From: Variovorax sp. PBL-H6
Lineage (GTDB): Bacteria > Pseudomonadota > Gammaproteobacteria > Burkholderiales > Burkholderiaceae_C
Assembly: GCF_901827155.1 (NCBI RefSeq)
Contig: NZ_LR594659.1
Span: 868,001-932,000, forward strand
Direction: 5' to 3'
DNA length: 64,000 nt
Below, piece by piece: positions 1 through 64,000 of this stretch. Both the position numbers and the translations under genes were made by a program. Positions within the stretch are counted from its first letter, which is position 1, and the number at the start of each line of letters is the position of its first letter. A model generated the notes under the pieces. The model was not told the origin of the DNA and did not search any database. It saw only the letters and a program-made list of their open reading frames with translations.

Positions 1-23
1 CCCCGTCTGACCGCGCGGCGCAA

Positions 24-446
24 TCACTCCCTGACGATCGCCCGCGGCCTTCCGTTCTCGTCGATCGCAACATAGGTGAACGTGGCCTCGGTCACCTTGA
101 TGTACTCGCCCTGCGCCTTGAAGCGCTCCGCGAAGACCTCGACCAAGACCGTCACCGAGGTCCGGCCGATCCGCACCAGCTTCGAATAGAAGGACAGGAT
201 GTCCCCCAGCCGCACCGGCTGCTTGAAGACGAACTCGTTGACGGCGACGGTGGCCATGCGGCCCTTGGCGTAGCGCGCCGGGATGACCGAGCCCGCGAGG
301 TCGCACTGGGCCATGACCCAGCCGCCGAAGATGTCCCCGTTGGCGTTGACGTCGGCCGGCAGCGGGATCACCTTGAGCACGAGTTCCATATCGGCAGGCA
401 GGCTCTTGAGGGTGGCGGAGACGTTGGCGGGAACAGACATGGGCAC
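24..446 (-). CDS. Acyl-CoA thioesterase, YciA-like hotdog protein
   Basis: 140-residue single hotdog-fold protein of the usual size for YciA/BACH-type acyl-CoA thioesterases, which hydrolyse acyl-CoA to free acid and CoA in the cytoplasm. The N-terminal half carries the typical segment with NANGDIFGGWVM, in which the Asp after Asn-Gly is the conserved catalytic acidic residue of the family, followed by the ATVAVNEFVFKQPV strand and the RIGRTSVTV stretch. The gene is divergent from the ABC exporter gene with only 35 nt between the two start codons, so the two share a very short promoter region. Exact acyl chain preference cannot be read from the sequence. Confidence 0.88.
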   Translation of the reverse strand: MPMSVPANVSATLKSLPADMELVLKVIPLPADVNANGDIFGGWVMAQCDLAGSVIPARYAKGRMATVAVNEFVFKQPVRLGDILSFYSKLVRIGRTSVTVLVEVFAERFKAQGEYIKVTEATFTYVAIDENGRPRAIVRE

Positions 447-481
447 AATCCGGGGAAAGCAACAGCCACGATTGTCTCCCT

Positions 482-2401
482 ATGCGCCGCAGCGGCGAAG
501 CCCTTTCCCATCCCCATCACGCCTCGGCCAGCGAGCCGGCCCGGAGCGACCGCTCCGACTGGGCCACGCTTCGCCGGCTGTTTCCCTACCTCTGGCGCTA
601 CAAATGGCGGGTGCTGGCGGCGCTGCTCTTCATGGTGGGTGCCAAGGTGGCCAACGTCGGCGTGCCGGTGCTGCTCAAGAACCTGGTCGACACGATGACG
701 CCCAAGCCCGACATCGCGCAGGCGCTGCTGGTGGTGCCGATCGCGCTGCTGGTCGCCTACGGGTTGCTGCGCTTTTCGACCTCGCTGTTCGGCGAGCTCC
801 GCGAACTGGTCTTCGCCAAGGCGACCGAGGGCGCGGCGCGCAGCATCTCGCTGGAGGTGTTTCGGCACCTGCATGCGCTGTCGCTGCGTTTTCATCTGGA
901 GCGGCAGACCGGCGGCATGACGCGCGACATCGAGCGCGGCACGCGCGGCGTGCATTCGCTGATCTCGATGTCGCTCTACAGCATCGTGCCCACCATCATC
1001 GAGCTGACGCTGGTGCTGACGATATTGGGCGTGAAGTTCGATGCGCTCTTCGTCTGGATCACGGGTGCCGCGCTGGTGCTCTACATCGCCTTCACCGTCA
1101 CGGTGACCGAGTGGCGCACGCAGTTCCGCAAGACCATGAACGAGCTCGACTCGCTGGCGCAGAGCCGTGCCATCGATTCGCTGCTGAACTACGAGACCGT
1201 CAAGTACTTCAACAACGAGGAGTTCGAGGCGACGCGCTACGACGCCAGCCTCGACCGCTACCGCCGCGCCGCCATCAAGAGCCAGAGAACGCTGAGCCTG
1301 CTCAACACCGGCCAGCAGATGCTGATCGCGGTGAGCCTGGTGCTGATGCTGTGGCGCGCGACCGCGGGCGTGGTCGAAGGCCGCATGACGCTGGGCGACC
1401 TGGTCATGGTCAACGCCTTCATGATCCAGTTGTACATCCCGCTCAACTTCCTGGGCGTGATCTACCGCGAAATCAAGCAGAGCCTGACCGACCTCGACAA
1501 GATGTTCGTGCTGATGGAGAAGGAGCGCGAGGTGCGCGATGCCCCGGGCGCCCGGCCGCTCGCGGGGCGTGACGCCAGCGTGCGCTTCGAGGACGTGAGC
1601 TTTGCCTACGAGCCCTCGCGGCCGATCCTGAAGCATGTGAGTTTCGAGATTCCGGCCGGGAAGACCGTGGCGGTGGTCGGGCCGTCGGGCTCTGGTAAGT
1701 CCACCTTGGCGCGGCTGCTCTATCGCTTCTACGACGTCGGTATCGAGCCCCCACGGTCGCCCGCTACGCGTGGCTCCCTGCCCCCCGAGGGGGCCGCCGC
1801 CGGCTTGGGGCGGCCCGGCGCCGGCGGGGGCCGCATCCTCATCGGCGGCGAGGACATCCGTGAGGTGACCCAGGCCAGCGTGCGCCAGGCCATCGGCATC
1901 GTGCCGCAGGACACGGTGCTCTTCAATGACACCATCGAATACAACATTGCCTATGGCCGCCCGGGCGCCAGCCGAGCCGAGGTCGAGCAGGCGGCGCGGG
2001 CCGCGCGCATCCACGACTTCATCGCCGCAACGCCAAAGGGCTACGAGACACCGGTCGGCGAGCGCGGCCTCAAGCTCTCGGGCGGCGAGAAGCAGCGGGT
2101 GGCGATCGCGCGCACGCTGCTGAAGGACCCGCCGATCCTGATCTTCGACGAAGCGACTTCGGCATTGGACTCGGCGAACGAGCGCGCCATCCAGGCCGAG
2201 CTCAAGAGCGCGGCGCAGAACAAGACCACCCTGGTCATCGCACACCGCCTTTCGACCGTGGTCGACGCGCACGAGATCCTGGTGCTCGAAAGCGGCGTGA
2301 TCGTCGAGCGCGGCACCCATGCGCAGTTGCTCGCCAGGGATGCGCGCTATGCCCAGATGTGGGCCCTGCAGCAGATCGAGGCTGCCGAGCCCGTTCTTTG
2401 A
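482..2401 (+). CDS. ABC exporter, fused permease and ATPase, Atm1/HMT1 type, with inserted peptide
   Basis: 639-residue half-transporter: an N-terminal six-helix ABC membrane domain (about residues 30-330) and a C-terminal ATPase domain. Walker A is GPSGSGKST with Lys406, the signature is LSGGEKQ, Walker B is ILIFDEATSALD and the switch His lies in VIAHRLS. The segment NYETVKYFNNEEFE and the motif VPQDTVLFNDTI are typical of the Atm1/HMT1 class, whose members export glutathione-linked or iron-sulphur-related compounds; the substrate here is inferred only from family. Unusually, about 29 residues (roughly 420-448, rich in Pro, Gly, Ala and Arg) are inserted between the FYDV that follows Walker A and the GGRILIGG strand; this part is encoded by a repeat-like palindrome (separate entry). 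No frameshift or stop results. No clear ribosome binding site precedes the chosen ATG. Confidence 0.9.
   Translation: MRRSGEALSHPHHASASEPARSDRSDWATLRRLFPYLWRYKWRVLAALLFMVGAKVANVGVPVLLKNLVDTMTPKPDIAQALLVVPIALLVAYGLLRFSTSLFGELRELVFAKATEGAARSISLEVFRHLHALSLRFHLERQTGGMTRDIERGTRGVHSLISMSLYSIVPTIIELTLVLTILGVKFDALFVWITGAALVLYIAFTVTVTEWRTQFRKTMNELDSLAQSRAIDSLLNYETVKYFNNEEFEATRYDASLDRYRRAAIKSQRTLSLLNTGQQMLIAVSLVLMLWRATAGVVEGRMTLGDLVMVNAFMIQLYIPLNFLGVIYREIKQSLTDLDKMFVLMEKEREVRDAPGARPLAGRDASVRFEDVSFAYEPSRPILKHVSFEIPAGKTVAVVGPSGSGKSTLARLLYRFYDVGIEPPRSPATRGSLPPEGAAAGLGRPGAGGGRILIGGEDIREVTQASVRQAIGIVPQDTVLFNDTIEYNIAYGRPGASRAEVEQAARAARIHDFIAATPKGYETPVGERGLKLSGGEKQRVAIARTLLKDPPILIFDEATSALDSANERAIQAELKSAAQNKTTLVIAHRLSTVVDAHEILVLESGVIVERGTHAQLLARDARYAQMWALQQIEAAEPVL
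1739..1825 (+). repeat. In-frame interspersed palindromic repeat inside the ABC exporter gene
   Basis: About 87 nt that interrupt the conserved ATPase domain. The core has a C5/G5 stem (CCCCC-CGA-GGGGG) followed by GC-rich arms including GGGCGGCCCGGCGCCGGCGG. The layout (CCCCCACGGTCGCCCGCTACGCGTGG, then the C/G stem, then GGCCCGGC) resembles, in reverse complement, the two tandem intergenic copies at 24864-25047, so it looks like a member of the same extragenic repeat family. Its length is a multiple of three, so the reading frame continues. Boundaries are approximate because they are inferred from where homologous ABC proteins lack residues. Confidence 0.7.
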
Positions 2402-2424
2402 TTCCTACTGTTTCCGGAGATCGG

Positions 2425-3363
2425 ATGCCCGACAAGATTCCCCTCCTGGTGCTCAACAGCCTGTCGAGCGCCCACCAGGCCCAGATTGCCGCCGTCTATG
2501 ACATGACTTACGCGCCCACTGCAGCCGAGCGCGCGGCTGCCATCGCCGCGCAGGGTGCCCGTTACCGCGCGGTGCTGACCATCGGCGTGATCGGGCTCAC
2601 GCCCGACGAGCTGGCAGCGATGCCGAAGGTCGAGCTGATCTGCGCCATGGGTGCAGGCTACGAGTGCCTGCCACTGGAGGCGGCGCGCTCGCGCGGCATT
2701 GCGCTCGCCAACGGCGCCGGCACCAACGACGACTGCGTGGCCGACCATGCCTTCGGCCTGCTGATCGGCATCGTGCGCGGCATCCGCATGCTCGACCGGC
2801 AATGCCGCGAGGGCGTATGGCGTGAGTCGATCCCCCAGCCGCCCAACGTCTCGGGCAAGCGCCTGGGCATCCTCGGCCTGGGCACCATCGGCCAGAAGAT
2901 CGCCAAGCGCGCCGCCGGCTTCGACATGGAGGTCGGGTATCACAACCGCAAGCCGCGCGAGGGCGCGGCGCACCGCTACTTCGACAGCCTGAAGGCGCTG
3001 GCCGGCTGGGCGGACGTACTGATGATCGCCACCCCCGGCGGCCCCGGCACGCGGCACATGGTCGATGCCGGCATCCTCGATGCGCTCGGGCCGCAGGGCT
3101 TCCTGGTCAACATCTCCCGCGGCAGCGTGGTCGACACCGAGGCGCTCGCCGCCGCGCTGCGCGAGGGGCGCATCGCAGGTGCAGGGCTCGACGTCTACGA
3201 AAGCGAGCCCGAACGTCCCGAGCCGCTGATCGGCCTCGACAACGTGCTGCTCACGCCGCACATGGCGGGCTGGTCGCCCGAGGCCACGCAGGCCTCGGTC
3301 GACCGCTTCATGGCAAATGCCGAAGGGCACTTTGCCGGGCGCGGCGTGGTGTCGCCGATCTGA
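2425..3363 (+). CDS. D-isomer-specific 2-hydroxyacid dehydrogenase
   Basis: 312-residue NAD(P)-dependent oxidoreductase interconverting a 2-oxoacid and a D-2-hydroxyacid, of the glyoxylate/hydroxypyruvate reductase group. It shows the substrate-domain motif ICAMGAGYECLPL, the Rossmann fingerprint GLGTIG, the NISRGSVVDTEAL segment with the catalytic Arg region, and the C-terminal LTPHMAG with the catalytic His. ATG 2425 is chosen because a purine-rich CCGGAGA precedes it; a longer in-frame reading from 2359 would overlap the preceding ABC gene. It lies 23 nt downstream of that gene on the same strand and may be co-transcribed. The true substrate is not determined. Confidence 0.88.
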   Translation: MPDKIPLLVLNSLSSAHQAQIAAVYDMTYAPTAAERAAAIAAQGARYRAVLTIGVIGLTPDELAAMPKVELICAMGAGYECLPLEAARSRGIALANGAGTNDDCVADHAFGLLIGIVRGIRMLDRQCREGVWRESIPQPPNVSGKRLGILGLGTIGQKIAKRAAGFDMEVGYHNRKPREGAAHRYFDSLKALAGWADVLMIATPGGPGTRHMVDAGILDALGPQGFLVNISRGSVVDTEALAAALREGRIAGAGLDVYESEPERPEPLIGLDNVLLTPHMAGWSPEATQASVDRFMANAEGHFAGRGVVSPI

Positions 3364-3385
3364 AGGCCGGGTGCGACACCGACGC

Positions 3386-3405
3386 GCCAGCGCCGGCGCG
3401 CTGGC
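3386..3405 (+). terminator. Hairpin after the 2-hydroxyacid dehydrogenase gene
   Basis: Perfect 8-bp stem GCCAGCGC/GCGCTGGC with a 4-nt loop, 22 nt after the stop codon. The following bases (ATTGGTCTTGCTATTT) are only loosely T-rich, so this is a possible rather than a convincing intrinsic terminator. Confidence 0.35.
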
Positions 3406-3428
3406 ATTGGTCTTGCTATTTGGCTGAA

Positions 3429-3515
3429 CGATTAATTAAGAAGCAGGGTTAACCCCATCTCGGTGCACGAGGAGCGAGGCTAACCTCGCACGTTAATTAA
3501 TTGGGTGATTAATTA
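3429..3515 (+). promoter_or_regulatory. AT-rich inverted repeats upstream of the importer-nic run, candidate TetR operator
   Basis: An unusually AT-rich island in a GC-rich chromosome. It holds CGATTAATTAAG at 3429, a CGAGG/CCTCG hairpin (loop CTAA) near 3474-3487, and a perfect inverted repeat of TAATTAAT (3494-3501) and ATTAATTA (3508-3515) with a 6-nt spacer. The 8-mer CGATTAAT recurs, in reverse complement, immediately upstream of the TetR gene (13550-13557). This suggests one regulator acts at both places. No clear -35/-10 pair was assigned. Confidence 0.5.
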
Positions 3516-3571
3516 GTTAGACGCCCGACCGGACTGCCGGCCCCGGGCCTTCCCCTTGATTGGAGATCGAA

Positions 3572-4708
3572 ATGCAGAAGTTGATGCGTGTGTTCGGCGC
3601 GGCGGGCGTCCTGGGCCTGGCCGCTGGAGGCGCCTGGGCGCAAGACACGGTGAAGGTCGGCGTCATTCAGCCGCTGACCGGTTCGGTGGCCTACAACGGC
3701 CAGGCCTTCGTGAGCGGCGCGAAGCTGGCGGTGGAGCGCCGCAACGCAGCCGGCGGCGTGTTCGGCCGCAAGGTGGAACTGGTGATCGAAGACGGGCAGT
3801 GCCGCCCCGCCAACTCGGTCAATGCGGCCGAGAAGCTGATCCAGCGCGACAAGGTCGTGGCGCTGACCGGCGCCTTCTGCAGCTCGGCCACCGCCGCGGT
3901 GATGCCGGTGGCGGAGAAGTACAAGGTGCCGCTGCTGACCGGCGTGTCTTCCAAGGCCGACCTCACCGAGAAGGGCATGCAGTACTTCTTCCGCTCGGCC
4001 GAGACCGACCGGCTCATGTCCAAGACCTTCAGCAAGATCCTGGCCGAGAAGCTGCAGCTCAAGACCGTTGCCTACATCGGCGTGAACGACGACTGGGGCC
4101 GCGGCGGCGTCGAGGACTTCTCCAAGGACCTCGGCGAGCTCGGCGTCAAGACCGTGATGAAGGAGTACTTCGACCACGGGGCGACCGACTTCTACACGCT
4201 GCTCACCAAGCTCAAGGCCAGCAACGCCGATGGCGTGTTCGTCGCGGCCGAGACGCAGGACGGATCGATCCTGGTCAAGCAGTTCAAGGAGTTCGGCCTC
4301 AAGACCAAGATCTTCGGCGTCGGCTCCTGGGCGACGGCGGACTTCGTCGGCCTGGCCGGCGAGGCCTCGGAGGGCATCTACGCCGCCGTTCCCTACGCGT
4401 CGAGCCTGCCGGGCGAGCGCAACAAGGCCTTCGTCGATCTCTACGCCGCGAGCTACAAGCAGAAGCCGGGCAAGTACGACGCGGCCGGCTACAACGCGCT
4501 CAACATCATGATGGAAGCGCTCGCCCGCGCCGGAAAGGCCGAGCCCGACGCAGTGCGCGATGCCCTGCGCAAGACCGACTACGCCGCCCCGAACGGCCGC
4601 TACCGCTTCACCGAGAAGGGCGAGGGCTACGGCTTCGACGTGGTGCTGGTGCAGATCGTGAACAAGGAACCGCGCGTCGTGGCGCAGAGCGCGACCGAGA
4701 AGCCCTGA
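3572..4708 (+). CDS. Liv-type ABC transporter substrate-binding protein
   Basis: 378-residue periplasmic binding protein of the branched-chain amino acid (LivK/Peripla_BP_6) family. It begins with a signal peptide (MQKLMRVFG..., cleavage probably after GAWA or AQ) followed by the usual first strand DTVKVGVIQPLTG and the FGRKVELVIEDGQC segment. ATG 3572 follows a GGAGAT ribosome binding site; an in-frame TTG at 3560 is the alternative. It is the first gene of a tight run with permeases, ATPases and nicC-E-D-X-F, so I infer that it captures nicotinate, 6-hydroxynicotinate or a related pyridine carboxylate rather than an amino acid. That assignment rests on context only. Confidence 0.88.
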   Translation: MQKLMRVFGAAGVLGLAAGGAWAQDTVKVGVIQPLTGSVAYNGQAFVSGAKLAVERRNAAGGVFGRKVELVIEDGQCRPANSVNAAEKLIQRDKVVALTGAFCSSATAAVMPVAEKYKVPLLTGVSSKADLTEKGMQYFFRSAETDRLMSKTFSKILAEKLQLKTVAYIGVNDDWGRGGVEDFSKDLGELGVKTVMKEYFDHGATDFYTLLTKLKASNADGVFVAAETQDGSILVKQFKEFGLKTKIFGVGSWATADFVGLAGEASEGIYAAVPYASSLPGERNKAFVDLYAASYKQKPGKYDAAGYNALNIMMEALARAGKAEPDAVRDALRKTDYAAPNGRYRFTEKGEGYGFDVVLVQIVNKEPRVVAQSATEKP

Positions 4709-4716
4709 GGAACGGC

Positions 4717-5589
4717 ATGGAGCAACTGCCACAGTATCTCGTGAACGGCCTGGTGACGGGCTCGTTCTACGCCCTGTCGGCCTTGGGCCTGACGCTCATC
4801 CTCGGCCTCATGCGCGTCGTCAACTTCGCGCATGGCGAGCTGTACATGATGGGGGGCGTCATGGGCTGGTGGGCGACCACGCGCCTCGGCCTCGACTTCT
4901 TCAGCGGCCTGCTGCTGGTGGCCGTCGCAATGGGCGCCTTCGGCTGGCTGGTCGACCGCCTGCTGATCGAGCGCATCCGCGACCAGGGCGAGGAGCCCGG
5001 CATCCTGCTGACCATCGGCCTGTCGATCTTCCTGGCCAACACCGCGCTGCTGATGGTCGGCACCGCGCCGTTGAAAGTGGAGGCGCCGATCGCCGCGGGC
5101 CCGGTCTTCCTCGGCACGGTGGTGCTCACCAAGCTGCGGCTGTTCGCCGTCGCGGTGTGCGCGCTGTTGATCGTGGCCGCCTGGCTCACGATCCACAAGA
5201 CCCGGCTCGGCCGCGCGATGCGCGCCACCTTCCAGGACCCGATGGCCGCGCGACTGGTGGGCATCCGCACCTCCAGCGTTTACGCCAGCACCTTCGCCAT
5301 GGGCACGGTGATCGCGTCGATGGCGGGCATGCTGCTCGGCTCGATCTACTCGGCGCAGGTGTCGGTGGGCGGGCTGGTCAGCATGAAAGCCTTCGTGGTC
5401 GTGATCCTCGGCGGCATGGGCAGCTTTGCCGGTGCCATCGCCGGTGGCCTGCTGCTCGGCGTGGCGGAAGCACTGTGGGGCGGCTATGTCGCCACCGGCT
5501 GGGTCGACATCATCGGCTTCGCGCTGGTGATCCTGGCGCTGGTGTTCCGGCCCTACGGCCTCTTCGCGAGGCGGGTGGAGCGCGCATGA
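4717..5589 (+). CDS. Liv-type ABC transporter permease, LivH-like
   Basis: 290-residue inner-membrane permease with about eight hydrophobic helices. The N-terminal LVNGLVTGSFYALSALGLTLI and the NFAHGELYMMGG segment are characteristic of LivH-type subunits, as is the EAA-like loop GRAMRATFQDPMAARLVGI. It starts 8 nt after the binding-protein stop codon and its own stop overlaps the start of the second permease (ATGA). Part of the importer presumed to serve the adjacent nic pathway. Confidence 0.92.
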   Translation: MEQLPQYLVNGLVTGSFYALSALGLTLILGLMRVVNFAHGELYMMGGVMGWWATTRLGLDFFSGLLLVAVAMGAFGWLVDRLLIERIRDQGEEPGILLTIGLSIFLANTALLMVGTAPLKVEAPIAAGPVFLGTVVLTKLRLFAVAVCALLIVAAWLTIHKTRLGRAMRATFQDPMAARLVGIRTSSVYASTFAMGTVIASMAGMLLGSIYSAQVSVGGLVSMKAFVVVILGGMGSFAGAIAGGLLLGVAEALWGGYVATGWVDIIGFALVILALVFRPYGLFARRVERA

Positions 5590-6581
5590 AATTCGAACGT
5601 CGCTGTCTCTGGGCGCTGATGCTGCTCGCGGCCCTGGTGCCCTTGCTGGTGCGCGACCAGTACCTCCTGCACATCGCCATCATGGTGCTGTTCTACGCGG
5701 TGCTCGCCACCAGCCTCAACCTCGTGGTGGGCTACGTCGGGGAGTTCTCGCTCGGCCATACCGCCTTCCTCGGCACGGGGGCCTATGCGGCGGCCCTGCT
5801 GTCGAGCGTGCATGGTTGGCCGATCTGGGCCACCATCCCCGTCGCCGGCTTGCTGGCTGCGCTGATGGGCGTGATCATCGGCGCGATCACGCTGCGGCTG
5901 CAGGGGCCGTTCTTCGTGATCGTGACCCTGTCCTTCGCCGAGGTGTTGCGCCTGGTCGCGGACAACTGGATCGCCCTCACCAACGGGCCGATGGGCATCG
6001 CGGGCGTGCCGCAGCCGGCGCTGCTGGCACAAGCCGACAACCTCGGGGCGAAGCAGTTCTACTACGCCGTTGCGTGGCTGCTGCTCGCGATCGCGCTGTA
6101 CCTCTCGTACCGCTTCGTGAACTCGAATGCGGGCCGTGCCGCCGTCGCCATCCGCGAGAACCGCTACGTCGCGCAATCGATCGGCATCCGGCCGCTGACC
6201 TACTCGATGTTCGCGCTGGTGCTCGGCGCCTTCCTGTCGGGCATGGCCGGCGGCTTCTATGCGCACTACATCTCCTTCGTCGGGCCCGAGGTGTTCCGCT
6301 TCGCCTTCATGGTGAGCATGATCATCATGGTGCTGATCGGCGGCAAGGGCACGCTGGTGGGGCCGCTGATCGGGGCGCTGCTCGTGACCTTCCTCGAGGA
6401 GTACCTGCGCGAAGCCAAGGAGCTGCGCCTGTCCCTCTTCGGGCTGGCGGTGATCGCGATCGTGCTCTTCCTGCCGCGCGGCCTGATGGGCTTCATCGCG
6501 CGGCGGCGGGAGACGCGTGCCATGGCTGCAGCGCCCGCAGCCACACCGAGTACCCCGCGCGCAACCCGGAGGCCCGCATGA
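5586..6581 (+). CDS. Liv-type ABC transporter permease, LivM-like
   Basis: 331-residue permease pairing with the preceding LivH-like subunit. It contains the LivM hallmarks ATSLNLVVGYVGEFSLGHTAFLGTGAYA and GRAAVAIRENRYVAQSIGI, with about nine to ten hydrophobic segments. Start and stop codons overlap those of its neighbours (ATGA on both sides), implying translational coupling across the operon. The C-terminal 30 residues are Arg/Ala/Pro-rich and probably cytoplasmic. Confidence 0.92.
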   Translation: MKFERRCLWALMLLAALVPLLVRDQYLLHIAIMVLFYAVLATSLNLVVGYVGEFSLGHTAFLGTGAYAAALLSSVHGWPIWATIPVAGLLAALMGVIIGAITLRLQGPFFVIVTLSFAEVLRLVADNWIALTNGPMGIAGVPQPALLAQADNLGAKQFYYAVAWLLLAIALYLSYRFVNSNAGRAAVAIRENRYVAQSIGIRPLTYSMFALVLGAFLSGMAGGFYAHYISFVGPEVFRFAFMVSMIIMVLIGGKGTLVGPLIGALLVTFLEEYLREAKELRLSLFGLAVIAIVLFLPRGLMGFIARRRETRAMAAAPAATPSTPRATRRPA

Positions 6582-7353
6582 ACGCGGCGGGCACCCTGGA
6601 GGTCCGCGGCCTCAGCAAGTCCTTCGGCGGCATCCATGCCGTGAAGGACATCAGCTTCGACGTCCAGCCCGGCGAGATCGTGGGCCTGATCGGGCCCAAC
6701 GGCGCGGGCAAGACCACCTGCTTCAACCTGATCACCGGCTTCTACTCGCCCAGCGAGGGCAGGGTGCACTTCCGCGGCAGCGACGTGACGGGCGAGAAGC
6801 CCTACCGCATGGCGCGGCTGGGCATCGTGCGCAGCTTCCAGAAGACCAACATCCTCAAGTCGTTGACGGTGTTCGAGAACGTGCTCACGGGCCACTACCT
6901 GGAAGCGCGCCAGCCGCTCTGGCGCACCTTCTTCCCGGGCGCGCGCGTGCGCAGCACCGAGCGTGCGGTGCGAGAGAGCGCGGAGCGGATCGTGCACACG
7001 ATGGGGCTCGCGCAGCGCATGGATGTGCCTGCGTACATGCTGTCCTGCGGCGAGCTCCGCCTCCTCGAAGTGGCGCTGGCGCTGTCCGCCAAGCCCGAGA
7101 TCCTGATGCTCGACGAGCCTGCGGCCGGCCTCAACAGCCAGGAAGCGAAGACCTTCGGCGAGATCCTCAGGAAGCTGCGTGGCGCCTTGGTGCAGTCGAT
7201 CCTGATCGTGGAGCACAACATGGGCCTGGTGATGGGCGTGTGCGATCGCGTGGTGGTGATGCACTTCGGCGAGAAGCTGGCCGAGGGCGCGCCAGCCGAG
7301 GTGCAGAGCGATGCCCGGGTGATCGAGGCCTATCTGGGCAGAGGAAAGAAGTC

Positions 7354-7357
<4 letters not shown>
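6578..7357 (+). CDS. Liv-type ABC transporter ATPase, LivG-like
   Basis: 259-residue ATP-binding subunit. Walker A GPNGAGKTT, Q-loop in VRSFQKTNI, signature LSCGELRLLEVALAL, Walker B ILMLDEPAAGLN and switch histidine in IVEHNMG are all present. The signature differs slightly from the usual LSYGEQR but keeps Ser and Gly. ATGA overlap with both neighbours. Energises uptake together with the LivF-like protein. Confidence 0.92.
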
Positions 7358-8115
<758 letters not shown>

Positions 8116-8141
8116 GCCGCACAACCGCTCCGCAGGCGAGT

Positions 8142-8177
8142 GGCAACGCAGCTGAAGGCGAAGGTATTCCAGTGAGC
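8142..8177 (+). repeat. Recurring short motif, copy 1 (GGCGAAGGTATTCCAGTGAGC)
   Basis: A stretch reading GCAGCTGAAGGCGAAGG then TATTCCAGTGAGC. Closely related sequences occur at 39730-39771 (plus strand) and 41534-41572 (minus strand), where the GTGAGC end coincides with, or lies close to, a gene start. Here it lies about 110 nt upstream of nicC. No known element name is assigned. Confidence 0.5.
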
Positions 8178-8218
8178 CGCGCGGGCGTCATCAACCCCGC
8201 GGCCTTCATCGAGCAACG

Positions 8219-8258
8219 ATTCGTTCATTCGTTCATTCGTTCATTCGTTCATTCATTC
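8219..8258 (+). repeat. Octanucleotide tandem repeat upstream of nicC
   Basis: Four exact copies of ATTCGTTC followed by one variant (ATTCATTC), ending 14 nt before the AGGAGA ribosome binding site of nicC. The repeat is AT-richer than its surroundings and sits where length changes could alter the leader of the nic mRNA. Confidence 0.85.
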
Positions 8259-8284
8259 AAAAGCAATCCAACAGGAGATCTGGT

Positions 8285-9514
8285 ATGAGCAAAGCAATGC
8301 GCGTAGGCATTGTCGGCGGCGGCATCGGCGGTGTCGCGCTGGCACGGGCGCTGCGGCTGCGCGGCATCGACGCCCATGTTTTCGAGCGCGCCTCCGCCTT
8401 CGGCGAGATCGGCGCCGGCGTGCAGATGACGCCCAACGCCGCCAAGGTGCTGAAGGGGCTGGGCGTGGGCGAGGGGCTCGAGCGCATCGGCTTCCTGCCC
8501 GAGGCGATGGTCGGGCGCAACTGGAACGACGCGCGCGAGCTGTTCCGGACCCCCTTGCGCGAGGTGTGCCCGCGGATCTTCGGGGCCGGCTTCTATCACG
8601 TGCACCGCGCCGACCTGCACGCCATCCTCTGCGACGGCATCCCGGCGGACCGCGTGCGATTCAATGTGCAGTGCACCGGCGTCGAGCAGCACGGCGAGCG
8701 GGCGGTTGCGCTGTTCTCGGACGGCACCCGCTTCGAGGCCGACCTGATCGTCGGCGCCGACGGCATCCATTCCGCCGTGCGCGATTCGCTGTGGGGCAAG
8801 ACGGATGCGCGTTTCACCGGCCACATGTGCTGGCGCGCGCTGGTGCCGGTGGAGCACCATCCGCTGCCGTTCGTGAGCCCGGACGCCTCGTTCTGGATGG
8901 GGCCGAAGGCGCACATCGTGACCTACTACGTGAAGGGCGGCGCGGCCGTCAACATCGTGGCCGTCAACGAGAGCGCGCAATGGGTGGCCGAGTCGTGGAC
9001 CGAGCCCAGCACCCGCGAGGAACTGCTGGGCGCCTATGCAGGCTGGCACCCGAACATCATTCGCCTCTTCGAGCGCACCGACACTTCGCAGATCTTCAAG
9101 TGGGGGCTGTTCGACCGCGACCCGATGACCTCCTGGTCGCAGGGGCGGGCCACCTTGCTGGGCGACGCCGCGCACCCGATGCTGCCCTTCCTGTCGCAAG
9201 GTGCGGCGATGGCGATCGAGGACGCCTACGTGCTGGCCGCCGCGCTGGCGCACCACGCCGGCGACTGCACGGCTGCGCTGCGCGCCTACGAGGCCGAGCG
9301 TCTGCCGCGCACGGCGCGCGTTCAGCTCGAGGCGCGCGAGCGCGGCCGCACCTATCACCTGTCCACGCCCGAGGAGCAGCGCCAGCGCGACCTGGCCTTC
9401 CAGCAGCAGCAGGCGAAGGATCCGAACGCCGTCGGCATCAAGGCCGAATGGGTCTACGAATACGACGCGACCCGCTGCGAGGAACGCTTCGACACCTTGG
9501 CCTCGGTGGCCTGA
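8285..9514 (+). CDS. nicC: FAD-dependent aromatic monooxygenase, 6-hydroxynicotinate 3-monooxygenase (NicC)
   Basis: 409-residue class A flavoprotein hydroxylase. It has the N-terminal FAD fingerprint GIVGGGIGG, the central VGADGIHSAVR (DG motif) and the second FAD motif GDAAHPMLPFLSQGAAMAIEDA. Family members include salicylate and 3-hydroxybenzoate hydroxylases; NicC converts 6-hydroxynicotinate to 2,5-dihydroxypyridine with decarboxylation. The specific call rests on the four genes that follow, which encode exactly the later steps. ATG 8285 has AGGAGA eight to thirteen bases upstream. Confidence 0.85.
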   Translation: MSKAMRVGIVGGGIGGVALARALRLRGIDAHVFERASAFGEIGAGVQMTPNAAKVLKGLGVGEGLERIGFLPEAMVGRNWNDARELFRTPLREVCPRIFGAGFYHVHRADLHAILCDGIPADRVRFNVQCTGVEQHGERAVALFSDGTRFEADLIVGADGIHSAVRDSLWGKTDARFTGHMCWRALVPVEHHPLPFVSPDASFWMGPKAHIVTYYVKGGAAVNIVAVNESAQWVAESWTEPSTREELLGAYAGWHPNIIRLFERTDTSQIFKWGLFDRDPMTSWSQGRATLLGDAAHPMLPFLSQGAAMAIEDAYVLAAALAHHAGDCTAALRAYEAERLPRTARVQLEARERGRTYHLSTPEEQRQRDLAFQQQQAKDPNAVGIKAEWVYEYDATRCEERFDTLASVA

Positions 9515-9528
9515 ACCGGAGGATGAAC

Positions 9529-10293
9529 ATGAAGAGCTATCGCATCGGCCAGATCGTGCCGAGTTCGAACACCACGATGGAGACCGAGATCCCCGCCATG
9601 CTGCGCCTGCGCGAGCAGGTGCGGCCGGAGCGCTTCACCTTCCATTCGGCGCGCATGCGCATGAAGCAGGTCAACAAGGAAGAGCTCGCGGCCATGGACG
9701 CCGAATCCGACCGCTGCGCGCTGGAGCTCAGCGATGCACGCGTGGACGTGCTCGGCTATGCCTGCCTGGTTGCCATCATGGCAATGGGCCGCGGCTATCA
9801 CCGCCAGTCCGAGACGCGCCTGCGCTCGGCCACGGCAAGCAACCAGGGCGAGGCGCCGGTGGTCACCAGCGCCGGGGCCCTGGTGGATGCGCTGCGCGTC
9901 ATCGGTGCGCGCCGCATCGCGCTGGTCGCGCCGTACATGGTGCCGCTGACCAAGCTGGTGATCGACTACATCGAGCATGAAGGCTTCGAGGTGGCGGACT
10001 GGCGCGCGCTCGAGATTCCCGACAACCTGGAGGTCGGCCGCCACGACCCGGCGCGGCTGCCGGGCATCGTCGCCGGCATGAAGACCTCGGACGTGGATGC
10101 GATCGTGCTCTCCGCCTGCGTCCAGATGCCCTCGCTGCCCGCGATCGCGCGCGTCGAGGCGGCCACCGGCAAGCCGGTGATCACGGCGGCCGTGGCGACC
10201 ACCTACGCGATGCTCGGTGCGCTCGGCCTGGAGCCGGTGGTGCCCGGCGCGGGCGCGCTGCTCTCCGGGGCCTATCCGGGAGAGAAGCGATGA
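9529..10293 (+). CDS. nicE: Maleate cis-trans isomerase (NicE)
   Basis: 254-residue member of the Asp/Glu racemase superfamily that isomerises maleate to fumarate, the last step of the nic pathway. The two active-site cysteines expected of maleate isomerases are visible as Cys79 (GYACLVA) and Cys197 (SACVQM); their separation of 118 residues equals that of Cys82/Cys200 reported for known enzymes. PSSNTTMETE near the N terminus is also typical. Two ATG codons compete: 9529 is chosen because GGAGG at 9518-9522 then sits 6 nt away, whereas it abuts the ATG at 9523. Stop overlaps the nicD start (ATGA). Confidence 0.9.
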   Translation: MKSYRIGQIVPSSNTTMETEIPAMLRLREQVRPERFTFHSARMRMKQVNKEELAAMDAESDRCALELSDARVDVLGYACLVAIMAMGRGYHRQSETRLRSATASNQGEAPVVTSAGALVDALRVIGARRIALVAPYMVPLTKLVIDYIEHEGFEVADWRALEIPDNLEVGRHDPARLPGIVAGMKTSDVDAIVLSACVQMPSLPAIARVEAATGKPVITAAVATTYAMLGALGLEPVVPGAGALLSGAYPGEKR

Positions 10294-11120
10294 GCAGCAG
10301 CCACTACCTGTATGGCGCGCATGTGCACGCCAATGGCATCCGCCAGCACTACCTGCGCTACGGCGGCTCCGGCGGCGAGCGCGCAACGCGCGATGCGGTG
10401 ATCCTGGTCCCCGGCATCACCAGCCCGGCCGTGACCTGGGGTTTCGTGGCCGAGCGCTTCGGCCGCCACTTCGACACCTATGTGCTCGACGTGCGCGGCC
10501 GCGGCCTCAGCGAGGCCTCGGACACGCTGGACTACAGCCTCGATGCGCAAGCCGCCGACGTGATCGCGCTGGCCGAGGCGCTGGCGCTGCCGCGCTTCGC
10601 GCTGGTCGGGCACTCGATGGGCGGACGCATCGCGATCCGCGCCGCCGGGCGGCAGCCAGCAGGGCTCACGCGCGTGGTCGCAGTCGATCCGCCGGTCTCC
10701 GGGCCCGGCCGGCGTGCGTACCCGGCAAAGCTGCCCTGGTACGTCGACTCCATTCGTCTCGCGCGTCGCGGCATCACGCTGGACCAGATGCGCGAGTTCT
10801 GTCCCACCTGGACCGAGGAGCAGCTGCGCCTGCGCGCGCAATGGCTGCACACCTGCGACGAGCGCGCCATCGTGACCAGCTTCGAGGCGTTCCAGACCGA
10901 CGACATCCATGCCGACCTGCCGCGCATCGCGGTGCCCCTCCTGCTGATCACCGCCGAGCGCGGCGACGTGGTGCGGCCCGGCGACGTCGAGGAGATGCGC
11001 CGCCTCGCTCCCCAGCTGGCCGAAGTGCGCGTGCCCGACGCCGGCCACATGATTCCCTGGGACCACGAGGCGAATTTCTATCGGGCCTTCGGCGACTTCC
11101 TGGGCCATCCGCTCGATTGA
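10290..11120 (+). CDS. nicD: Alpha/beta hydrolase, N-formylmaleamate deformylase (NicD)
   Basis: 276-residue alpha/beta-hydrolase. The nucleophile elbow is GHSMGG with Ser109; the C-terminal DAGHMIPW supplies the catalytic His, and acidic candidates lie in VAVDPPV (Asp133) and nearby. NicD removes formate from N-formylmaleamate, the ring-cleavage product of 2,5-dihydroxypyridine. Its position between maleate isomerase and the ring-cleavage dioxygenase supports this over other hydrolase functions. Translationally coupled to nicE. Confidence 0.85.
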   Translation: MSSSHYLYGAHVHANGIRQHYLRYGGSGGERATRDAVILVPGITSPAVTWGFVAERFGRHFDTYVLDVRGRGLSEASDTLDYSLDAQAADVIALAEALALPRFALVGHSMGGRIAIRAAGRQPAGLTRVVAVDPPVSGPGRRAYPAKLPWYVDSIRLARRGITLDQMREFCPTWTEEQLRLRAQWLHTCDERAIVTSFEAFQTDDIHADLPRIAVPLLLITAERGDVVRPGDVEEMRRLAPQLAEVRVPDAGHMIPWDHEANFYRAFGDFLGHPLD

Positions 11121-11137
11121 GAAGAAAGGAGAACTTC

Positions 11138-12214
11138 ATGGCTGTCCGCGACACCGACCTGATCCGCGCCTGGACGCAGGTCCTCACCCTTTCGAAACTG
11201 AAGGCCGGCGACGCCGTCACCGTCCTCACCAGCGAGCACACGCACCCGCAGACGCTGCGCTGCGCCATCACCGCCGCGACGATGATGGGTGCCTGCGTCA
11301 GCCGGCTGGACTTGCCCCCCGTCAATGCCGAGAAGTCCCTGAGCCGCGATCCGCTGGCCTACCTCGGCACCACGCCGCTCACCGGCAATCGCGCTGCCAT
11401 CGCGGCGCTCAAGGCCAGCGACCTCGTGCTCGACCTCATGACCCTGCTGTTCTCGCCCGAGCAGCACGAGATCCTGCAAGGCGGCACGAAGATCCTGCTG
11501 GCCGTCGAGCCGCCCGAGGTGCTGCTGCGCATGGTGCCCACGCTGGAGGACTTCGAGCGCGTGCAGGCGGGCGTCGCGCTGCTGAAGGGCCGCCGCACCA
11601 TGCGCGTGAGCTCGGCCGCCGGCACCGACCTGCACTTGCCGCTGGGCGAATACCCGATCACCGCCGAGTACGGCTTCGTCGACCAGCCCGGCCGCTGGGA
11701 CCATTGGCCCAGCGGCTTCGCGTTCACCTGGCCGAACGAGGGCGGCGCGCAGGGCCGCATCGTGCTGGCCAAGGGCGACGTGCTGCTGCCGATGAAGTCC
11801 TATGTGGGCGAGCCGATCGAGCTGACGGTGAAGGACGGCTTCGTCACGCGCATCGATGGCGCGGTCGAGGCCGAGATGCTGCGCGAGTACATCGAGTCCT
11901 TCGGCGACCCCGAGGCCTACGCCATCTCGCACATTGGCTGGGGCCTGCAGAAGCGCGCCTACTGGTCGACGCTCGGCCTCTACGACCGCGAAGCCACGCT
12001 GGGCATGGATGCACGCGCGGTCAGCGGCAACTTCCTGTTCTCGCTCGGCCCCAACAACGAGGCAGGCGGCAGCCGGACCACGGCCTGCCACATCGACATT
12101 CCGATGCGCCGCTGCAACGTCTTCGTCGACGAGCTGCAGGTGGTGCGCGACGGCCAGGTGGTCGAGGAACTCATGACGGCGCAGCCGCCGCGCAAAGAGG
12201 CGGCCCATGCCTGA
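11138..12214 (+). CDS. nicX: 2,5-dihydroxypyridine 5,6-dioxygenase (NicX)
   Basis: 358-residue extradiol-type iron dioxygenase cleaving 2,5-dihydroxypyridine to N-formylmaleamate. The family's metal motif, described for Pseudomonas NicX as His-X52-His-X-Asp, is present with exact spacing: His in SHIGWG, then 52 residues, then His-Ile-Asp in ACHIDIP. Length matches the family (about 350). ATG 11138 has AAAGGAGA just upstream. The 3' end overlaps nicF by 8 nt. Confidence 0.93.
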   Translation: MAVRDTDLIRAWTQVLTLSKLKAGDAVTVLTSEHTHPQTLRCAITAATMMGACVSRLDLPPVNAEKSLSRDPLAYLGTTPLTGNRAAIAALKASDLVLDLMTLLFSPEQHEILQGGTKILLAVEPPEVLLRMVPTLEDFERVQAGVALLKGRRTMRVSSAAGTDLHLPLGEYPITAEYGFVDQPGRWDHWPSGFAFTWPNEGGAQGRIVLAKGDVLLPMKSYVGEPIELTVKDGFVTRIDGAVEAEMLREYIESFGDPEAYAISHIGWGLQKRAYWSTLGLYDREATLGMDARAVSGNFLFSLGPNNEAGGSRTTACHIDIPMRRCNVFVDELQVVRDGQVVEELMTAQPPRKEAAHA

Positions 12215-12833
12215 AGAGACCGAGGTCTACCGCCGCCAGGGCTTCGGCGCCGGCCTGGGCGTGCAGCCGCCGCTCGGGCTTCTGATCGTCGACTTCGTCA
12301 ACGGCTTCGCCGACCCTGCCGTGTTCGGCGGCGGCAACATCCCGCAGGCGATCGCGAGCACGGTGCCGCTGCTGGCGCTCGTGCGCGAGCGCGGCTGGCC
12401 GGTGGCGCACAGCCGCATCGTCTATGCCGACGACGACGGCGACGCCAACGTCTTCAGCGACAAGGTGCCCGGCATGCTGACGCTGAAGGAAGCCTCGCCT
12501 GCCAGCGCGATCGTCGACGCGCTCGCGCCGCAGGCGGGCGAGCTGGTGGTGCGCAAGAACGTTCCGTCCGCCTTCTTCGGCACCACGCTCGCGCCCTGGC
12601 TCGTGCAGCGGGGCGTGCGCACGCTGCTGGTCGCGGGCTGCGTGACCAGCGGCTGCGTGCGCGCCAGCGTGGTCGATGCCATGTGCTGGGGCTTTCGACC
12701 GCTGGTGCTGGCCGATTGCGTGGGCGACCGCGCCATCGCGCCGCACGAGGCCAGCCTGTTCGACATGCAACAGAAGTACGCCGACGTGATGACGTCGGCC
12801 GAGCTGCGCGAGCGCCTGCCTGCTGCGGCCTGA
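12207..12833 (+). CDS. nicF: Maleamate amidohydrolase (NicF)
   Basis: 208-residue isochorismatase-superfamily amidase converting maleamate to maleate and ammonia. The catalytic triad fits the family: Asp29 in LIVDF, Lys117 in VRKNVPSAF and Cys150 in TSGCVRA. It overlaps nicX by 8 nt, so the two are translated together. It ends 6 nt from the convergent TetR gene. Confidence 0.9.
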   Translation: MPEETEVYRRQGFGAGLGVQPPLGLLIVDFVNGFADPAVFGGGNIPQAIASTVPLLALVRERGWPVAHSRIVYADDDGDANVFSDKVPGMLTLKEASPASAIVDALAPQAGELVVRKNVPSAFFGTTLAPWLVQRGVRTLLVAGCVTSGCVRASVVDAMCWGFRPLVLADCVGDRAIAPHEASLFDMQQKYADVMTSAELRERLPAAA

Positions 12834-12839
12834 AGGCGC

Positions 12840-13547
12840 TCAGCGCGCCTCGAAGCCGCCGACCACGAAGCGCGTGACCTGCTCGATGAGGGCGTCCGTA
12901 TCGTCCGGGTCGTACAGGCCCTTGGGCGTCATCTCCTCCATGCGGTGGGTGTCGGAGAAGGCGTAGAGGTACGTGCCGATCATCAGCGTCACGCGCCAGT
13001 ACGCGTCGAGCTCTCCGAGCTTGGGGAGGGCCTCCCGCAGCACCTCCACATAGCGCCGCGTCGAGCCGCCGTAGGCATCGGTGCGCAGCTTGTACGAGAT
13101 CTCCGGCGGCTCGGTGTGCAGCCGTGCCTGCAGCCGCAGGAAGGAGCGCCCCTGCGGCGTGGCGCGCAGCTGCAACGTGGGCAGCAGGAAGGCGCGCACG
13201 ATGTCGCGCACGCGCGGCTTGCCGCCCTTGCCCAGGGCATCCAGGTTGTCCATGCGCTGCTGCGAGATGACCTGGCCGCGGCGCAGGAACACTGCCTCGT
13301 ACAGGCCGTACTTGGAGCCGAAGTAGTAGCTGATCAGGGCCTGCGTGACCTTGGCCTGGTTGGCGACTTCGCGCAACGTGGTGCCTGCGTAGCCGAGATT
13401 GGCGAACTGGCCTTCTGCCGCGTCGAGGATCTCCTCGCGCACCACGCTCGCGCCGCCGGGGCGGCCCGGGCCCTTCTGCTTGCTGCGGCGCTTGTGCGCG
13501 GCCGTTGCGGCGCTCGCGACATGAGGCGACTGGCTCGGGGAATCCAT
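12840..13547 (-). CDS. TetR-family regulator, candidate repressor of the nic genes
   Basis: 235-residue TetR/AcrR protein. After a basic N-terminal tail (HKRRSKQKGPGRPGG) comes the helix-turn-helix region TTLREVANQAKVTQALISYYF with the usual YYFGSKYGLYEAVF. The C-terminal ligand domain is unspecific. It is convergent with nicF and reads towards it; in Pseudomonas the nic genes are also controlled by a TetR-type protein, NicS, so a NicS-like role is likely but not proven. Its own promoter has an inverted repeat sharing ATTAATCG with the region before the importer genes, suggesting autoregulation plus control of the pathway. Confidence 0.85.
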   Translation of the reverse strand: MDSPSQSPHVASAATAAHKRRSKQKGPGRPGGASVVREEILDAAEGQFANLGYAGTTLREVANQAKVTQALISYYFGSKYGLYEAVFLRRGQVISQQRMDNLDALGKGGKPRVRDIVRAFLLPTLQLRATPQGRSFLRLQARLHTEPPEISYKLRTDAYGGSTRRYVEVLREALPKLGELDAYWRVTLMIGTYLYAFSDTHRMEEMTPKGLYDPDDTDALIEQVTRFVVGGFEAR

Positions 13548-13549
13548 AA

Positions 13550-13567
13550 ATTAATCGCTTGTTTAAT
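13550..13567 (-). promoter_or_regulatory. Inverted repeat at the TetR gene start, candidate operator
   Basis: ATTAA and TTAAT arms with an 8-nt spacer, beginning 3 nt upstream of the TetR start codon. ATTAATCG here is the reverse complement of CGATTAAT at 3429-3436. The position over the translation start region would let the regulator repress its own gene. Confidence 0.5.
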
Positions 13568-13636
13568 ACTTGGAGTGTAGTGTGCAGCGGCGCCTCGTTC
13601 CAGGCACGAGGGACTGCCCGGACATAATCGCCGTTC

Positions 13637-14620
13637 ATGGAAACCAAGTGGCTTGAAGACTTCGTCAGCCTTGCAGAGACACGCAGCTTCAGCCGTTCGG
13701 CCCAGTTGCGCCATGTGACCCAGCCGGCCTTCTCGCGCCGCATCCAGGCCCTCGAGGGCTGGGCGGGCACCGACCTGGTCGACCGCAGCTCCTATCCGAC
13801 GCGGCTCACGCCGGCCGGCCAGACGCTCTACGGACAGGCCATCGAGATGCTGCAGGCCCTGCAAAGCACGCGCGCCATGCTGCGCGGCCATTCGGCGGCG
13901 GCGCAGGACGTGATCGAAGTTGCGGTGCCGCACACCCTGGCCTTCACCTTCTTCCCCGCCTGGGTCACCAGCCTGCGCGAGCAGTTCGGCCCGCTGAAGA
14001 GCCGGCTCATCGCGCTTAACGTGCACGATGCCGTGCTGCGCCTCGTCGAAGGCAGCTGCGACCTGTTGATCGCCTATCACCATCCCTCGCAGCCGCTGCC
14101 GCTGGATGCGACCCGCTACGAGATGGTGAGCCTCGGCGAGGAGGTGGTCGCGCCCTGGGTCAAGCCCGATGCGGAGGGCGCGCCGCGCTACCGGCTTCCG
14201 GGCCGTGCGGGCCAGCCGCTGCCGTACCTGGGCTATGCGCCCGGCGCCTACCTGGGCCGCGTGGTCGATCAATTGCTGAAGGAATCGCACACGCCAATCC
14301 ACCTCGACCGGGTCTATGAGACCGACATGGCCGAAGGCCTCAAGGTGATGGCGCTCGAAGGCCACGGCATCGCCTTCCTGCCGCAGAGCGCAGTGCGCAA
14401 GGAGGCGCGGGCCCGCACGCTGGTCAGCGCGCTGCCGCCCGAGATCGAGAAGCTCGAGGCCACGATGGAGATCCGCGCCTACCGCGAGCGTCCGGGCGCC
14501 ATCGTCCCCGCCAAACCCGGTACACGCGCCGGCAAGGGAGAAGGCATCGGCGCGCGCGCAGACAAAAGCACGGTCGACGCGTTGTGGGCGTACCTGGTCG
14601 GTACCCAGCCGCCCACCTGA
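13637..14620 (+). CDS. LysR-family transcriptional regulator, HypT/YjiE-like
   Basis: 327-residue LysR protein. The N-terminal METKWLEDFVSLAETRSFSRSAQ and VTQPAFSRRIQALE form the winged helix-turn-helix; the exact style (ETKWL, QPAFSRRI) is that of the HypT/YjiE subgroup. The effector domain follows from about residue 90, and the last 40 residues are extended and basic. It is divergent from the TetR gene and precedes the gltI-type operon on the same strand, with a 345-nt gap containing two palindromes, so it may regulate that importer. A CCTCGT/ACGAGG inverted repeat lies in its own upstream region (13594-13612). Confidence 0.85.
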   Translation: METKWLEDFVSLAETRSFSRSAQLRHVTQPAFSRRIQALEGWAGTDLVDRSSYPTRLTPAGQTLYGQAIEMLQALQSTRAMLRGHSAAAQDVIEVAVPHTLAFTFFPAWVTSLREQFGPLKSRLIALNVHDAVLRLVEGSCDLLIAYHHPSQPLPLDATRYEMVSLGEEVVAPWVKPDAEGAPRYRLPGRAGQPLPYLGYAPGAYLGRVVDQLLKESHTPIHLDRVYETDMAEGLKVMALEGHGIAFLPQSAVRKEARARTLVSALPPEIEKLEATMEIRAYRERPGAIVPAKPGTRAGKGEGIGARADKSTVDALWAYLVGTQPPT

Positions 14621-14641
14621 GGAGGCGCGCCCCCGCTCATG

Positions 14642-14656
14642 TTGTGCAGTGCACAA
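14642..14656. promoter_or_regulatory. Perfect 15-bp palindrome upstream of gltI
   Basis: TTGTGCA-G-TGCACAA, two perfect 7-bp arms, 22 nt after the LysR stop codon and 309 nt before gltI. It looks like an operator; the cognate protein cannot be named from sequence. Confidence 0.5.
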
Positions 14657-14878
14657 ACTATGACGCGCCGGCATGCGGACTGCTGCAATGGGCATTTGCC
14701 TTCCGCACTGCCGCCCCCCTAAAGTCTGCCCCGACCTTTCATCACCCGAGGCCTGGAAGACGCGCGCCGCGCGAGTGCTTTCTTGCGGGCACAAAGGCTG
14801 CTTGGTGTGGTTGCATGAAGCGCTCTGCAACACACCGCACCGACTCGGAACTGCGGCACACTTCGCGCGATTGCGGAC

Positions 14879-14893
14879 GGTGCGCTGCGCACC
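14879..14893. promoter_or_regulatory. Second perfect 15-bp palindrome upstream of gltI
   Basis: GGTGCGC-T-GCGCACC with perfect 7-bp arms, 72 nt before the gltI start. A TAGAAT hexamer follows at 14929-14934 and could be a -10 element, which would place this palindrome near position -50. The rest of the 14621-14965 interval holds no gene that I can support. Confidence 0.45.
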
Positions 14894-14965
14894 GGGTTGG
14901 CCCGGGTGTGGCGCAGAATGCGGATGTCTAGAATTTGTATCCTCTCAGTCACAGGAGTTTTCCAC

Positions 14966-15868
14966 ATGAAGAAGCAAGTATTGGCACTGGCCGTGATGGC
15001 GCTCGCCGCCGGCGGCGCACTGGCGCAGGCCAATGACACGTTGGCCAAGATCAAGGCCAGCGGCGTTGTCACGATGGGGGTGCGCGATTCTTCCGGTGCA
15101 CTGGCCTACACCATCGGCGACGGCAAGTACGTCGGCTTCCACACCGAGATGTCCCGCAAGATCCTGAGCGACATCCAGAAGCAACTGGGCCTGCCCAAGC
15201 TGGAGGTCAAGGAGCAGCTGGTCACCTCGCAGAACCGCATTCCTCTGGTGCAGAACGGCACCGTCGACCTGGAGTGCGGCTCGACCACCAACAACGCCAC
15301 CCGCCAGAAGGACGTGGACTTTGCCGTCACCACTTTCGTCGAGGAAGTGCGCATCGCCGTCAAGGCCGACTCCGGCATCACCAAGGTCGCCGACCTCAAC
15401 GGCAAGAGCGTGGCCACGACCACTGGCACGACCTCCGTGCAGACGCTGCGCAAGAACGAGCGCGCGCAGGGCATCGACTTCAAGGAAGTCATGGGCAAGG
15501 ACCACGCCGACAGCTTCCTGCTGCTCGAGTCCGGCCGTGCCGACGCCTTCGTGATGGACGGTCAGATCCTCGCCGGCAACATCTCGAAATCCAAGAACCC
15601 GGCCGGCTTCAAGATCGTCGGCGACCCGCTGTCGGTCGAGCCGATCGCCTGCATGGTGCGCAAGGGCGACAAGGCTTTCCTCGAAGCCGTCAACAAGAGC
15701 ATCGAGGCGCAGATGAAGGACGGCTCGCTGGCCAAGCTGTACGACAAGTGGTTCATGCAGCCGATCCCGCCGACCAACACCAAGGTGGGCCTGCCCCTGT
15801 CCGAAGCCACCAAGGCCGCGTGGGCCGCGCCCAACAGCAAGCCGATGGAAGACTACGTCAAGAAATGA
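14966..15868 (+). CDS. gltI: Glutamate/aspartate ABC transporter substrate-binding protein
   Basis: 300-residue periplasmic protein of the family-3 solute-binding group. A clear signal peptide (MKKQVLALAVMALAAGGALA) precedes ANDTLAKIKASGVV. Motifs CGSTTNNATRQKDVDFAVT and ATTTGTTSVQTLRKNE match GltI-type glutamate/aspartate receptors. ATG 14966 has CAGGAG upstream; longer readings lack a signal peptide at the N terminus. It is followed by a terminator hairpin and then the permease and ATPase genes, the usual arrangement for making more receptor than membrane components. Confidence 0.92.
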   Translation: MKKQVLALAVMALAAGGALAQANDTLAKIKASGVVTMGVRDSSGALAYTIGDGKYVGFHTEMSRKILSDIQKQLGLPKLEVKEQLVTSQNRIPLVQNGTVDLECGSTTNNATRQKDVDFAVTTFVEEVRIAVKADSGITKVADLNGKSVATTTGTTSVQTLRKNERAQGIDFKEVMGKDHADSFLLLESGRADAFVMDGQILAGNISKSKNPAGFKIVGDPLSVEPIACMVRKGDKAFLEAVNKSIEAQMKDGSLAKLYDKWFMQPIPPTNTKVGLPLSEATKAAWAAPNSKPMEDYVKK

Positions 15869-15889
15869 TGCGCATGGGTTGAATCGAAG

Positions 15890-15919
15890 CGCCCGCCCTC
15901 TTCGGCGGGCGTTTGTTTT
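15890..15919 (+). terminator. Intrinsic terminator/attenuator between gltI and gltJ
   Basis: Perfect 8-bp stem CGCCCGCC/GGCGGGCG with loop CTCTTC, followed by TTTGTTTT. It begins 21 nt after the gltI stop. Partial read-through would yield less permease and ATPase than binding protein. Confidence 0.85.
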
Positions 15920-15967
15920 CAGGTTTTCTTTTCTTCTTCTTCAAGCAACAACGACGAGGAGGTCCCG

Positions 15968-16693
15968 ATGGGAAGTTGGGATTGGCAGGTCTTCCTGCAG
16001 GACCCGGGCGGCAAGGACCCGACGTATTGGCAATGGCTGCTCTCCGCATGGGGCTGGACGGTGTCCGTGGCCCTGTCGGCCCTGGTCGTGGCACTGGTTC
16101 TCGGCTCCATCGTCGGCGTGATCCGCACACTGCCCAACAGCCCGTTCCTGGTGCGGCTGGGCAATGCATGGGTCGAGCTGTTCCGCAATATTCCGCTGCT
16201 CGTGCAGATCTTCCTCTGGTACCACGTGGTGCCGGCGCTGTTCCCGGTCATGCGCGACGTGCCTCCCTTGCTACTGGTGGTGCTGGCGCTGGGCTTCTTC
16301 ACCTCCTCGCGCATCGCGGAGCAGCTGCGCTCCGGCATCCAGGCGCTGCCGCGCGGGCAGCGTTACGCTGGCATGGCGGTGGGCTTCACGACGCCGCAGT
16401 ACTACCGCTACGTGCTGCTGCCGATGGCCTACCGCATCATCATTCCGCCGCTGACCAGCGAGTCGATGAACATCTTCAAGAACTCGTCGGTGGCCTTCGC
16501 CGTGTCGATCGCCGAAATGACGCAGTTCGCCATGCAGGCCGGCGAAGAGACTGCCCGTCCCATGGAGATGTACCTGGCGGTCACGGTGCTGTACGTCATC
16601 TCGGCATTTGCGATCAACCGGATCATGGCGTCGATCGAAAAGCGCACGCGCGTACCCGGCTTCATTGCCCAAGCGGGCGGGGGAGGGCACTGA
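15968..16693 (+). CDS. gltJ: Glutamate/aspartate ABC transporter permease GltJ
   Basis: 241-residue inner-membrane permease of the polar amino acid (HisM) family. Several hydrophobic helices and the conserved loop SGIQALPRGQRYAGMAVGFT, where the ATPase docks, are present. The N terminus (MGSWDWQVFLQ) is GltJ-like. ATG 15968 has GAGGAGGT immediately upstream. Ends 1 nt before gltK. Confidence 0.92.
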   Translation: MGSWDWQVFLQDPGGKDPTYWQWLLSAWGWTVSVALSALVVALVLGSIVGVIRTLPNSPFLVRLGNAWVELFRNIPLLVQIFLWYHVVPALFPVMRDVPPLLLVVLALGFFTSSRIAEQLRSGIQALPRGQRYAGMAVGFTTPQYYRYVLLPMAYRIIIPPLTSESMNIFKNSSVAFAVSIAEMTQFAMQAGEETARPMEMYLAVTVLYVISAFAINRIMASIEKRTRVPGFIAQAGGGGH

Positions 16694-16694
16694 C

Positions 16695-17366
16695 ATGCTG
16701 GCCAACCTCGATTTCTCCTTCTACAACTGGAACGTCGTCAGCGGCTTCCTGCTGAAGGGCCTGTACTTCAGCGTCTTCCTCACCGTCGTTTCGACGCTCG
16801 GCGGCATTCTCTTCGGCACGCTGCTGGCCTTGATGCGGCTGTCGGGCAAGAAGTGGCTGGACGCGCCGGCCGCGATCTACGTCAACGGCATGCGCAGCAT
16901 TCCGCTGGTGATGGTGATCCTGTGGTTCTTCCTGCTGGTGCCGTTCATCATCGGCCGGCCGATCGGCGCCGAGATCTCGGCCATCGTCACCTTTGTCGCG
17001 TTCGAAGCCGCCTACTTCAGCGAGATCATGCGCGCGGGCATCCAGTCGATCCCGCGCGGCCAGGTCCATGCCGCGCAGGCGGTGGGCATGACCTACAAGC
17101 AGAACATGACGCTGGTGATCCTGCCGCAGGCCTTCCGCAACATGCTGCCGGTGCTGTTGACGCAGACCATCATCCTGTTCCAGGACACGTCGCTGGTGTA
17201 CGCCATCGGCGCCTACGACCTGTTGAAGGGCTTCGAGACGGCGGGCAAGAATTTCGGCCGGCCGATCGAGTCCTACCTGCTGGCGGCGGTGGTGTACTTC
17301 GTCATCTGCTATGCGCTGTCATTCCTGGTCAAGCGTCTTCACAAGAAGATCGCCATCATCCGCTGA
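16695..17366 (+). CDS. gltK: Glutamate/aspartate ABC transporter permease GltK
   Basis: 223-residue second permease of the same family. The docking loop reads AGIQSIPRGQVHAAQAVGMTYKQ and the C terminus ends in a basic KRLHKKIAIIR tail. It starts 1 nt after the gltJ stop codon and 18 nt separate it from gltL. Confidence 0.92.
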   Translation: MLANLDFSFYNWNVVSGFLLKGLYFSVFLTVVSTLGGILFGTLLALMRLSGKKWLDAPAAIYVNGMRSIPLVMVILWFFLLVPFIIGRPIGAEISAIVTFVAFEAAYFSEIMRAGIQSIPRGQVHAAQAVGMTYKQNMTLVILPQAFRNMLPVLLTQTIILFQDTSLVYAIGAYDLLKGFETAGKNFGRPIESYLLAAVVYFVICYALSFLVKRLHKKIAIIR

Positions 17367-17384
17367 ACATCGAAAGGCAAAGTC

Positions 17385-18134
<750 letters not shown>

Positions 18135-18154
18135 ACGGAATTGCCGTCTCAGTT

Positions 18155-18184
18155 AAAAAAGGCCTCCAATGTGGGGCCTTTTTT
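18155..18184 (+). terminator. Intrinsic terminator after gltL
   Basis: AAAAAAGGCC and GGCCTTTTTT arms around a 10-nt loop, 20 nt after the gltL stop, with a run of six T. The A/T flanks make it symmetrical, so it could also work on the opposite strand. Confidence 0.88.
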
Positions 18185-18247
18185 GTTCGCGCTTTGGTTC
18201 GGGGCTTGCCCCATGGAAGGGCGCCCGGCACGCGATACGGGCCGGTC

Positions 18248-18385
18248 GACCCCACTGCGGCGGCCCCTTCGGGGCTTCCCTGCGGTGCTCGCCTTTCGCG
18301 GGGTCTCGCTCAAACTCGCCTGCGGCTCAAACAGTCGCGAGCCCTGATCCGCGAAAGGCTGCGCTCCTCGGCGCCGCAGAGGGGT
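18248..18385 (+). repeat. Interspersed repeat, copy A, between gltL and the TRAP genes
   Basis: About 138 nt containing ACCCCACTGCG, CTGCGGTGCTCGC, TTTCGCGGGGTC, CAAACTCG, CTCAAACA, CCTGATCCGCGAAA and GCTGCGCTCCTCGG in this order. The same blocks occur in the same order at 59924-60065 and inverted at 60373-60545. The 18185-18547 interval holds no gene I can support; the rest of it is GC-rich spacer. Confidence 0.75.
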
Positions 18386-18547
18386 CGCCCAACCCGCACC
18401 GCATACCGGGCTTGGGAGTGTTCGGGCGTTGCGTGCACCTCGGACCTCAGACCTCGAACGTCTGGAGCCTCACCCCGAGCTTATCCACGCCTTCGCACAC
18501 CTGGCCGTAGAACGCTCTTTCCGCCGCGTCCACGGGCCGAACGCGCG

Positions 18548-19582
18548 CTACTTTTTACGAGCAGCAATCGCCTGCTCAGCCTTCGTCACCAGGTCCGCGC
18601 CAATCTGCGGCTTCCACTTGGCATACACAGGACGCGTCGCCTTCACGAAGGCTTCGCGCTCTTCCGGGGTGAGCTGCGTCACCGTCACGCCCATTCCCGC
18701 GATCTCCTTCAGGACCGGCTTGTCGGCTTCCACCAGGCCCTTGCGCGCGATCTCGATCTCCTGCTTGCCGGCATCGATGGCCGCCTGGCGCACGATGGCC
18801 TGGTCGGCCGGCGTCCACGAGGCCCAGGTGTCCTTGTTGACCACGAACACCAGCGGATCCGCCATGTAGCCCCAGGTCGTGACGTACTTCTGCCCGACCG
18901 TGTGCATCTTGAGCACGGTGAAGAGGAACAGCGGGTTCTCCTGCCCGTCCACCGCGCCGCTCGCCAGGGCGGGCTGCGCATCGGCCCAGCTCATCTGCGT
19001 CGGATTGGCGCCCAGCGCGCTGAACATGTCGGAAAAGATGGGCGAGCCGACCACACGGATCTTCATGCCCTTCAGGTCTTCAGGCGACTTGATGGCACGC
19101 TTGGAGTTGGTGATCTCGCGGTAGCCGTTCTCGCCCCACGCCAAAGGCACCACGCCCGACTTGTCCAGCGTCTTGAAGATCTCCTTGCCGACCTCGCCCT
19201 GCGTCAGCGCATCGACGGCCGCGTAGTCGGGCATCAGGAAAGGCAGCGAGAACAGGTTGAGCTGCTTCACCTGAGGCGACCAGTTGATGGTCGAGCCCAC
19301 CGCCATGTCGATCACGCCTTGGCGCAACGCGCTGAACTCGCGCGTCTGGTCGCCCTGGATCAGCGAGACGCCAGGGTAGAGCTTGATGTTGATGCGGCCC
19401 TGCGTGCGCTCCTTCACCAGGTCGGCCCAGATCTTGCCGGCCTGGCCCCAGGGCGTGGGCGGGCCCAGCACGAGCGACATCTTGTATTCGGCCTTGTAGC
19501 CTTGCGCCGGCGCGGAGACCGAGAAGCTGCCCAGCGTGGCAGCCACCGCCAGCAGGCCGATCAGTGAACGACGGAATTTCAT
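18548..19582 (-). CDS. TRAP transporter solute-binding protein, DctP family
   Basis: 344-residue periplasmic binding protein. A signal peptide (MKFRRSLIGLLAVAATLG..., cleavage probably after APAQ) is followed by the DctP features LGPPTPWGQAGKIWADLVKE, the LEDLKGMKIRV-like segment PEDLKGMKIRVVGSP and WADAQPALASGAVDGQE with the conserved Gln-Glu. ATG 19582 is preceded by AAGGAGA. It is the last gene of the reverse-strand set, 38 nt after DctM. Substrate is probably an organic acid; the neighbouring acyl-CoA genes point to a dicarboxylate. Confidence 0.88.
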   Translation of the reverse strand: MKFRRSLIGLLAVAATLGSFSVSAPAQGYKAEYKMSLVLGPPTPWGQAGKIWADLVKERTQGRINIKLYPGVSLIQGDQTREFSALRQGVIDMAVGSTINWSPQVKQLNLFSLPFLMPDYAAVDALTQGEVGKEIFKTLDKSGVVPLAWGENGYREITNSKRAIKSPEDLKGMKIRVVGSPIFSDMFSALGANPTQMSWADAQPALASGAVDGQENPLFLFTVLKMHTVGQKYVTTWGYMADPLVFVVNKDTWASWTPADQAIVRQAAIDAGKQEIEIARKGLVEADKPVLKEIAGMGVTVTQLTPEEREAFVKATRPVYAKWKPQIGADLVTKAEQAIAARKK

Positions 19583-19620
19583 GTGCGTCTCCTTCATGTG
19601 AACAATAAGAATCAACTTCC

Positions 19621-20919
19621 CTAGTAACCCAGCGCATGCGGCAGCCACAGCGCCAGCTGCGGCCACACGATCACCGCCACCATCACCAGGAACATCGCGA
19701 ACAGCATCCAGCCCACCCAGCGCACGGTCTCTTCCATGCGCACTTTGGCGATGCGGCACGACACCATCAGGTTGACCGCCAGCGGCGGCGTGAACTGGCC
19801 CAGTGCCACCTTCAGCGTGAGGATCACGCCGAACCACACCGGGTCCCATTTGTAGTGCTGCACGATCGGCCACAGCAGCGGCACGAAGATCAGGAAGATC
19901 GAAACGCCATCGAGGAACATGCCGACCGTGATGAGCAGCAGGATCAGCAGCGACAGCACGCCGTATTCGCCCAGCCCGGAGTTCACGATCGCGCGCGTCA
20001 CCGGATCGATCACGCCCAGCGTCGACAGCGAGTAGGCGAAGATCCCCGCCAGCGAGACCACCAGCAGGATCACCGCCGACAGCTCGCCCGACTCGCGCAG
20101 GATCACGAACAGGTCCTTGACCCGGATCGTGCGGTGCACCGCCATGCCGACGAAGAGACCGTAGAACACCGCCACCACCGCCGCCTCGGTCGGCGTGAAC
20201 CAGCCCGCGCGCATGCCGCCGAGGATGAGCACCGGCGCCGCCAGGCCCCAGATCGCATCGCGCAGGCTCTGCCAGAAGGGCGGCCGCGGCAGCGTGGCCT
20301 CGAGCGCGCCCATGCGATGGCGGCGCGCCATCCACACGGCAGGCACGATCAACGCCAGGCCCGCCAGCACACCGGGCACCATGCCGGCCGCGAACAGCGC
20401 AGGCACCGAGGCGCCCGGCACCAGCACCGAGTAGACGATGAAGGCCACCGAGGGAGGAATCAGGATGTCGGTCGCGGCGGCGGCGCCGACCACGCTCGCC
20501 GAGTAGGCGGCCGGATAGCCCGCGCGCGACATCGCCCCGATCATCACCGCGCCGACCGCCGCTGCATTGGCAGGGCCCGAGCCCGAGATGCCGCCCAGGA
20601 ACATCGCGACGACGATCGCCACCAGGGGCAGCATGCCGGGCCCGCGCCCGACGATGGCGATCGCGAAATTGACCAGGCGCAGCGCCACGCCCGAGCGGTC
20701 GAAGATCGAACCCACCAGCACGAACATCGGGATCGCGAGCAGCGGGTACTTGCCCAGCCCTGCATAGAAGTTCTGCGGCACCGCGAGCAGCCCGAACCAC
20801 TGGGCATCGGCATTCGCCAGCCCGATGGCGACGGCACCCGCGAGTCCCAGCGCCGCGCCGATCGGCACGCCCACCAGCATCATCAGGATGAAGGCGGCGA
20901 AGAGCAGTGCGGGGATCAT
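19621..20919 (-). CDS. TRAP transporter large permease, DctM family
   Basis: 432-residue membrane protein with about twelve hydrophobic helices. Signature stretches are GGISGSGPANAAAVGAVMI, ATDILIPPSVAFIVYSVLVPGASVPALFAAG and LTLKVALGQFTPPLAVNLMVSC, all diagnostic of DctM. It forms the sodium-driven channel with DctQ. Its ATG overlaps the DctQ stop codon (ATGA). Confidence 0.93.
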   Translation of the reverse strand: MIPALLFAAFILMMLVGVPIGAALGLAGAVAIGLANADAQWFGLLAVPQNFYAGLGKYPLLAIPMFVLVGSIFDRSGVALRLVNFAIAIVGRGPGMLPLVAIVVAMFLGGISGSGPANAAAVGAVMIGAMSRAGYPAAYSASVVGAAAATDILIPPSVAFIVYSVLVPGASVPALFAAGMVPGVLAGLALIVPAVWMARRHRMGALEATLPRPPFWQSLRDAIWGLAAPVLILGGMRAGWFTPTEAAVVAVFYGLFVGMAVHRTIRVKDLFVILRESGELSAVILLVVSLAGIFAYSLSTLGVIDPVTRAIVNSGLGEYGVLSLLILLLITVGMFLDGVSIFLIFVPLLWPIVQHYKWDPVWFGVILTLKVALGQFTPPLAVNLMVSCRIAKVRMEETVRWVGWMLFAMFLVMVAVIVWPQLALWLPHALGY

Positions 20920-21476
20920 TCGCGCGCGTCCTCGACGCGCCGCTCGCGGCTGCGCCGAATGAACAGGCCCACCGCGCGCAACCCGATCGCGAAGCAGACG
21001 ATCGGCAGCCAGACCGAGTACCACCACTGCGGCACGCCGATGCCGGGCGAGGTCTCCTCGAAGCGATAGTCGTCCCACACCACGCGCACGCTCAGCGCCG
21101 CGATCAGGAAGAAGAGCGCAGCCACCATCAGCGCGCCGAACTGCGCGAGCCGCTTGCGCCGGCCGATGGAGCCGCTGTCCGCGAAGTACTCGATGCGGAT
21201 GTGCCGGTCGCGCGCCACCGCGGCCGAGCCCGCGACCATGGCCAGCAGGATCATGAGGAACACCGAGAACTCCTCGGTCCAGGCGAAGGAGGAATCGGTG
21301 AAGTAGCGCACCAGCACGTTGGCGAAGGTGATGCAGGCCAGCAGGCCCATGATGATCACCGTGGCCCAGTCCTCGATGGCCAGCGGCACGCGGGTGGGCT
21401 CGTCGGCGGCTTCGATCTCGGGGGGCAGGGGACTGGCGGCGTCCAGCGTGGGGCCGGACTCGGGAGGGGAGGACAT
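20916..21476 (-). CDS. TRAP transporter small permease, DctQ family
   Basis: 186-residue membrane protein with four hydrophobic segments and the DctQ-type central block FANVLVRYFTDSSFAWTEEFSVFLMILLA, in which the Trp-Thr-Glu-Glu motif is typical. A GTG at 21512 would add 12 residues; neither start has a good ribosome binding site, so the ATG is preferred only as the commoner codon. It partners DctM. About 136 nt separate it from the upstream ligase gene, so it may belong to the same transcript. Confidence 0.85.
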   Translation of the reverse strand: MSSPPESGPTLDAASPLPPEIEAADEPTRVPLAIEDWATVIIMGLLACITFANVLVRYFTDSSFAWTEEFSVFLMILLAMVAGSAAVARDRHIRIEYFADSGSIGRRKRLAQFGALMVAALFFLIAALSVRVVWDDYRFEETSPGIGVPQWWYSVWLPIVCFAIGLRAVGLFIRRSRERRVEDARE

Positions 21477-21612
21477 CAGGGGGAACGGAGGCAGCGGCCA
21501 GGATTCGGCCACCCAGGATCGTAACGATCCATAACCGTTTGCCCCATCGGGGCTTTCCTTAGGGCCGGGGTCGATCCAGTCGGCCGACGCGCCCGGCGCC
21601 GAGAAGCGCCCC

Positions 21613-23553
21613 TTACTTCACCAGCACCTGAACCTTGAGCGGCAGGCGCCCGAGCGTGTCCTGCAGCCGGCCCTGCAGCGCCTGCGTCGCCGGGCCGGTC
21701 GTGGCGGCGTCGATGGTCACCATCAGCGCCTTCTCGCCCTCGGCCCGCACCGCCGGGCGCGCGGTGCCGGGGAGGTCGAGGTCGGCCCAGGCCTCCTCCA
21801 CCAGCGCCTCCGCCACGCGGCGCGCGGCAAGGGCGCGCAGGTCGGGCTTGAAGATCTTGCCGACATTGGTCATGGGCATCTGCTCGATCACCACCACCGA
21901 TTTCGGCTTGGCCGGCGCCTCGTCCACGCGCGCGGCGGTGAAGGCCAGCAGCTCGGCCTCGCTCGCCGTCTTGCCCGGGACCAGCGTGGCGAAGGCCACC
22001 GGCAGCTCGCCCGCATAGGCATCGGGCGCGCCGACCGCGGCGCACAGCTGCACCGCGGGATGCGCGCCCAGCGCGTCCTCGATGGTCTTGGGGTCGATGT
22101 TGTGGCCGCTGCGGATGATCAGGTCCTTGGAGCGGCCGCTGAGATGGAGGCGCTCCTCCTGGTCGATCCAGCCGAGGTCGCCGCTCGCCAGCCAGCCGTC
22201 GGCGGTGAAGGTCTTCGCGTTGTCGGCCGGATCGACGAAGCCGGAGAACAGGTTGGGCGACTTGAAGAGCACCATGCCCTGCTCGCCCGGCGGAAGCTCC
22301 TGGTCGCTGGCATTGCCGTGCGCATCCAGCGCCACGATGCGGATCTGCGTCCACGGCAGGCGCAAGCCCACGCAGCCCGGCGGCCCGATCACGCCCGGCG
22401 GCGTGATGGTGGAAATGCCCGCCATCTCGGTCATGCCCAGGCTCTCGTGCACGTGCAGGCCGAACAGGCGCTCGAAGCGTGCCGCCAGCTCGGGCGGCAG
22501 CACTGCGGCGCCCGTGCGGCAGTAGCGGATGGAGGAGATGTCGGCGCCGTCCAGCGGCACATTGGCCAGCGCCGCGAGCACGGTGGGCACGGCCGACAGC
22601 GAAGTCGGGCGGTGCTTCTCCACCAGCTTCCAGTAGTTCGCCATCACCTGCCGGTTGCGCAGCAGGGTGGTGGTGGGAATGATCACCTCCACCCCGGCCG
22701 AGAGCGAGGCCAGCGACGCCGGCAGCACGCCCGCCACATGGAACAGCGGGTAGCCGTTGATGGAAATGTCGTGCGGCCCCTGGCTCGTCATCTTGATGCT
22801 GGCGAAGGCCGTGAACACTTGCGCACCGTGGCTGTGGCGCGCCAGCTTGGGCGCACCCGTGGTGCCGCCGGTGTGGAAGTAGGCGGCGATGTCGGCCGGC
22901 GCGATGTCGCGGCCGCTTGCGAGGTGGTCGTCGGGCTCCATCGCGCGTCGCGCAGCGAAGTCGAGCACGCCCTCGGGCAGCGCGCCCGCGGCACCCGGCG
23001 GCTCATCGTGCGGCGCCACGCGCAGCACGGTGGTGAGCGTCGGCACCTGGCTGCGGAGGCGCATCGCTTTCGACCACATGCCGCCGTCGTCGTCCGCGCC
23101 CCAGGCGATCAGCACCTTGGCGCGGCCGGCCTTCATCAGCGAGACCAGCTTTTCGTCGGTGAGCAGCGGATTGAGCGGCTGCGCAATGCCCGCCGCCGCG
23201 CCGCCCCACAGCGCCAGGTGGTACTCGAGGCAGCCCGGCAGCAGGATCGCCACTGCATCCTCCGGCCCCACGCCCAGCGTGTGCAGCAGGTTCGCGGTCT
23301 GGTGGATGCCTGCGAGCAGTTGGGCATACGACCAGCGAATCGGCTCGTCGGCCGGGTCGCCGCTGCGCAGGAAGGTCAGCGCCGTGTTGTCGCCGAAAGC
23401 CGCGGCGGCGTTGCGAAAGATCTCGTAGGTGCTGCGCACCGTCAGCGCCTCGGACAGCGGGGTTTGCTCGAGCCGGCGCACGTCGTCGATGCTGCGGATG
23501 GGGAAGGTCGCGCTGAAGGGCGCGCCCGTGGCGCGTGTCTCGCTCGTGCTCAT
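21613..23553 (-). CDS. Acyl-CoA synthetase (AMP-forming), PimA/FadD-like
   Basis: 646-residue ANL-superfamily ligase activating a carboxylic acid to its CoA thioester. The P-loop-like motif YFHTGGTTGAPKLA, the A5 motif ESLGMTEMAG, the A7-A8 region TADGWLASGDLGW and the A10 segment MTNVGKIFKPDL with the catalytic Lys are present. ATG 23553 has GAGGAGA upstream; a longer reading to 23676 has no such signal. The C-terminal 90 residues extend beyond the A10 motif and look like an added alpha/beta segment. In the set ligase-dehydrogenases-thiolase-hydratase it would supply the first step, probably for a dicarboxylic acid. Confidence 0.87.
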   Translation of the reverse strand: MSTSETRATGAPFSATFPIRSIDDVRRLEQTPLSEALTVRSTYEIFRNAAAAFGDNTALTFLRSGDPADEPIRWSYAQLLAGIHQTANLLHTLGVGPEDAVAILLPGCLEYHLALWGGAAAGIAQPLNPLLTDEKLVSLMKAGRAKVLIAWGADDDGGMWSKAMRLRSQVPTLTTVLRVAPHDEPPGAAGALPEGVLDFAARRAMEPDDHLASGRDIAPADIAAYFHTGGTTGAPKLARHSHGAQVFTAFASIKMTSQGPHDISINGYPLFHVAGVLPASLASLSAGVEVIIPTTTLLRNRQVMANYWKLVEKHRPTSLSAVPTVLAALANVPLDGADISSIRYCRTGAAVLPPELAARFERLFGLHVHESLGMTEMAGISTITPPGVIGPPGCVGLRLPWTQIRIVALDAHGNASDQELPPGEQGMVLFKSPNLFSGFVDPADNAKTFTADGWLASGDLGWIDQEERLHLSGRSKDLIIRSGHNIDPKTIEDALGAHPAVQLCAAVGAPDAYAGELPVAFATLVPGKTASEAELLAFTAARVDEAPAKPKSVVVIEQMPMTNVGKIFKPDLRALAARRVAEALVEEAWADLDLPGTARPAVRAEGEKALMVTIDAATTGPATQALQGRLQDTLGRLPLKVQVLVK

Positions 23554-23635
23554 GACGGGTCTCCTCGTTCTGGCGTGGGCCGATGCGCGCCGGGCTGCCG
23601 AATCGCCGCGGCACGCATGGCCCATTGTGGATGCG

Positions 23636-24787
23636 TCAGTGCGCCGCGGGGAGGGCTTGCCGCCCGAGCGTGGCAAAGCGCTGCAGATGATGGTCCTCGT
23701 CGCCGAGCTGGTGGTCGATCATCACCAGCCGCTTCGCATAGTGGGCCAGCGGCAGCTCCCACGTCATGCCGATGCCGCCGTGCATCTGGATGCTTTCCTC
23801 GGCCACCAGTGTGCCGATGCGCCCGATGCTCGCCTTGGCGGCGGAGAGCGCGCGCTCGCGCGCCACGCGGTCGTCGCCGTCGATCGCCGCCGCTGCATTG
23901 ATCACGGCCGAGCGCGCCTGCTCCACTTCGAGCAGCAGGTCGGCCATGCGGTGCTGCAGCGCCTGGAAGCTGCCGATCAATTGGCCGAACTGCTTGCGCG
24001 TGCGCAGGTACTCGAGCGTGGCCGCCTTGGCCGCTTCCATCGCGCCCAGGCTTTCGGCGCACAAGGCGAGCAGGCCGCGGCCGATGGCGCGCTCCAGCGT
24101 CGGGTAGCCCTGGCCTTCGCTGCCCAGCAGCGCGCCGCTTTCCAGCTTCAGCCCGTCGAACGCGAGCTCGGCCACGCGGCCGCCGTCGATGGCGGGGCAG
24201 CCGCGCACGTGCAAGCCCTGCGCCTTTGCCGGCACGAGGAAGAGCGAGATGCCGGCTTGGTCGTCGTTCGCTCCGGAGGTGCGTGCGGAGACCACGAAGA
24301 CATCCGCCTGCTCGCCGTGGGGCACCACGGCCTTGGCGCCGTTGAGCAGCCATCCATCGCCGCTGCGTTCGGCGCGCGTCTGCACCTGCGCGGGTTCGTA
24401 GTGCGCGCCCGGCTCGTCGTGCGCCAGCGCCGCGATGGTGCTGCCCGCGATGATGGCGGCCAGGTGTTCCTTCTGCGCTTCGTTGCCCGCCGCGGCAATC
24501 GCCTCGCCGGCCATCACCGCGCCCAGCACCGGCTCGACCACCAGGCCGCGGCCCAGCGCCTCGAAGACCACGGCGACATCGAAGCCGCCACCGCCGAAGC
24601 CACCATCCTCTTCGCGGAAGAGCGCGCCGATCACGCCCAGCTCGGCGAACTGCTCCCAGATCTTCGTGCTGAAGCCCTGATCCGACTTCGCGATGCGGTC
24701 ACGCGTCTCGAAGGCGTACTGCTCGGCGATGAAGCGGTTCAGGCTGTCGGCGAGCATGCGCCGGTCTTCGGTGTGTTCGAAATTCAT
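23636..24787 (-). CDS. Acyl-CoA dehydrogenase, PimD-like
   Basis: 383-residue flavoprotein of the acyl-CoA dehydrogenase family with N-terminal helical, middle beta and C-terminal helical domains; RTRKQFGQLIGSFQALQHRMADLLLEVEQARS and QMHGGIGMTWELPLAHY are conserved C-terminal features. The sequence style is that of the small partner of pimeloyl-CoA dehydrogenase (PimD). ATG 24787 follows AAGGAGAG. It is separated from the other dehydrogenase gene by a repeat-filled gap rather than the usual tight spacing. Introduces the 2,3-double bond into an acyl-CoA; the exact substrate is inferred. Confidence 0.86.
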   Translation of the reverse strand: MNFEHTEDRRMLADSLNRFIAEQYAFETRDRIAKSDQGFSTKIWEQFAELGVIGALFREEDGGFGGGGFDVAVVFEALGRGLVVEPVLGAVMAGEAIAAAGNEAQKEHLAAIIAGSTIAALAHDEPGAHYEPAQVQTRAERSGDGWLLNGAKAVVPHGEQADVFVVSARTSGANDDQAGISLFLVPAKAQGLHVRGCPAIDGGRVAELAFDGLKLESGALLGSEGQGYPTLERAIGRGLLALCAESLGAMEAAKAATLEYLRTRKQFGQLIGSFQALQHRMADLLLEVEQARSAVINAAAAIDGDDRVARERALSAAKASIGRIGTLVAEESIQMHGGIGMTWELPLAHYAKRLVMIDHQLGDEDHHLQRFATLGRQALPAAH

Positions 24788-24863
24788 TCCAACTCTCCTT
24801 ATGCGTCTTGTGCAACGCGCGCCGCGTGGACAGGAGCGGCCAAAAAAAGGGCAATTCCAGAAA

Positions 24864-25047
24864 CACCGCGGAACCGGCTTTGCCGGGCCGCTGGTGTTGC
24901 CCCCGGTCGGGGGTGGACGGCTACACGAAGTGAGCCAACCTGGGGGTGAGCAACATCTCCACCGCGGAACCGGCTTTGCCGGGCCGCTGGTGTTGCCCCC
25001 GGTCGGGGGTGGGCGGCTACACGAAGTGGGCCAACCTGGGGGGCGAG
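24864..25047 (-). repeat. Two tandem copies of an 87-nt palindromic repeat (period 97)
   Basis: Copies at about 24864-24950 and 24961-25047, nearly identical, each with ACCGCGGAACCGGC, GCCGGGCCGCTGGTG, a C5/G5 stem CCCCCGGTCGGGGG, GGCTACACGAAGTG and GCCAACCTGGGGG. They fill most of the 24788-25052 gap between the two acyl-CoA dehydrogenase genes. The inverted-repeat parts could form strong hairpins in the mRNA. The layout resembles the in-frame insert at 1739-1825. Confidence 0.88.
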
Positions 25048-25052
25048 CTTGT

Positions 25053-26261
25053 TCACAGTCCCAGGATCATCTTGGAGATGATGTTTTTCTGGATCTCGTT
25101 GGAGCCGCCGAAGATCGACAGCTTGCGGTTGTTGAAGTACTTGGCCGCGGCAGGCGCCGCCTCGGCCGGGCCAAAGGGCGTGCCGGTGAAGCCTTCTTCG
25201 AGCGCCGCTTCGACGTAAGGCCGCGCATACGGCCCCATCGCGCGCCGGATCAGCGACGAGATCTCCTGGCGGATCTCCGTCCCGCGAATCTTGAGCATCG
25301 AGCTCTCGGCCCCCGGCACGCCGCCGCCCGCCACCGCCGCGATCACGCGCAGGTTGGTGGTCTTCATGTTCTCCAGGTCGATCTCGACGCGCGCCATGCG
25401 CGCCGCGAAAGCCGGGTCTTCCGACAGCGGCTTGCCGTTCTTCGTCTGCCTGTCCGCGATGGTCTTGAGCTGCTCCATGGCCGCCACCGAGAAGCCCACG
25501 CCCGCGATGTTGGTGCGCTCGTAGGTCAGCAGGTACTTGGCACAGGTCCAGCCCTTGTCCTCCTCGCCCACCAGGTTCTCGGCCGGCACGCGCACGTCGG
25601 AGAAGAACACTTCGTTGACCTCGTGGTCGCCGTCCAGCGTGATGATCGGCCGCACCTCGACCCCCGGCGACTTCATGTCGATCAGCAGGAAGCTGATGCC
25701 CTCCTGCTTCTTCGCCTCGCGGTTGGTGCGCACCAGGCAGAAGATCATGTTGGCGTGCTGGCCCAGCGTGGTCCAGGTCTTCTGGCCGTTCACGATGTAG
25801 TGCGGGCCCTGCGCATCGACGCCTTTGACGGCCGAGGTCTTGACCGAGGCCAGGTCCGAGCCCGCGCCGGGTTCGGAGTAGCCCTGGCACCACCAGTCCG
25901 AGCCGTCGAGGATGCGCGGCAGCCAATGGCGCTTCTGTTCCTCGTTGCCGTACTTGATCAGCACCGGCCCCAGCATGTTGACGCCGAAGGGCACGATGCG
26001 CGGCGCATGGGCCAGCGCGCATTCGTTCTCGAAGATGAACTTCTCGACCGCGGTCCAGCCCGGGCCGCCGTATTGTTCGGGCCAGTGATTCGCGAGCCAG
26101 CCGCGCGCGTTGAGGATGGCGTGCCACTCCTCCATGTCGGCCTTGCTCAGGTGTTTGCCGCAAGCGACCTTGTCGGAGAGGCGCTTGGGCAGCTTTTCCG
26201 CGAGGAAGCTGCGCACCTCCTTGCGGAAGGCTTGTTCTTCAGGCGTGAAGTTGAGGTCCAT
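25053..26261 (-). CDS. Acyl-CoA dehydrogenase, PimC-like
   Basis: 402-residue acyl-CoA dehydrogenase of the group that includes the large partner of pimeloyl-CoA dehydrogenase. Conserved segments: WWCQGYSEPGAGSDLASVKT (FAD/substrate loop), GQKTWTTLGQHANMIFCLVRT and FGGSNEIQKNIISKMILGL at the C terminus, where the adenine-binding loop lies. ATG 26261 has GAGGAGC upstream overlapping the preceding thiolase stop region, 11 nt away. Works with the second dehydrogenase and the thiolase in beta-oxidation. Confidence 0.88.
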   Translation of the reverse strand: MDLNFTPEEQAFRKEVRSFLAEKLPKRLSDKVACGKHLSKADMEEWHAILNARGWLANHWPEQYGGPGWTAVEKFIFENECALAHAPRIVPFGVNMLGPVLIKYGNEEQKRHWLPRILDGSDWWCQGYSEPGAGSDLASVKTSAVKGVDAQGPHYIVNGQKTWTTLGQHANMIFCLVRTNREAKKQEGISFLLIDMKSPGVEVRPIITLDGDHEVNEVFFSDVRVPAENLVGEEDKGWTCAKYLLTYERTNIAGVGFSVAAMEQLKTIADRQTKNGKPLSEDPAFAARMARVEIDLENMKTTNLRVIAAVAGGGVPGAESSMLKIRGTEIRQEISSLIRRAMGPYARPYVEAALEEGFTGTPFGPAEAAPAAAKYFNNRKLSIFGGSNEIQKNIISKMILGL

Positions 26262-26272
26262 TGCCGAGCTCC

Positions 26273-27463
26273 TCAGAAGATTTCGAACAAGCCGGCAGCG
26301 CCCATGCCGCCGGCGATGCACATCGTGACCACCGCGTACTTCGCGCCGCGGCGCCGTCCCTCGATCAGCACGTGGCCCGCGAGCCGCGCGCCCGTCATGC
26401 CGAAGGGGTGGCCGATCGAGATCGCGCCGCCGTCGACATTGAGCCGATCGGCCGGAATGCCGAGCTTCTCCTGGCAGTAGAGGGACTGCGAGGCAAAGGC
26501 CTCGTTGAGTTCCCACAGGTCGATATCGTCGACCTTGAGGCCGTTGCGCGCCAGCAGTTTCGGCACCGCGAACACCGGGCCGATGCCCATCTCGTCAGGC
26601 TCGCAGCCGGCCAGCGCCAAGCCGCGGAAGGCGCCCAGCGGCTTCAGGTTGGCACGCTCGGCCTCCCTGGCTTCCATCAGCACGCAGGCCGAAGCGCCAT
26701 CGGAGAGCTGCGAGGCATTGCCTGCGGTGACGAACTTGCCGGCGCCCATCACCGGCTCCAGCCTGGCCAGCGCCTCGTAGGTGGTGCCCCGGCGGTTGCA
26801 GGTGTCGGCGTCGGCAGTCACCTCCTTGTAGCTGACCAGCCTGGTTTCCTTGTCCGTCACCGCCATGGTCGTGGTGCAGGCCACGATCTCGTCCTTGTAG
26901 CGGCCCGCGAGTTGCGCCTCTTCCGTCTTGCGCTGGCTCTCGGCCGAGAAGCGGTCCTGCGCCTCGCGGCTGATGCCGTAGCGCTTGGCCACGATGTCGG
27001 CGGTCTCGATCATCGAGAGGTAGAGAGCCGGCTTGTGCTCGACGATCCAGGGGTCCATGCCGGAATCGCCGCTGTCGGTCGCGCTGCGGGTGCGGATTTG
27101 CGAGATGCTCTCCACGCCGCCCGCGATCATCGCCGGCGCGCCCTCGACCACGATGCGGCCCGCCGCCATTGCGATGGCCTGCAGCCCCGAGGCGCAGAAG
27201 CGGTTGACCGTGGTGCCGGCGATGCTGATCGGCAGCCCGGCGCGCACGAGCGCCTGGCGCGCCACGTTGCGGCCGGTGGTGCCTTCGGGGTAGCCGCAGC
27301 CGAGGATCGCGTCCTCGATCAGCGCCGGGTCGATGCCCGCCCGGTCGACCGCCGCGCGCACCGCAAAGGCGGCGAGCGTGGGTCCGGGTGTGGCATTGAA
27401 CTCGCCGCGGTGCGCCTTGGTGAGCGGGGTGCGTGCGGTGGAAACGATGACGGCTTCGCGCAT
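26273..27463 (-). CDS. Acetyl-CoA C-acyltransferase (thiolase), PimB-like
   Basis: 396-residue thiolase. Nucleophile Cys90 lies in [13 protein letters not shown], the His in [16 protein letters not shown] and the second Cys in [11 protein letters not shown], all in the expected order; length is typical. It cleaves 3-oxoacyl-CoA to acetyl-CoA and a shortened acyl-CoA. Between the fused hydratase/dehydrogenase (18 nt upstream) and the dehydrogenase gene (11 nt downstream), so surely co-transcribed. Confidence 0.92.
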
Positions 27464-27481
27464 GGTGAGTGTCTCCTCGGC

Positions 27482-29617
27482 TTACTCGGATCGGTTCAGG
27501 CTCGCGAAGTCTGCGCCGCGTTCGACCAGCTCGACAAGCAGCGGCGACGGCTTCCAGAACAGCGGGTCTTCCTTGGCGAACTCGCGGATGTCGGCGAGCA
27601 CCTTCGGCAGGCCCACCGTGTCGGCGTACTTCATCGGCCCGCCGCGGTGCCGCGGAAAGCCGTAGCCGTAGAGGAAGGTCACGTCCACGTCCAGCGGGCG
27701 CAGCGCGATGCGCTGGTGCACGACGTTGGCGCCCTCGTTGATCATCGCGGCCATGTAGCGGCGCATGATCTCTTCGTCGGTGAAGGTGCGCGGCGTGATG
27801 CCGGCGCGCTGGCGCTCGGCGTCGACGATCGCCTCCACCTCCGGATCCGGCGTGCCGGTGCGCGCGCCCTCGGGGTACAGGTAATAGCCGCGGCCCGTCT
27901 TCTGGCCGAACCAGCCGCGCTCGCAGATGCGGTCGGCAATCTGCACGTAGCGCGCCTTCGGGTCGCGCGTGGCCGCCTTGCGCTTGCGCGTGGCCCAGCC
28001 GATGTCGCCACCGGCCAGGTCGGACACCTGGAAGGGCCCCATCGGGTAGCCGAAGTCGCGCACCGCCTTGTCGATCTGGTAGGGCGAGGCGCCGTCTTCC
28101 ATCATGTGGTCGGCCGCCTGGCGGTACACCGCGAGGATGCGGTTGCCGATGAAGCCGTCGCACACGCCAGCGCGCACCGGCGTCTTCTTCAGCTTCTTGG
28201 CCAGCTCGAAGCCGGTGGCGACCACGTCGGCGCTGACCTTCGCCGGCACCACGATCTCCAGCAGCTTCATGATGTTGGCCGGCGAGAAGAAATGCAGGCC
28301 CAGCACGTCGCCGGGGCGCGAGATGCTGGCCGCGATCTCGTCGATGTCGAGGTAGGAGGTGTTGGTCGCCAGCACCGCCCCTGGCTTGCACACGCGGTCG
28401 AGCTCGGCAAAGACGGCCTTCTTGACCGCCATGTCCTCGAACACGGCCTCCACCACGAGGTCGACGTTCGCGAGCGCGTCGTAGGCCGTCGAGCCCGAAA
28501 AGCGCGCCATCACCGCTGCCTTGCTCTCGGCCGTCATGCGGCCTTTCTGGACCAGGCCGTCGTACACCTTCTCGATGTGGGCGCGGCCGCGCGCGAGGCT
28601 GGGCTCGTCGCGCTCGATCATGGTCACCGGCAGGCCGGCATCGAGCATCGCGACCGCGATGCCCGCGCCCATGGTGCCGCCACCCACGATGCCGCAGGAT
28701 TCGATCGGGCGCGGCTTCGCCGCCTTGGTCTCGGGCGCTTTCAGCACTTCGCGCTCGGCGAAGAAGGCATGGATCAGGCCGGCGCGCTGCGGGCTGTCGA
28801 TGCACTGCAGGAAGAGCTTGCGCTCCAGCGCCATGCCTTCGTCGAAGGGCAACGTGAGCGCGGCCTCGACGGCTTCGACGATCTTCATCGGCGAGAACAG
28901 GCCGCGGCTTTTCTTCGCGGTCTCTGCGCGGGCCGCTTCGAGCGCGGCACGCTGCGCCTCCTTGTCGACCAAGGCCAGGGTCGCATCGCGCGAGCGGCGC
29001 AATGGCGACTTGAGCCTGATCAAATCGTGCGCAAGAGCCAGCCCTTCGGCCCGCGCATCCGCGCCGTTGCCGAGGCGATCGACCAGGCCCAGGTCCATCG
29101 CTTCCTGGGCGCCCACGTGGCGCCCGCTCAGCATCAGGTCCAGCGCCGCCTTCACGCCGATCAGCCGCGGCGCGCGCTGCGTGCCGCCGGAGCCGGGCAT
29201 CAGGCCCAGCTGCACCTCGGGAAGGCCCAGCTTGGCGGAAGGCGTGGCCAGGCGGTAGTGCGCCGACAGCGCGATCTCCAGGCCCCCGCCGAGCGCTGCG
29301 CCGTGGATGGCGGCGACCACCAGCTTCTTGCAAGCCTCGATGCGGCCGCAAACCTCGGGCAGCGAGGGCTGCTGCGGCGGCTTGCCGAACTCGCGGATGT
29401 CGGCACCGGCGATGAAGTTGCGGCCGGCGCCCACGAGCAGCACCGCGGCCACGGCGGCATCGGCCTCGGCCGCCTCGATGGCGGCCACGAGGCCGCGGCG
29501 CACGTCCACGCCCAGCGCATTGACGGGCGGGTTGTCGATGGTCACGACCAGCACATCGGCCTGGCGCTCGAAGCGGACGGGTTCGGGAACGGAAGAAGAA
29601 GTGGCGGTGGTGGCCAT
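27482..29617 (-). CDS. Fused enoyl-CoA hydratase / 3-hydroxyacyl-CoA dehydrogenase, PimF/FadB-like
   Basis: 711-residue multifunctional beta-oxidation enzyme. The N-terminal crotonase domain (about 15-290) has the oxyanion-hole segment AAIHGAALGGGLEIALSAHYRLA and the catalytic loop GLPEVQLGLMPGSGGTQR. The NAD domain starts with GIVGGGTMGAGIAVAM (about 305) and holds LGLHFFSPANIMKLLEIV with the catalytic His; two C-terminal helical repeats follow. ATG 29617 has GGAGAC upstream; an in-frame ATG at 29632 lacks such a signal. First gene of the reverse-strand beta-oxidation operon, divergent from a LysR gene across 153 nt. Confidence 0.92.
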   Translation of the reverse strand: MATTATSSSVPEPVRFERQADVLVVTIDNPPVNALGVDVRRGLVAAIEAAEADAAVAAVLLVGAGRNFIAGADIREFGKPPQQPSLPEVCGRIEACKKLVVAAIHGAALGGGLEIALSAHYRLATPSAKLGLPEVQLGLMPGSGGTQRAPRLIGVKAALDLMLSGRHVGAQEAMDLGLVDRLGNGADARAEGLALAHDLIRLKSPLRRSRDATLALVDKEAQRAALEAARAETAKKSRGLFSPMKIVEAVEAALTLPFDEGMALERKLFLQCIDSPQRAGLIHAFFAEREVLKAPETKAAKPRPIESCGIVGGGTMGAGIAVAMLDAGLPVTMIERDEPSLARGRAHIEKVYDGLVQKGRMTAESKAAVMARFSGSTAYDALANVDLVVEAVFEDMAVKKAVFAELDRVCKPGAVLATNTSYLDIDEIAASISRPGDVLGLHFFSPANIMKLLEIVVPAKVSADVVATGFELAKKLKKTPVRAGVCDGFIGNRILAVYRQAADHMMEDGASPYQIDKAVRDFGYPMGPFQVSDLAGGDIGWATRKRKAATRDPKARYVQIADRICERGWFGQKTGRGYYLYPEGARTGTPDPEVEAIVDAERQRAGITPRTFTDEEIMRRYMAAMINEGANVVHQRIALRPLDVDVTFLYGYGFPRHRGGPMKYADTVGLPKVLADIREFAKEDPLFWKPSPLLVELVERGADFASLNRSE

Positions 29618-29711
29618 GTGGAGTGTCTCCATGGGAGCGAACCTGTGCCGGCTCGCGGGGAAAAGGCGGAAAAACGGCGGTAACCCAGCATTCTTGGTCA
29701 GCGCTCGCGCT

Positions 29712-29758
29712 TTGACAATTGCCTGGGCTGTTGACAGACTGTCAAAGAATCTTTGACA
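29712..29758. promoter_or_regulatory. TTGACA/TGTCAA palindrome and repeats in the divergent promoter region
   Basis: A perfect 15-bp palindrome TTGACAG-A-CTGTCAA at 29731-29745 flanked by further TTGACA copies at 29712 and 29753, all on the plus strand. It sits between the beta-oxidation operon and its divergent LysR gene, where a LysR protein would bind. TTGACA could also act as a -35 hexamer, so operator and promoter roles cannot be separated by eye. Confidence 0.55.
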
Positions 29759-29770
29759 GAATGCCGCCAC

Positions 29771-30670
29771 ATGGATTTGCAGTCGCTGACCCTGCTGGTC
29801 GAGATCCTCGATGCCGGCAACCTGAGCGCCGCCGCGCGCCGGCTCAAGATGAGCCGCGCCAACGTCAGCTACCACCTGAACCAGCTGGAGCGCTCGGTCG
29901 GTGCCCAGCTCGTGCGCCGCACCACGCGCCGCGCCGAGGCCACCGAGATCGGGCAGCGGCTCTACCAGCACGGCCTGGCGATCCAGAGCGAGCTGCAGGC
30001 CGCGCGCGAATCCGCCTCGGCGCTGGGGCAGGGGCTGGTGGGCCGGGTGCGGCTCAGTGTGCCCAGCGGCTACGGGCAATTGGTGATGTCCGACTGGCTG
30101 ATCGACTTCAAGCGGCTCTATCCCGGCATCGTGCTCGACGTGCTGTTCGAGAACCGCATCGAGGACCTGTTGCGCGACGAGGTCGACATCGCGGTCCGCG
30201 TGATTCCCGAGCCGCCGCAGAACCTGGTCGCGCGCGCGCTCGGCCCGGTGCGCTACGTGGCTTGCGCCTCGCGCGCCTACGCGCAGGAACACGCCCTGCC
30301 CACGCAGCTCGACCAGCTGAGCAGCGCGCCGGTCGTGACCGCGGCCGTGATCGGCAGGCAGCTGCGCATGTCGGCCTACCAGGGCGAGGAGCGGCGCGAG
30401 GTGGTGCTCGAGCCGACGCTGATCTCGGAGAACTTCCTGTTCCTGCGCCAGGCGATCCTCGCCGGACTCGGCATCGGGCTGGTGCCCGACTACGTGGTGC
30501 AGGAGGACGTCCGGCGCGGCGAGGTGCTGACCACGCTGGACGACTGGCGGCTCAGCATCTTCGGCACGCAGATGTTCATGCTGTACATGCCGAATCGGCA
30601 GCACACGAGGGCGACCCGGACCTTCATCGAGTTCATCCTGGAGCGGGCGCGGGGGATGCCCGCGGCGTGA
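29771..30670 (+). CDS. LysR-family regulator, divergent from the beta-oxidation operon
   Basis: 299-residue LysR protein. The helix-turn-helix lies in residues 1-60 (LVEILDAGNLSAAARRLKMSRANVSYHLNQLERSVGAQL), followed by an effector-binding domain. ATG 29771 is chosen because it gives the standard LysR N terminus MDLQSLTLLVEIL; the earlier ATG at 29753 falls inside the promoter repeats. Its location next to the divergent operon makes it the obvious candidate regulator. The effector is unknown. Confidence 0.85.
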   Translation: MDLQSLTLLVEILDAGNLSAAARRLKMSRANVSYHLNQLERSVGAQLVRRTTRRAEATEIGQRLYQHGLAIQSELQAARESASALGQGLVGRVRLSVPSGYGQLVMSDWLIDFKRLYPGIVLDVLFENRIEDLLRDEVDIAVRVIPEPPQNLVARALGPVRYVACASRAYAQEHALPTQLDQLSSAPVVTAAVIGRQLRMSAYQGEERREVVLEPTLISENFLFLRQAILAGLGIGLVPDYVVQEDVRRGEVLTTLDDWRLSIFGTQMFMLYMPNRQHTRATRTFIEFILERARGMPAA

Positions 30671-30737
30671 GCTCGGTGCCGGTGGCCGTCCGTGCGCGCG
30701 GGCTGGCTCGCCGAGCACGTCATGCTCCCGCTCGCGT

Positions 30738-31646
30738 TCAGGTCGACCTCGGCAGCAGCGCCGGCACCAGTTGCCGGTCCAGCTGCTTGCCCCACCACTG
30801 CAGCGCCTTTCCCTTCGCGCCGGTCTTCCACGCCAGCCAGAAGGCCTCGGGCGCGCGCGGCTCCTCGGTCTGCAGCTCGACCAGCGCGCCGCGCTTCAGT
30901 TCGCCCCCGATGCAGGCCCGCGGCAGGAATCCGTGCCCCAGGCCTGCAACCTGGCAGGCGATCTTCGCGGCGATGCTCGGTACGGCAATGCGGTGCTGGC
31001 CGGCGAGCAGCCCGACGGTGCGGTCGGAGAGGGTGCGTGCGCTGTCGCTCACCACGATGGCGTTGTGTTCCAGCAGGTCGGCTCGATGCACAGGCCGGTC
31101 GAGCCGGGTCAGCGGATGCGTGGGGGCAACGCAGAAGGCGAAATCGAGGCTGCCCACCATCACCGCCTGGTAGCCACCGCCGGCGGGCCCTTCGCCCGCG
31201 GCAACGACGATGTCGGCCCGCCCTTCGCGCAATGCCTCCCAGCAGCCGTTGAGCGCCTCGCACCCGATGCGCAGCCGCGTTCCGCAGCGCAACGCCTCGA
31301 ACGCGCGGATGTCGTCCATCAGTGCCTGCGTGGGAATCAGCGAATCGTGCACCAGCCGCAACTCGGACTCGAACCCGGTGGCGATCTGCCGCATGCGCGA
31401 TTCGAGATCGCTCGCAGCGCCAAGCAGCCAACGGCCTTCCTTGAGCATTTCCTTGCCGGCCGGAGTGAGGGTCACGCGCGGCCCGTTGCGCACGAACAGC
31501 GGCATGCCGAGCTGCTGCTCGAGCTTGCCCACCGCGTAGGAGATGGTCGAAGGCACCTTGTTCAGGCGCGCGCCGGCGGCGGCGAAGGAGCCGTGGTGCG
31601 CGATGGCGTCCACGAGTTCGATGGCTTCGAGGCTGAGTCTGAGCAA
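30738..31646 (-). CDS. LysR-family regulator, divergent from the YcaC-XapX-amidohydrolase operon
   Basis: 302-residue LysR protein; helix-turn-helix in LVDAIAHHGSFAAAGARLNKVPSTISYAVGKLEQQLG. The start codon is a TTG at 31646 with AAGGA seven bases upstream; no ATG gives a complete N terminus in this frame. The DNA between it and the divergent operon carries a 27-bp perfect palindrome (31664-31690), a likely binding site. It is tail-to-tail with the previous LysR gene. Confidence 0.85.
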   Translation of the reverse strand: MLRLSLEAIELVDAIAHHGSFAAAGARLNKVPSTISYAVGKLEQQLGMPLFVRNGPRVTLTPAGKEMLKEGRWLLGAASDLESRMRQIATGFESELRLVHDSLIPTQALMDDIRAFEALRCGTRLRIGCEALNGCWEALREGRADIVVAAGEGPAGGGYQAVMVGSLDFAFCVAPTHPLTRLDRPVHRADLLEHNAIVVSDSARTLSDRTVGLLAGQHRIAVPSIAAKIACQVAGLGHGFLPRACIGGELKRGALVELQTEEPRAPEAFWLAWKTGAKGKALQWWGKQLDRQLVPALLPRST

Positions 31647-31663
31647 GGGCGGGTCCTTGGAAA

Positions 31664-31690
31664 TCGATCATCGAAAAATTCGATGATCGA
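31664..31690. promoter_or_regulatory. 27-bp palindrome, candidate LysR operator
   Basis: TCGATCATCGAA and TTCGATGATCGA, perfect 12-bp arms around AAA. It begins 18 nt from the LysR start codon and lies 150 nt from the YcaC-like start. Such long perfect dyads are rare in this window. Confidence 0.7.
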
Positions 31691-31839
31691 AAGGCAAAAA
31701 TTTCGTCGATAGGCTTCACTGAACCAATGATGATTCAGTCATGGCTCGGAGGCATGTTCTCCGTCTCATTGTGAATCAGATCGAACACAGCATCGACACC
31801 CAAGCGCAGTTTTCTTCAAGCCAACCCACGGAGAGCCTC

Positions 31840-32493
31840 ATGTCCATCCAAGCCACCCCCACCCCCGGCGCGAAGCTGCTGACCCCCGCCGACCACACGC
31901 TGGTCATGATCGACTTCCAGTCGCAGATGGCGTTTGCCACACACTCGATCGACGCAGTCAACCTGCGCAACAACGCCGCCCTCGTGGCTCACGCGGCCGC
32001 AGGCTTCGGTGTCTCCACCATCCTCACGACGGTCGCCGAGAAGAGCTTTTCAGGCCCGATGTTCAGCGAGATCACCGAGGCCTTCCCGGGCCAGAAGATG
32101 CTCGACCGCACCTCGATGAACACCTGGGAAGATGCGGCGGTGATCAGGCGCATCAACGAAATCGGCAAGCCGCGCATCGTGCTCGCGGGCCTGTGGACCG
32201 GCGTGTGCATCGTCGGGCCGGCGCTCTCGGCCATCGACCAGGGCTTCGAGGTGTTCGTGATTGCCGACGCCTGCGGCGACGTGTCCGCCGAGGCGCACAA
32301 CCGCGCCATGGACCGCATGGTGCAGGCCGGCGCGCAGCCGATGACCTCGCTGCAATATCTGCTGGAGTTGCAGCGGGACTGGGCCCGCAGCGACACCTAC
32401 GAGCTGACCACCGGCATCGCCAGGAAGTTCGGCGGCGCCTACGGCCTGGGCGTAACCTACGCCAAGACCATGTTCGGCGCGCACGAAGGCTGA
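31840..32493 (+). CDS. Isochorismatase-family hydrolase, YcaC-like
   Basis: 217-residue cysteine hydrolase. Asp in VMIDFQ, a Lys in VAEKSF and the nucleophile Cys in GLWTGVCIVGPALSA form the isochorismatase triad, and the style (VCIVGPALSAIDQGFEVFVIADACG) matches YcaC, an octameric hydrolase of uncertain substrate. ATG 31840 follows GGAGAG; an upstream in-frame ATG (31741) would start within the promoter region. First gene of a five-gene operon. Confidence 0.87.
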   Translation: MSIQATPTPGAKLLTPADHTLVMIDFQSQMAFATHSIDAVNLRNNAALVAHAAAGFGVSTILTTVAEKSFSGPMFSEITEAFPGQKMLDRTSMNTWEDAAVIRRINEIGKPRIVLAGLWTGVCIVGPALSAIDQGFEVFVIADACGDVSAEAHNRAMDRMVQAGAQPMTSLQYLLELQRDWARSDTYELTTGIARKFGGAYGLGVTYAKTMFGAHEG

Positions 32494-32507
32494 ACGGGCG
32501 CGTTCCG

Positions 32508-32783
32508 ATGAAGCCCTATGTCCTGTCGCTTGCGCTGGGCCTCCTGGTCGGCGTGATCTACGCGCTCTTCCAGGTGCGCTCCCCGGCGCCGCCGGTGATC
32601 GCCCTGGTGGGGCTTTTCGGAATCCTGCTCGGCGAGCAGATTCCGCCGCTCATCAAGAGCGCGTTCAAGACCGAGTCCACCGCCACCTCGTGGCTGCGGC
32701 ACCAGGTCAAGCCGCACGTGTTCGGCGAGCTGCCGCAATGCGCCAAGGCCGATCCGGCCGCCACGCCCGCGAAGCCAACATGA
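32508..32783 (+). CDS. XapX-domain small membrane protein (DUF1427)
   Basis: 91 residues. Two hydrophobic helices (LSLALGLLVGVIYALF and VIALVGLFGILLGEQI) with the XapX-type RSPAPPVIALVGLFGILLGE between and around them, then a polar C-terminal tail of about 40 residues. The domain has no assigned biochemical function. It starts 14 nt after the hydrolase and its stop overlaps the next start codon (ATGA). Confidence 0.82.
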   Translation: MKPYVLSLALGLLVGVIYALFQVRSPAPPVIALVGLFGILLGEQIPPLIKSAFKTESTATSWLRHQVKPHVFGELPQCAKADPAATPAKPT

Positions 32784-34780
32784 GCGACTCGTCCTTCGAC
32801 GCGCAACGCCGCCGGCTCTGCCTCGGTACGCTCGGCGCCGCGCTTGCCGGTTCCGCACCGGCCCAACCCCATCCATCGAGGCCACCCGACATGGCAGGCA
32901 CCACCGCCCCCCAACTGATCCTTCACAACGGCCGCTTCACCACGCTGGACCGCGCCAACCCGGTGGCCGATGCCGTGGCCATCACGGACGGGCGCTTCAC
33001 CCGCGTGGGCCGCGGCGAGGACATCCTGCCGCTGGCGGACGGCAGCACACGGCGCATCGACCTGCAGGGCCGGCGCGTGCTGCCGGGCTTGATCGACAAC
33101 CACCTCCACATCATTCGCGGCGGTCTCAACTTCAACCTCGAGTTGCGCTGGGACGGCGTGCGCAGCCTGGCCGATGCCATGGCGATGCTGAGGCGCCAGG
33201 TCGCGATCACGCCGGCGCCGCAATGGGTGCGGGTGGTGGGCGGCTTCACCGAGCACCAGTTCGTTGAAAAGCGCCTGCCGACCATTGATGAACTCAATGC
33301 GGCAGCGCCCGACACGCCGGTGTTCCTGCTGCACCTGTACGACCGCGCGCTGCTCAACGGCGCGGCGCTGCGGGCGGTGGGCTACACCAAGGACACGCCC
33401 GCGCCGCCCGGCGGAGAGATCGTGCGCGATGCTGCCGGCAACCCGACCGGCCTGCTGCTCGCCAAGCCCAATGCGAGCATCCTCTATGCCACGCTGGCCA
33501 AGGGCCCCAAGCTGCCTTTCGACTACCAGCTCAACTCGACGCGCCACTTCATGCGCGAGCTCAACCGCCTCGGCATGACCGGGGCGATCGACGCAGGCGG
33601 CGGCTTCCAGAACTTCCCCGAGGACTACCAGGTGATCCAGCAGCTGGCCGATGCCGGCCAGCTCACGATCCGCCTGGCCTACAACCTGTTCACGCAAAAG
33701 CCCAAGCAGGAAAAGCAGGACTTCCTCGACTGGACCGCCACGTCGAAGTACAAGCAGGGCGACGACTACTTTCGCCACAACGGCGCGGGCGAGATGCTGG
33801 TCTTCTCGGCCGCCGACTTCGAGGACTTCCGCCAGCCGCGACCCGACATGGCGCCCGAGATGGAAGGCGAGCTCGAGGAAGTGGTGCGCGTGCTGGTGCA
33901 GAACAAGTGGCCGTGGCGCCTGCATGCCACCTATGACGAGACCATCGACCGCGCGCTCGACGTGTTCGAGAAGGTCGACCGGGACACGCCGCTCGCGGGC
34001 CTGAACTGGTTCTTCGACCATTGCGAGACCATCTCCGAAAGATCGATCGACCGCATCGCGGCGCTCGGCGGCGGCATCGCGGTGCAGCACCGCATGGCCT
34101 ACCAGGGCGAATACTTCGTCGAGCGCTACGGCGCCGGCGCGGCAGAGGCGACGCCGCCGGTCAAGCGCATGCTCGAAAGTGGCGTGAAGGTGTCCGCGGG
34201 CACCGACGCCACGCGCGTCGCTTCGTACAACCCGTGGGTATCGCTCTCGTGGCTGGTCACGGGCAAGACCGTCGGCGGCATGCAGCTCTATCCGCAGCGC
34301 AACTGCCTCGACCGCGAGGCTGCCCTTCGCATGTGGACCGAGAACGTCACCTGGTTCTCGAACGAGGTGGGCAAGAAGGGCCGCATCGAAGCCGGCATGC
34401 TCGCCGACCTGATGGTGCCCGACCGCGACTTCTTCAACTGCCCGGAATCGGAGATTGCCGATACCACGGCGCTCCTGACCCTGGTCGGTGGCAAGGTGGT
34501 GTATGCCGCAGGGCCATTCCAGCCGCACGACGAGGGCGCGCCGCCGCCGGCCATGCCCGACTGGTCGCCGGTGCGCAGCTTCGGTGGCTATGCCGGCTGG
34601 GGCAACGCCGAGGGCGCGCCGCTGCAGAACGCCAGGCGCCACGCAGCCATGTCCTGTGCCTGTGCCAACAACTGCAGCGTGCATGGCCACCAGCACGCGA
34701 CGGCCTGGAGCAGCAAGCTGCCGATTGCCGACTTGAAGAGCTTCTGGGGTGCGCTGGGCTGCGCCTGCTGGGCGGTGTGA
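32780..34780 (+). CDS. Secreted amidohydrolase, YtcJ-like, with Cys/His-rich tail
   Basis: 666-residue metal-dependent amidohydrolase of the amidohydrolase-3 group. The N terminus QRRRLCLGTLGAALAGSAPA resembles a twin-arginine signal peptide. The metal-binding NHLHII follows strand one (GLIDNHLH), further His/Asp ligands are in DHCETI and SAGTDATR. Unusual is the end: Cys626, Cys628, Cys632, His635, His637 and His639, then Cys661 and Cys663 in the last ten residues, a possible second metal site. Reaction and substrate are unknown. Coupled to both neighbours by overlapping start/stop codons. Confidence 0.82.
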   Translation: MSDSSFDAQRRRLCLGTLGAALAGSAPAQPHPSRPPDMAGTTAPQLILHNGRFTTLDRANPVADAVAITDGRFTRVGRGEDILPLADGSTRRIDLQGRRVLPGLIDNHLHIIRGGLNFNLELRWDGVRSLADAMAMLRRQVAITPAPQWVRVVGGFTEHQFVEKRLPTIDELNAAAPDTPVFLLHLYDRALLNGAALRAVGYTKDTPAPPGGEIVRDAAGNPTGLLLAKPNASILYATLAKGPKLPFDYQLNSTRHFMRELNRLGMTGAIDAGGGFQNFPEDYQVIQQLADAGQLTIRLAYNLFTQKPKQEKQDFLDWTATSKYKQGDDYFRHNGAGEMLVFSAADFEDFRQPRPDMAPEMEGELEEVVRVLVQNKWPWRLHATYDETIDRALDVFEKVDRDTPLAGLNWFFDHCETISERSIDRIAALGGGIAVQHRMAYQGEYFVERYGAGAAEATPPVKRMLESGVKVSAGTDATRVASYNPWVSLSWLVTGKTVGGMQLYPQRNCLDREAALRMWTENVTWFSNEVGKKGRIEAGMLADLMVPDRDFFNCPESEIADTTALLTLVGGKVVYAAGPFQPHDEGAPPPAMPDWSPVRSFGGYAGWGNAEGAPLQNARRHAAMSCACANNCSVHGHQHATAWSSKLPIADLKSFWGALGCACWAV

Positions 34781-35181
34781 TGGCAGCGCGCTGGACCACC
34801 TCACCCGCAGTGCGCTGGGTCGCCTTGCTGCTGCTGTGCGCGGCCTACCTGCAGGGCGGGCTGAACAAGGCCATGGACTTCAACGCGGCCATCGCCGAAA
34901 TGAACCACTTCGGTCTGTCGCCGGCCGCGCCAATGGCGGTGGCCGTCATCGTGCTCGAACTGGGCGCCTCGGCGCTCATCCTCACGGGCTTCCTGCGTTG
35001 GCTCGGTGCGCTGGCGCTGGGCGGCTTCACGCTGCTCGCGACCTTCGTCGCGCTGCGCTTCTGGGAAATGCCGCAGCCCGGGCGCTTCATGGCGGCCAAC
35101 TCCTTCTTCGAGCATCTGGGACTGGTCGGCGGCTTTCTGCTCGTGGCCTGGTTCGACCTGAAAGCGCGTACCCATGACTGA
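34780..35181 (+). CDS. DoxX-family membrane protein
   Basis: 133 residues with four hydrophobic helices and the DoxX-like GGLNKAMDFNAAIAEMNHFGL after helix one and FFEHLGLVGGFLLVAW at the end. DoxX proteins are membrane components often near oxidoreductases; their roles differ and none is assigned here. Start overlaps the amidohydrolase stop, and its 3' end overlaps the MFS gene by 8 nt. Confidence 0.83.
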   Translation: MAARWTTSPAVRWVALLLLCAAYLQGGLNKAMDFNAAIAEMNHFGLSPAAPMAVAVIVLELGASALILTGFLRWLGALALGGFTLLATFVALRFWEMPQPGRFMAANSFFEHLGLVGGFLLVAWFDLKARTHD

Positions 35182-36799
35182 TATCCCCAAAGGTGCCGCC
35201 GCTTCGCCGCCCGTGTCGCCCGGCGCCTTTGCACCGTTGCGCCAACCGGTCTTTGCCGTGCTGTGGGCGGCCACCGTGCTCGGCAACATCGGCAGCTTCA
35301 TGCGCGACGTGGCGAGCTCGTGGCTGGTGACCGATCTCTCCGCCAGTCCGACCGCAGTGGCGCTGATCCAGACCGCAGCGACGCTGCCGATCTTCCTGCT
35401 GGCGATTCCGGCCGGCGTGCTCTCGGACATCCTCGACCGCCGCCGCTTCCTGATCTTCGTGCAGCTGGTGCTCGCGGCCGTGAGCGGCACCCTGCTGGTG
35501 CTCTCGCACACCGGTGCACTCACGGTCGAGTACCTGATCGCGCTGACCTTCGTGGGCGGCATCGGGGCCGCGCTGATGGGGCCGACGTGGCAATCGATCG
35601 TGCCCGAGCTCGTGCCGCGCAGCGACTTGAAGAGCGCCGTGGCGCTGAACTCGCTGGGCATCAACATTGCGCGCTCCATCGGGCCGGCGGCGGGCGGGCT
35701 GATTCTCGCGAGCTTCGGCGCCGCGGTCACCTACGGGCTGGACGTGCTGAGCTACCTGTTCGTCATTGCGGCGCTGCTGTGGTGGAAGCGCCCGGCGGCC
35801 GTCGACACCGGACTTTCCGAGAACTTCTTCGGCGCCTTCCGCGCGGGCATCCGCTACACGCGAGCGAGCAAGGAACTGCACGTGGTGCTGCTGCGCGCGG
35901 CGGTGTTCTTTCTCTTCGCGAGCTCCGTCTGGGCGCTGCTGCCCCTCGTCGCACGCCAGATGCTCGGCGGCAGCGCCGGCTTCTACGGCGTGCTCCTTGG
36001 CGCCGTGGGCGCGGGCGCCATCGGCGGTGCGCTGGTGATGCCGCGGTTGCGCGCCCGGCTCGATGCAGACGGCATGCTGCTGCTGGCGTCGCTGCTCAGT
36101 GCTGCCGTCATGGGCGGGCTGGTCTTCGCGCCGCCGCAGTGGCTCGCGATATTGCTGCTTCTGCTGCTGGGCCTCGGCTGGATCATTGCGCTCACCACGC
36201 TCAACGGCGTGGCGCAGTCCATCTTGCCGAACTGGGTGCGCGGCCGTGGCCTGGCCGTCTACCTCACGGTGTTCAACGGCGCCATGGCGGCCGGCAGCCT
36301 GGGGTGGGGCCTCGTCGCGCAGCAGGTCGGTGTGCCGTACACGCTGGTGGCGGGCGCCGTGGGGCTCGTCCTGGCCGGCCTCCTGTTCCACAGGGTTCGC
36401 CTGCCCACCGGCGAAGCCGACCTGCAAGCCTCGAACCACTGGCCGGAGCCGCTGCTGGCCGAGCCCGTGGCGAATGACCGCGGGCCGGTGATGGTCCAGG
36501 TCGACTACCGCATCCGCCACGAAGACCGGCCCGCGTTCATGGAAGCGATGAAGCGCCTGTCGTTCGAGCGCCGCCGCGACGGTGCCTACGCGTGGGGCGT
36601 GGCCGAGCACACCGGCGACCCCGAACGCGTGATCGAGTGGTTCCTTGTCGAGTCCTGGGCCGAGCATCTGCGCCAGCACCGGCGCGTGTCGCATGCCGAC
36701 GCCGATCTGCAGGCCGAGGCGCTGCGCTTTCACACCGGGCCCGGGAAGCCCGAGGTGCACCACTTTCTTTCGCTTCCTTTTCCGCCATCCCACCACTGA
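35174..36799 (+). CDS. MFS transporter (EntS-like) fused to an antibiotic-biosynthesis-monooxygenase-like domain
   Basis: 541 residues. About 1-410 form a twelve-helix MFS_3 (EntS-type) transporter with LSDILDRRRFLIF between helices two and three. From about residue 430 a soluble dimeric alpha-beta-barrel domain follows (VMVQVDYRIRHEDRPAFMEAMKRLSFERRRDGAYAWGV...HRRVSHADADL), which resembles the ABM/quinol-monooxygenase fold. Such fusions exist in this MFS branch. Last gene of the five-gene operon; likely exports or imports the compound handled by the two hydrolases, but direction is not known. Confidence 0.85.
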   Translation: MTDIPKGAAASPPVSPGAFAPLRQPVFAVLWAATVLGNIGSFMRDVASSWLVTDLSASPTAVALIQTAATLPIFLLAIPAGVLSDILDRRRFLIFVQLVLAAVSGTLLVLSHTGALTVEYLIALTFVGGIGAALMGPTWQSIVPELVPRSDLKSAVALNSLGINIARSIGPAAGGLILASFGAAVTYGLDVLSYLFVIAALLWWKRPAAVDTGLSENFFGAFRAGIRYTRASKELHVVLLRAAVFFLFASSVWALLPLVARQMLGGSAGFYGVLLGAVGAGAIGGALVMPRLRARLDADGMLLLASLLSAAVMGGLVFAPPQWLAILLLLLLGLGWIIALTTLNGVAQSILPNWVRGRGLAVYLTVFNGAMAAGSLGWGLVAQQVGVPYTLVAGAVGLVLAGLLFHRVRLPTGEADLQASNHWPEPLLAEPVANDRGPVMVQVDYRIRHEDRPAFMEAMKRLSFERRRDGAYAWGVAEHTGDPERVIEWFLVESWAEHLRQHRRVSHADADLQAEALRFHTGPGKPEVHHFLSLPFPPSHH

Positions 36800-36808
36800 G
36801 GAAGCCAC

Positions 36809-36958
36809 GACGACATTGCCGAGCTGACCGGCGCGCCGCACGCCCCCTGCGCCACCCACAAGGACGAGGTGAACACCAATCTGCTCGCGTTCATCCAGGC
36901 CTGCTCGACCTGCATCGCCCGCATCAGCCCGGTTGCGGTCCGTCGTAGCCTTCGATGA
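36809..36958 (+). pseudogene. Remnant of an alpha/beta-hydrolase C terminus
   Basis: An open stretch without a start codon whose translation contains IAELTGAPHAPCATHKDEVN and NLLAFIQA, resembling the catalytic-His end of alpha/beta hydrolases (Gly-X-Gly/Pro-His-Ala-Pro followed by a Leu-Leu-Ala-Phe helix). It starts right after the MFS stop codon and runs into the convergent DUF1330 gene. It probably marks a deletion that removed the rest of a sixth operon gene. Confidence 0.45.
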
Positions 36959-37232
36959 TGACCAGGTCGATGGTCGACACCGGCGGCGCCCTCAGCGCGA
37001 TGGCCGCCTGGTACTCGGGTGAGTTCCAGCAATCCAGCGCAGCCTGGTAGGTAGGGAACTCGATCACCACGTTGCGGCTTCGGCTCGTTCCTTCCGGATT
37101 CTCGAAGTTGCCCGCGCGCACCAGGAAGCGGGCGCCGAACTTGCCGAACGGCTCGGCGTTGGCCGCGACGTAGGCCTTGTACTTTTCGGTGTCGGCCACA
37201 TCGACCCGTGCGATCCAGTATCCCTTTGCCAT
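36924..37232 (-). CDS. DUF1330 family protein
   Basis: 102-residue small cytosolic protein of the DUF1330 dimeric ferredoxin-like fold: AKGYWIARVDVADTEKYKAYVAAN at the N terminus and RNVVIEFPTYQAALDCWNSPEYQAAIALR in the middle are diagnostic. Function is unknown. ATG 37232 has CGGAGA upstream; a longer reading lacks this. Isolated, convergent with the remnant above. Confidence 0.88.
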   Translation of the reverse strand: MAKGYWIARVDVADTEKYKAYVAANAEPFGKFGARFLVRAGNFENPEGTSRSRNVVIEFPTYQAALDCWNSPEYQAAIALRAPPVSTIDLVIIEGYDGPQPG

Positions 37233-37386
37233 GCGATTCTCCGATTGATGAGGAGCGGGAGTTTCGCGGAGGCGGGCCCTGCAGGGCAAGGGCCCCTGTC
37301 GACGCCGCGCTGGCAAAGCTGAGCGGGCCCAGACCTGGGCCTTGCATCACCGCGGCGAGCTTCGGCGATGCGCTTGGGCAAAACAA

Positions 37387-37824
37387 TCAGAAGCGCGAGT
37401 GCTCCCTGAAGCTGTAGAACTCGCCGTCGCCGATGATGATGAAGTCCTGCAGAAGCAGCTGGTGCAGCTCGCCAAGTGCGTGCAAGCGATCGGCTGTTTC
37501 GATGTCTGCCACCGAAGGCTGGCAGTGACCGGAGGGATGGTTGTGGACCACGATGATCGTCGTGGCGCGGGCAAGTATCGCGTTCCTGAAAATCTCGACA
37601 GGCTCGATCAGCGCACCGCGCCCTGTGCCGATCGCTGCCACCTCATACGAGAGCACCTCGAGTTGGGGGTTCAGGTGAAGAACGATCACCTTCTCCTTGG
37701 CTTCGTCCTGCATGTCCCTGAACAGCTCGTAAACATGGCGTGGGCTTTCGACCGGCCTGTTCAGGAGGTCATCGTCGACTCGCCTTCTCGTGAAGGTGAC
37801 CTTGAGTTCCTTGAGATACGCCAT
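37387..37824 (-). CDS. Short RadC-like JAB-domain protein
   Basis: 145 residues, essentially only the RadC/JAB domain, without the N-terminal helix-hairpin-helix of full-length RadC (about 225). The metal-binding motif HNHPSG...S...D (VVHNHPSGHCQPSVADIETA) is intact. Such short forms are frequent on genomic islands, and their role, despite the old DNA-repair label, is not established. No mobile element is visible here; base composition is a little less GC-rich than its surroundings. Confidence 0.85.
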   Translation of the reverse strand: MAYLKELKVTFTRRRVDDDLLNRPVESPRHVYELFRDMQDEAKEKVIVLHLNPQLEVLSYEVAAIGTGRGALIEPVEIFRNAILARATTIIVVHNHPSGHCQPSVADIETADRLHALGELHQLLLQDFIIIGDGEFYSFREHSRF

Positions 37825-37956
37825 TTCCTCTCCCTTGATCGCAGTTCAGTTTCTTTCGGATTTTGAAAGGACTCAGCAGCATAGCCAAGTCGCGACACCG
37901 TCAGCCGTGACTCGTCGACGTGCACCCCATGCCGGCCCAATGGGACAATCCGCCCC

Positions 37957-38997
37957 ATGACCAGCCCCGCACAGACCCTCACCCTCACCCGCCCCGACGA
38001 CTGGCACCTGCATGTGCGCGACGGCGCCGCCCTGGAAGCGGTGGTGCCGCATTCGGCGCGCCAGTTCGGCCGGGCGTTGATCATGCCCAACCTGCGCCCG
38101 CCGGTGACCACCGCCGAGCAGGCGAAGGCCTACCGCGACCGCATCCGCGCTGCGGTGCCCGAGGGCCTGGACTTCGAGCCGGTCATGTCGCTGTACCTGA
38201 CCGACAAGCTGCCCCCCGCGGAGATCCCGCGCGCTGCCGCCGCCGGCGTGTGCGCCCTCAAGCTCTACCCCGCGGGCGCCACCACCAACAGCGATGCCGG
38301 CGTCACCGACATCCGCAAGACCTACCCGACGCTCGAAGCCATGCAGGAGCACGGCCTGCTGTTGCTGGTGCACGGCGAGGTGACCGACCCGGCGGTCGAT
38401 CTCTTCGACCGCGAGGCGGTCTTCATCGAGCGCGTGATGATCCCGCTGCGCCGCGACTTCCCCGAGCTCAAGATCGTGTTCGAGCACCTGACGACGAAGG
38501 AGGGCGCCCATTACGTGCGCGATGCGGACCGCTTCACCGCCGCCACCATCACCGCGCACCACCTGCTCTACAACCGCAACGCGATCTTCACCGGCGGCAT
38601 CCGGCCGCACTACTACTGCCTGCCGGTCCTCAAGCGCGAGACCCATCGCCTGGCCCTGGTCGAGGCCGCCACCAGCGGCAGCCCGCGCTTTTTCCTCGGC
38701 ACCGACAGTGCCCCGCATCCGGCGCATCTCAAGGAGCACGCGCTGGGGTGCGCCGGCTGCTACACCGCGCTGACCGCGCTGGAGCTCTACGCCGAAGCTT
38801 TCGACAACGCGGGTGCGCTCGATTGGCTCGAAGGCTTCGCGAGCTTTCATGGCGCCGACTTCTACGGCCTGCCGCGCAATACCGACACGGTCACGCTGAA
38901 GCGCGAAAGCTGGACCGTGCCCGAGACACTTCCCTACGGCGAGGCCACGCTCAAGCCGTTGCGCGGCGGCGAGACGCTGGCCTGGAGGCTGGCATGA
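37957..38997 (+). CDS. pyrC: Dihydroorotase
   Basis: 346-residue class II dihydroorotase, catalysing the third step of pyrimidine synthesis. Zinc ligands His-Leu-His are in [10 protein letters not shown], the carbamylated Lys in [15 protein letters not shown], further His in LLLVHGEV and VFEHLTT, and the catalytic Asp in [15 protein letters not shown]. Length fits E. coli PyrC (348). Stop codon overlaps the NYN-domain gene start (ATGA). Confidence 0.95.
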
Positions 38998-39710
38998 GCA
39001 TGGTGATGTTGCTGATCGATGCCGACAATGTCTCGGCCGACGTGATCGAGCAGGCCGTGCAACGCACGCTGGCCGACCAGGGCGCGATCCATGTGCGGCG
39101 GGCCTACTGCAATGCCGAGACCGCGCTCAAGCAGCAAGCGCTCTTCAAGCGGCTTTCCGTGCGGCCGATGGTCAACCTCGCCGCCGGCAAGAACTGCACC
39201 GACATCGCGCTCGCGGTCGACGCCATGGACCTCGCGGTGACGGAACGGCCTGATCTCGTGGTGCTGGTGTCCTCCGATTCGGACTTCGCGCCGCTGGTGA
39301 TTCGCCTGCGCGAGAAGGGCTGCCGCGTGTGCGGCATCGGGCAGCAAGGCAAGACCGGCGAAGACACGGTGGCCGTCTACGACAGCTTCATCGACCTGCA
39401 GCACCAGCCCGCCAGCCGGCCTGCCGCGGCCAAGCGGCCCGCTCGCGCGCGACGCACCAAGGCCGAGGAAGTGGCGCCGCCGGCGCCCGTGCTGCCGGAT
39501 GACGTGCTGCGCATCCTCGATGCGGTGCCCGAACTCCTTCGCGGCGAGCGGGTCGAGCTCAATCACGCGGCCGAGCGCCTGCGGGGCGCCAAGCTGCTGG
39601 GCAAGAGCGCGAGCTCGCCCAAGCTGTTCAAGAAATTCCCGGAGCACTTCCTGCTGACGCCGGAGAAGACACCGAACAAGGTGAAGTACGTCGGCCCTGC
39701 CGGGACGTGA
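38994..39710 (+). CDS. NYN-domain (LabA/DUF88-like) putative ribonuclease
   Basis: 238 residues. The N-terminal PIN-like NYN domain (about 1-145) shows conserved acidic residues: [22 protein letters not shown] and [13 protein letters not shown]. An Ala/Arg/Pro-rich linker follows, and the C-terminal 70 residues ([16 protein letters not shown]...[11 protein letters not shown]) resemble an OST-HTH/LOTUS domain that binds RNA. Probably an RNA-processing nuclease; overlaps pyrC by the ATGA junction. Confidence 0.82.
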
Positions 39711-39729
39711 GGCGCGCAGCCGTATCCAA

Positions 39730-39771
39730 GGCAAACGACACGGCAGCCGAGGGCAGGGTACTCCGGTGAGC
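39730..39771 (+). repeat. Recurring short motif, copy 2, at the DUF3025 gene start
   Basis: GCAAACGACACGGCAGCCGA, then GGGCAGGGTACTCCGGTGAGC. The final GTG is the start codon of the DUF3025 gene. Related to copies at 8142 and 41534. Confidence 0.5.
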
Positions 39772-40530
39772 GCCGCGCGGAGCTTCGACCCCGGCCGGCC
39801 CTGGCTCGCGCCCTATGCGCCGCGGGCCGCGTCCATGGCGGCATCGCTGGCGCAGGGCCATGATGCGGCGGCGGTGCTGTCGAATGCGGCGCCCGGCATC
39901 GAGTTGCCGGCCGGCCCCTTGCGCTTCGTGCAACCCGATGCCGCGCCGGCCGGCGAAGCCTACGAGGCCTTCATCTTCCGGACGGCGCAGGTGCCCACCC
40001 GCGACGACCTGCACGACTTCTTCAATGGCCTGGTCTGGCTGCACTTCCCGCGCGCCAAGCAACGGCTCAACGAGTTGCAGGCGGGCGAGATTGCGCGCGC
40101 CGGCATCGGCGCGACGCGCGGTCCCCTGCGGGATGCACTGACCGTGTTCGACGAGAACGGAGCGGTACTCGATGCGCCCGCGGCGTTGTGGCAGGCGCTG
40201 CTCGCGCGCGACTGGCCGCGCCTTTTCGTGAGCGAACGCGCGCGGTGGCACGAAGCACGGCTGCTGGTCTTCGGCCACGCCTTGCTCGAAAAGCTGGCCA
40301 TGCCGCGCAAGGCGCTCACGGCACATGTGCTGTGGGCGCCCGGTGCGATCCGGTCGATCGCGATCGACGATGCAGCCATCGCGGCCGCGCTGGCACCCTC
40401 GCACCTCGCCGCCAAGCCCTTTGCGCCGCTGCCGGTGCTGGGCGTGCCGGGCTGGTGGCCGGCCAACGAGGTGCCCGGCTTCTACGACGACGTGGCAGTC
40501 TTCAGGCCGCCGCGGTCTCCGCGGCACTGA
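39766..40530 (+). CDS. DUF3025 family protein
   Basis: 254 residues starting with GTG. Matches the betaproteobacterial DUF3025 style: RDDLHDFFNGLVWLHFPRAKQRLNELQ and WHEARLLVFGHALLEKL, and a C-terminal LPVLGVPGWWPANEVPGFYDD. Function unknown. Its 3' end overlaps the convergent tphA1 gene by 29 nt, an unusual tail-to-tail overlap. Confidence 0.85.
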   Translation: MSAARSFDPGRPWLAPYAPRAASMAASLAQGHDAAAVLSNAAPGIELPAGPLRFVQPDAAPAGEAYEAFIFRTAQVPTRDDLHDFFNGLVWLHFPRAKQRLNELQAGEIARAGIGATRGPLRDALTVFDENGAVLDAPAALWQALLARDWPRLFVSERARWHEARLLVFGHALLEKLAMPRKALTAHVLWAPGAIRSIAIDDAAIAAALAPSHLAAKPFAPLPVLGVPGWWPANEVPGFYDDVAVFRPPRSPRH

Positions 40531-41599
40531 GCGCCGGCCCATCCACGAACACATCGGCATGGAAGTCGGCGGCGGCGAGGCCCAACTGCCGCACCGCCAG
40601 GTCGCGCACCGCCTGCACCATGCCGGGTGAGCCGCAGCAGTAGAGCTCGTGTCCCGCAAGCTCGCAGCAGTGGGCCTGCAGGGCCTGGTCAACGCGGCCC
40701 GAGAACGCGTCCTCGGCCGCATCGCCGGCTTCCTCGCTCAAGGCGGCGACGAAGCGGAAGGAGCCCGGCCATTGCCGCTGCCACTTCGCCACTGCCGATT
40801 GCAGGTAGATGCCCTCGGCGCGGCGTGCTCCCCAGATCAGCGTGACGGGCCGCTCGATGCGGCGCTTCGCCATGTCGTCGAGGATGGACTTGATGGGCGC
40901 GAAGCCGGTGCCGCCGGCCACGAAGACGATGGGCCGCGTCGAGGCGGCCTCCAGCGTCACGGCGCCGAAGGGCAGCTCGACATCGAGCAGGTCTCCCTGC
41001 TGCAGTGCCGGCACGCGGGCGCTGAAGGCGCCGCCCTCCACGTGGCGGATGTGCAGGGTGAGCGCATCGCTCTCGTGCGGTGCATTGGCCATCGAGTAGC
41101 AGCGCGTGCTGCCGTCGCCCACCGCGAGCTGCAGGTACTGCCCGGCATGGAACTTGGCGCGCTGGCCGGCCGGAAGGCGCAACTGCAGCACCGACACATC
41201 GGGCGCTGCCAACTGGTTGCGAAACACCTTGGCGGTGAAGCGCTTGCGCGCGCCGGGGTCGATGCGGTGCCAGGACACCGGCGCGATCTGCAGATCCGCC
41301 GTCGGCGTGCACATGCAATAGAGCACCTGCTCCGGCGTGCAGCTCTCGTTGCGTATCGAGCTGCCTTCGAGGCCGGCAACCTCGCCCTGCGCGATGCCGC
41401 CGGCGCAGTTGCCGCACACGCCTTTGCGGCAGGAATAGGGCAGCTCGATGCCGGCGCGCAGCGCAGCGTCGAGCACGCTCTGGTTCTCGGCGCAGTCGAA
41501 GGCGATCTCGGTGCCGGCGATGGCGATGCGATGGCTCACTGGAGTACCTTCGCCTCCGGCTGCTGTGCTATTCGCGTTCGGAACGGCTGCGCGGCTCAT
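40502..41599 (-). CDS. tphA1: Terephthalate dioxygenase reductase component (TphA1)
   Basis: 365 residues. An N-terminal plant-type [2Fe-2S] ferredoxin domain has the cluster motif Cys-Arg-Lys-Gly-Val-Cys-Gly-Asn-Cys with the fourth Cys in LYCMCTP; a flavin domain has the RxYS-like TRCYSMAN, and the NAD domain [10 protein letters not shown] and YCCGSPGMV. It passes electrons from NAD(P)H to the dioxygenase. ATG 41599 overlaps the tphB stop (ATGA); a GTG at 41539, in a recurring motif, would give a 345-residue protein nearer to the 336 of Comamonas TphA1, so the start is uncertain. Confidence 0.85.
41534..41572 (-). repeat. Recurring short motif, copy 3, inside the 5' end of tphA1
   Basis: On the minus strand it reads AGCACAGCAGCCGGAGGCG then AAGGTACTCCAGTGAGC, very close to the copy at 8142-8177. 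The GTG in it is in frame with tphA1 and may be the real start codon. The encoded peptide GEGTPVS is also what the two other copies encode in one frame. Confidence 0.5.
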
Positions 41600-42552
41600 G
41601 GTGTGATGTTCCCCATGCCGGACAAAAGGTGGATGGTGCGAAGCAGCGCACCGGCGTCGGCCATGCCGCGGCCCGCGATGTCCATCGCGCTGCCATGGCC
41701 CACGCTGGACAGCAACACATCGGCGCCGATGGACAGCGCGCTGGCCGCGTTCGGCGCCAGCAGCTTGATGGGAATGTGGCCCTGGTCGTGCAGCATCGCG
41801 ACATAGAGGTCGTGCCTGCGCTGCGCCAGCAGCAGGTCGGCGCCCTGCGGACCGTCGACCTGAAGGCCCTCGGCGCGCAGCATGCGTACCGCTGGCTCGA
41901 CGATGGCTTCGTCCTCGGGCCCGAAGAGCCCGCCTTCGGAGGCATGCGGGTTGATCCCGAAGACGCCGATGGACGGTGCCGCGACGCCCAGCAGCGCACA
42001 GGCGCGGGCACCGGCGCGCGCCGCGTCCGCAACGAGTCCGGGCGTGAGCCGGCCGAGCGCGGTGCGCACGCTTTCGTGCAGCGTTGCATGCACGATGCGC
42101 AGGCCGCCGCCCACCAGCATGAGGAACACGCTGTCTTCCGGCTGGCCGCAGACGCGCGCCACCAGCGAGGGGTAGCCGCTGAAGGCGATGCCGGCCCGGT
42201 GGATCGCGGTCTCGTGGTGCGGGCAGGCCACCACGGCATCGAATTCGCCGCGCCGGCAGGCTTCGATGGCGGCGCTGGCCGAGGCCACGGCCGAGGCCCC
42301 GGCCGCCGCGTCGATCTGCCCGGGGCGCGCCGCTGCGGCCGGCAACTCGCCTGCGCCGACCACGGCCTGATCCGCCAGCAATGATTCGAGCCCGAGTTGC
42401 GCGGCCGTGCGTTCGAGCACGCTCGGCGGCGCGAAGAGGGTGATGCGCGCGCGCGCCTGCGACGGCAGCGCGGCAAGCGCCTTCAGCGCGATCTCGGGCC
42501 CGATGCCGTTGGGATCGCCCGCAGCGAGCGCGAGCCGTCGAACGGGCGTCAT
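41596..42552 (-). CDS. tphB: PdxA-family dihydrodiol dehydrogenase (TphB)
   Basis: 318-residue protein of the 4-hydroxythreonine-4-phosphate dehydrogenase family: [18 protein letters not shown] at the N terminus, and [13 protein letters not shown] with metal and substrate ligands in the C-terminal half. Between the dioxygenase beta subunit and the reductase it is best read as TphB, which oxidises and decarboxylates the terephthalate cis-dihydrodiol to protocatechuate, rather than as the vitamin B6 enzyme. Overlaps tphA3 (TGATG) and tphA1 (ATGA). Confidence 0.87.
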
Positions 42553-43016
42553 CACAGCGGCAGCGCCAGCAAGGTATCGGTCACCGTGCTGTCGCACACG
42601 GCCACGCGCGACTGCAACTTCAGCTGGCCGTCCTGCTGCACGAAGCGGTCCTGGTAGACGCCCGTGGCGAAGACCTCGGTCTGGCCGGTGGCCATGATGC
42701 GTGCCACGACGAAGGGTGTGCTCGCCTCGGCACTGTCAGCACTGGCTTGCTGCACGAGCGGAATGCCCAGCAGATGGCGATAGCGCTGCCGCTCGTAGAT
42801 GTTGGCCTCGCGCAGTGCCGCGATGCGGTCTTCCAGCATCGCGCGCGAGTCCGCGTAGACGATGCCGGCTGCCAGGCCGTCGCGCTCGTTCTCGACGTGC
42901 GTGATGCGGTAGTGGCAGTCCTCGGTGAAGTAGTCGGGCCATTGCTCCAGCGCGTCGCTGTCGATGGTGTGGGCATAGGCCGCGTTGAAGGCGCACAGCG
43001 CCAGCAGGTCGATCAT
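42552..43016 (-). CDS. tphA3: Terephthalate dioxygenase small (beta) subunit (TphA3)
   Basis: 154-residue ring-hydroxylating dioxygenase beta subunit, the same length as Comamonas TphA3. [22 protein letters not shown] and the [12 protein letters not shown] segment are typical of this fold (SnoaL/NTF2-like). It has a structural role beside the catalytic alpha subunit. 17 nt downstream of tphA2 and overlapping tphB by 1 nt. Confidence 0.9.
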
Positions 43017-43033
43017 CGTGTCTCTCTCTTGTC

Positions 43034-44275
43034 TCAGGCACCCATGTGGTGGCGGTAGGCTTTCCAGAAGCCGCGCACCGAAGCCTCGGTGGCGCGCCCT
43101 TCGCTCGATCCGGCGCTGTCGCCGCCCATCTCGACCACCGCTTGCTGGTCGCGCGCGCCGGCGATGCCGCGCTGCACGAAGCCGCCGACCGCACCGTCCT
43201 CCATCGAGATGAAGCCCGCGGGCCCGATCAGGTTCGACTGCTTCAGGCGCACGCGGCGCTGCTCGGGCGTGTCGTCGGCATAGCCCAGGTAGGTCCAGTT
43301 GAGCTCGGTGCGCGCCACCCCCTTGGGCAGCACCTGGCGCACCGCCAGGCAGTTCTGGATCTGCTGCAGCACGAAGCCGGGAAAGACCGAGAGGATCTGC
43401 AGGGTCACGCCGTCCTCGTATTCCTTGAAGCCGGCGAGCAGGCTCGGATCCTTCAGGCGATAGCGGTCGTTGTCGGAGCGCAGCGCCTGCTCCTTGTACG
43501 AGGCGTCCTTCTCCGCCGCCGGATCGATCATCGAGTAGCTTACGTGGTGGCCGCCGCTCTCGTCGACGATCACGCCGCCCTTCTGCGACAGGCGGTTGAG
43601 CTCGAAGGTGGTGAAGAACAGGTGCAGCAGGCTCGCGTGGTAGCTGTCCTTCACGTTCTCCACGTAGAGCTTCCAGTTGTTGGGCAGCGCCTGCGTGAAG
43701 CGGCCGATGACCTCCACCGGCTTGTGCAGCACGCGCTCGATGCGCGCGCAGATCTCCTCGCCCAGGTAGTCCTCGATGGCGGGGACGTCTTCGCTGAAGC
43801 TGCCGAACACCAGGCCGCAGAAGGTGGCGATGCGCAGCTTGCGCGGGCCGTGGGCTTCCTTGCAGAAATCGGGCGGCATGCCGCCCTGGCCCTTGACGCC
43901 CTTCTCGAAGGCGACGCCGGTGAGGTCGCCCTGGCGGTTGTAGCTCCAGGCGTGATAGACGCACTGGAAGTTCTCGGCCCGGCCGGACTTCTCCAGCGCG
44001 ATGAGCGCGCCGCGGTGGGCGCAGCGGTTCTCGAAGGCGTAGATCTCGCCGTCTTCGTCGCGCACCACCACCACCGGCGTTTCGCCCGCGAAGGTGGTGC
44101 GGTAGCTGCCGCTGTCGGGCAGCTCGGCCTCGAGGCAGAGATAGTTCCAGACCTCGCCGCGAAAGATGCGGGCCTGCTCGTCGGCGGCAGTCTGCGCATC
44201 GCTGTAGAGCGCGAAGGGGATGCGCGTGAGGCCGGGTCCGGCCCAACGGACGGGTTGGGATGCGATGTCGTTCAT
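43034..44275 (-). CDS. tphA2: Terephthalate dioxygenase large (alpha) subunit (TphA2)
   Basis: 413-residue Rieske dioxygenase alpha subunit. The Rieske cluster ligands are Cys85, His87, Cys105 and His108; the mononuclear iron ligands are His213, His218 and Asp360, with bridging Asp210. From memory, the Comamonas enzyme uses His209/His214/Asp356 and binds the two carboxylates with Arg309/Arg390; with the same offset of four, Arg313 and Arg394 are present here. This supports terephthalate as substrate beyond simple family membership. ATG 44275 is used; an upstream in-frame extension has no supporting signal. Confidence 0.92.
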
Positions 44276-44297
44276 GGCTTCAACTTCGATGTCGACT

Positions 44298-45266
44298 TCA
44301 ATCGAGCGAGACCTTCGCGCTCTTGATGACCTTTTCCCACTTGGCGGACTCGGCCTGGATGAACTTGCCGGTCTGGGCAGGGTTCCAGCCACGGGGCTCG
44401 GCGCCTTGCTCGGCAAACTTCTGCTTGACCTCGGGCTGTGCCAGCGCGTCGGCGAAGGCCTTCTGCGTCGAAGCGACCTTGGACGCCGGCGTGCCGGGCG
44501 GCGCCACCACCGCGAACCAGGTCACCGCGTTCATGGCGGGCAGCTTCTGCTCGGCGAAGGTGGGCACATCGGGCAGCGCCGGCGAGCGCTGCCCGTCGGC
44601 GACGCCCAGGATGCGCAGCTTGCCGGCCTGGTGGAAAGGCAGCGAAGAGCTGAGGTTGTCGAAGAACACGTCGATCTGGCCGCCCACCAGGTCCACCAGC
44701 GCGGGTGCCGTGCCCTTGTAGGGGATGTGGACCATCTCCACGCCCGTCAACTGCATGAACATGCTGGCCGTCAGGTGCGAGGTGGTCCCGTTGCCCTGCG
44801 AGCCATAGCTCAGCTTCCCGGGGTTGGCCTTGGCGTAGGCGATGAACTCCTGAACGTTCTTCACCGGCAGCTTGGGGTTCACCACCAGCACGTTGGGAAC
44901 CGTCGCGAGCACCGTGACAGGCACCCATCTGGACGGGTCGAAGGAGAGCTTCTTGTAGAGGTGCTGGTTGATCGCGATCGGCGCGGGCGGCGAGACCATC
45001 AAGGTGTTGCCGTCGGGCTCGGAGCGGAACACCACCTCGGCGCCGATGTTGCCGCCTGCACCGGTGCGGTTGTCGATCAGCACGCCGCCGGGGAACTGCG
45101 GGCGCAGCTTTTCGGCGACCACGCGGGGCAGGATGTCGGCGGTGCCGCCGGCCGGGTAGGGCACGACGAGTTTCAGCGCCTGGGGGCCTTGGGCGGTGGC
45201 GGTGCCGAGCAGGCAGGCGCCGGCCAGGCAGGCGGCACTTGCGCGCCGTGCAAAGGATTTCAGCAT
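44298..45266 (-). CDS. tphC: Tripartite tricarboxylate transporter binding protein, Bug family (TphC)
   Basis: 322-residue periplasmic Bug-family receptor. Signal peptide [25 protein letters not shown]; mature protein with [29 protein letters not shown] and [19 protein letters not shown], which are classical Bug motifs. In Comamonas, TphC binds terephthalate and works with membrane subunits encoded elsewhere; no TctA/TctB gene is in this window either. ATG 45266 follows GGAGAC. First gene of the reverse tph operon. Confidence 0.88.
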
Positions 45267-45352
45267 GGGGGTCTTGTCTCCGTGGCTAGACATTCAGGGG
45301 GCTGCAATAAGTGTCTCGCCCGAGGGCATCGCGGACAAGCTAGATTTGCGCC

Positions 45353-46153
45353 ATGCGCAAGAAACTCGTCGAGTCGCCTGGAGCTGCCGTTGTCGAAGGC
45401 AAGAATTTCGTCGCCTCGCTGCAGAAGGGCCTGGAGGTGCTGACCTGCTTCGGCCGCCAGCACAGCCGCCTCACCGTGTCGGAGGTCGGACGCCTCACCG
45501 GCTGCTCGCCGGCCTCGGCGCGCCGCTCGCTGCTGACCCTGCAGGCGCTGGGCTATCTCGACAGTGACGGCAAGCGATTCTGGATGCTGCCCAAGGCGCT
45601 GCTGGTGGCCCATGCCTACCTCGCTTCGCGGGCCACGCCCTCGCTGGCGCAGCCGCTGCTCGATGCGCTGTCGGAGCGCACGCGCGAGTCGGCTTCTCTC
45701 GGCAAGCTGCTGGGCGACGACGCGATCATCATTGCCCGCTCCACGGCGCGGCGCAGCCTCAGCGCCGGCCTGGGCATCGGCTCCAGGCTGCCGGCCTACT
45801 GTTCGGCGCTCGGGCGCGTGCTGCTCGCCAGCCTGCCTCCGGCCCAGGCCGAGCGGCGCGTGCGCGCGATGCCGCGGGAGCCGCTCACCGCGCGCACCGT
45901 GTACGAGCTGAAGCCGGTGCTGGCGCTGCTCGCGCGCTGCCGCGAGGAGGGCTACGCCGGCAACGACGGCGAGCTGGAGCTCGGCGTGCGCTCCATGGCC
46001 GTGCCGGTGCACGACCGCAGCGGCGCGATGGTCGCTGCCATGAGCATCGCGGTGCGCACGGAGCGCATGAGCTTCGTCGAGTTCCGCGACGCCTTCCTGC
46101 CGGCGCTGCGCAAGGCCAGCGCCACGCTGTCGGGCCGGCTTTATCCCGAGTGA
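45353..46153 (+). CDS. tphR: IclR-family regulator (TphR)
   Basis: 266-residue IclR protein. N-terminal winged helix in SLQKGLEVLTCFGRQHSRLTVSEVGRLTGCSPASARRSLLTLQALGYL and a C-terminal effector domain ending in VPVHDRSGAMVAAMSIAVRTERM. Divergent from tphC across 86 nt, exactly as in Comamonas, where TphR activates the tph operon in response to terephthalate. Effector specificity is inferred from that parallel. Confidence 0.88.
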   Translation: MRKKLVESPGAAVVEGKNFVASLQKGLEVLTCFGRQHSRLTVSEVGRLTGCSPASARRSLLTLQALGYLDSDGKRFWMLPKALLVAHAYLASRATPSLAQPLLDALSERTRESASLGKLLGDDAIIIARSTARRSLSAGLGIGSRLPAYCSALGRVLLASLPPAQAERRVRAMPREPLTARTVYELKPVLALLARCREEGYAGNDGELELGVRSMAVPVHDRSGAMVAAMSIAVRTERMSFVEFRDAFLPALRKASATLSGRLYPE

Positions 46154-46257
46154 ACGTAGTGGCGTGTTCATGGAGCGCGAACTTTTGCTCCTATGATCAA
46201 TCCGAAGCCCTGCGTTGCGGCCGCCCTCGACCAAGACAACACGATCCGCCCCGCGCG

Positions 46258-46285
46258 CTTGAAACTCCACTGCGGGGCCTCATCT
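46258..46285 (+). promoter_or_regulatory. Heat-shock (sigma-32) type promoter of htpX
   Basis: CTTGAAA at 46258-46264, a 13-nt spacer, then CCTCATCT at 46278-46285, one base from the consensus CCCCATNT. Transcription would begin near 46292, about 40 nt before the htpX start. HtpX is a known heat-shock gene, so position and function agree. Confidence 0.75.
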
Positions 46286-46330
46286 TTTCGCCACGGCGAG
46301 CGCCTCGCCTGAATCCACGGAGAAATCAGC

Positions 46331-47209
46331 TTGAAACGCATCCTTCTGTTCGTCCTGACCAACGTGCTGGTGGTCGCGGTGCTGGGCATCGTGGCCAGCC
46401 TGCTCGGCGTCAACCGCTACCTCACGCCCAACGGTCTCAACCTGACGGCCTTGCTGGGCTTCGCGCTGGTGATCGGCTTCGGCGGCGCCATCATCTCGCT
46501 GCTGATCAGCAAGCCCATGGCCAAGTGGACGGCCGGGGTGCGCATCATCAACGACCCGCAGTCGCCCGACGAGGCCTGGATCGTGCAGACCGTGCGCAAG
46601 TTCGCCGACAAGGCCGGCATCGGCATGCCCGAGGTCGGCATCTTCGAGGGCGAGCCCAATGCCTTCGCCACCGGTGCCTTCAAGAACTCCTCGCTGGTGG
46701 CGGTGTCCACCGGACTGCTCGCCAACATGACGCGCGAAGAGGTCGAGGCCGTGATCGGCCACGAGGTGGCGCACGTGGCCAACGGCGACATGGTGACCAT
46801 GACCCTGATCCAGGGCGTGATGAACACCTTCGTCGTGTTCCTCTCGCGTGTGATCGGCTATGCGATCGACGGCTTCCTGCGCCGCGGCAGCGACAACAAC
46901 ACGGGCCCCGGCATCGGGTACATGGTCACGACGCTGGTGCTCGACATCGTGCTGGGCTTCGCAGCCGCGATCGTCGTGGCCTGGTTCTCGCGCCAGCGCG
47001 AGTTCCGCGCCGATGCCGGTGCGGCCCAGCTGATGGGCCGCAAGCAGCCGATGGTGAATGCCCTGGCCCGCCTGGGCGGCCTGCCGCCCGGCGAGCTGCC
47101 GAAGGCGGTGGAAGCGATGGGCATCACGGGCAGCATCGGCAAGCTGTTTGCGACGCACCCGCCGATCGAGGAGCGCATCGCGGCGCTGCAGAACAGCGCG
47201 CAGGCTTGA
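46331..47209 (+). CDS. htpX: Membrane zinc metalloprotease HtpX
   Basis: 292-residue M48-family protease that degrades misfolded membrane proteins. Two N-terminal membrane helices, zinc motif His144-Glu145-Val-Ala-His148 ([11 protein letters not shown]), two more helices around residues 160-225, and the third zinc ligand Glu in [15 protein letters not shown]. It starts with TTG (GGAG at 9-10 nt upstream); no ATG gives the conserved [11 protein letters not shown] start. Behind a sigma-32-like promoter and before a shared terminator. Confidence 0.93.
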
Positions 47210-47229
47210 AGGCCTCTGGTTCGAGCAAG

Positions 47230-47254
47230 AAGCCGCCGTTCAGGCGGCTTTTTT
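47230..47254. terminator. Terminator between htpX and the convergent FAD-protein gene
   Basis: Perfect stem AAGCCGCC/GGCGGCTT with loop GTTCA, followed by T6 on the plus strand. The stop codon and last residues (KKAA) of the convergent gene are encoded inside this hairpin, so it can only terminate htpX transcripts fully, and would act late on the other strand. Confidence 0.85.
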
Positions 47255-48895
47255 ACGGGGTTCTGCGATCCCGCGCGCAACCGCTTCCGCGACCTTGATG
47301 CCGTCCACCCCCGCCGAGAGGATGCCCCCGGCGTAGCTCGCGCCTTCGCCCGCCGGGTAGAGGCCGCGCACATTCAGGCTCTGGAGATCCTCGCCGCGCG
47401 TGATCCTGATCGGGGAGGAGGTGCGAGTCTCCACGCCGGTCAGCACCGCGTCGTGCAGGTCGAAGCCCTTGATCTTGCGGCCGAACGCGGGGAAGGCCTC
47501 GCGCATGGCCTCGATGGCGTAGGCGGGCAGGGCGGCATGCAGGTCGCACGGCGTCACGCCTGGCTTGTACGAGGGCTCGACACTGCCGAGTGCGCTGGAG
47601 GGCCTGCCGGCGACGAAGTCGCCCACCAGCTGGCCCGGCGCACGGTAGTCGCCGCCGCCGAGCACGAAGGCGTTGGATTCCAGCGTCCGCTGCAGCGCGA
47701 TGCCCGCCAGCGGCGATCCGGTGCGGCCGTCCTCCCATCCGGGGTAGTCGCTTGGATCGATGCCCACCACGATCCCCGCGTTGGCGTTGCGCTCGTTGCG
47801 CGAGTACTGGCTCATGCCATTGGTGACCACGCGGCCAGGCTCGCTGGTGGCCGCGACCACCGTGCCGCCCGGGCACATGCAGAAGCTGTAGACCGAGCGG
47901 CCGTTGTTCGCGTGGTGCACCAGCTTGTAGTCGGCCGCGCCCAGCAGCGGATGGCCGGCATGCCGGCCCCAGCGCGCGCGGTCGATGAGGCCCTGCGGGT
48001 GCTCCACGCGAAAGCCGATGGAGAAGGGCTTGGCCTCGATGTGCACGCCGCGCTCGTGCAGCATCTCGAAGGTATCGCGCGAGCTGTGGCCCAGGGCCAT
48101 CACCACATGGTCCGCGCGCAACTCGCTGCTCGTGCCGGTGCGCTGGTCGAGCACGGTCAGGCCGCGCAATTGCCCATCCTCGACAAGCACGTCGGTGACG
48201 CGCTGCTCGAAGCGGATCTCGCCGCCCAGCGCGACGATCTGCTCGCGGATGTTCTCCACCACCTTCACCAGCTTGAAGGTGCCGATGTGTGGATGCGCAA
48301 CGTAGAGGATCTCCGGCGGCGCGCCGGCCTTGACGAACTCCTCCATCACCTTGCGCCCGAGGAAGCGCGGGTCCTTGATCTGGCTGTAGAGCTTGCCGTC
48401 CGAGAAGGTGCCGGCCCCGCCCTCGCCGAACTGCACGTTCGACTCCGGGTTCAGCGTGCTCTTGCGCCAGAGGCCCCAGGTGTCCCTGGTGCGCTGGCGC
48501 ACGGTCTTGCCGCGTTCCAGCACGATCGGCTTGAAGCCCATCTGCGCCAGCATCAACGCACAGAAGATGCCGCAGGGGCCGAAGCCCACGACCACCGGCC
48601 GCGGCGCAGCGTGGGACGCTCGCGCGGGCGGCCGATAGGCCATGTCGGGGGTGGGCTGCACATGCGGGCGCCCGGCATGCTTCGCCAGCACCGCGGCATC
48701 GGCCTGCGCGTCGACGAGCGACACGTCGACGATGTAGACCGTGAGCAGCTCGGCCTTGCGCGCATCGAAGCTGCGCTTGTAGACGGTGTGCGAGACGATG
48801 TCGCCGGGCGCGATGCCCAGCGTGGACGCGACCAGCGCGGGCAGCGCCTCGGGCGCGTGGTCGAGGGGGAGCTTGAGTTCAGAGACGCGGATCAT
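47240..48895 (-). CDS. FAD-dependent dehydrogenase, COG2509 family
   Basis: 551-residue flavoprotein. After an 85-residue N-terminal domain (IRVSELKLPLDHAPEALPALVASTLGI...HTVYKRSFDARK) there is a FAD fingerprint VVGFGPCGIFCALMLAQMG, then GGAGTFSDGKLYSQI and, in the C-terminal part, GLYPAGEGASYAGGILSAGVDGIKVAEAVA, which are marks of this uncharacterised dehydrogenase family. The reaction is unknown. Convergent with htpX, sharing the terminator, and divergent from the sensor kinase gene across about 195 nt. Confidence 0.85.
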   Translation of the reverse strand: MIRVSELKLPLDHAPEALPALVASTLGIAPGDIVSHTVYKRSFDARKAELLTVYIVDVSLVDAQADAAVLAKHAGRPHVQPTPDMAYRPPARASHAAPRPVVVGFGPCGIFCALMLAQMGFKPIVLERGKTVRQRTRDTWGLWRKSTLNPESNVQFGEGGAGTFSDGKLYSQIKDPRFLGRKVMEEFVKAGAPPEILYVAHPHIGTFKLVKVVENIREQIVALGGEIRFEQRVTDVLVEDGQLRGLTVLDQRTGTSSELRADHVVMALGHSSRDTFEMLHERGVHIEAKPFSIGFRVEHPQGLIDRARWGRHAGHPLLGAADYKLVHHANNGRSVYSFCMCPGGTVVAATSEPGRVVTNGMSQYSRNERNANAGIVVGIDPSDYPGWEDGRTGSPLAGIALQRTLESNAFVLGGGDYRAPGQLVGDFVAGRPSSALGSVEPSYKPGVTPCDLHAALPAYAIEAMREAFPAFGRKIKGFDLHDAVLTGVETRTSSPIRITRGEDLQSLNVRGLYPAGEGASYAGGILSAGVDGIKVAEAVARGIAEPRKKAA

Positions 48896-49090
48896 GGCGG
48901 GCGGCCCGTGGTGATCGGGCAGGTGGCGCTTGAGGGGGCTGCGATTGTAGATTCCCGTGCTGCGCCGTGACAGCGGTGGCGAGGGCGTTCAGAATAGCGC
49001 TCGCCACTGCCCAACGGGCAGAAGGCCTTATCACAGGCGCTGCGCGACATGCTGCGGCCCACATGCCGCGACGCCTCTCGGGAGTCGCTC

Positions 49091-51913
49091 GTGACGAAAC
49101 GCAAAGGCGAGGAAACCCAGTCCCGTCCAGCATGCCAGCCTTTCGAGCGGCAGGCCGAAGCCTTGCTGCGCGAGCGCGCCGACCTGCTGGATCTCACGCA
49201 CGACGCCATGTTCGTGCGCGACATGGAAGCAGCGATCAAGTATTGGAACCGCGGGGCCGAGGAGATGTATGGATGGACGGCCGAGGAGGTGCTCGGCAAG
49301 TCCGCCCTGCAGCTGCTCAAGACCATGTCCACCGAGCCCCTCGAGCAGATCGAATCGCAGGTGCTGCGCACCGGACGCTGGGAAGGCGAGCTGGTGCATC
49401 ACAGGCGAGACGGAACGCCGCTGGTCGTGGCGAGCCGCATGGCATTGCAGCGAGACGAGCAGGGCGAGCCGGTGGCGGTCCTGGCGACCAATACGGACAT
49501 CACGCGGCACAAGCGGGCCGAGGACGCTCGGCAGGATCTCGAGGAGCAATGGCGAGCCGCTTTCGAAGCGAATCCCACGATGTACTTCATCATCGATGCG
49601 GCCGGTGCGATCCAGTCGGTGAACCCCGTCGGCGCGGAGCAGTTGGGCTGGCGCGTGAGCCAGCTGATCGGCCAGCCGGTGCTGGACGTGTTCCACGAAG
49701 CCGATCGGGAGTTTGTCCAGCGCAACGCGGACCAGGCTTTCCGGCAACCCGGGCGCGTGATGCGCTGGAAGGCGCGCAAGATCCGCAAGGACGGCAAGGT
49801 ACTGTGGGTCCGGGAGTCGGCGAACGTGGTCGTCCTCCGGAGCGGGCCGGTGCTGCTCGTGGCGTGCGAGGACATCACGGAGCGCAGGCTCGCCGAGGAG
49901 GCGTTGCGCGAGAGCGAGGAGCGCTTTCGCACGCTGGTGAAGTTCTCTTTCGACGTGTACTGGGAGAGCGACGTCCAGCATCGCTTTACCCGGCAGGAGT
50001 ATTCCGCCAAGTTCGACCGCGCGCCGGCGGCCGGCTCGGAGATCGGACAGACGCGATGGGAGGTGCCCTATCTGGCGCCGGACGAGGAGGCTTGGCGCCG
50101 GCACCGCGCAGGGCTCGATGCCCATGTGCCGTTCCGTGACTTCGAACTCGCGCGGGCTACGCCCGACGGCGGCATACGCCATGTGTCGGTTTCCGGGCTG
50201 CCGATGTTCGACGAGGCGGAGCGCTTTATCGGCTACCGCGGCGTCGGGCGGGACATTACCGAGCGCAAGCGCGCTGAAGATGCGCTGCGCGCGCATCTGT
50301 GGTTTCTGGAAAGCATGGATCGCGTCAACCGCGCCATGCAGGGGACCAATGACCTCGAGAAGATGATGAGCGATGTGCTCGATGCAGTCCTCGGCATTTT
50401 TGCCTGCGACCGGGCATGGCTCACCTATCCGTGCGACCCGGAGGCGGACTCCTGGCGCGCGGTCATGGAACAGACCGGGCCCGGGTTTCCTGGCGCGTTC
50501 AGGCTCGGCGCCGAGCTGCCCCTCGATCCCGACGTCGCCATGGTGTTCCGGGCAGCGCGCGCCGCGACCGGTGCCGTGCCCTTTGGTCCTGGCTGCGAGC
50601 TCGAGGTGCCGGCGCAGCTCGCGGAGCGATTCAGCATCCGATCCGTGCTTGCCATGGCGCTGTATCCGAAGGCCGATCAGCCTTATCTGTTCGGGCTGCA
50701 CCAGTGCTCGCGCCCGCGCACCTGGACGGCGCAGGAAAGGCGGCTGTTCGAGGAGATCGGACATCGGTTGGCCGACGCGCTCACCAGTCTTTTCATCTTC
50801 CGCAGCCTGCGCGAGAGCGAGCATTTGACAAGACAGGTGTTCGAGAGCGCCTCCGATGGCGTGGCCGTGATCGGCCGCGACTACCGCTACCGAAGGGTCA
50901 ATGAGGTCTACGGGCGCACTTGGGGCATGGCGGCCGAGACGATCGTCGGCATGCATGTCGCCGATATCCTGGGCAACGACTTCTTCGAGCACGCCGTGAA
51001 GCCGAGTCTCGACCGCTGTTTTTCCGGAGAGCAGTTCACGTTCGCAGAATGGTTCACGACCGAGCCGGGGCGCGCCTACCTGTCGGTGTCGTACTCGCCA
51101 CTGCGGCTCGGCACGGAGCGCCTGGAGGCTGCGCTGGTGATCACGCGCGATCTCACGCACCACGTCCTCGCGTCGGAAGCCCTTCGGGAGGCGCAGGCAG
51201 CGCTTGCGCGAGTCAACCGCGTGACCACGCTCGGGGTGCTCGCAGCTTCGATCGCGCACGAGGTCAACCAGCCGCTGGGGGCGATGGTGGCGAGCGCCGG
51301 GTCCTGTGCGCGGTGGCTCGCGGCCCAGCCGCCCGAGCTCCAAAAGGCACAGCGCTCGCTCGAACGAATCGCCAGGGACGGCAAGCGCGCGAGCGAAGTC
51401 ATCGACCGCATTCGCGCCCTGGTCATGCGCCAGCCGCCACGGCGGGATCGCATCGACGTCAACCAGCTTGTCCTCGACGTCGTCGCGTTCACGCGCGACC
51501 AGGTGCGCCGCAACGACATTGCGCTCGAGACCGCGCTCGCCGATCGCCTGCCGCCCGTGTGGGGAGACCGGGTGCAGCTCCAGCAGGTGGTCCTCAACCT
51601 GATCGTCAACGCCATCGAGGCCATGACGGGGCCCGGGCCCGGCGATCGCCCACGACAGCTGCTCGTCAGTGCCAGCGAAGCGGAGGGCGGCGTGTTCATC
51701 GAAGTGCGCGACTCCGGCCCGGGCATCTCGCCCGAGATTTCGGACAAGCTCTTCGAGCCTTTCCACACCTCCAAGGCGCAGGGCATCGGCATGGGGCTTT
51801 CGATCAGCCGCTCCATCATCGAAGCCCATGCCGGCCGGCTCTGGACCATGCCGAACCTGCCCTACGGCGCCGTGTTCCGGTTTTCGCTGCCGGCCGGGCA
51901 CCAGGAGCCGTAG
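49091..51913 (+). CDS. Multi-PAS/GAF sensor histidine kinase, FixL-like
   Basis: 940 residues from GTG 49091, which has GGGAG six bases upstream; ATG 49049 would add 14 residues with no such signal. Domain order: PAS (about 30-145), PAS (150-270), PAS (275-400), GAF (410-575), PAS (585-705), HisKA with phosphorylated His723 in SIAHEVNQPLGAM, then the HATPase (N box NLIVNAIEAM, G box DSGPGIS and GMGLSISRSIIEAHAGRLW). No membrane helix, so a cytosolic sensor. No haem-ligand motif could be assigned. Its stop overlaps the GTG of the FixJ-type regulator gene, so the two form a pair. Confidence 0.85.
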   Translation: MTKRKGEETQSRPACQPFERQAEALLRERADLLDLTHDAMFVRDMEAAIKYWNRGAEEMYGWTAEEVLGKSALQLLKTMSTEPLEQIESQVLRTGRWEGELVHHRRDGTPLVVASRMALQRDEQGEPVAVLATNTDITRHKRAEDARQDLEEQWRAAFEANPTMYFIIDAAGAIQSVNPVGAEQLGWRVSQLIGQPVLDVFHEADREFVQRNADQAFRQPGRVMRWKARKIRKDGKVLWVRESANVVVLRSGPVLLVACEDITERRLAEEALRESEERFRTLVKFSFDVYWESDVQHRFTRQEYSAKFDRAPAAGSEIGQTRWEVPYLAPDEEAWRRHRAGLDAHVPFRDFELARATPDGGIRHVSVSGLPMFDEAERFIGYRGVGRDITERKRAEDALRAHLWFLESMDRVNRAMQGTNDLEKMMSDVLDAVLGIFACDRAWLTYPCDPEADSWRAVMEQTGPGFPGAFRLGAELPLDPDVAMVFRAARAATGAVPFGPGCELEVPAQLAERFSIRSVLAMALYPKADQPYLFGLHQCSRPRTWTAQERRLFEEIGHRLADALTSLFIFRSLRESEHLTRQVFESASDGVAVIGRDYRYRRVNEVYGRTWGMAAETIVGMHVADILGNDFFEHAVKPSLDRCFSGEQFTFAEWFTTEPGRAYLSVSYSPLRLGTERLEAALVITRDLTHHVLASEALREAQAALARVNRVTTLGVLAASIAHEVNQPLGAMVASAGSCARWLAAQPPELQKAQRSLERIARDGKRASEVIDRIRALVMRQPPRRDRIDVNQLVLDVVAFTRDQVRRNDIALETALADRLPPVWGDRVQLQQVVLNLIVNAIEAMTGPGPGDRPRQLLVSASEAEGGVFIEVRDSGPGISPEISDKLFEPFHTSKAQGIGMGLSISRSIIEAHAGRLWTMPNLPYGAVFRFSLPAGHQEP

Positions 51914-52539
51914 TGGCAACCGAGCAGCCCGTCGTCTACGTGGTCGACGACGACCTGGCCATGCGCGAGGCGCTTCAGGATCTCCTCGCCTCCGTCGGCA
52001 TGGAGGTGCGGGTATTCGGCTCGACGCAAGAGTTCATGCAGGCGCAGCGCCCGGACGCGCCCGGCTGCCTGGTGCTCGACGTGCGGCTGCCCCGCGCAAG
52101 CGGATTGAGCTTCCAGGAAGACCTGCCGCGAGCGGGCATCGATCTTCCGGTGATCTTCATCACGGGGCACGGCGACATTCCGATGACGGTGCGCGCGATG
52201 AAGGCCGGTGCCGTCGAGTTCCTGAGCAAACCCTTCCGCGACCAGGAGCTTCTCGATGCGATCGATGCCGCGGTCGAGCGGCACCGTGGGAAGCGCCGCG
52301 AAACGACGCACGCCGCGCACTTGCGGCAGCGCTTCGCCGCGCTCACGCCGCGCGAGCGCGAGGTCATGGCGCTGGTGAGCGCGGGACGCGTGAACAAGCA
52401 GATCGCCGCCGACCTGGGCATCAGCGAGGCCACGGTCAAGGTCCATCGCGGGCAGATCATGCGCAAGATGCAGGCGAAATCGCTGGCGCAGCTCGTGCGC
52501 ATCGCCGACACGCTCGGCCTTTCCGCGCCGACGCCGTAG
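51913..52539 (+). CDS. FixJ-family two-component response regulator
   Basis: 208 residues. The receiver domain has the acidic pair in VVDDDLAM, phosphoacceptor Asp56 in LVLDVRLP and Lys in FLSKPF; the LuxR-type helix-turn-helix is in LTPREREVMALVSAGRVNKQIAADLGISEATVKVHRGQIMRKM. The start is GTG sharing one base with the kinase stop codon (TAGTG). Presumed output of the adjacent multi-PAS kinase. Confidence 0.92.
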   Translation: MATEQPVVYVVDDDLAMREALQDLLASVGMEVRVFGSTQEFMQAQRPDAPGCLVLDVRLPRASGLSFQEDLPRAGIDLPVIFITGHGDIPMTVRAMKAGAVEFLSKPFRDQELLDAIDAAVERHRGKRRETTHAAHLRQRFAALTPREREVMALVSAGRVNKQIAADLGISEATVKVHRGQIMRKMQAKSLAQLVRIADTLGLSAPTP

Positions 52540-52643
52540 GCGCCTAAACCAAAGTCGTAGAGCGCGCGACGCATGTGCAATGGTCGTGCGCGCGCAAGCG
52601 GCCTAGTCTTGCGTCGACGCTCAAGACCCGCCAGGAAATCCAA

Positions 52644-53051
52644 GTGCCCGACAAGCCAACCATTGCGATCGTGGACGACGATGCGTCGGTCCGCGATACC
52701 ACCAAGGACCTGCTCGACTCGGCGGGCTTGTCCTGCGCCACCTTCGACTCGGCCGAGAGCTTCCTGCAATCGAAGAGCACGTGCGCCATCCGATGCCTCG
52801 TTGCCGACATGCGCATGCCAGGCATGACGGGGCTCGAGCTGTACAGCCATCTGGTCTCCTGCGGCACTCCGATTCCCACGGTCCTCATCACCGCATACGC
52901 CGACGAACAAGTGTGCGTGCGCGCCTTGAAGACGGGAGTGACCTGCTTTCTCGCGAAGCCGTTCCGTCCGGAAGACCTGCTCGCCTGCATCGAGACCGCG
53001 CTGCGCGGACCCGGGCAAGTCTTGCTTCCTGGCGCTGCGTCATCGACATGA
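52644..53051 (+). CDS. Single-domain response regulator receiver, FixJ-like
   Basis: 135 residues from GTG 52644, with AGGAAA upstream. A lone receiver: acidic pair in IVDDDASV, Asp55 in LVADMRMPG, Thr in VLITAY and Lys in FLAKPF are all present. Without output domain it could act as a phosphate sink or adaptor for the preceding kinase. Overlaps the next gene (ATGA). Confidence 0.87.
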   Translation: MPDKPTIAIVDDDASVRDTTKDLLDSAGLSCATFDSAESFLQSKSTCAIRCLVADMRMPGMTGLELYSHLVSCGTPIPTVLITAYADEQVCVRALKTGVTCFLAKPFRPEDLLACIETALRGPGQVLLPGAASST

Positions 53052-53611
53052 ACCACGAGCACACCGCCATGCATGCCAACCCCGGTCCATCCGGCAGTTT
53101 TGTGAAGGTCATCATCGGCGTCCCCTCGCCCACACTTCGGTGCGAGCTGGAATCGCTGGTGAGCAGCACCACGGGGCTCGCTTTCGGGTGCTCGGCGCCC
53201 ACGACAGACCGTCTGATCGCCGGCTGCATGGACAGCGGGGATTGCATCGCTCTGATGGATCCGGCCCTTGGGCCGCACGGGCTGCGCGCATTCATGCAAT
53301 TGCTCCGGATGATGGCTGCCGGCGTGCGCGTCGTGCTCATCAGCGACGTGCATTCGCCGCACTTTGTGCGCGAGGCGATACGTTGGGGTGCCAGCGGCTT
53401 TGTCGAAAAGACTGACCAGCCCGCCGAGATCCGCACCGCGCTCGTCGCGGCCGCACGCTCGCAACGCTACCTTTCGGCGCGGATGGCGGAAGACCTGGCC
53501 GCTTCCTTCGTTCTGCAGGACCTGACCCCCCGAGAGGTGCATGTGCACGCCCTCCTGACGCGCGGCGACTGCAACAAGCTCATCAGCTCATTGCACCCGA
53601 ATTGGCGGTGA
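53048..53611 (+). CDS. Degenerate, truncated NarL-type response regulator
   Basis: 187 residues. The receiver-like region has lost the first acidic pair (VKVIIGVPSPTLRCEL instead of the usual Ala-Asp-Asp) but keeps an Asp in ALMDPALG and a Lys in GFVEKTDQ. A LuxR helix-turn-helix begins as LTPREVHVHALLTRGDCNKLIS but stops after one helix. In another frame directly after this point, LIAPELAVTED can be read, which looks like the continuing recognition helix, so a frameshift probably truncated the gene. Likely unable to bind DNA normally. Confidence 0.7.
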   Translation: MNHEHTAMHANPGPSGSFVKVIIGVPSPTLRCELESLVSSTTGLAFGCSAPTTDRLIAGCMDSGDCIALMDPALGPHGLRAFMQLLRMMAAGVRVVLISDVHSPHFVREAIRWGASGFVEKTDQPAEIRTALVAAARSQRYLSARMAEDLAASFVLQDLTPREVHVHALLTRGDCNKLISSLHPNWR

Positions 53612-53623
53612 CGGAAGACCCAC

Positions 53624-54283
53624 ATGCAATTGCTGCAAGACCTCCTCTATGAAAAGAGGGCGGGGATCGCCTACATCACGATCAACCGCCCGCAGGCGAT
53701 GAATGCGCTGAGCCACAAGGTGCTCGACGAGCTGCGATCGGTGATGGAGGACGCGCGGGCGGACCCCACTGTCCACGGCGTCATCGTGACCGGCGCAGGC
53801 GACAAGGCCTTCGTCACCGGCGCCGAAGTGACAGGGAATGCATGGGACTCCTCGATGGGCGCGGAAGAGTTGATGCATAGCCGCCGATCTGCGTTCGACC
53901 TGATCGAGCAGCTTGGCAAGCCCGTCATCGCCGCCGTGAATGGCTGCGTGTCGGGCGAAGGGTGCGAACTGGCGATGGCTTGCAGCTTGCGTCTTGCAAC
54001 GGCGCATGCGCGATTCGGCCGGCCGGAAGCGCTGCCTGGTTTCGTTCGCGGCTTCGGCGGAATGCAGCGGCTCCTGCGTCTCGTCGGCCGGGGCCGCGCG
54101 CTGCAGCTCATCCTCACGGCGGACACGATCGACGCGACAGAGGCACAGCGGAACGGCCTCGTCGATGAGATCGTCGATGCAGACCAGCTCATCGCCCGCG
54201 CGGAAACGATCCTCGGCCGAATGGAGCCGAACGCGCCTGTCTCCGCGCCGCCGGCTGGCATGCTGCGGTCATTGGCCATATGA
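53624..54283 (+). CDS. Enoyl-CoA hydratase/isomerase family protein, short C terminus
   Basis: 219 residues of crotonase type; the family is usually about 255-265. NRPQAMNALSHKVLDEL, an oxyanion-hole region AAVNGCVSGEGCELAMACSLRLA (Glu where Gly is usual in GGG) and FGRPEALPGFVRGFGGMQRL with the catalytic Glu are visible. The last trimer-forming helices are missing or replaced by a Pro/Ala-rich end. It follows the truncated regulator and precedes rnpB; it may be a decaying gene. Confidence 0.75.
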   Translation: MQLLQDLLYEKRAGIAYITINRPQAMNALSHKVLDELRSVMEDARADPTVHGVIVTGAGDKAFVTGAEVTGNAWDSSMGAEELMHSRRSAFDLIEQLGKPVIAAVNGCVSGEGCELAMACSLRLATAHARFGRPEALPGFVRGFGGMQRLLRLVGRGRALQLILTADTIDATEAQRNGLVDEIVDADQLIARAETILGRMEPNAPVSAPPAGMLRSLAI

Positions 54284-54329
54284 CCGGTGTGTCGGCAGCG
54301 GTTCGCCAGCGGCCGCCCGCCCTGCAGGA

Positions 54330-54335
54330 GATAAT
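54330..54335 (+). promoter_or_regulatory. -10 element of rnpB
   Basis: GATAAT, 7 nt before the first paired base of the RNase P RNA. A convincing -35 hexamer was not found at the right distance. Confidence 0.5.
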
Positions 54336-54342
54336 CGTGCCC

Positions 54343-54702
54343 GTGAAGCGCGCCGGACCGCCGCTGGTGCAAGTCCCGAAAGGGCGCACTGGAGGAAAGT
54401 CCGGACTGCACAGGACAGCGCAGGAGTTAACGGCTCTCCACCGCGAGGTGAGGATCAGAGCAACAGAGACGAGTCGGCCGGGGCAACCCGGCCGGGTGAA
54501 ACGGGCAATCTCTGCGCGCAGCAACACCAAGTAGGCCAGCCTGGAGCGGCGCGGTTCGCCGTGACTCTCCACCTTGTGGTTCCGCAAGGAGAGCTGGCGG
54601 GTAGGTGGCACCGAGCCGTTCGGCGACGAACGGCCCAGAGTAATGGCGGTCACGTTGGGGGAAACTCCAACGCACAGAATCCGGCTTACAGGCGCGCTTC
54701 AC
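54343..54702 (+). ncRNA. rnpB: RNase P RNA
   Basis: Type A bacterial RNase P RNA of 360 nt, the catalytic part of the tRNA 5'-processing enzyme. The ends pair perfectly as helix P1: GTGAAGCGCGCC at the 5' end with GGCGCGCTTCAC at the 3' end. The conserved 5' block GAGGAAAGTCCGGACTGCAC and the 3' block CAGAATCCGGCTTA are present, as are the CAGAGTAATGGCGGTCAC region and the GTAGGCCAGCC stretch. Flanked by the short enoyl-CoA hydratase gene and the convergent S4-domain gene. Confidence 0.95.
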
Positions 54703-54752
54703 ACTTTCTTCAGATCGGCTTCGAGCGGCCGATTGCCACCGATGGCCGATGT

Positions 54753-55460
54753 TCAGAAGCGCTCGCTCGGCAGCAGATAGCGCCACTGGCCTGACAGCAG
54801 GCCTGACAGCGCCACACGGCCGATGCGCAGGCGCCGCATGCCCAGGATTTGCAAGCCCACGGCTTGGCACTCGTGCGCGATCTGGCCAGGCTGAAGCCCC
54901 TTGACGGCGAAGCGCAGCCCGGTGTGCCCCTCCGCCTGCTGGCTGACGCTCACGCGTGCGGGCGCCCGGTTCAGCCGCGCCAGGTGCTCCGGCCCGACGG
55001 GGCCGGCCACGTCGACAATGACCTCGTGCTCCAGCAGCGCCGCGTCTTCCTGCAGCTTGCGCTCGATACGCCATTCCTGCGTGAAGGCGACCAGGCCGCT
55101 GGCCCCGGTCTCCAGCGGCGTCATGCCGCGCTGCCCCGCCACGTGGCGCGGCAGGAAGCGCAGGCCGGCGCGCTCGGGCGCGTGGTGGTTCGCGGGCACG
55201 AGCAGGCGATGCGCCTGCTCCATCGCGGTGCCGGCCGGCTTGTGCAGCAGCAGCGTGACCGGCACCACCGGGGCGGGCCGCGCGCCGGCCTCGATCTCGA
55301 CCTGCTGGTGCGGCTGCACGCGCGATTGCGGAACCAGCGCCGGCGCGCCATCGACGCGCACCGCGCCGTTCTCGATCAGCAGCTCGGCCTCCCGCCGCGA
55401 GCAGCCGGCCAGCGCGGCCACGCGCTTGGCCAGGCGGATGCCTTCGTCGCTGTCGTTCAT
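54753..55460 (-). CDS. S4-domain pseudouridine-synthase-like protein without the catalytic Asp
   Basis: 235 residues. N-terminal S4 RNA-binding domain (IRLAKRVAALAGCSRREAELLIENGAVRVDG), then an RsuA/RluF-type synthase fold with LLLHKPAG. Where active enzymes have Arg-Leu-Asp-x-Asp/Thr-Ser-Gly-Leu, this protein reads PLETGASGL, so the catalytic Asp is replaced by Glu117. From memory, the same ETGASGL form recurs in related bacteria, so this looks like a conserved subfamily rather than a local mutation. It may bind RNA without modifying it. Start overlaps the stop of the upstream NUDIX/MBL gene. Confidence 0.8.
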   Translation of the reverse strand: MNDSDEGIRLAKRVAALAGCSRREAELLIENGAVRVDGAPALVPQSRVQPHQQVEIEAGARPAPVVPVTLLLHKPAGTAMEQAHRLLVPANHHAPERAGLRFLPRHVAGQRGMTPLETGASGLVAFTQEWRIERKLQEDAALLEHEVIVDVAGPVGPEHLARLNRAPARVSVSQQAEGHTGLRFAVKGLQPGQIAHECQAVGLQILGMRRLRIGRVALSGLLSGQWRYLLPSERF

Positions 55461-57118
55461 TGCGTCGCGCGCTGGCGGATGCGCTCCACGTGGGCGGCCA
55501 GCGAGCGCGCGGCCACCGGCCACAGTCGCTGCGGCACGTCGTCGTAGGCGAGCGGCAGCCAGTCCTCGGGCGTGCCCTGGGGCAGGCGCTCCATGGCGGC
55601 GGCGATCCTGGCCTCCCGCTTCAGGCGATGCGCCTTCAGGTAGGCGATGGCGGCACGCGCCTCCCCCAGCACATGGCCGTGCGCCGGCAGGATGAAGCGG
55701 ATGCCGCCCTCGGCGCACACCGCATCGAGCCGGTCGAGCGAATCGAGGTAGGCATTCATGTTGCCGTCGGGCGGGTCGACCACCGTCGTGCTGCCGTTGA
55801 GCACATGGTCGCCGGAGAAGAGCAGGCCATCTTCCTCCAGCACCAGGCACAGGTGGTTGGCCGCGTGGCCCGGCGTATGCACGGCGCGCAGGGTGTGCGT
55901 CGTGCCCTGGCCGTCCTGCAGCAACAGGCGCTCGCCGTCGTGCAGCACGCGCTCGGGCGCGAAATGCGACGCCGGTCGCGCTGTCGGCGCCGAGGGCAGG
56001 CCCAGGATGGGCGGCCTGGGCGCCGCGCACAGCGCCTGCAGCGGCGCCGCGCCCGGGGAATGGTCGGCATGCGAATGGGTGCAGACGATCAGGCGGATGT
56101 CGCCGCCGGTCGCCTGCCGCAGCCGCTCGATGTGGGCGGGGTCGTTCGGGCCCGGGTCGATCACGATGTAGCCGGTCGCCGCGTCCCCCACGATGTAGCT
56201 GTTGGTGCCGGGGCCGGTCATCGCGCCGGGGTTGGGCGCGGTGAGGCGCCGCAGGTTCTTCAGCAGCGCGACCGGCGCCTCGCTCTGCCAGCCGAGCTCG
56301 TGCACGATCTGGCCGTCGGGACAGACCATCGCCAGCTCGCCGTAGGGCGACTCGTGCTCCATGTAGCGCGCTTCCTTGCCGCGCAGCAGGCCGGCACGTG
56401 GGCAGCTGGTCCACAACGGGCCTTCGCCGCCGGGGCGGTTTGCGCAGGCGTCGAGCACCGCCGTGACGGTTGCGTAGGACGCCAGCCGCTCCAGCGTGCG
56501 CAGCGTCGGGAAGATCATGAAGAAGCCGCCCGCCTGGTGGCGCGCCAGCGCGTCGGCCGGCCGCACCCAGCAGGGCTCGAATTGCTCGGCCTCGTCGGCC
56601 ACCGGCGTCTGGCCCTCGGGCATGCGCGCGACCAGGAAGGGCACGTCGAAGCGCTTGGGCAGGTCGCGGTCGGTGATCCAGTGGGCCAGCGTGTAGACCT
56701 GGTCGGTGGCCAGAAGCAGGCCGAGTGCCGTGCACTGGTCTGCCAGCGCCACCGCGGAGGTGGTGCTGCGGTCCATCGCCGCGACCACGTCGGGGTCGAC
56801 GGGGCGACCGTCCGGATGGCGGGCGAGCAGCACGCCGAGCTCCTCGAAGCATTCGCGAACCGCGGCGACCGATTGGGTGAGCTGCAGATCGCTCTGTGCG
56901 GGTCGGCGCGTGGCGACGGCCTGGGCCACGGCATCCGCGGCCTCGATGCGCCCGCCCGGGAACACATAGGCGCCGGGTGCGAAGCTGGCGCTGGCGGAGC
57001 GCCGCGTCATCAGCACTTCGAGGCCTTCTGGCGTGTCGCGCAGAAGCAGGACGGTGGCGGCGGGCAGCACGGCGGCGGGCTCGCGCGAGGGATGGAGTTG
57101 TTGCGTGGGGCGGACCAT
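55457..57118 (-). CDS. NUDIX hydrolase fused to a metallo-beta-lactamase-fold hydrolase
   Basis: 553 residues, two enzymes in one chain. About 15-250: NUDIX domain with APGAYVFPGGRIE and RECFEELGVLL; the loop between Gly and the REUXEE part is enlarged as in the CoA-pyrophosphatase/NUDT19-like branch. About 275-553: LACTB2-like metallo-beta-lactamase with zinc motif THSHADHSPG, later ligands in HTPGHAANHL and SGDHVLNG, and PAHGH. The latter group includes RNases and thioesterases. Substrates unknown. Translationally coupled (ATGA) to the S4-domain gene, so an RNA-related role is possible. Confidence 0.85.
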   Translation of the reverse strand: MVRPTQQLHPSREPAAVLPAATVLLLRDTPEGLEVLMTRRSASASFAPGAYVFPGGRIEAADAVAQAVATRRPAQSDLQLTQSVAAVRECFEELGVLLARHPDGRPVDPDVVAAMDRSTTSAVALADQCTALGLLLATDQVYTLAHWITDRDLPKRFDVPFLVARMPEGQTPVADEAEQFEPCWVRPADALARHQAGGFFMIFPTLRTLERLASYATVTAVLDACANRPGGEGPLWTSCPRAGLLRGKEARYMEHESPYGELAMVCPDGQIVHELGWQSEAPVALLKNLRRLTAPNPGAMTGPGTNSYIVGDAATGYIVIDPGPNDPAHIERLRQATGGDIRLIVCTHSHADHSPGAAPLQALCAAPRPPILGLPSAPTARPASHFAPERVLHDGERLLLQDGQGTTHTLRAVHTPGHAANHLCLVLEEDGLLFSGDHVLNGSTTVVDPPDGNMNAYLDSLDRLDAVCAEGGIRFILPAHGHVLGEARAAIAYLKAHRLKREARIAAAMERLPQGTPEDWLPLAYDDVPQRLWPVAARSLAAHVERIRQRATQ

Positions 57119-57247
57119 GGGCCGTCATTATCGGAGGCGGTCGGCGGCCTGCACATGGCATGGTCGTGTTGCATAAGCTTCGATGCCATCACGCATGAGC
57201 CGCGCGCCACAATGTGCACTCGCTTCCGTCTTCTTCGAAGGACTGTC

Positions 57248-58249
57248 ATGCCTGCTTTTCTTCGCGGCCGCCTGCGCCGCTCGCTCCTCACCGCTGCCGG
57301 CTTCGTCCTGGCGGCACCCCTCGCCATCGCCCAGGCCGACTGGCCGCAACAGCAGGTCACGCTGATCATGGGATTCCCCGCCGGTTCCGGCGTGGATGTG
57401 GTGGCCCGCACCATCCAGGAGCCGCTCGCGCAGAAGCTCGGCCAGCCGGTCGTGATCGACTACAAGTCGGGCGCCGCCGGCAACATCGCCAGCGAGTACG
57501 TGGCGCGCGCCAAGCCGGACGGCTACACGCTGGCCTTCGGGACCGCCGCCACGCACGGCAGCAACGCCGCGCTCTACAAGAAGCTGCCCTTCGACGTCGA
57601 GGCCGACTTCGTGCCGGTGGCGCCGGTGCTCGATGTCTCGAACGTGCTCACTATCAATCCGGACGTGATCAACGTGAAGACGCTCAAGGACTTCGTCGAT
57701 CTCGTCAAGGCGAACCCGGGCAAGTACAACTATGCCTCGACCGGGAACGGAGCCGGCACCCACATGGCCTTTGCCGAGTTCAATTCGCGCCTGGGCCTGG
57801 ACATGATCCACGTGCCCTACAAGGGCGGACCGGAGGCCATCACCTCGGTGGTGCGCGGCGAAACCTGCTGCATCATGAACCAGGTGCAGACCGTGCTGCC
57901 GCAGTACAAGGCGGGAAAGGTGCGGCTGTTGGGCGTGACGACGGCCAAGCCGGTCACGGCAGTCAAGGAGGTGCCGACCATCGCGTCCAGCGGGCTTCCG
58001 GGCACGCAGGGCTTCGACAGCTCGATCTGGTTCGGCGTGTTCGCACCCAAGGGCACCGACGCGCGCATCGTCGAGAAGCTCAACGCCGCGATCGCCGCCG
58101 TGCTGGAGCAGCCCGAGATCCGCGAGAAATTCGAGGCGCAGGGCAATACCGTGCGCATCGAGGCGCCGGCCCAGTTCAAGCAGACGGTCCATGCCAACCG
58201 CGTGAAGTGGGCCGAGGTGGCGAAGGCGGCGAAGGTCAGCATCGATTGA
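57248..58249 (+). CDS. Bug-family tripartite tricarboxylate transporter binding protein
   Basis: 333-residue periplasmic receptor. Signal peptide MPAFLRGRLRRSLLTAAGFVLAAPLAIA, then IMGFPAGSGVDVVARTIQEPLAQKLGQ, DYKSGAAGNIASEYVARA and VPYKGGPEAITSVVRGE, all Bug motifs. ATG 57248 is preceded by GAAGGA; an in-frame ATG at 57211 lacks a comparable signal. Ligand unknown; the neighbouring 2-oxoacid dehydrogenase operon starts 160 nt downstream but nothing ties them functionally. Confidence 0.88.
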   Translation: MPAFLRGRLRRSLLTAAGFVLAAPLAIAQADWPQQQVTLIMGFPAGSGVDVVARTIQEPLAQKLGQPVVIDYKSGAAGNIASEYVARAKPDGYTLAFGTAATHGSNAALYKKLPFDVEADFVPVAPVLDVSNVLTINPDVINVKTLKDFVDLVKANPGKYNYASTGNGAGTHMAFAEFNSRLGLDMIHVPYKGGPEAITSVVRGETCCIMNQVQTVLPQYKAGKVRLLGVTTAKPVTAVKEVPTIASSGLPGTQGFDSSIWFGVFAPKGTDARIVEKLNAAIAAVLEQPEIREKFEAQGNTVRIEAPAQFKQTVHANRVKWAEVAKAAKVSID

Positions 58250-58319
58250 CGCCGCTCGCTACGAGGCGCTTGTCACCATGTGCGCAGTTCGCCACCAGCG
58301 GGAAAAGGACTATCAGTAG

Positions 58320-59660
<1,341 letters not shown>

Positions 59661-59707
59661 TGCGCATGAGCTTCACGCGGCCGCTTCGACGCGCTTCGGT
59701 CTTGCTG

Positions 59708-59802
59708 TCTTGCTCTCTGGGGGAGGGGTGGGGTGGGGGCACCGTCCTGCTCCCTCTCCCTCTCCCTCTGGGAGAGGGTTGGGGTGAGGGCACCGGGCCT
59801 TT
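59708..59802 (+). repeat. C/T-rich and G-rich repeat block after bkdA1
   Basis: Two variants of a block: CTCTCTGGGGGAGGGG followed by TGGGGTGGGGGCACCG, then CTCCCTCTCCCTCTCCC... GGGAGAGGGTTGGGGTGAGG, ending GCACCGGGCC. A related inverted block occurs at 60627-60670, so the inverted-repeat arrangement extends beyond the two main arms. Could form a hairpin acting as terminator for bkdA1. Confidence 0.6.
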
Positions 59803-59849
59803 GATTTGTACGTTTACTTCGATTTTTACGTTGCGCTTGTTCGGAGGCC

Positions 59850-60066
59850 GGAGCCGGGGGTTCGTCCCGGCGGCCGAGTCACTTTCTTTTGCTTCGCCAA
59901 AAGAAAGTAACCAAAGAAAAGGCGACCCCACTGCGCGTGACCCTCCGCTTCGCTACGGGCAACCTGCGGTGCTCGCTTTTCGCGGGGTCCGCGCAAACTC
60001 GCTGCGCTCAAACACGCGCGGCCCTGATCCGCGAAAAGCTGCGCTCCTCGGCACGCGCAGAGGGGA
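59850..60066 (+). repeat. Left arm of a 217-nt inverted repeat
   Basis: Begins GGAGCCGGGG, includes GTCACTTTCTTTTGCTTCGCC and AAAGAAAGTAACCAAAGAAA, and then the interspersed repeat core (ACCCCACTGCG to CAGAGGGG) also seen at 18248-18385. The right arm has the same length in opposite orientation. The two arms differ at scattered bases only. Confidence 0.85.
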
Positions 60067-60157
60067 GTGGAAACCATTCGGGCCATTGCTTCGCTCGGCC
60101 ACCAACGGCCTCGCTGCGCGAGGCCTGGAACAGGGGCATGCGTGCGCGTTCGATCGT

Positions 60158-60241
<84 letters not shown>

Positions 60242-60372
60242 GGGCGTGTGTGTATGCATGGGCATGAGCGTGTGCGTGTGCGTGTGCGCGAGAGTCATCG
60301 TGTGCGAGGACCCGAGGCTCACGCCAATCTGCATTCCACACAAGGACGCGCCATGGCGCGTTGGAGTTCAGA

Positions 60373-60589
60373 TCCCCTCTGGCCGCGCCGAGGAGCGCAG
60401 CGTTTCGCGGATCAGGGCCGCGCGTGTTTGAGCGCAGCGAGTTTGCGCGGACCCCGCGAAAAGCGAGCACCGCAGGTTGCCCGTAGCGAAGCGAAGGGTC
60501 ACGCGCAGTGGGGTCGCCTTTTCTTTGGTTACTTTCTTTTGGCGAAGCAAAGGAAAGTGACTCGGCTGCCGGGACGACGCCCCGGCTCC
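60373..60589 (-). repeat. Right arm of the 217-nt inverted repeat
   Basis: Reverse complement of the left arm, from CCCCTCTGG to CCCCGGCTCC, containing the third copy of the interspersed core (60373-60545). It ends about 110 nt upstream of bkdA2. Confidence 0.85.
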
Positions 60590-60699
60590 AGCCTCAATCC
60601 AGGCGCAATGCAACAACAAGGGCCCGGTGCCCCCACCCCAGCCAACCCACAGAGGGCGAGGGAGCAAGACGGGCGCAGCACCTTGGAGGAGGCTTTCGA

Positions 60700-61713
60700 A
60701 TGCCCGCCATGACCATGATCCAGGCCCTGCGCTCCGCCATGGACCTGATGCTCGAACGCGACGACAACGTCGTGATCTACGGCCAGGACGTCGGCTACTT
60801 CGGCGGTGTCTTCCGCGTCACCGAGGGCCTGCAGGCCAAGTACGGCCGCTCGCGCGTCTTCGATGCGCCGATCTCCGAGGGCGGTATCGTCGGCACGGCC
60901 ATCGGCATGGGCGCCTACGGCCTGCGCCCGGTCGTGGAGGTTCAGTTCGCCGATTACTTCTACCCCGCGTACGACCAGATCGTGTCCGAGGCCGCGCGAC
61001 TGCGCTACCGCTCCGCAGGCGATTTCTTCGCTCCCATCACCATCCGCATGCCATGCGGCGGCGGCATCTACGGCGGCCAGACGCACAGCCAGAGCCCCGA
61101 AGTGCTGTTCACCCACGTGTGCGGGCTGCGCACGGTGATGCCCTCCAACCCGCACGATGCCAAAGGCCTGCTGATCGCCTCGATCGAGAACGACGACCCG
61201 GTCATCTTCCTGGAGCCCAAGCGCCTGTACAACGGGCCCTTCGACGGCCACCACGACCGGCCGCTGGTGCCTTGGTCCCAGCATCCGCTCGGCGAGGTGC
61301 CCGAGGGCTACTACACGGTGCCGATGGAATCGGCCGCGGTGTTCCGGCCCGGCAACGCGCTCACGGCCCTGACCTACGGCACGATGGTCTTCGTCTGCGA
61401 GGCCGCCGCGCGCGAGACCGGCATCGACGCCGAGATCATCGACCTGCGCAGCCTGTGGCCGCTCGACCTGCCCACGCTCGTCGCCTCGGTGAAGAAGACC
61501 GGCCGCTGCGTGATCGTGCACGAGGCCACACGCACCAGCGGCTTCGGCGCCGAGCTGGCGGCCCTGGTGCAGGAGCACTGCTTCTACCACCTCGAGGCGC
61601 CGATCGAGCGCGTGGCCGGCTGGGACACGCCGTACCCGCATGCGCAGGAATGGGCCTACTTCCCCGGCCCGGCGCGTGTCGGCGCCGCCTTTCGGCGCGT
61701 GATGGAGGACTGA
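60700..61713 (+). CDS. bkdA2: 2-oxoisovalerate dehydrogenase E1 beta subunit
   Basis: 337-residue transketolase-type beta subunit. VIYGQDVGYFGGVFRVTEGLQAKYG, FDAPISEGGIVGTAIGMGAYGLRPVVE and the C-terminal VIVHEATRTSGFGAEL are conserved. ATG 60700 follows the strong site TTGGAGGAGG, so it can be translated well on its own even if bkdA1 is uncoupled. 4 nt before the E2 gene. Confidence 0.92.
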   Translation: MPAMTMIQALRSAMDLMLERDDNVVIYGQDVGYFGGVFRVTEGLQAKYGRSRVFDAPISEGGIVGTAIGMGAYGLRPVVEVQFADYFYPAYDQIVSEAARLRYRSAGDFFAPITIRMPCGGGIYGGQTHSQSPEVLFTHVCGLRTVMPSNPHDAKGLLIASIENDDPVIFLEPKRLYNGPFDGHHDRPLVPWSQHPLGEVPEGYYTVPMESAAVFRPGNALTALTYGTMVFVCEAAARETGIDAEIIDLRSLWPLDLPTLVASVKKTGRCVIVHEATRTSGFGAELAALVQEHCFYHLEAPIERVAGWDTPYPHAQEWAYFPGPARVGAAFRRVMED

Positions 61714-61717
61714 GCGA

Positions 61718-63052
61718 ATGGGCGAACTCGCGATCAAGGTGCCGGACATCGGCGAAGGCATCGCCGAGGTGGAACTGGTCGCCTGGTGGGTCCAGCCCGG
61801 CGAGACCGTGGCCGAAGACCAGGTGCTGGCCGACGTGATGACCGACAAGGCCACGGTCGAGATTCCCTCGCCCGTGGCTGGCAAGGTGCTCGCGCTGGGC
61901 GGAACCGTCGGGCAACTGGTCGCGGTGGGCGCGGAGCTCATTCGCATCGAGGTGGAGGGGGGTGGGCGTACCGAGATCACCGCGACGCAGACGGACGGGC
62001 CGACGCTGGGGCCTGCGCCTGCACCCGCACCGGCACCCGCACCCGCGCCTGCGCCTGCGCCTGCGCCTGCAAACGCCCCGGCACCTGCACCTGCCGCTCG
62101 CAAGCCCGCACCGGCGCGCGCGTTCGCCTCACCGGGCGCTCAAGCGCAAGCGCAAGCAGGCGAGCGCCCCATCGCCTCGCCCGCGGTGCGCCGTCGTGCG
62201 TGGGAGCTCGGCATCGACCTGCGGCAGATCACGGCCAGCGGCACGGCCGGCCGCATCGTGCAGGCCGACCTCGACGCCTGGCTGGCCCGCCACCCCGGTG
62301 CGCCGCGCGCGCCCCAACAGGCCGCAGCGGTGCCGAGCGGCGTGGAGCGCCACGACGAAGAGGCCGTGCCCATCACCGGCGTGCGCCGCCGCATTGCGCA
62401 GCGCACCCAGGAGTCGGCACGCCGCATCCCGCACTTCACCTACGTCGAGGAAATCGACGTCGGCGAGATCGAGCGCCTGCGTGCCACGCTGAACGAACGG
62501 TGGGCCGGCGAGCGCCCGCACCTGACGCTGCTGCCGCTGCTGGTGCGTGCCGTGGTGCTGGCGGTGCAGCGCCATCCGCAGGTCAACGCCCGCTTCGACG
62601 ACGAGGCCGGCGTGCTCACGCGCCATGGTGCGGCGCATGTGGGGATCGCCACCCAGACCGAGGCCGGCCTGATGGTGCCGGTCTTGCGCAACGCCGAGGC
62701 GCGCGACGTGTGGTCGAGCGCGGCCGAGATCGCACGCCTTGCCGCCGCCGCACGCGCCGGCCATGCCACGCGCGACGAACTGAGCGGCTCCACCATCACC
62801 ATCACCAGCCTGGGCGCGCTCGGCGGCATCGCCTCGACGCCCATCATCAACCAGCCCGAAGTGGCGATCGTCGGCGTCAACCGCATCGTGCAGCGGCCCG
62901 TCGTGCGCGATGGTGCGATGCAGCCGCGCAGCATGATGAACCTGTCCTGCTCCTTCGACCACCGCGTCATCGACGGCCAGCTCGCGGCCGAGTTCGTGCA
63001 GGCGGTGCGGGCCGCGCTCGAGTCCCCCGCGCTCCTTTTCATGGAGGGCTGA
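61718..63052 (+). CDS. bkdB: Dihydrolipoamide acyltransferase (E2) of the branched-chain dehydrogenase
   Basis: 444 residues. Lipoyl domain (about 1-80) with lipoyl-Lys in VMTDKATVEIP; a long Ala-Pro linker of about 13 repeats; the E3-binding domain (SPAVRRRAWELGIDLRQITASGTAGRIVQADLDAWL); and the C-terminal acyltransferase with SCSFDHRVIDGQ (catalytic His). The Ala-Pro linker is encoded by an imperfect GCACCC/GCGCCT tandem repeat (62015-62100). No E3 gene follows; the complex must use an E3 encoded elsewhere. Confidence 0.92.
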   Translation: MGELAIKVPDIGEGIAEVELVAWWVQPGETVAEDQVLADVMTDKATVEIPSPVAGKVLALGGTVGQLVAVGAELIRIEVEGGGRTEITATQTDGPTLGPAPAPAPAPAPAPAPAPAPANAPAPAPAARKPAPARAFASPGAQAQAQAGERPIASPAVRRRAWELGIDLRQITASGTAGRIVQADLDAWLARHPGAPRAPQQAAAVPSGVERHDEEAVPITGVRRRIAQRTQESARRIPHFTYVEEIDVGEIERLRATLNERWAGERPHLTLLPLLVRAVVLAVQRHPQVNARFDDEAGVLTRHGAAHVGIATQTEAGLMVPVLRNAEARDVWSSAAEIARLAAAARAGHATRDELSGSTITITSLGALGGIASTPIINQPEVAIVGVNRIVQRPVVRDGAMQPRSMMNLSCSFDHRVIDGQLAAEFVQAVRAALESPALLFMEG

Positions 63053-63114
63053 GCAGGAGCGCGAGGGTTTGCGAGCGTATGACACCGCCGCAGCCCACTC
63101 CTAGAATCCGCCGC

Positions 63115-64000
63115 ATGAGGTCCGCCAGAACATGGTTGATGGGACTGGTCCTCCTTTGGTATGGGAGTACTTTCGCCTGGGGCTTCGGTGTGAGCGCCCT
63201 CGGGCGGCCGGGCGGCGCGCCTGGAGCAGCGGCCAGCGCTGAAGCCGGGTCTCCCGCGGCCACTTCGCCCCGGCTCGTGGTCCTCATGCAGCTCGAAGGC
63301 GCGATCGGCCCGGCGTCTGCCGACTACGTGCGGCGCGGTCTTGCGCTGGCAGCCGCCAAGGACGCGAAGCTCGCGGTGCTCCAGATCGACACCCCCGGCG
63401 GGCTCGACACCTCGATGCGCAACATCGTCAAGGACATCCTCGTCTCCCGCGTGCCGGTCGCGACCTTTGTCGCACCCAGCGGTGCGCGGGCCGCCAGTGC
63501 CGGCACGTACATCCTCTATGCCAGCCACATCGCCGCGATGGCGCCCGCCTCCAATCTCGGCGCCGCGACACCCGTGGCCATCGGCATGCCGACGCCGGGC
63601 CGGGCGGACCCGAAGCCTGGCGGCAAGGACAACAAGGACGACAAGAGCGAAAGCGGCGAACAGCGCGGCAAGAGCGAGAAGGCGGCCGAGCCCACGGCCG
63701 ATGCCATGACGGCCAAGCGCCTGTCCGATGCCTCGGCCTACATCCGAAGCCTCGCGCAGCTGCGCAATCGCAACGCCGAATGGGCCGAGCAGGCGGTGCG
63801 CGAATCGGTCAGCCTCTCCGCGCAGGAGGCCCGGGCGAAGCGGGTGGTCGACTACGTCGCGCAGGACGTGGCCGACCTGCTGATGCAGGTCAACGGGCGC
63901 GACGTGGAGATGGAGCGCGGCTCCGTTCGGCTCGCCACGCAGCGCGCGCAGCTGCTGGTGTTCGAGGCCGACTGGCGCAGCCGCCTGCTGTCGGTGATCA
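63115..64000 (+). CDS. NfeD-family membrane serine protease, partial (runs off window)
   Basis: Open from ATG 63115 to the end of the window without a stop (295 codons seen). Signal/anchor segment TWLMGLVLLWYGSTFAWGFG, then a ClpP-fold SppA-like protease domain: VLMQLEGAIGPASADYVRRGL, LQIDTPGGLDTSMRNIVKDIL and GARAASAGTYILYASH with likely nucleophile Ser128. A Lys/Asp/Glu/Ser-rich stretch (about 163-200) is inserted before LRNRNAEWAEQAVRES, as in long NfeD proteins. The membrane and OB-fold parts should follow beyond the window. Confidence 0.85.
   Translation, partial: MRSARTWLMGLVLLWYGSTFAWGFGVSALGRPGGAPGAAASAEAGSPAATSPRLVVLMQLEGAIGPASADYVRRGLALAAAKDAKLAVLQIDTPGGLDTSMRNIVKDILVSRVPVATFVAPSGARAASAGTYILYASHIAAMAPASNLGAATPVAIGMPTPGRADPKPGGKDNKDDKSESGEQRGKSEKAAEPTADAMTAKRLSDASAYIRSLAQLRNRNAEWAEQAVRESVSLSAQEARAKRVVDYVAQDVADLLMQVNGRDVEMERGSVRLATQRAQLLVFEADWRSRLLSVI

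Follow-up and report, generated by a model that had tools for sequence, protein, structure and literature searches.

Within the window analysed here, a stretch of 64,000 nucleotides from the genome of Variovorax sp. PBL-H6 (G000), the gene for an ABC half exporter encodes some 30 residues in its nucleotide-binding domain that most homologues lack. The locus raises the question of where these residues came from and how a conserved enzyme could accommodate them. We consider it very likely that a mobile repeat, referred to below as subfamily A, inserted in frame into the exporter gene and is translated as a tolerated linker.

The insert in the exporter gene

The best solved-structure matches of the exporter are plant ABCB25 (7n58) and NaAtm1 (4mrn). 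Each aligns in two stretches that end at residue 418/419 and resume at 449/450, and both alignments skip residues 419/420 to 448/449. The insert follows the Walker A helix and precedes the next beta strand, in what we take from the general ABC fold to be a surface loop of the nucleotide-binding domain; by homology and the same fold, this loop would be exposed. The sister genomes G051 and G005 carry an empty allele (GAC GTC CAG CAG|GGC CGC), whereas the filled allele of G000 has 90 nt between GAC GTC and GGC CGC. The insert is stop-free and places 30 codons where the empty allele has CAG CAG, a net gain of 84 nt. The preliminary description had recognized the insert but placed it at 1739-1825 with about 29 residues, slightly short of its actual extent (Table 1). 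Its other statements, namely that the insert is in frame just after Walker A, lacks stops, and leaves the downstream motifs intact, agree with the alignments. In an alignment of 35 sequences, Walker A residues G400, S402, G403, G405, K406, S407, and T408 are invariant, and the H-loop residues are likewise unaltered. Translation of the linker and full activity of the insert-bearing exporter are both predicted from these sequence features. An assembly error was ruled out as the origin of the insert because separate genomes and proteins have the same insert, including the exporters of V. paradoxus ISL-3 (G003) and Variovorax sp. MHTC-1.

Table 1. Coordinates of the exporter, its insert, and related features in the window and elsewhere in the G000 genome.
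Feature	Position	Strand	Basis or remark
Atm1/ABCB7/HMT1-type ABC exporter (half exporter), 639 aa	482..2401	+	PF00664 and PF00005
Walker A, residues 400-408	1679..1705	+	sequence
Repeat-derived insert, 30 codons (GIEPPRSPATRGSLPPEGAAAGLGRPGAGG) replacing 2 codons (Gln-Gln)	1739..1828	+	subfamily A, sense orientation
ABC signature LSGGE, residues 532-536, intact	2075..2089	+	invariant in 35-sequence alignment
Walker B LIFDE, residues 553-557, intact	2138..2152	+	F555, D556, and E557 invariant in 35-sequence alignment
Tandem pair of related repeat, subfamily B	24864..25042	-	extragenic according to the preliminary description and its position between frames
Tandem pair in femAB-like gene	L023:1482-1641 (G000:C1:3697181-3697340)		
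Sole Y1_Tnp (RAYT-like) gene found in this genome	L122, G000:C1:1335236-1335562		

Two other stretches of the window stand out. An A/T-rich segment at 3417-3525 contains repeated TTAATTAA and short inverted repeats, unlike its GC-rich surroundings, and the gene behind it looks, by reading, like a branched-chain amino-acid-type substrate-binding protein. The RNase P RNA (class A; RF00010, 202.7 bits) is located at 54345-54704, and an Rfam scan of the 64-kb window found nothing besides it.

A dispersed repeat with a covarying stem

A BLAST search of the insert block against its own genome (E ≤ 1; 40 of 47 candidates scored) gave at least 31 matches, the exporter copy included. The exporter insert is one copy of a dispersed repeat of 76-90 nt. 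The preliminary description had suspected a repeat-derived block and made this depend on other copies in the genome, which do exist. The 76-nt consensus of subfamily A is present in 58 of 61 Variovorax genomes (E ≤ 0.001) and in 171 of 200 genomes of the family, representing 115 of 126 genera (E ≤ 1e-5); as a rule, 15 candidates per genome were scored in the genus scan and 4 in the family scan, and the counts refer to presence, not copy number.

The subfamily A unit is GC-rich, stop-poor, and contains two hairpins, and it also occurs in tandem pairs and arrays. All six frames are open in 53 of 89 copies, compared with about 30 when letters are shuffled, and part of this excess arises because genic copies are selected to lack stops. 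The exporter copy contains a C6-GA-G5 hairpin and a second stem pairing at 12 of its first 13 positions. Its earlier characterization as palindromic is weakly supported: these stems exist, but folding gives no stability beyond that of shuffled sequences (z 0.19), and the repeat finder listed no inverted pair in this copy. Hairpin 2 of subfamily A consists of an 8-bp stem around TTGGGGCGGCCCGGC. In 89 non-redundant copies, out of 148 raw copies and with some kinship among them remaining, stem positions 2-8 covary (z 5.7-10.8; a level reached in 0 of 500 shuffles). Position 1 does not vary, and no clear covariation is seen from position 9 on. The preservation of pairing despite letter changes points to a role of the folded strand in the life cycle of the repeat.

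The tandem repeats at 24864-25047, which the preliminary description likened to the insert, share its layout but belong to a sister subfamily, as the block is not among the at least 31 subfamily A matches in the genome. This subfamily B has a unit of 88-96 nt, and the genome has 54 matches to it. When six sequences are aligned, 34 columns are invariant across both subfamilies. Five subfamily B units, 96 nt apart, are arranged in tandem at G000:C1:542783-543255.

The two subfamilies differ in placement. Based on a frame and GC3 test, subfamily A is located inside genes at 10 of 21 loci of this genome (covering 24 of the 31 matches, the 7 weakest being excluded) and at 14 of 28 family loci (the best matches of the family scan, one more being skipped as too short). 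Leaving out the doubtful L025 and L214, these counts become 9 of 21 and 13 of 28; the flagged loci that were not counted are L214, in which the insert is not visible, and L025 and L303, which are probable wrong-strand frames. In contrast, only 1 of 30 subfamily B loci (18 distinct sites) is inside a gene, and that one is doubtful (Fisher p 0.011 against 9 of 21 for subfamily A; 0.0016 without the doubtful locus). None of 30 subfamily B copies is open in all six frames, with 0.9 expected from shuffled letters.

In-frame copies in other conserved genes

At nine further G000 loci, the flanks were joined into one query and the orthologous sites were recovered in seven relatives. One locus (L019) is intergenic, and the other eight are in uvrA, an M16 peptidase, a PilB/GspE-type ATPase, an RND permease, hutH, an ABC ATPase, ppc, and femAB, with the M16 peptidase and femAB identified mainly by sequence reading. 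Across the eight sites in eight genomes, 28 of 64 alleles are filled, two of these being short remnants (ppc of G003 and femAB of G044). The frame is kept in 27 of the 28 filled alleles, and none of the 64 stretches contains a stop. Since the sites were picked by frames running across most of them in G000, where 7 of 8 keep the frame, the seven relatives provide the fair test, and there all 20 filled alleles do so. The one exception is the femAB-like gene of G000, in which a tandem pair (net +163 nt) leaves the two parts of the gene in different frames; G003, G012, and G051 each have a single in-frame copy in this gene. Reading frame follows orientation in the eight genes and the exporter: all five sense copies use the SLPPEG frame, and all four antisense copies the PSGG frame. 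In recQ and a penicillin-binding protein of other genera, another antisense frame (PLGGQRGHEVPS) is used as well.

The genic loci of the family scan, assigned by frame and GC3 rather than by comparison to empty orthologues, include recQ, a penicillin-binding protein, an amidohydrolase, histidine kinases, biotin carboxylase, uvrA, ribF, and valS. Pfam identified nine of them; the remaining recQ copies, uvrA, and one kinase were recognized by reading their sequences. The RecQ proteins of four genera (L203 by Pfam; L206, L213, and L219 by reading) have an antisense copy at the same place, directly before the CGNCDNC zinc motif.

Distribution and history of the exporter insert

The statement that homologues lack the insert is mostly accurate. 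Among 110 exporter loci (30 and 80 from two sets that overlap in some genomes), the linker is 3 residues long in 93 and reads VQQ in 74 of these; 6 have an insert of 31-33 residues, with ISL-3 counted twice (L030 and L124); 7, Polaromonas among them, have an intermediate linker of 7-11 residues; and 4 are outside the search pattern. A protein search with the insert region (E ≤ 10, 509 candidates) returned 76 matches, of which 56 are exporters with an insert at the same site, this exporter included. Proteins named Polaromonas, Ottowia, Oryzisolibacter, Alicycliphilus, and Limnohabitans are among the carriers, and eight of the 56 have 2-4 tandem units of about 28 residues each. A related peptide was found in ValS (15 matches), and the remaining five matches are an FtsX-like N-terminus, a UvrD-type helicase, two kynureninase-like proteins, and HolB. 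The E-values of these 20 non-exporter matches range from 0.034 to 6.9, and the case for them is the visible peptide. As the search was seeded with one reading frame, it is uninformative on frame choice.

On an exporter tree (FastTree; 163 of 166 sequences fitted the pattern, and 142 were kept after near-identical ones were dropped), the insert, defined as a linker of at least 25 residues with short remnants scored as none, requires at least 16 changes, gains and losses pooled. Eight of these are forced by well-supported branches, and shuffled labels require 41.3. In the Variovorax part of the tree, the insert appears in three places, each beside empty sisters.

This pattern leaves two histories to weigh, both compatible with a repeat origin. 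A single ancient insertion in the exporter of the family ancestor, with the absences due to loss or allele replacement and not to repeated insertion at the same site, is a realistic possibility to which we give somewhat less than even chances. The junction residues V-G-x-x-PPRSP and GG|GRI are widely common, which would favour some shared ancestry, and remnants and partial deletions occur. In addition, the two 40-codon windows surrounding the site show identities of 0.874 and 0.844 between G000 and G051, compared with 0.925-1.000 upstream and 0.892-0.950 downstream, which could reflect local exchange. On the other hand, most empty loci have exactly V-Q-Q (74 of 110, counting duplicates), a sequence that simple deletion would seldom recreate, and the tree requires many changes in which gain and loss are indistinguishable. 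The junction DNA also differs in L159 and L172, which would favour some independent insertion events.

Selection and alternative explanations

Purifying selection acts on the host genes of the inserts. In the exporter, dN/dS between G000 and G003, both filled, is 0.087 before the insert and 0.110 after it, in line with the earlier suggestion that the gene may still be active (dN/dS of about 0.1 on either side). The insert has thus existed long enough for selection to have acted on its carriers. Two pairs without the insert have values of 0.093-0.148, and three pairs with one insert-bearer have values of 0.017-0.246. For six other genes, 16 non-independent pairs of equal-length filled orthologues (gspE, rnd, and unequal alleles were excluded) give a pooled pN/pS of 0.65 for the inserts, from 97 and 64 differences, and of 0.071 for their flanks, from 60 and 273 differences. 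In view of this difference, the inserted peptides look tolerated rather than needed; they are weakly constrained, as an excess of differences at third codon positions within the inserts (p 0.004) indicates that some constraint remains.

Could the extra residues instead be an ordinary, lineage-specific extension of an exporter loop, selected for some function and resembling the repeat by chance? The recurrence of the insert at one exporter site in several genera is what such an extension would produce, as are the linkers of 7-11 residues at the same place in some relatives, e.g., Polaromonas. The preliminary description had regarded the same residues in unrelated genera as evidence against an insertion, and they do occur in Polaromonas, Ottowia, and others. 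However, an ordinary conserved loop is still disfavoured because filled and empty alleles alternate among the nearest sisters and a related peptide is visible, albeit at weak E-values, in unrelated proteins (ValS, kynureninase-like, HolB, and helicase). Moreover, the insert DNA matches at least 30 other places in the genome, and the pN/pS of 0.65 for inserts in the six other genes speaks against a selected loop. We regard this explanation as very improbable.

Hairpin byp elements of some mitochondria are skipped inserts, and the GC-rich, hairpin-forming sequence with its covarying stem could be taken to mean that the exporter insert, though present in the DNA, is likewise absent from the product because ribosomes bypass it or it is removed from the RNA, but this too has only a slight chance of being correct, as a skipped insert need not keep the frame or avoid stops, which every filled allele of the relatives does, nor would the exporter tandem arrays need to retain units of about 28 residues.

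With the repeat as a translated linker, a simple course of events can be proposed. The repeat would enter the exporter gene at the DNA level, in an orientation and frame that give ...PPRSPxxRGSLPPEGAxxGLGRPGxGG, be copied into mRNA, and be translated as a linker of about 28 residues rich in Gly/Pro/Ala after the Walker A helix. The filled allele would persist because the nucleotide-binding domain keeps working, and the insert would drift almost freely. Some lineages would then undergo tandem duplication, and others would lose the filled allele or swap it for the empty one. The survivors would be in-frame copies in tolerant places only.

Possible mode of movement

Duplication of the target site and terminal inverted repeats of 15-30 bp are features of MITEs. 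Target duplication at the insertion sites of the Variovorax repeat leaves a weak signal. In 70 copies, the mean shared flanking word is 4.43 nt, compared with 3.98 when shuffled (sd 0.11, maximum of 300 shuffles 4.31), and words of at least 6 are shared in 8 cases, compared with 4.7 expected, some of these copies being last tandem units. Several copies appeared to have an inner arm of hairpin 2 complementary to the flank, raising the suspicion of guide pairing with the host DNA. This idea was dropped because the match between the inner arm and the left flank in 70 non-tandem copies (3.70) is not clearly above shuffles (3.48, sd 0.10, maximum of 300 shuffles 3.81).

No transposase linked to the repeat was found in this genome. 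There is no copy of either subfamily within about 2.7 kb on either side of the Y1_Tnp gene, and the 6 kb around it contain just 10-11 nt words of either subfamily. No RAYT link was found in this genome.

Taken jointly, the observations might portray subfamily A as a mobile repeat adapted to intragenic life, stop-poor and contributing, by virtue of its unit length and frames, a flexible Gly/Pro linker. It could thereby colonize the genes of housekeeping enzymes across a family in which 115 of 126 sampled genera have it, with sister subfamily B staying intergenic. The 8-bp stem of hairpin 2, whose letters vary by copy while the pairing is kept, would then imply recognition of the folded strand by the moving enzyme. 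We offer this broader picture as speculation that is unlikely to be right in full.

Relationship to known repeat elements

Rickettsia palindromic elements (RPEs) are dispersed palindromic repeats found in frame within the genes of unrelated proteins. The repeat described here appears to work in a similar manner, with in-frame copies in conserved genes (27 of 28 filled alleles at eight sites, and the exporter). The likeness is one of behaviour, the host belongs to another bacterial class, and membership in the RPEs is not claimed.

The preliminary description knew of no comparable case in this family, but a beta-proteobacterial repeat element (BRE) had been described as a GC-rich, dispersed repeat of 75-91 bp with tandem copies, in Bordetella and in Comamonadaceae such as Polaromonas and Delftia, with some copies lying wholly in coding sequences (Hot et al., 2011; PMC3110155); its type copy is at positions 3605317-3605401 of B. 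pertussis. The Variovorax repeat is probably BRE. It resembles BRE in size (about 76-90 nt for subfamily A and 88-96 nt for subfamily B), in its tandem pairs and arrays, and in its host range across Comamonadaceae and Burkholderiales (171 of 200 family genomes and the named Comamonadaceae exporters). This match is by size, taxa, and habit as described, not by sequence, as the main text of the BRE paper prints no repeat sequence (PMC3110155). The accessible text of that paper describes no in-frame peptides, empty sites, selection, or same-site recurrence.

The GTAG- and CGTC-tagged REPs are 20-40 bp long, and intragenic copies are reported in DNA repair and tRNA-related genes, e.g., uvrA and tRNA synthetases (PMC3733652, which also cites RPEs). 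According to its authors, intragenic REPs may be neutral in linkers or loops or, more speculatively, may alter repair proteins; its main text does not mention Variovorax, Acidovorax, Delftia, Comamonas, Polaromonas, or Burkholderia. Unlike REPs, the Variovorax unit measures 76-90 nt and has two hairpins, and its copies do not flank the one Y1_Tnp gene of the genome. By inspection, neither a GTAG nor a CGTC tag is found at the ends of the 76-nt consensus, which are approximate. The enterobacterial RU-1/2/3 elements are small mobile repeats of 103-168 bp that keep open frames inside annotated genes (PMC2759123). As described, they have these open frames in common with the Variovorax repeat but differ in length and in their enterobacterial hosts.

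A literature search covering mostly open-access journals gave no pointer to in-frame repeat copies in Comamonadaceae. The kind of element is known already from BRE, REPs in genes, and Rickettsia RPEs. Within the same literature scope, no published account was found of how far the element extends in this family, of the filled and empty pairs, of tandem expansion inside a transporter, of the selection values, or of stem covariation.

Significance

These findings extend the insertion of repeats into protein-coding sequence from Rickettsia and REP-rich species to a large, mostly free-living bacterial family. The covarying stem offers a starting point for understanding its movement. Repeat-derived peptides of this kind may be mistaken for conserved insertions or annotation errors, which calls for caution. 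Finally, natural allele pairs, one filled and the other empty at the same codon of closely related sister species, would allow the cost of a 28-residue insertion to an enzyme to be measured directly.
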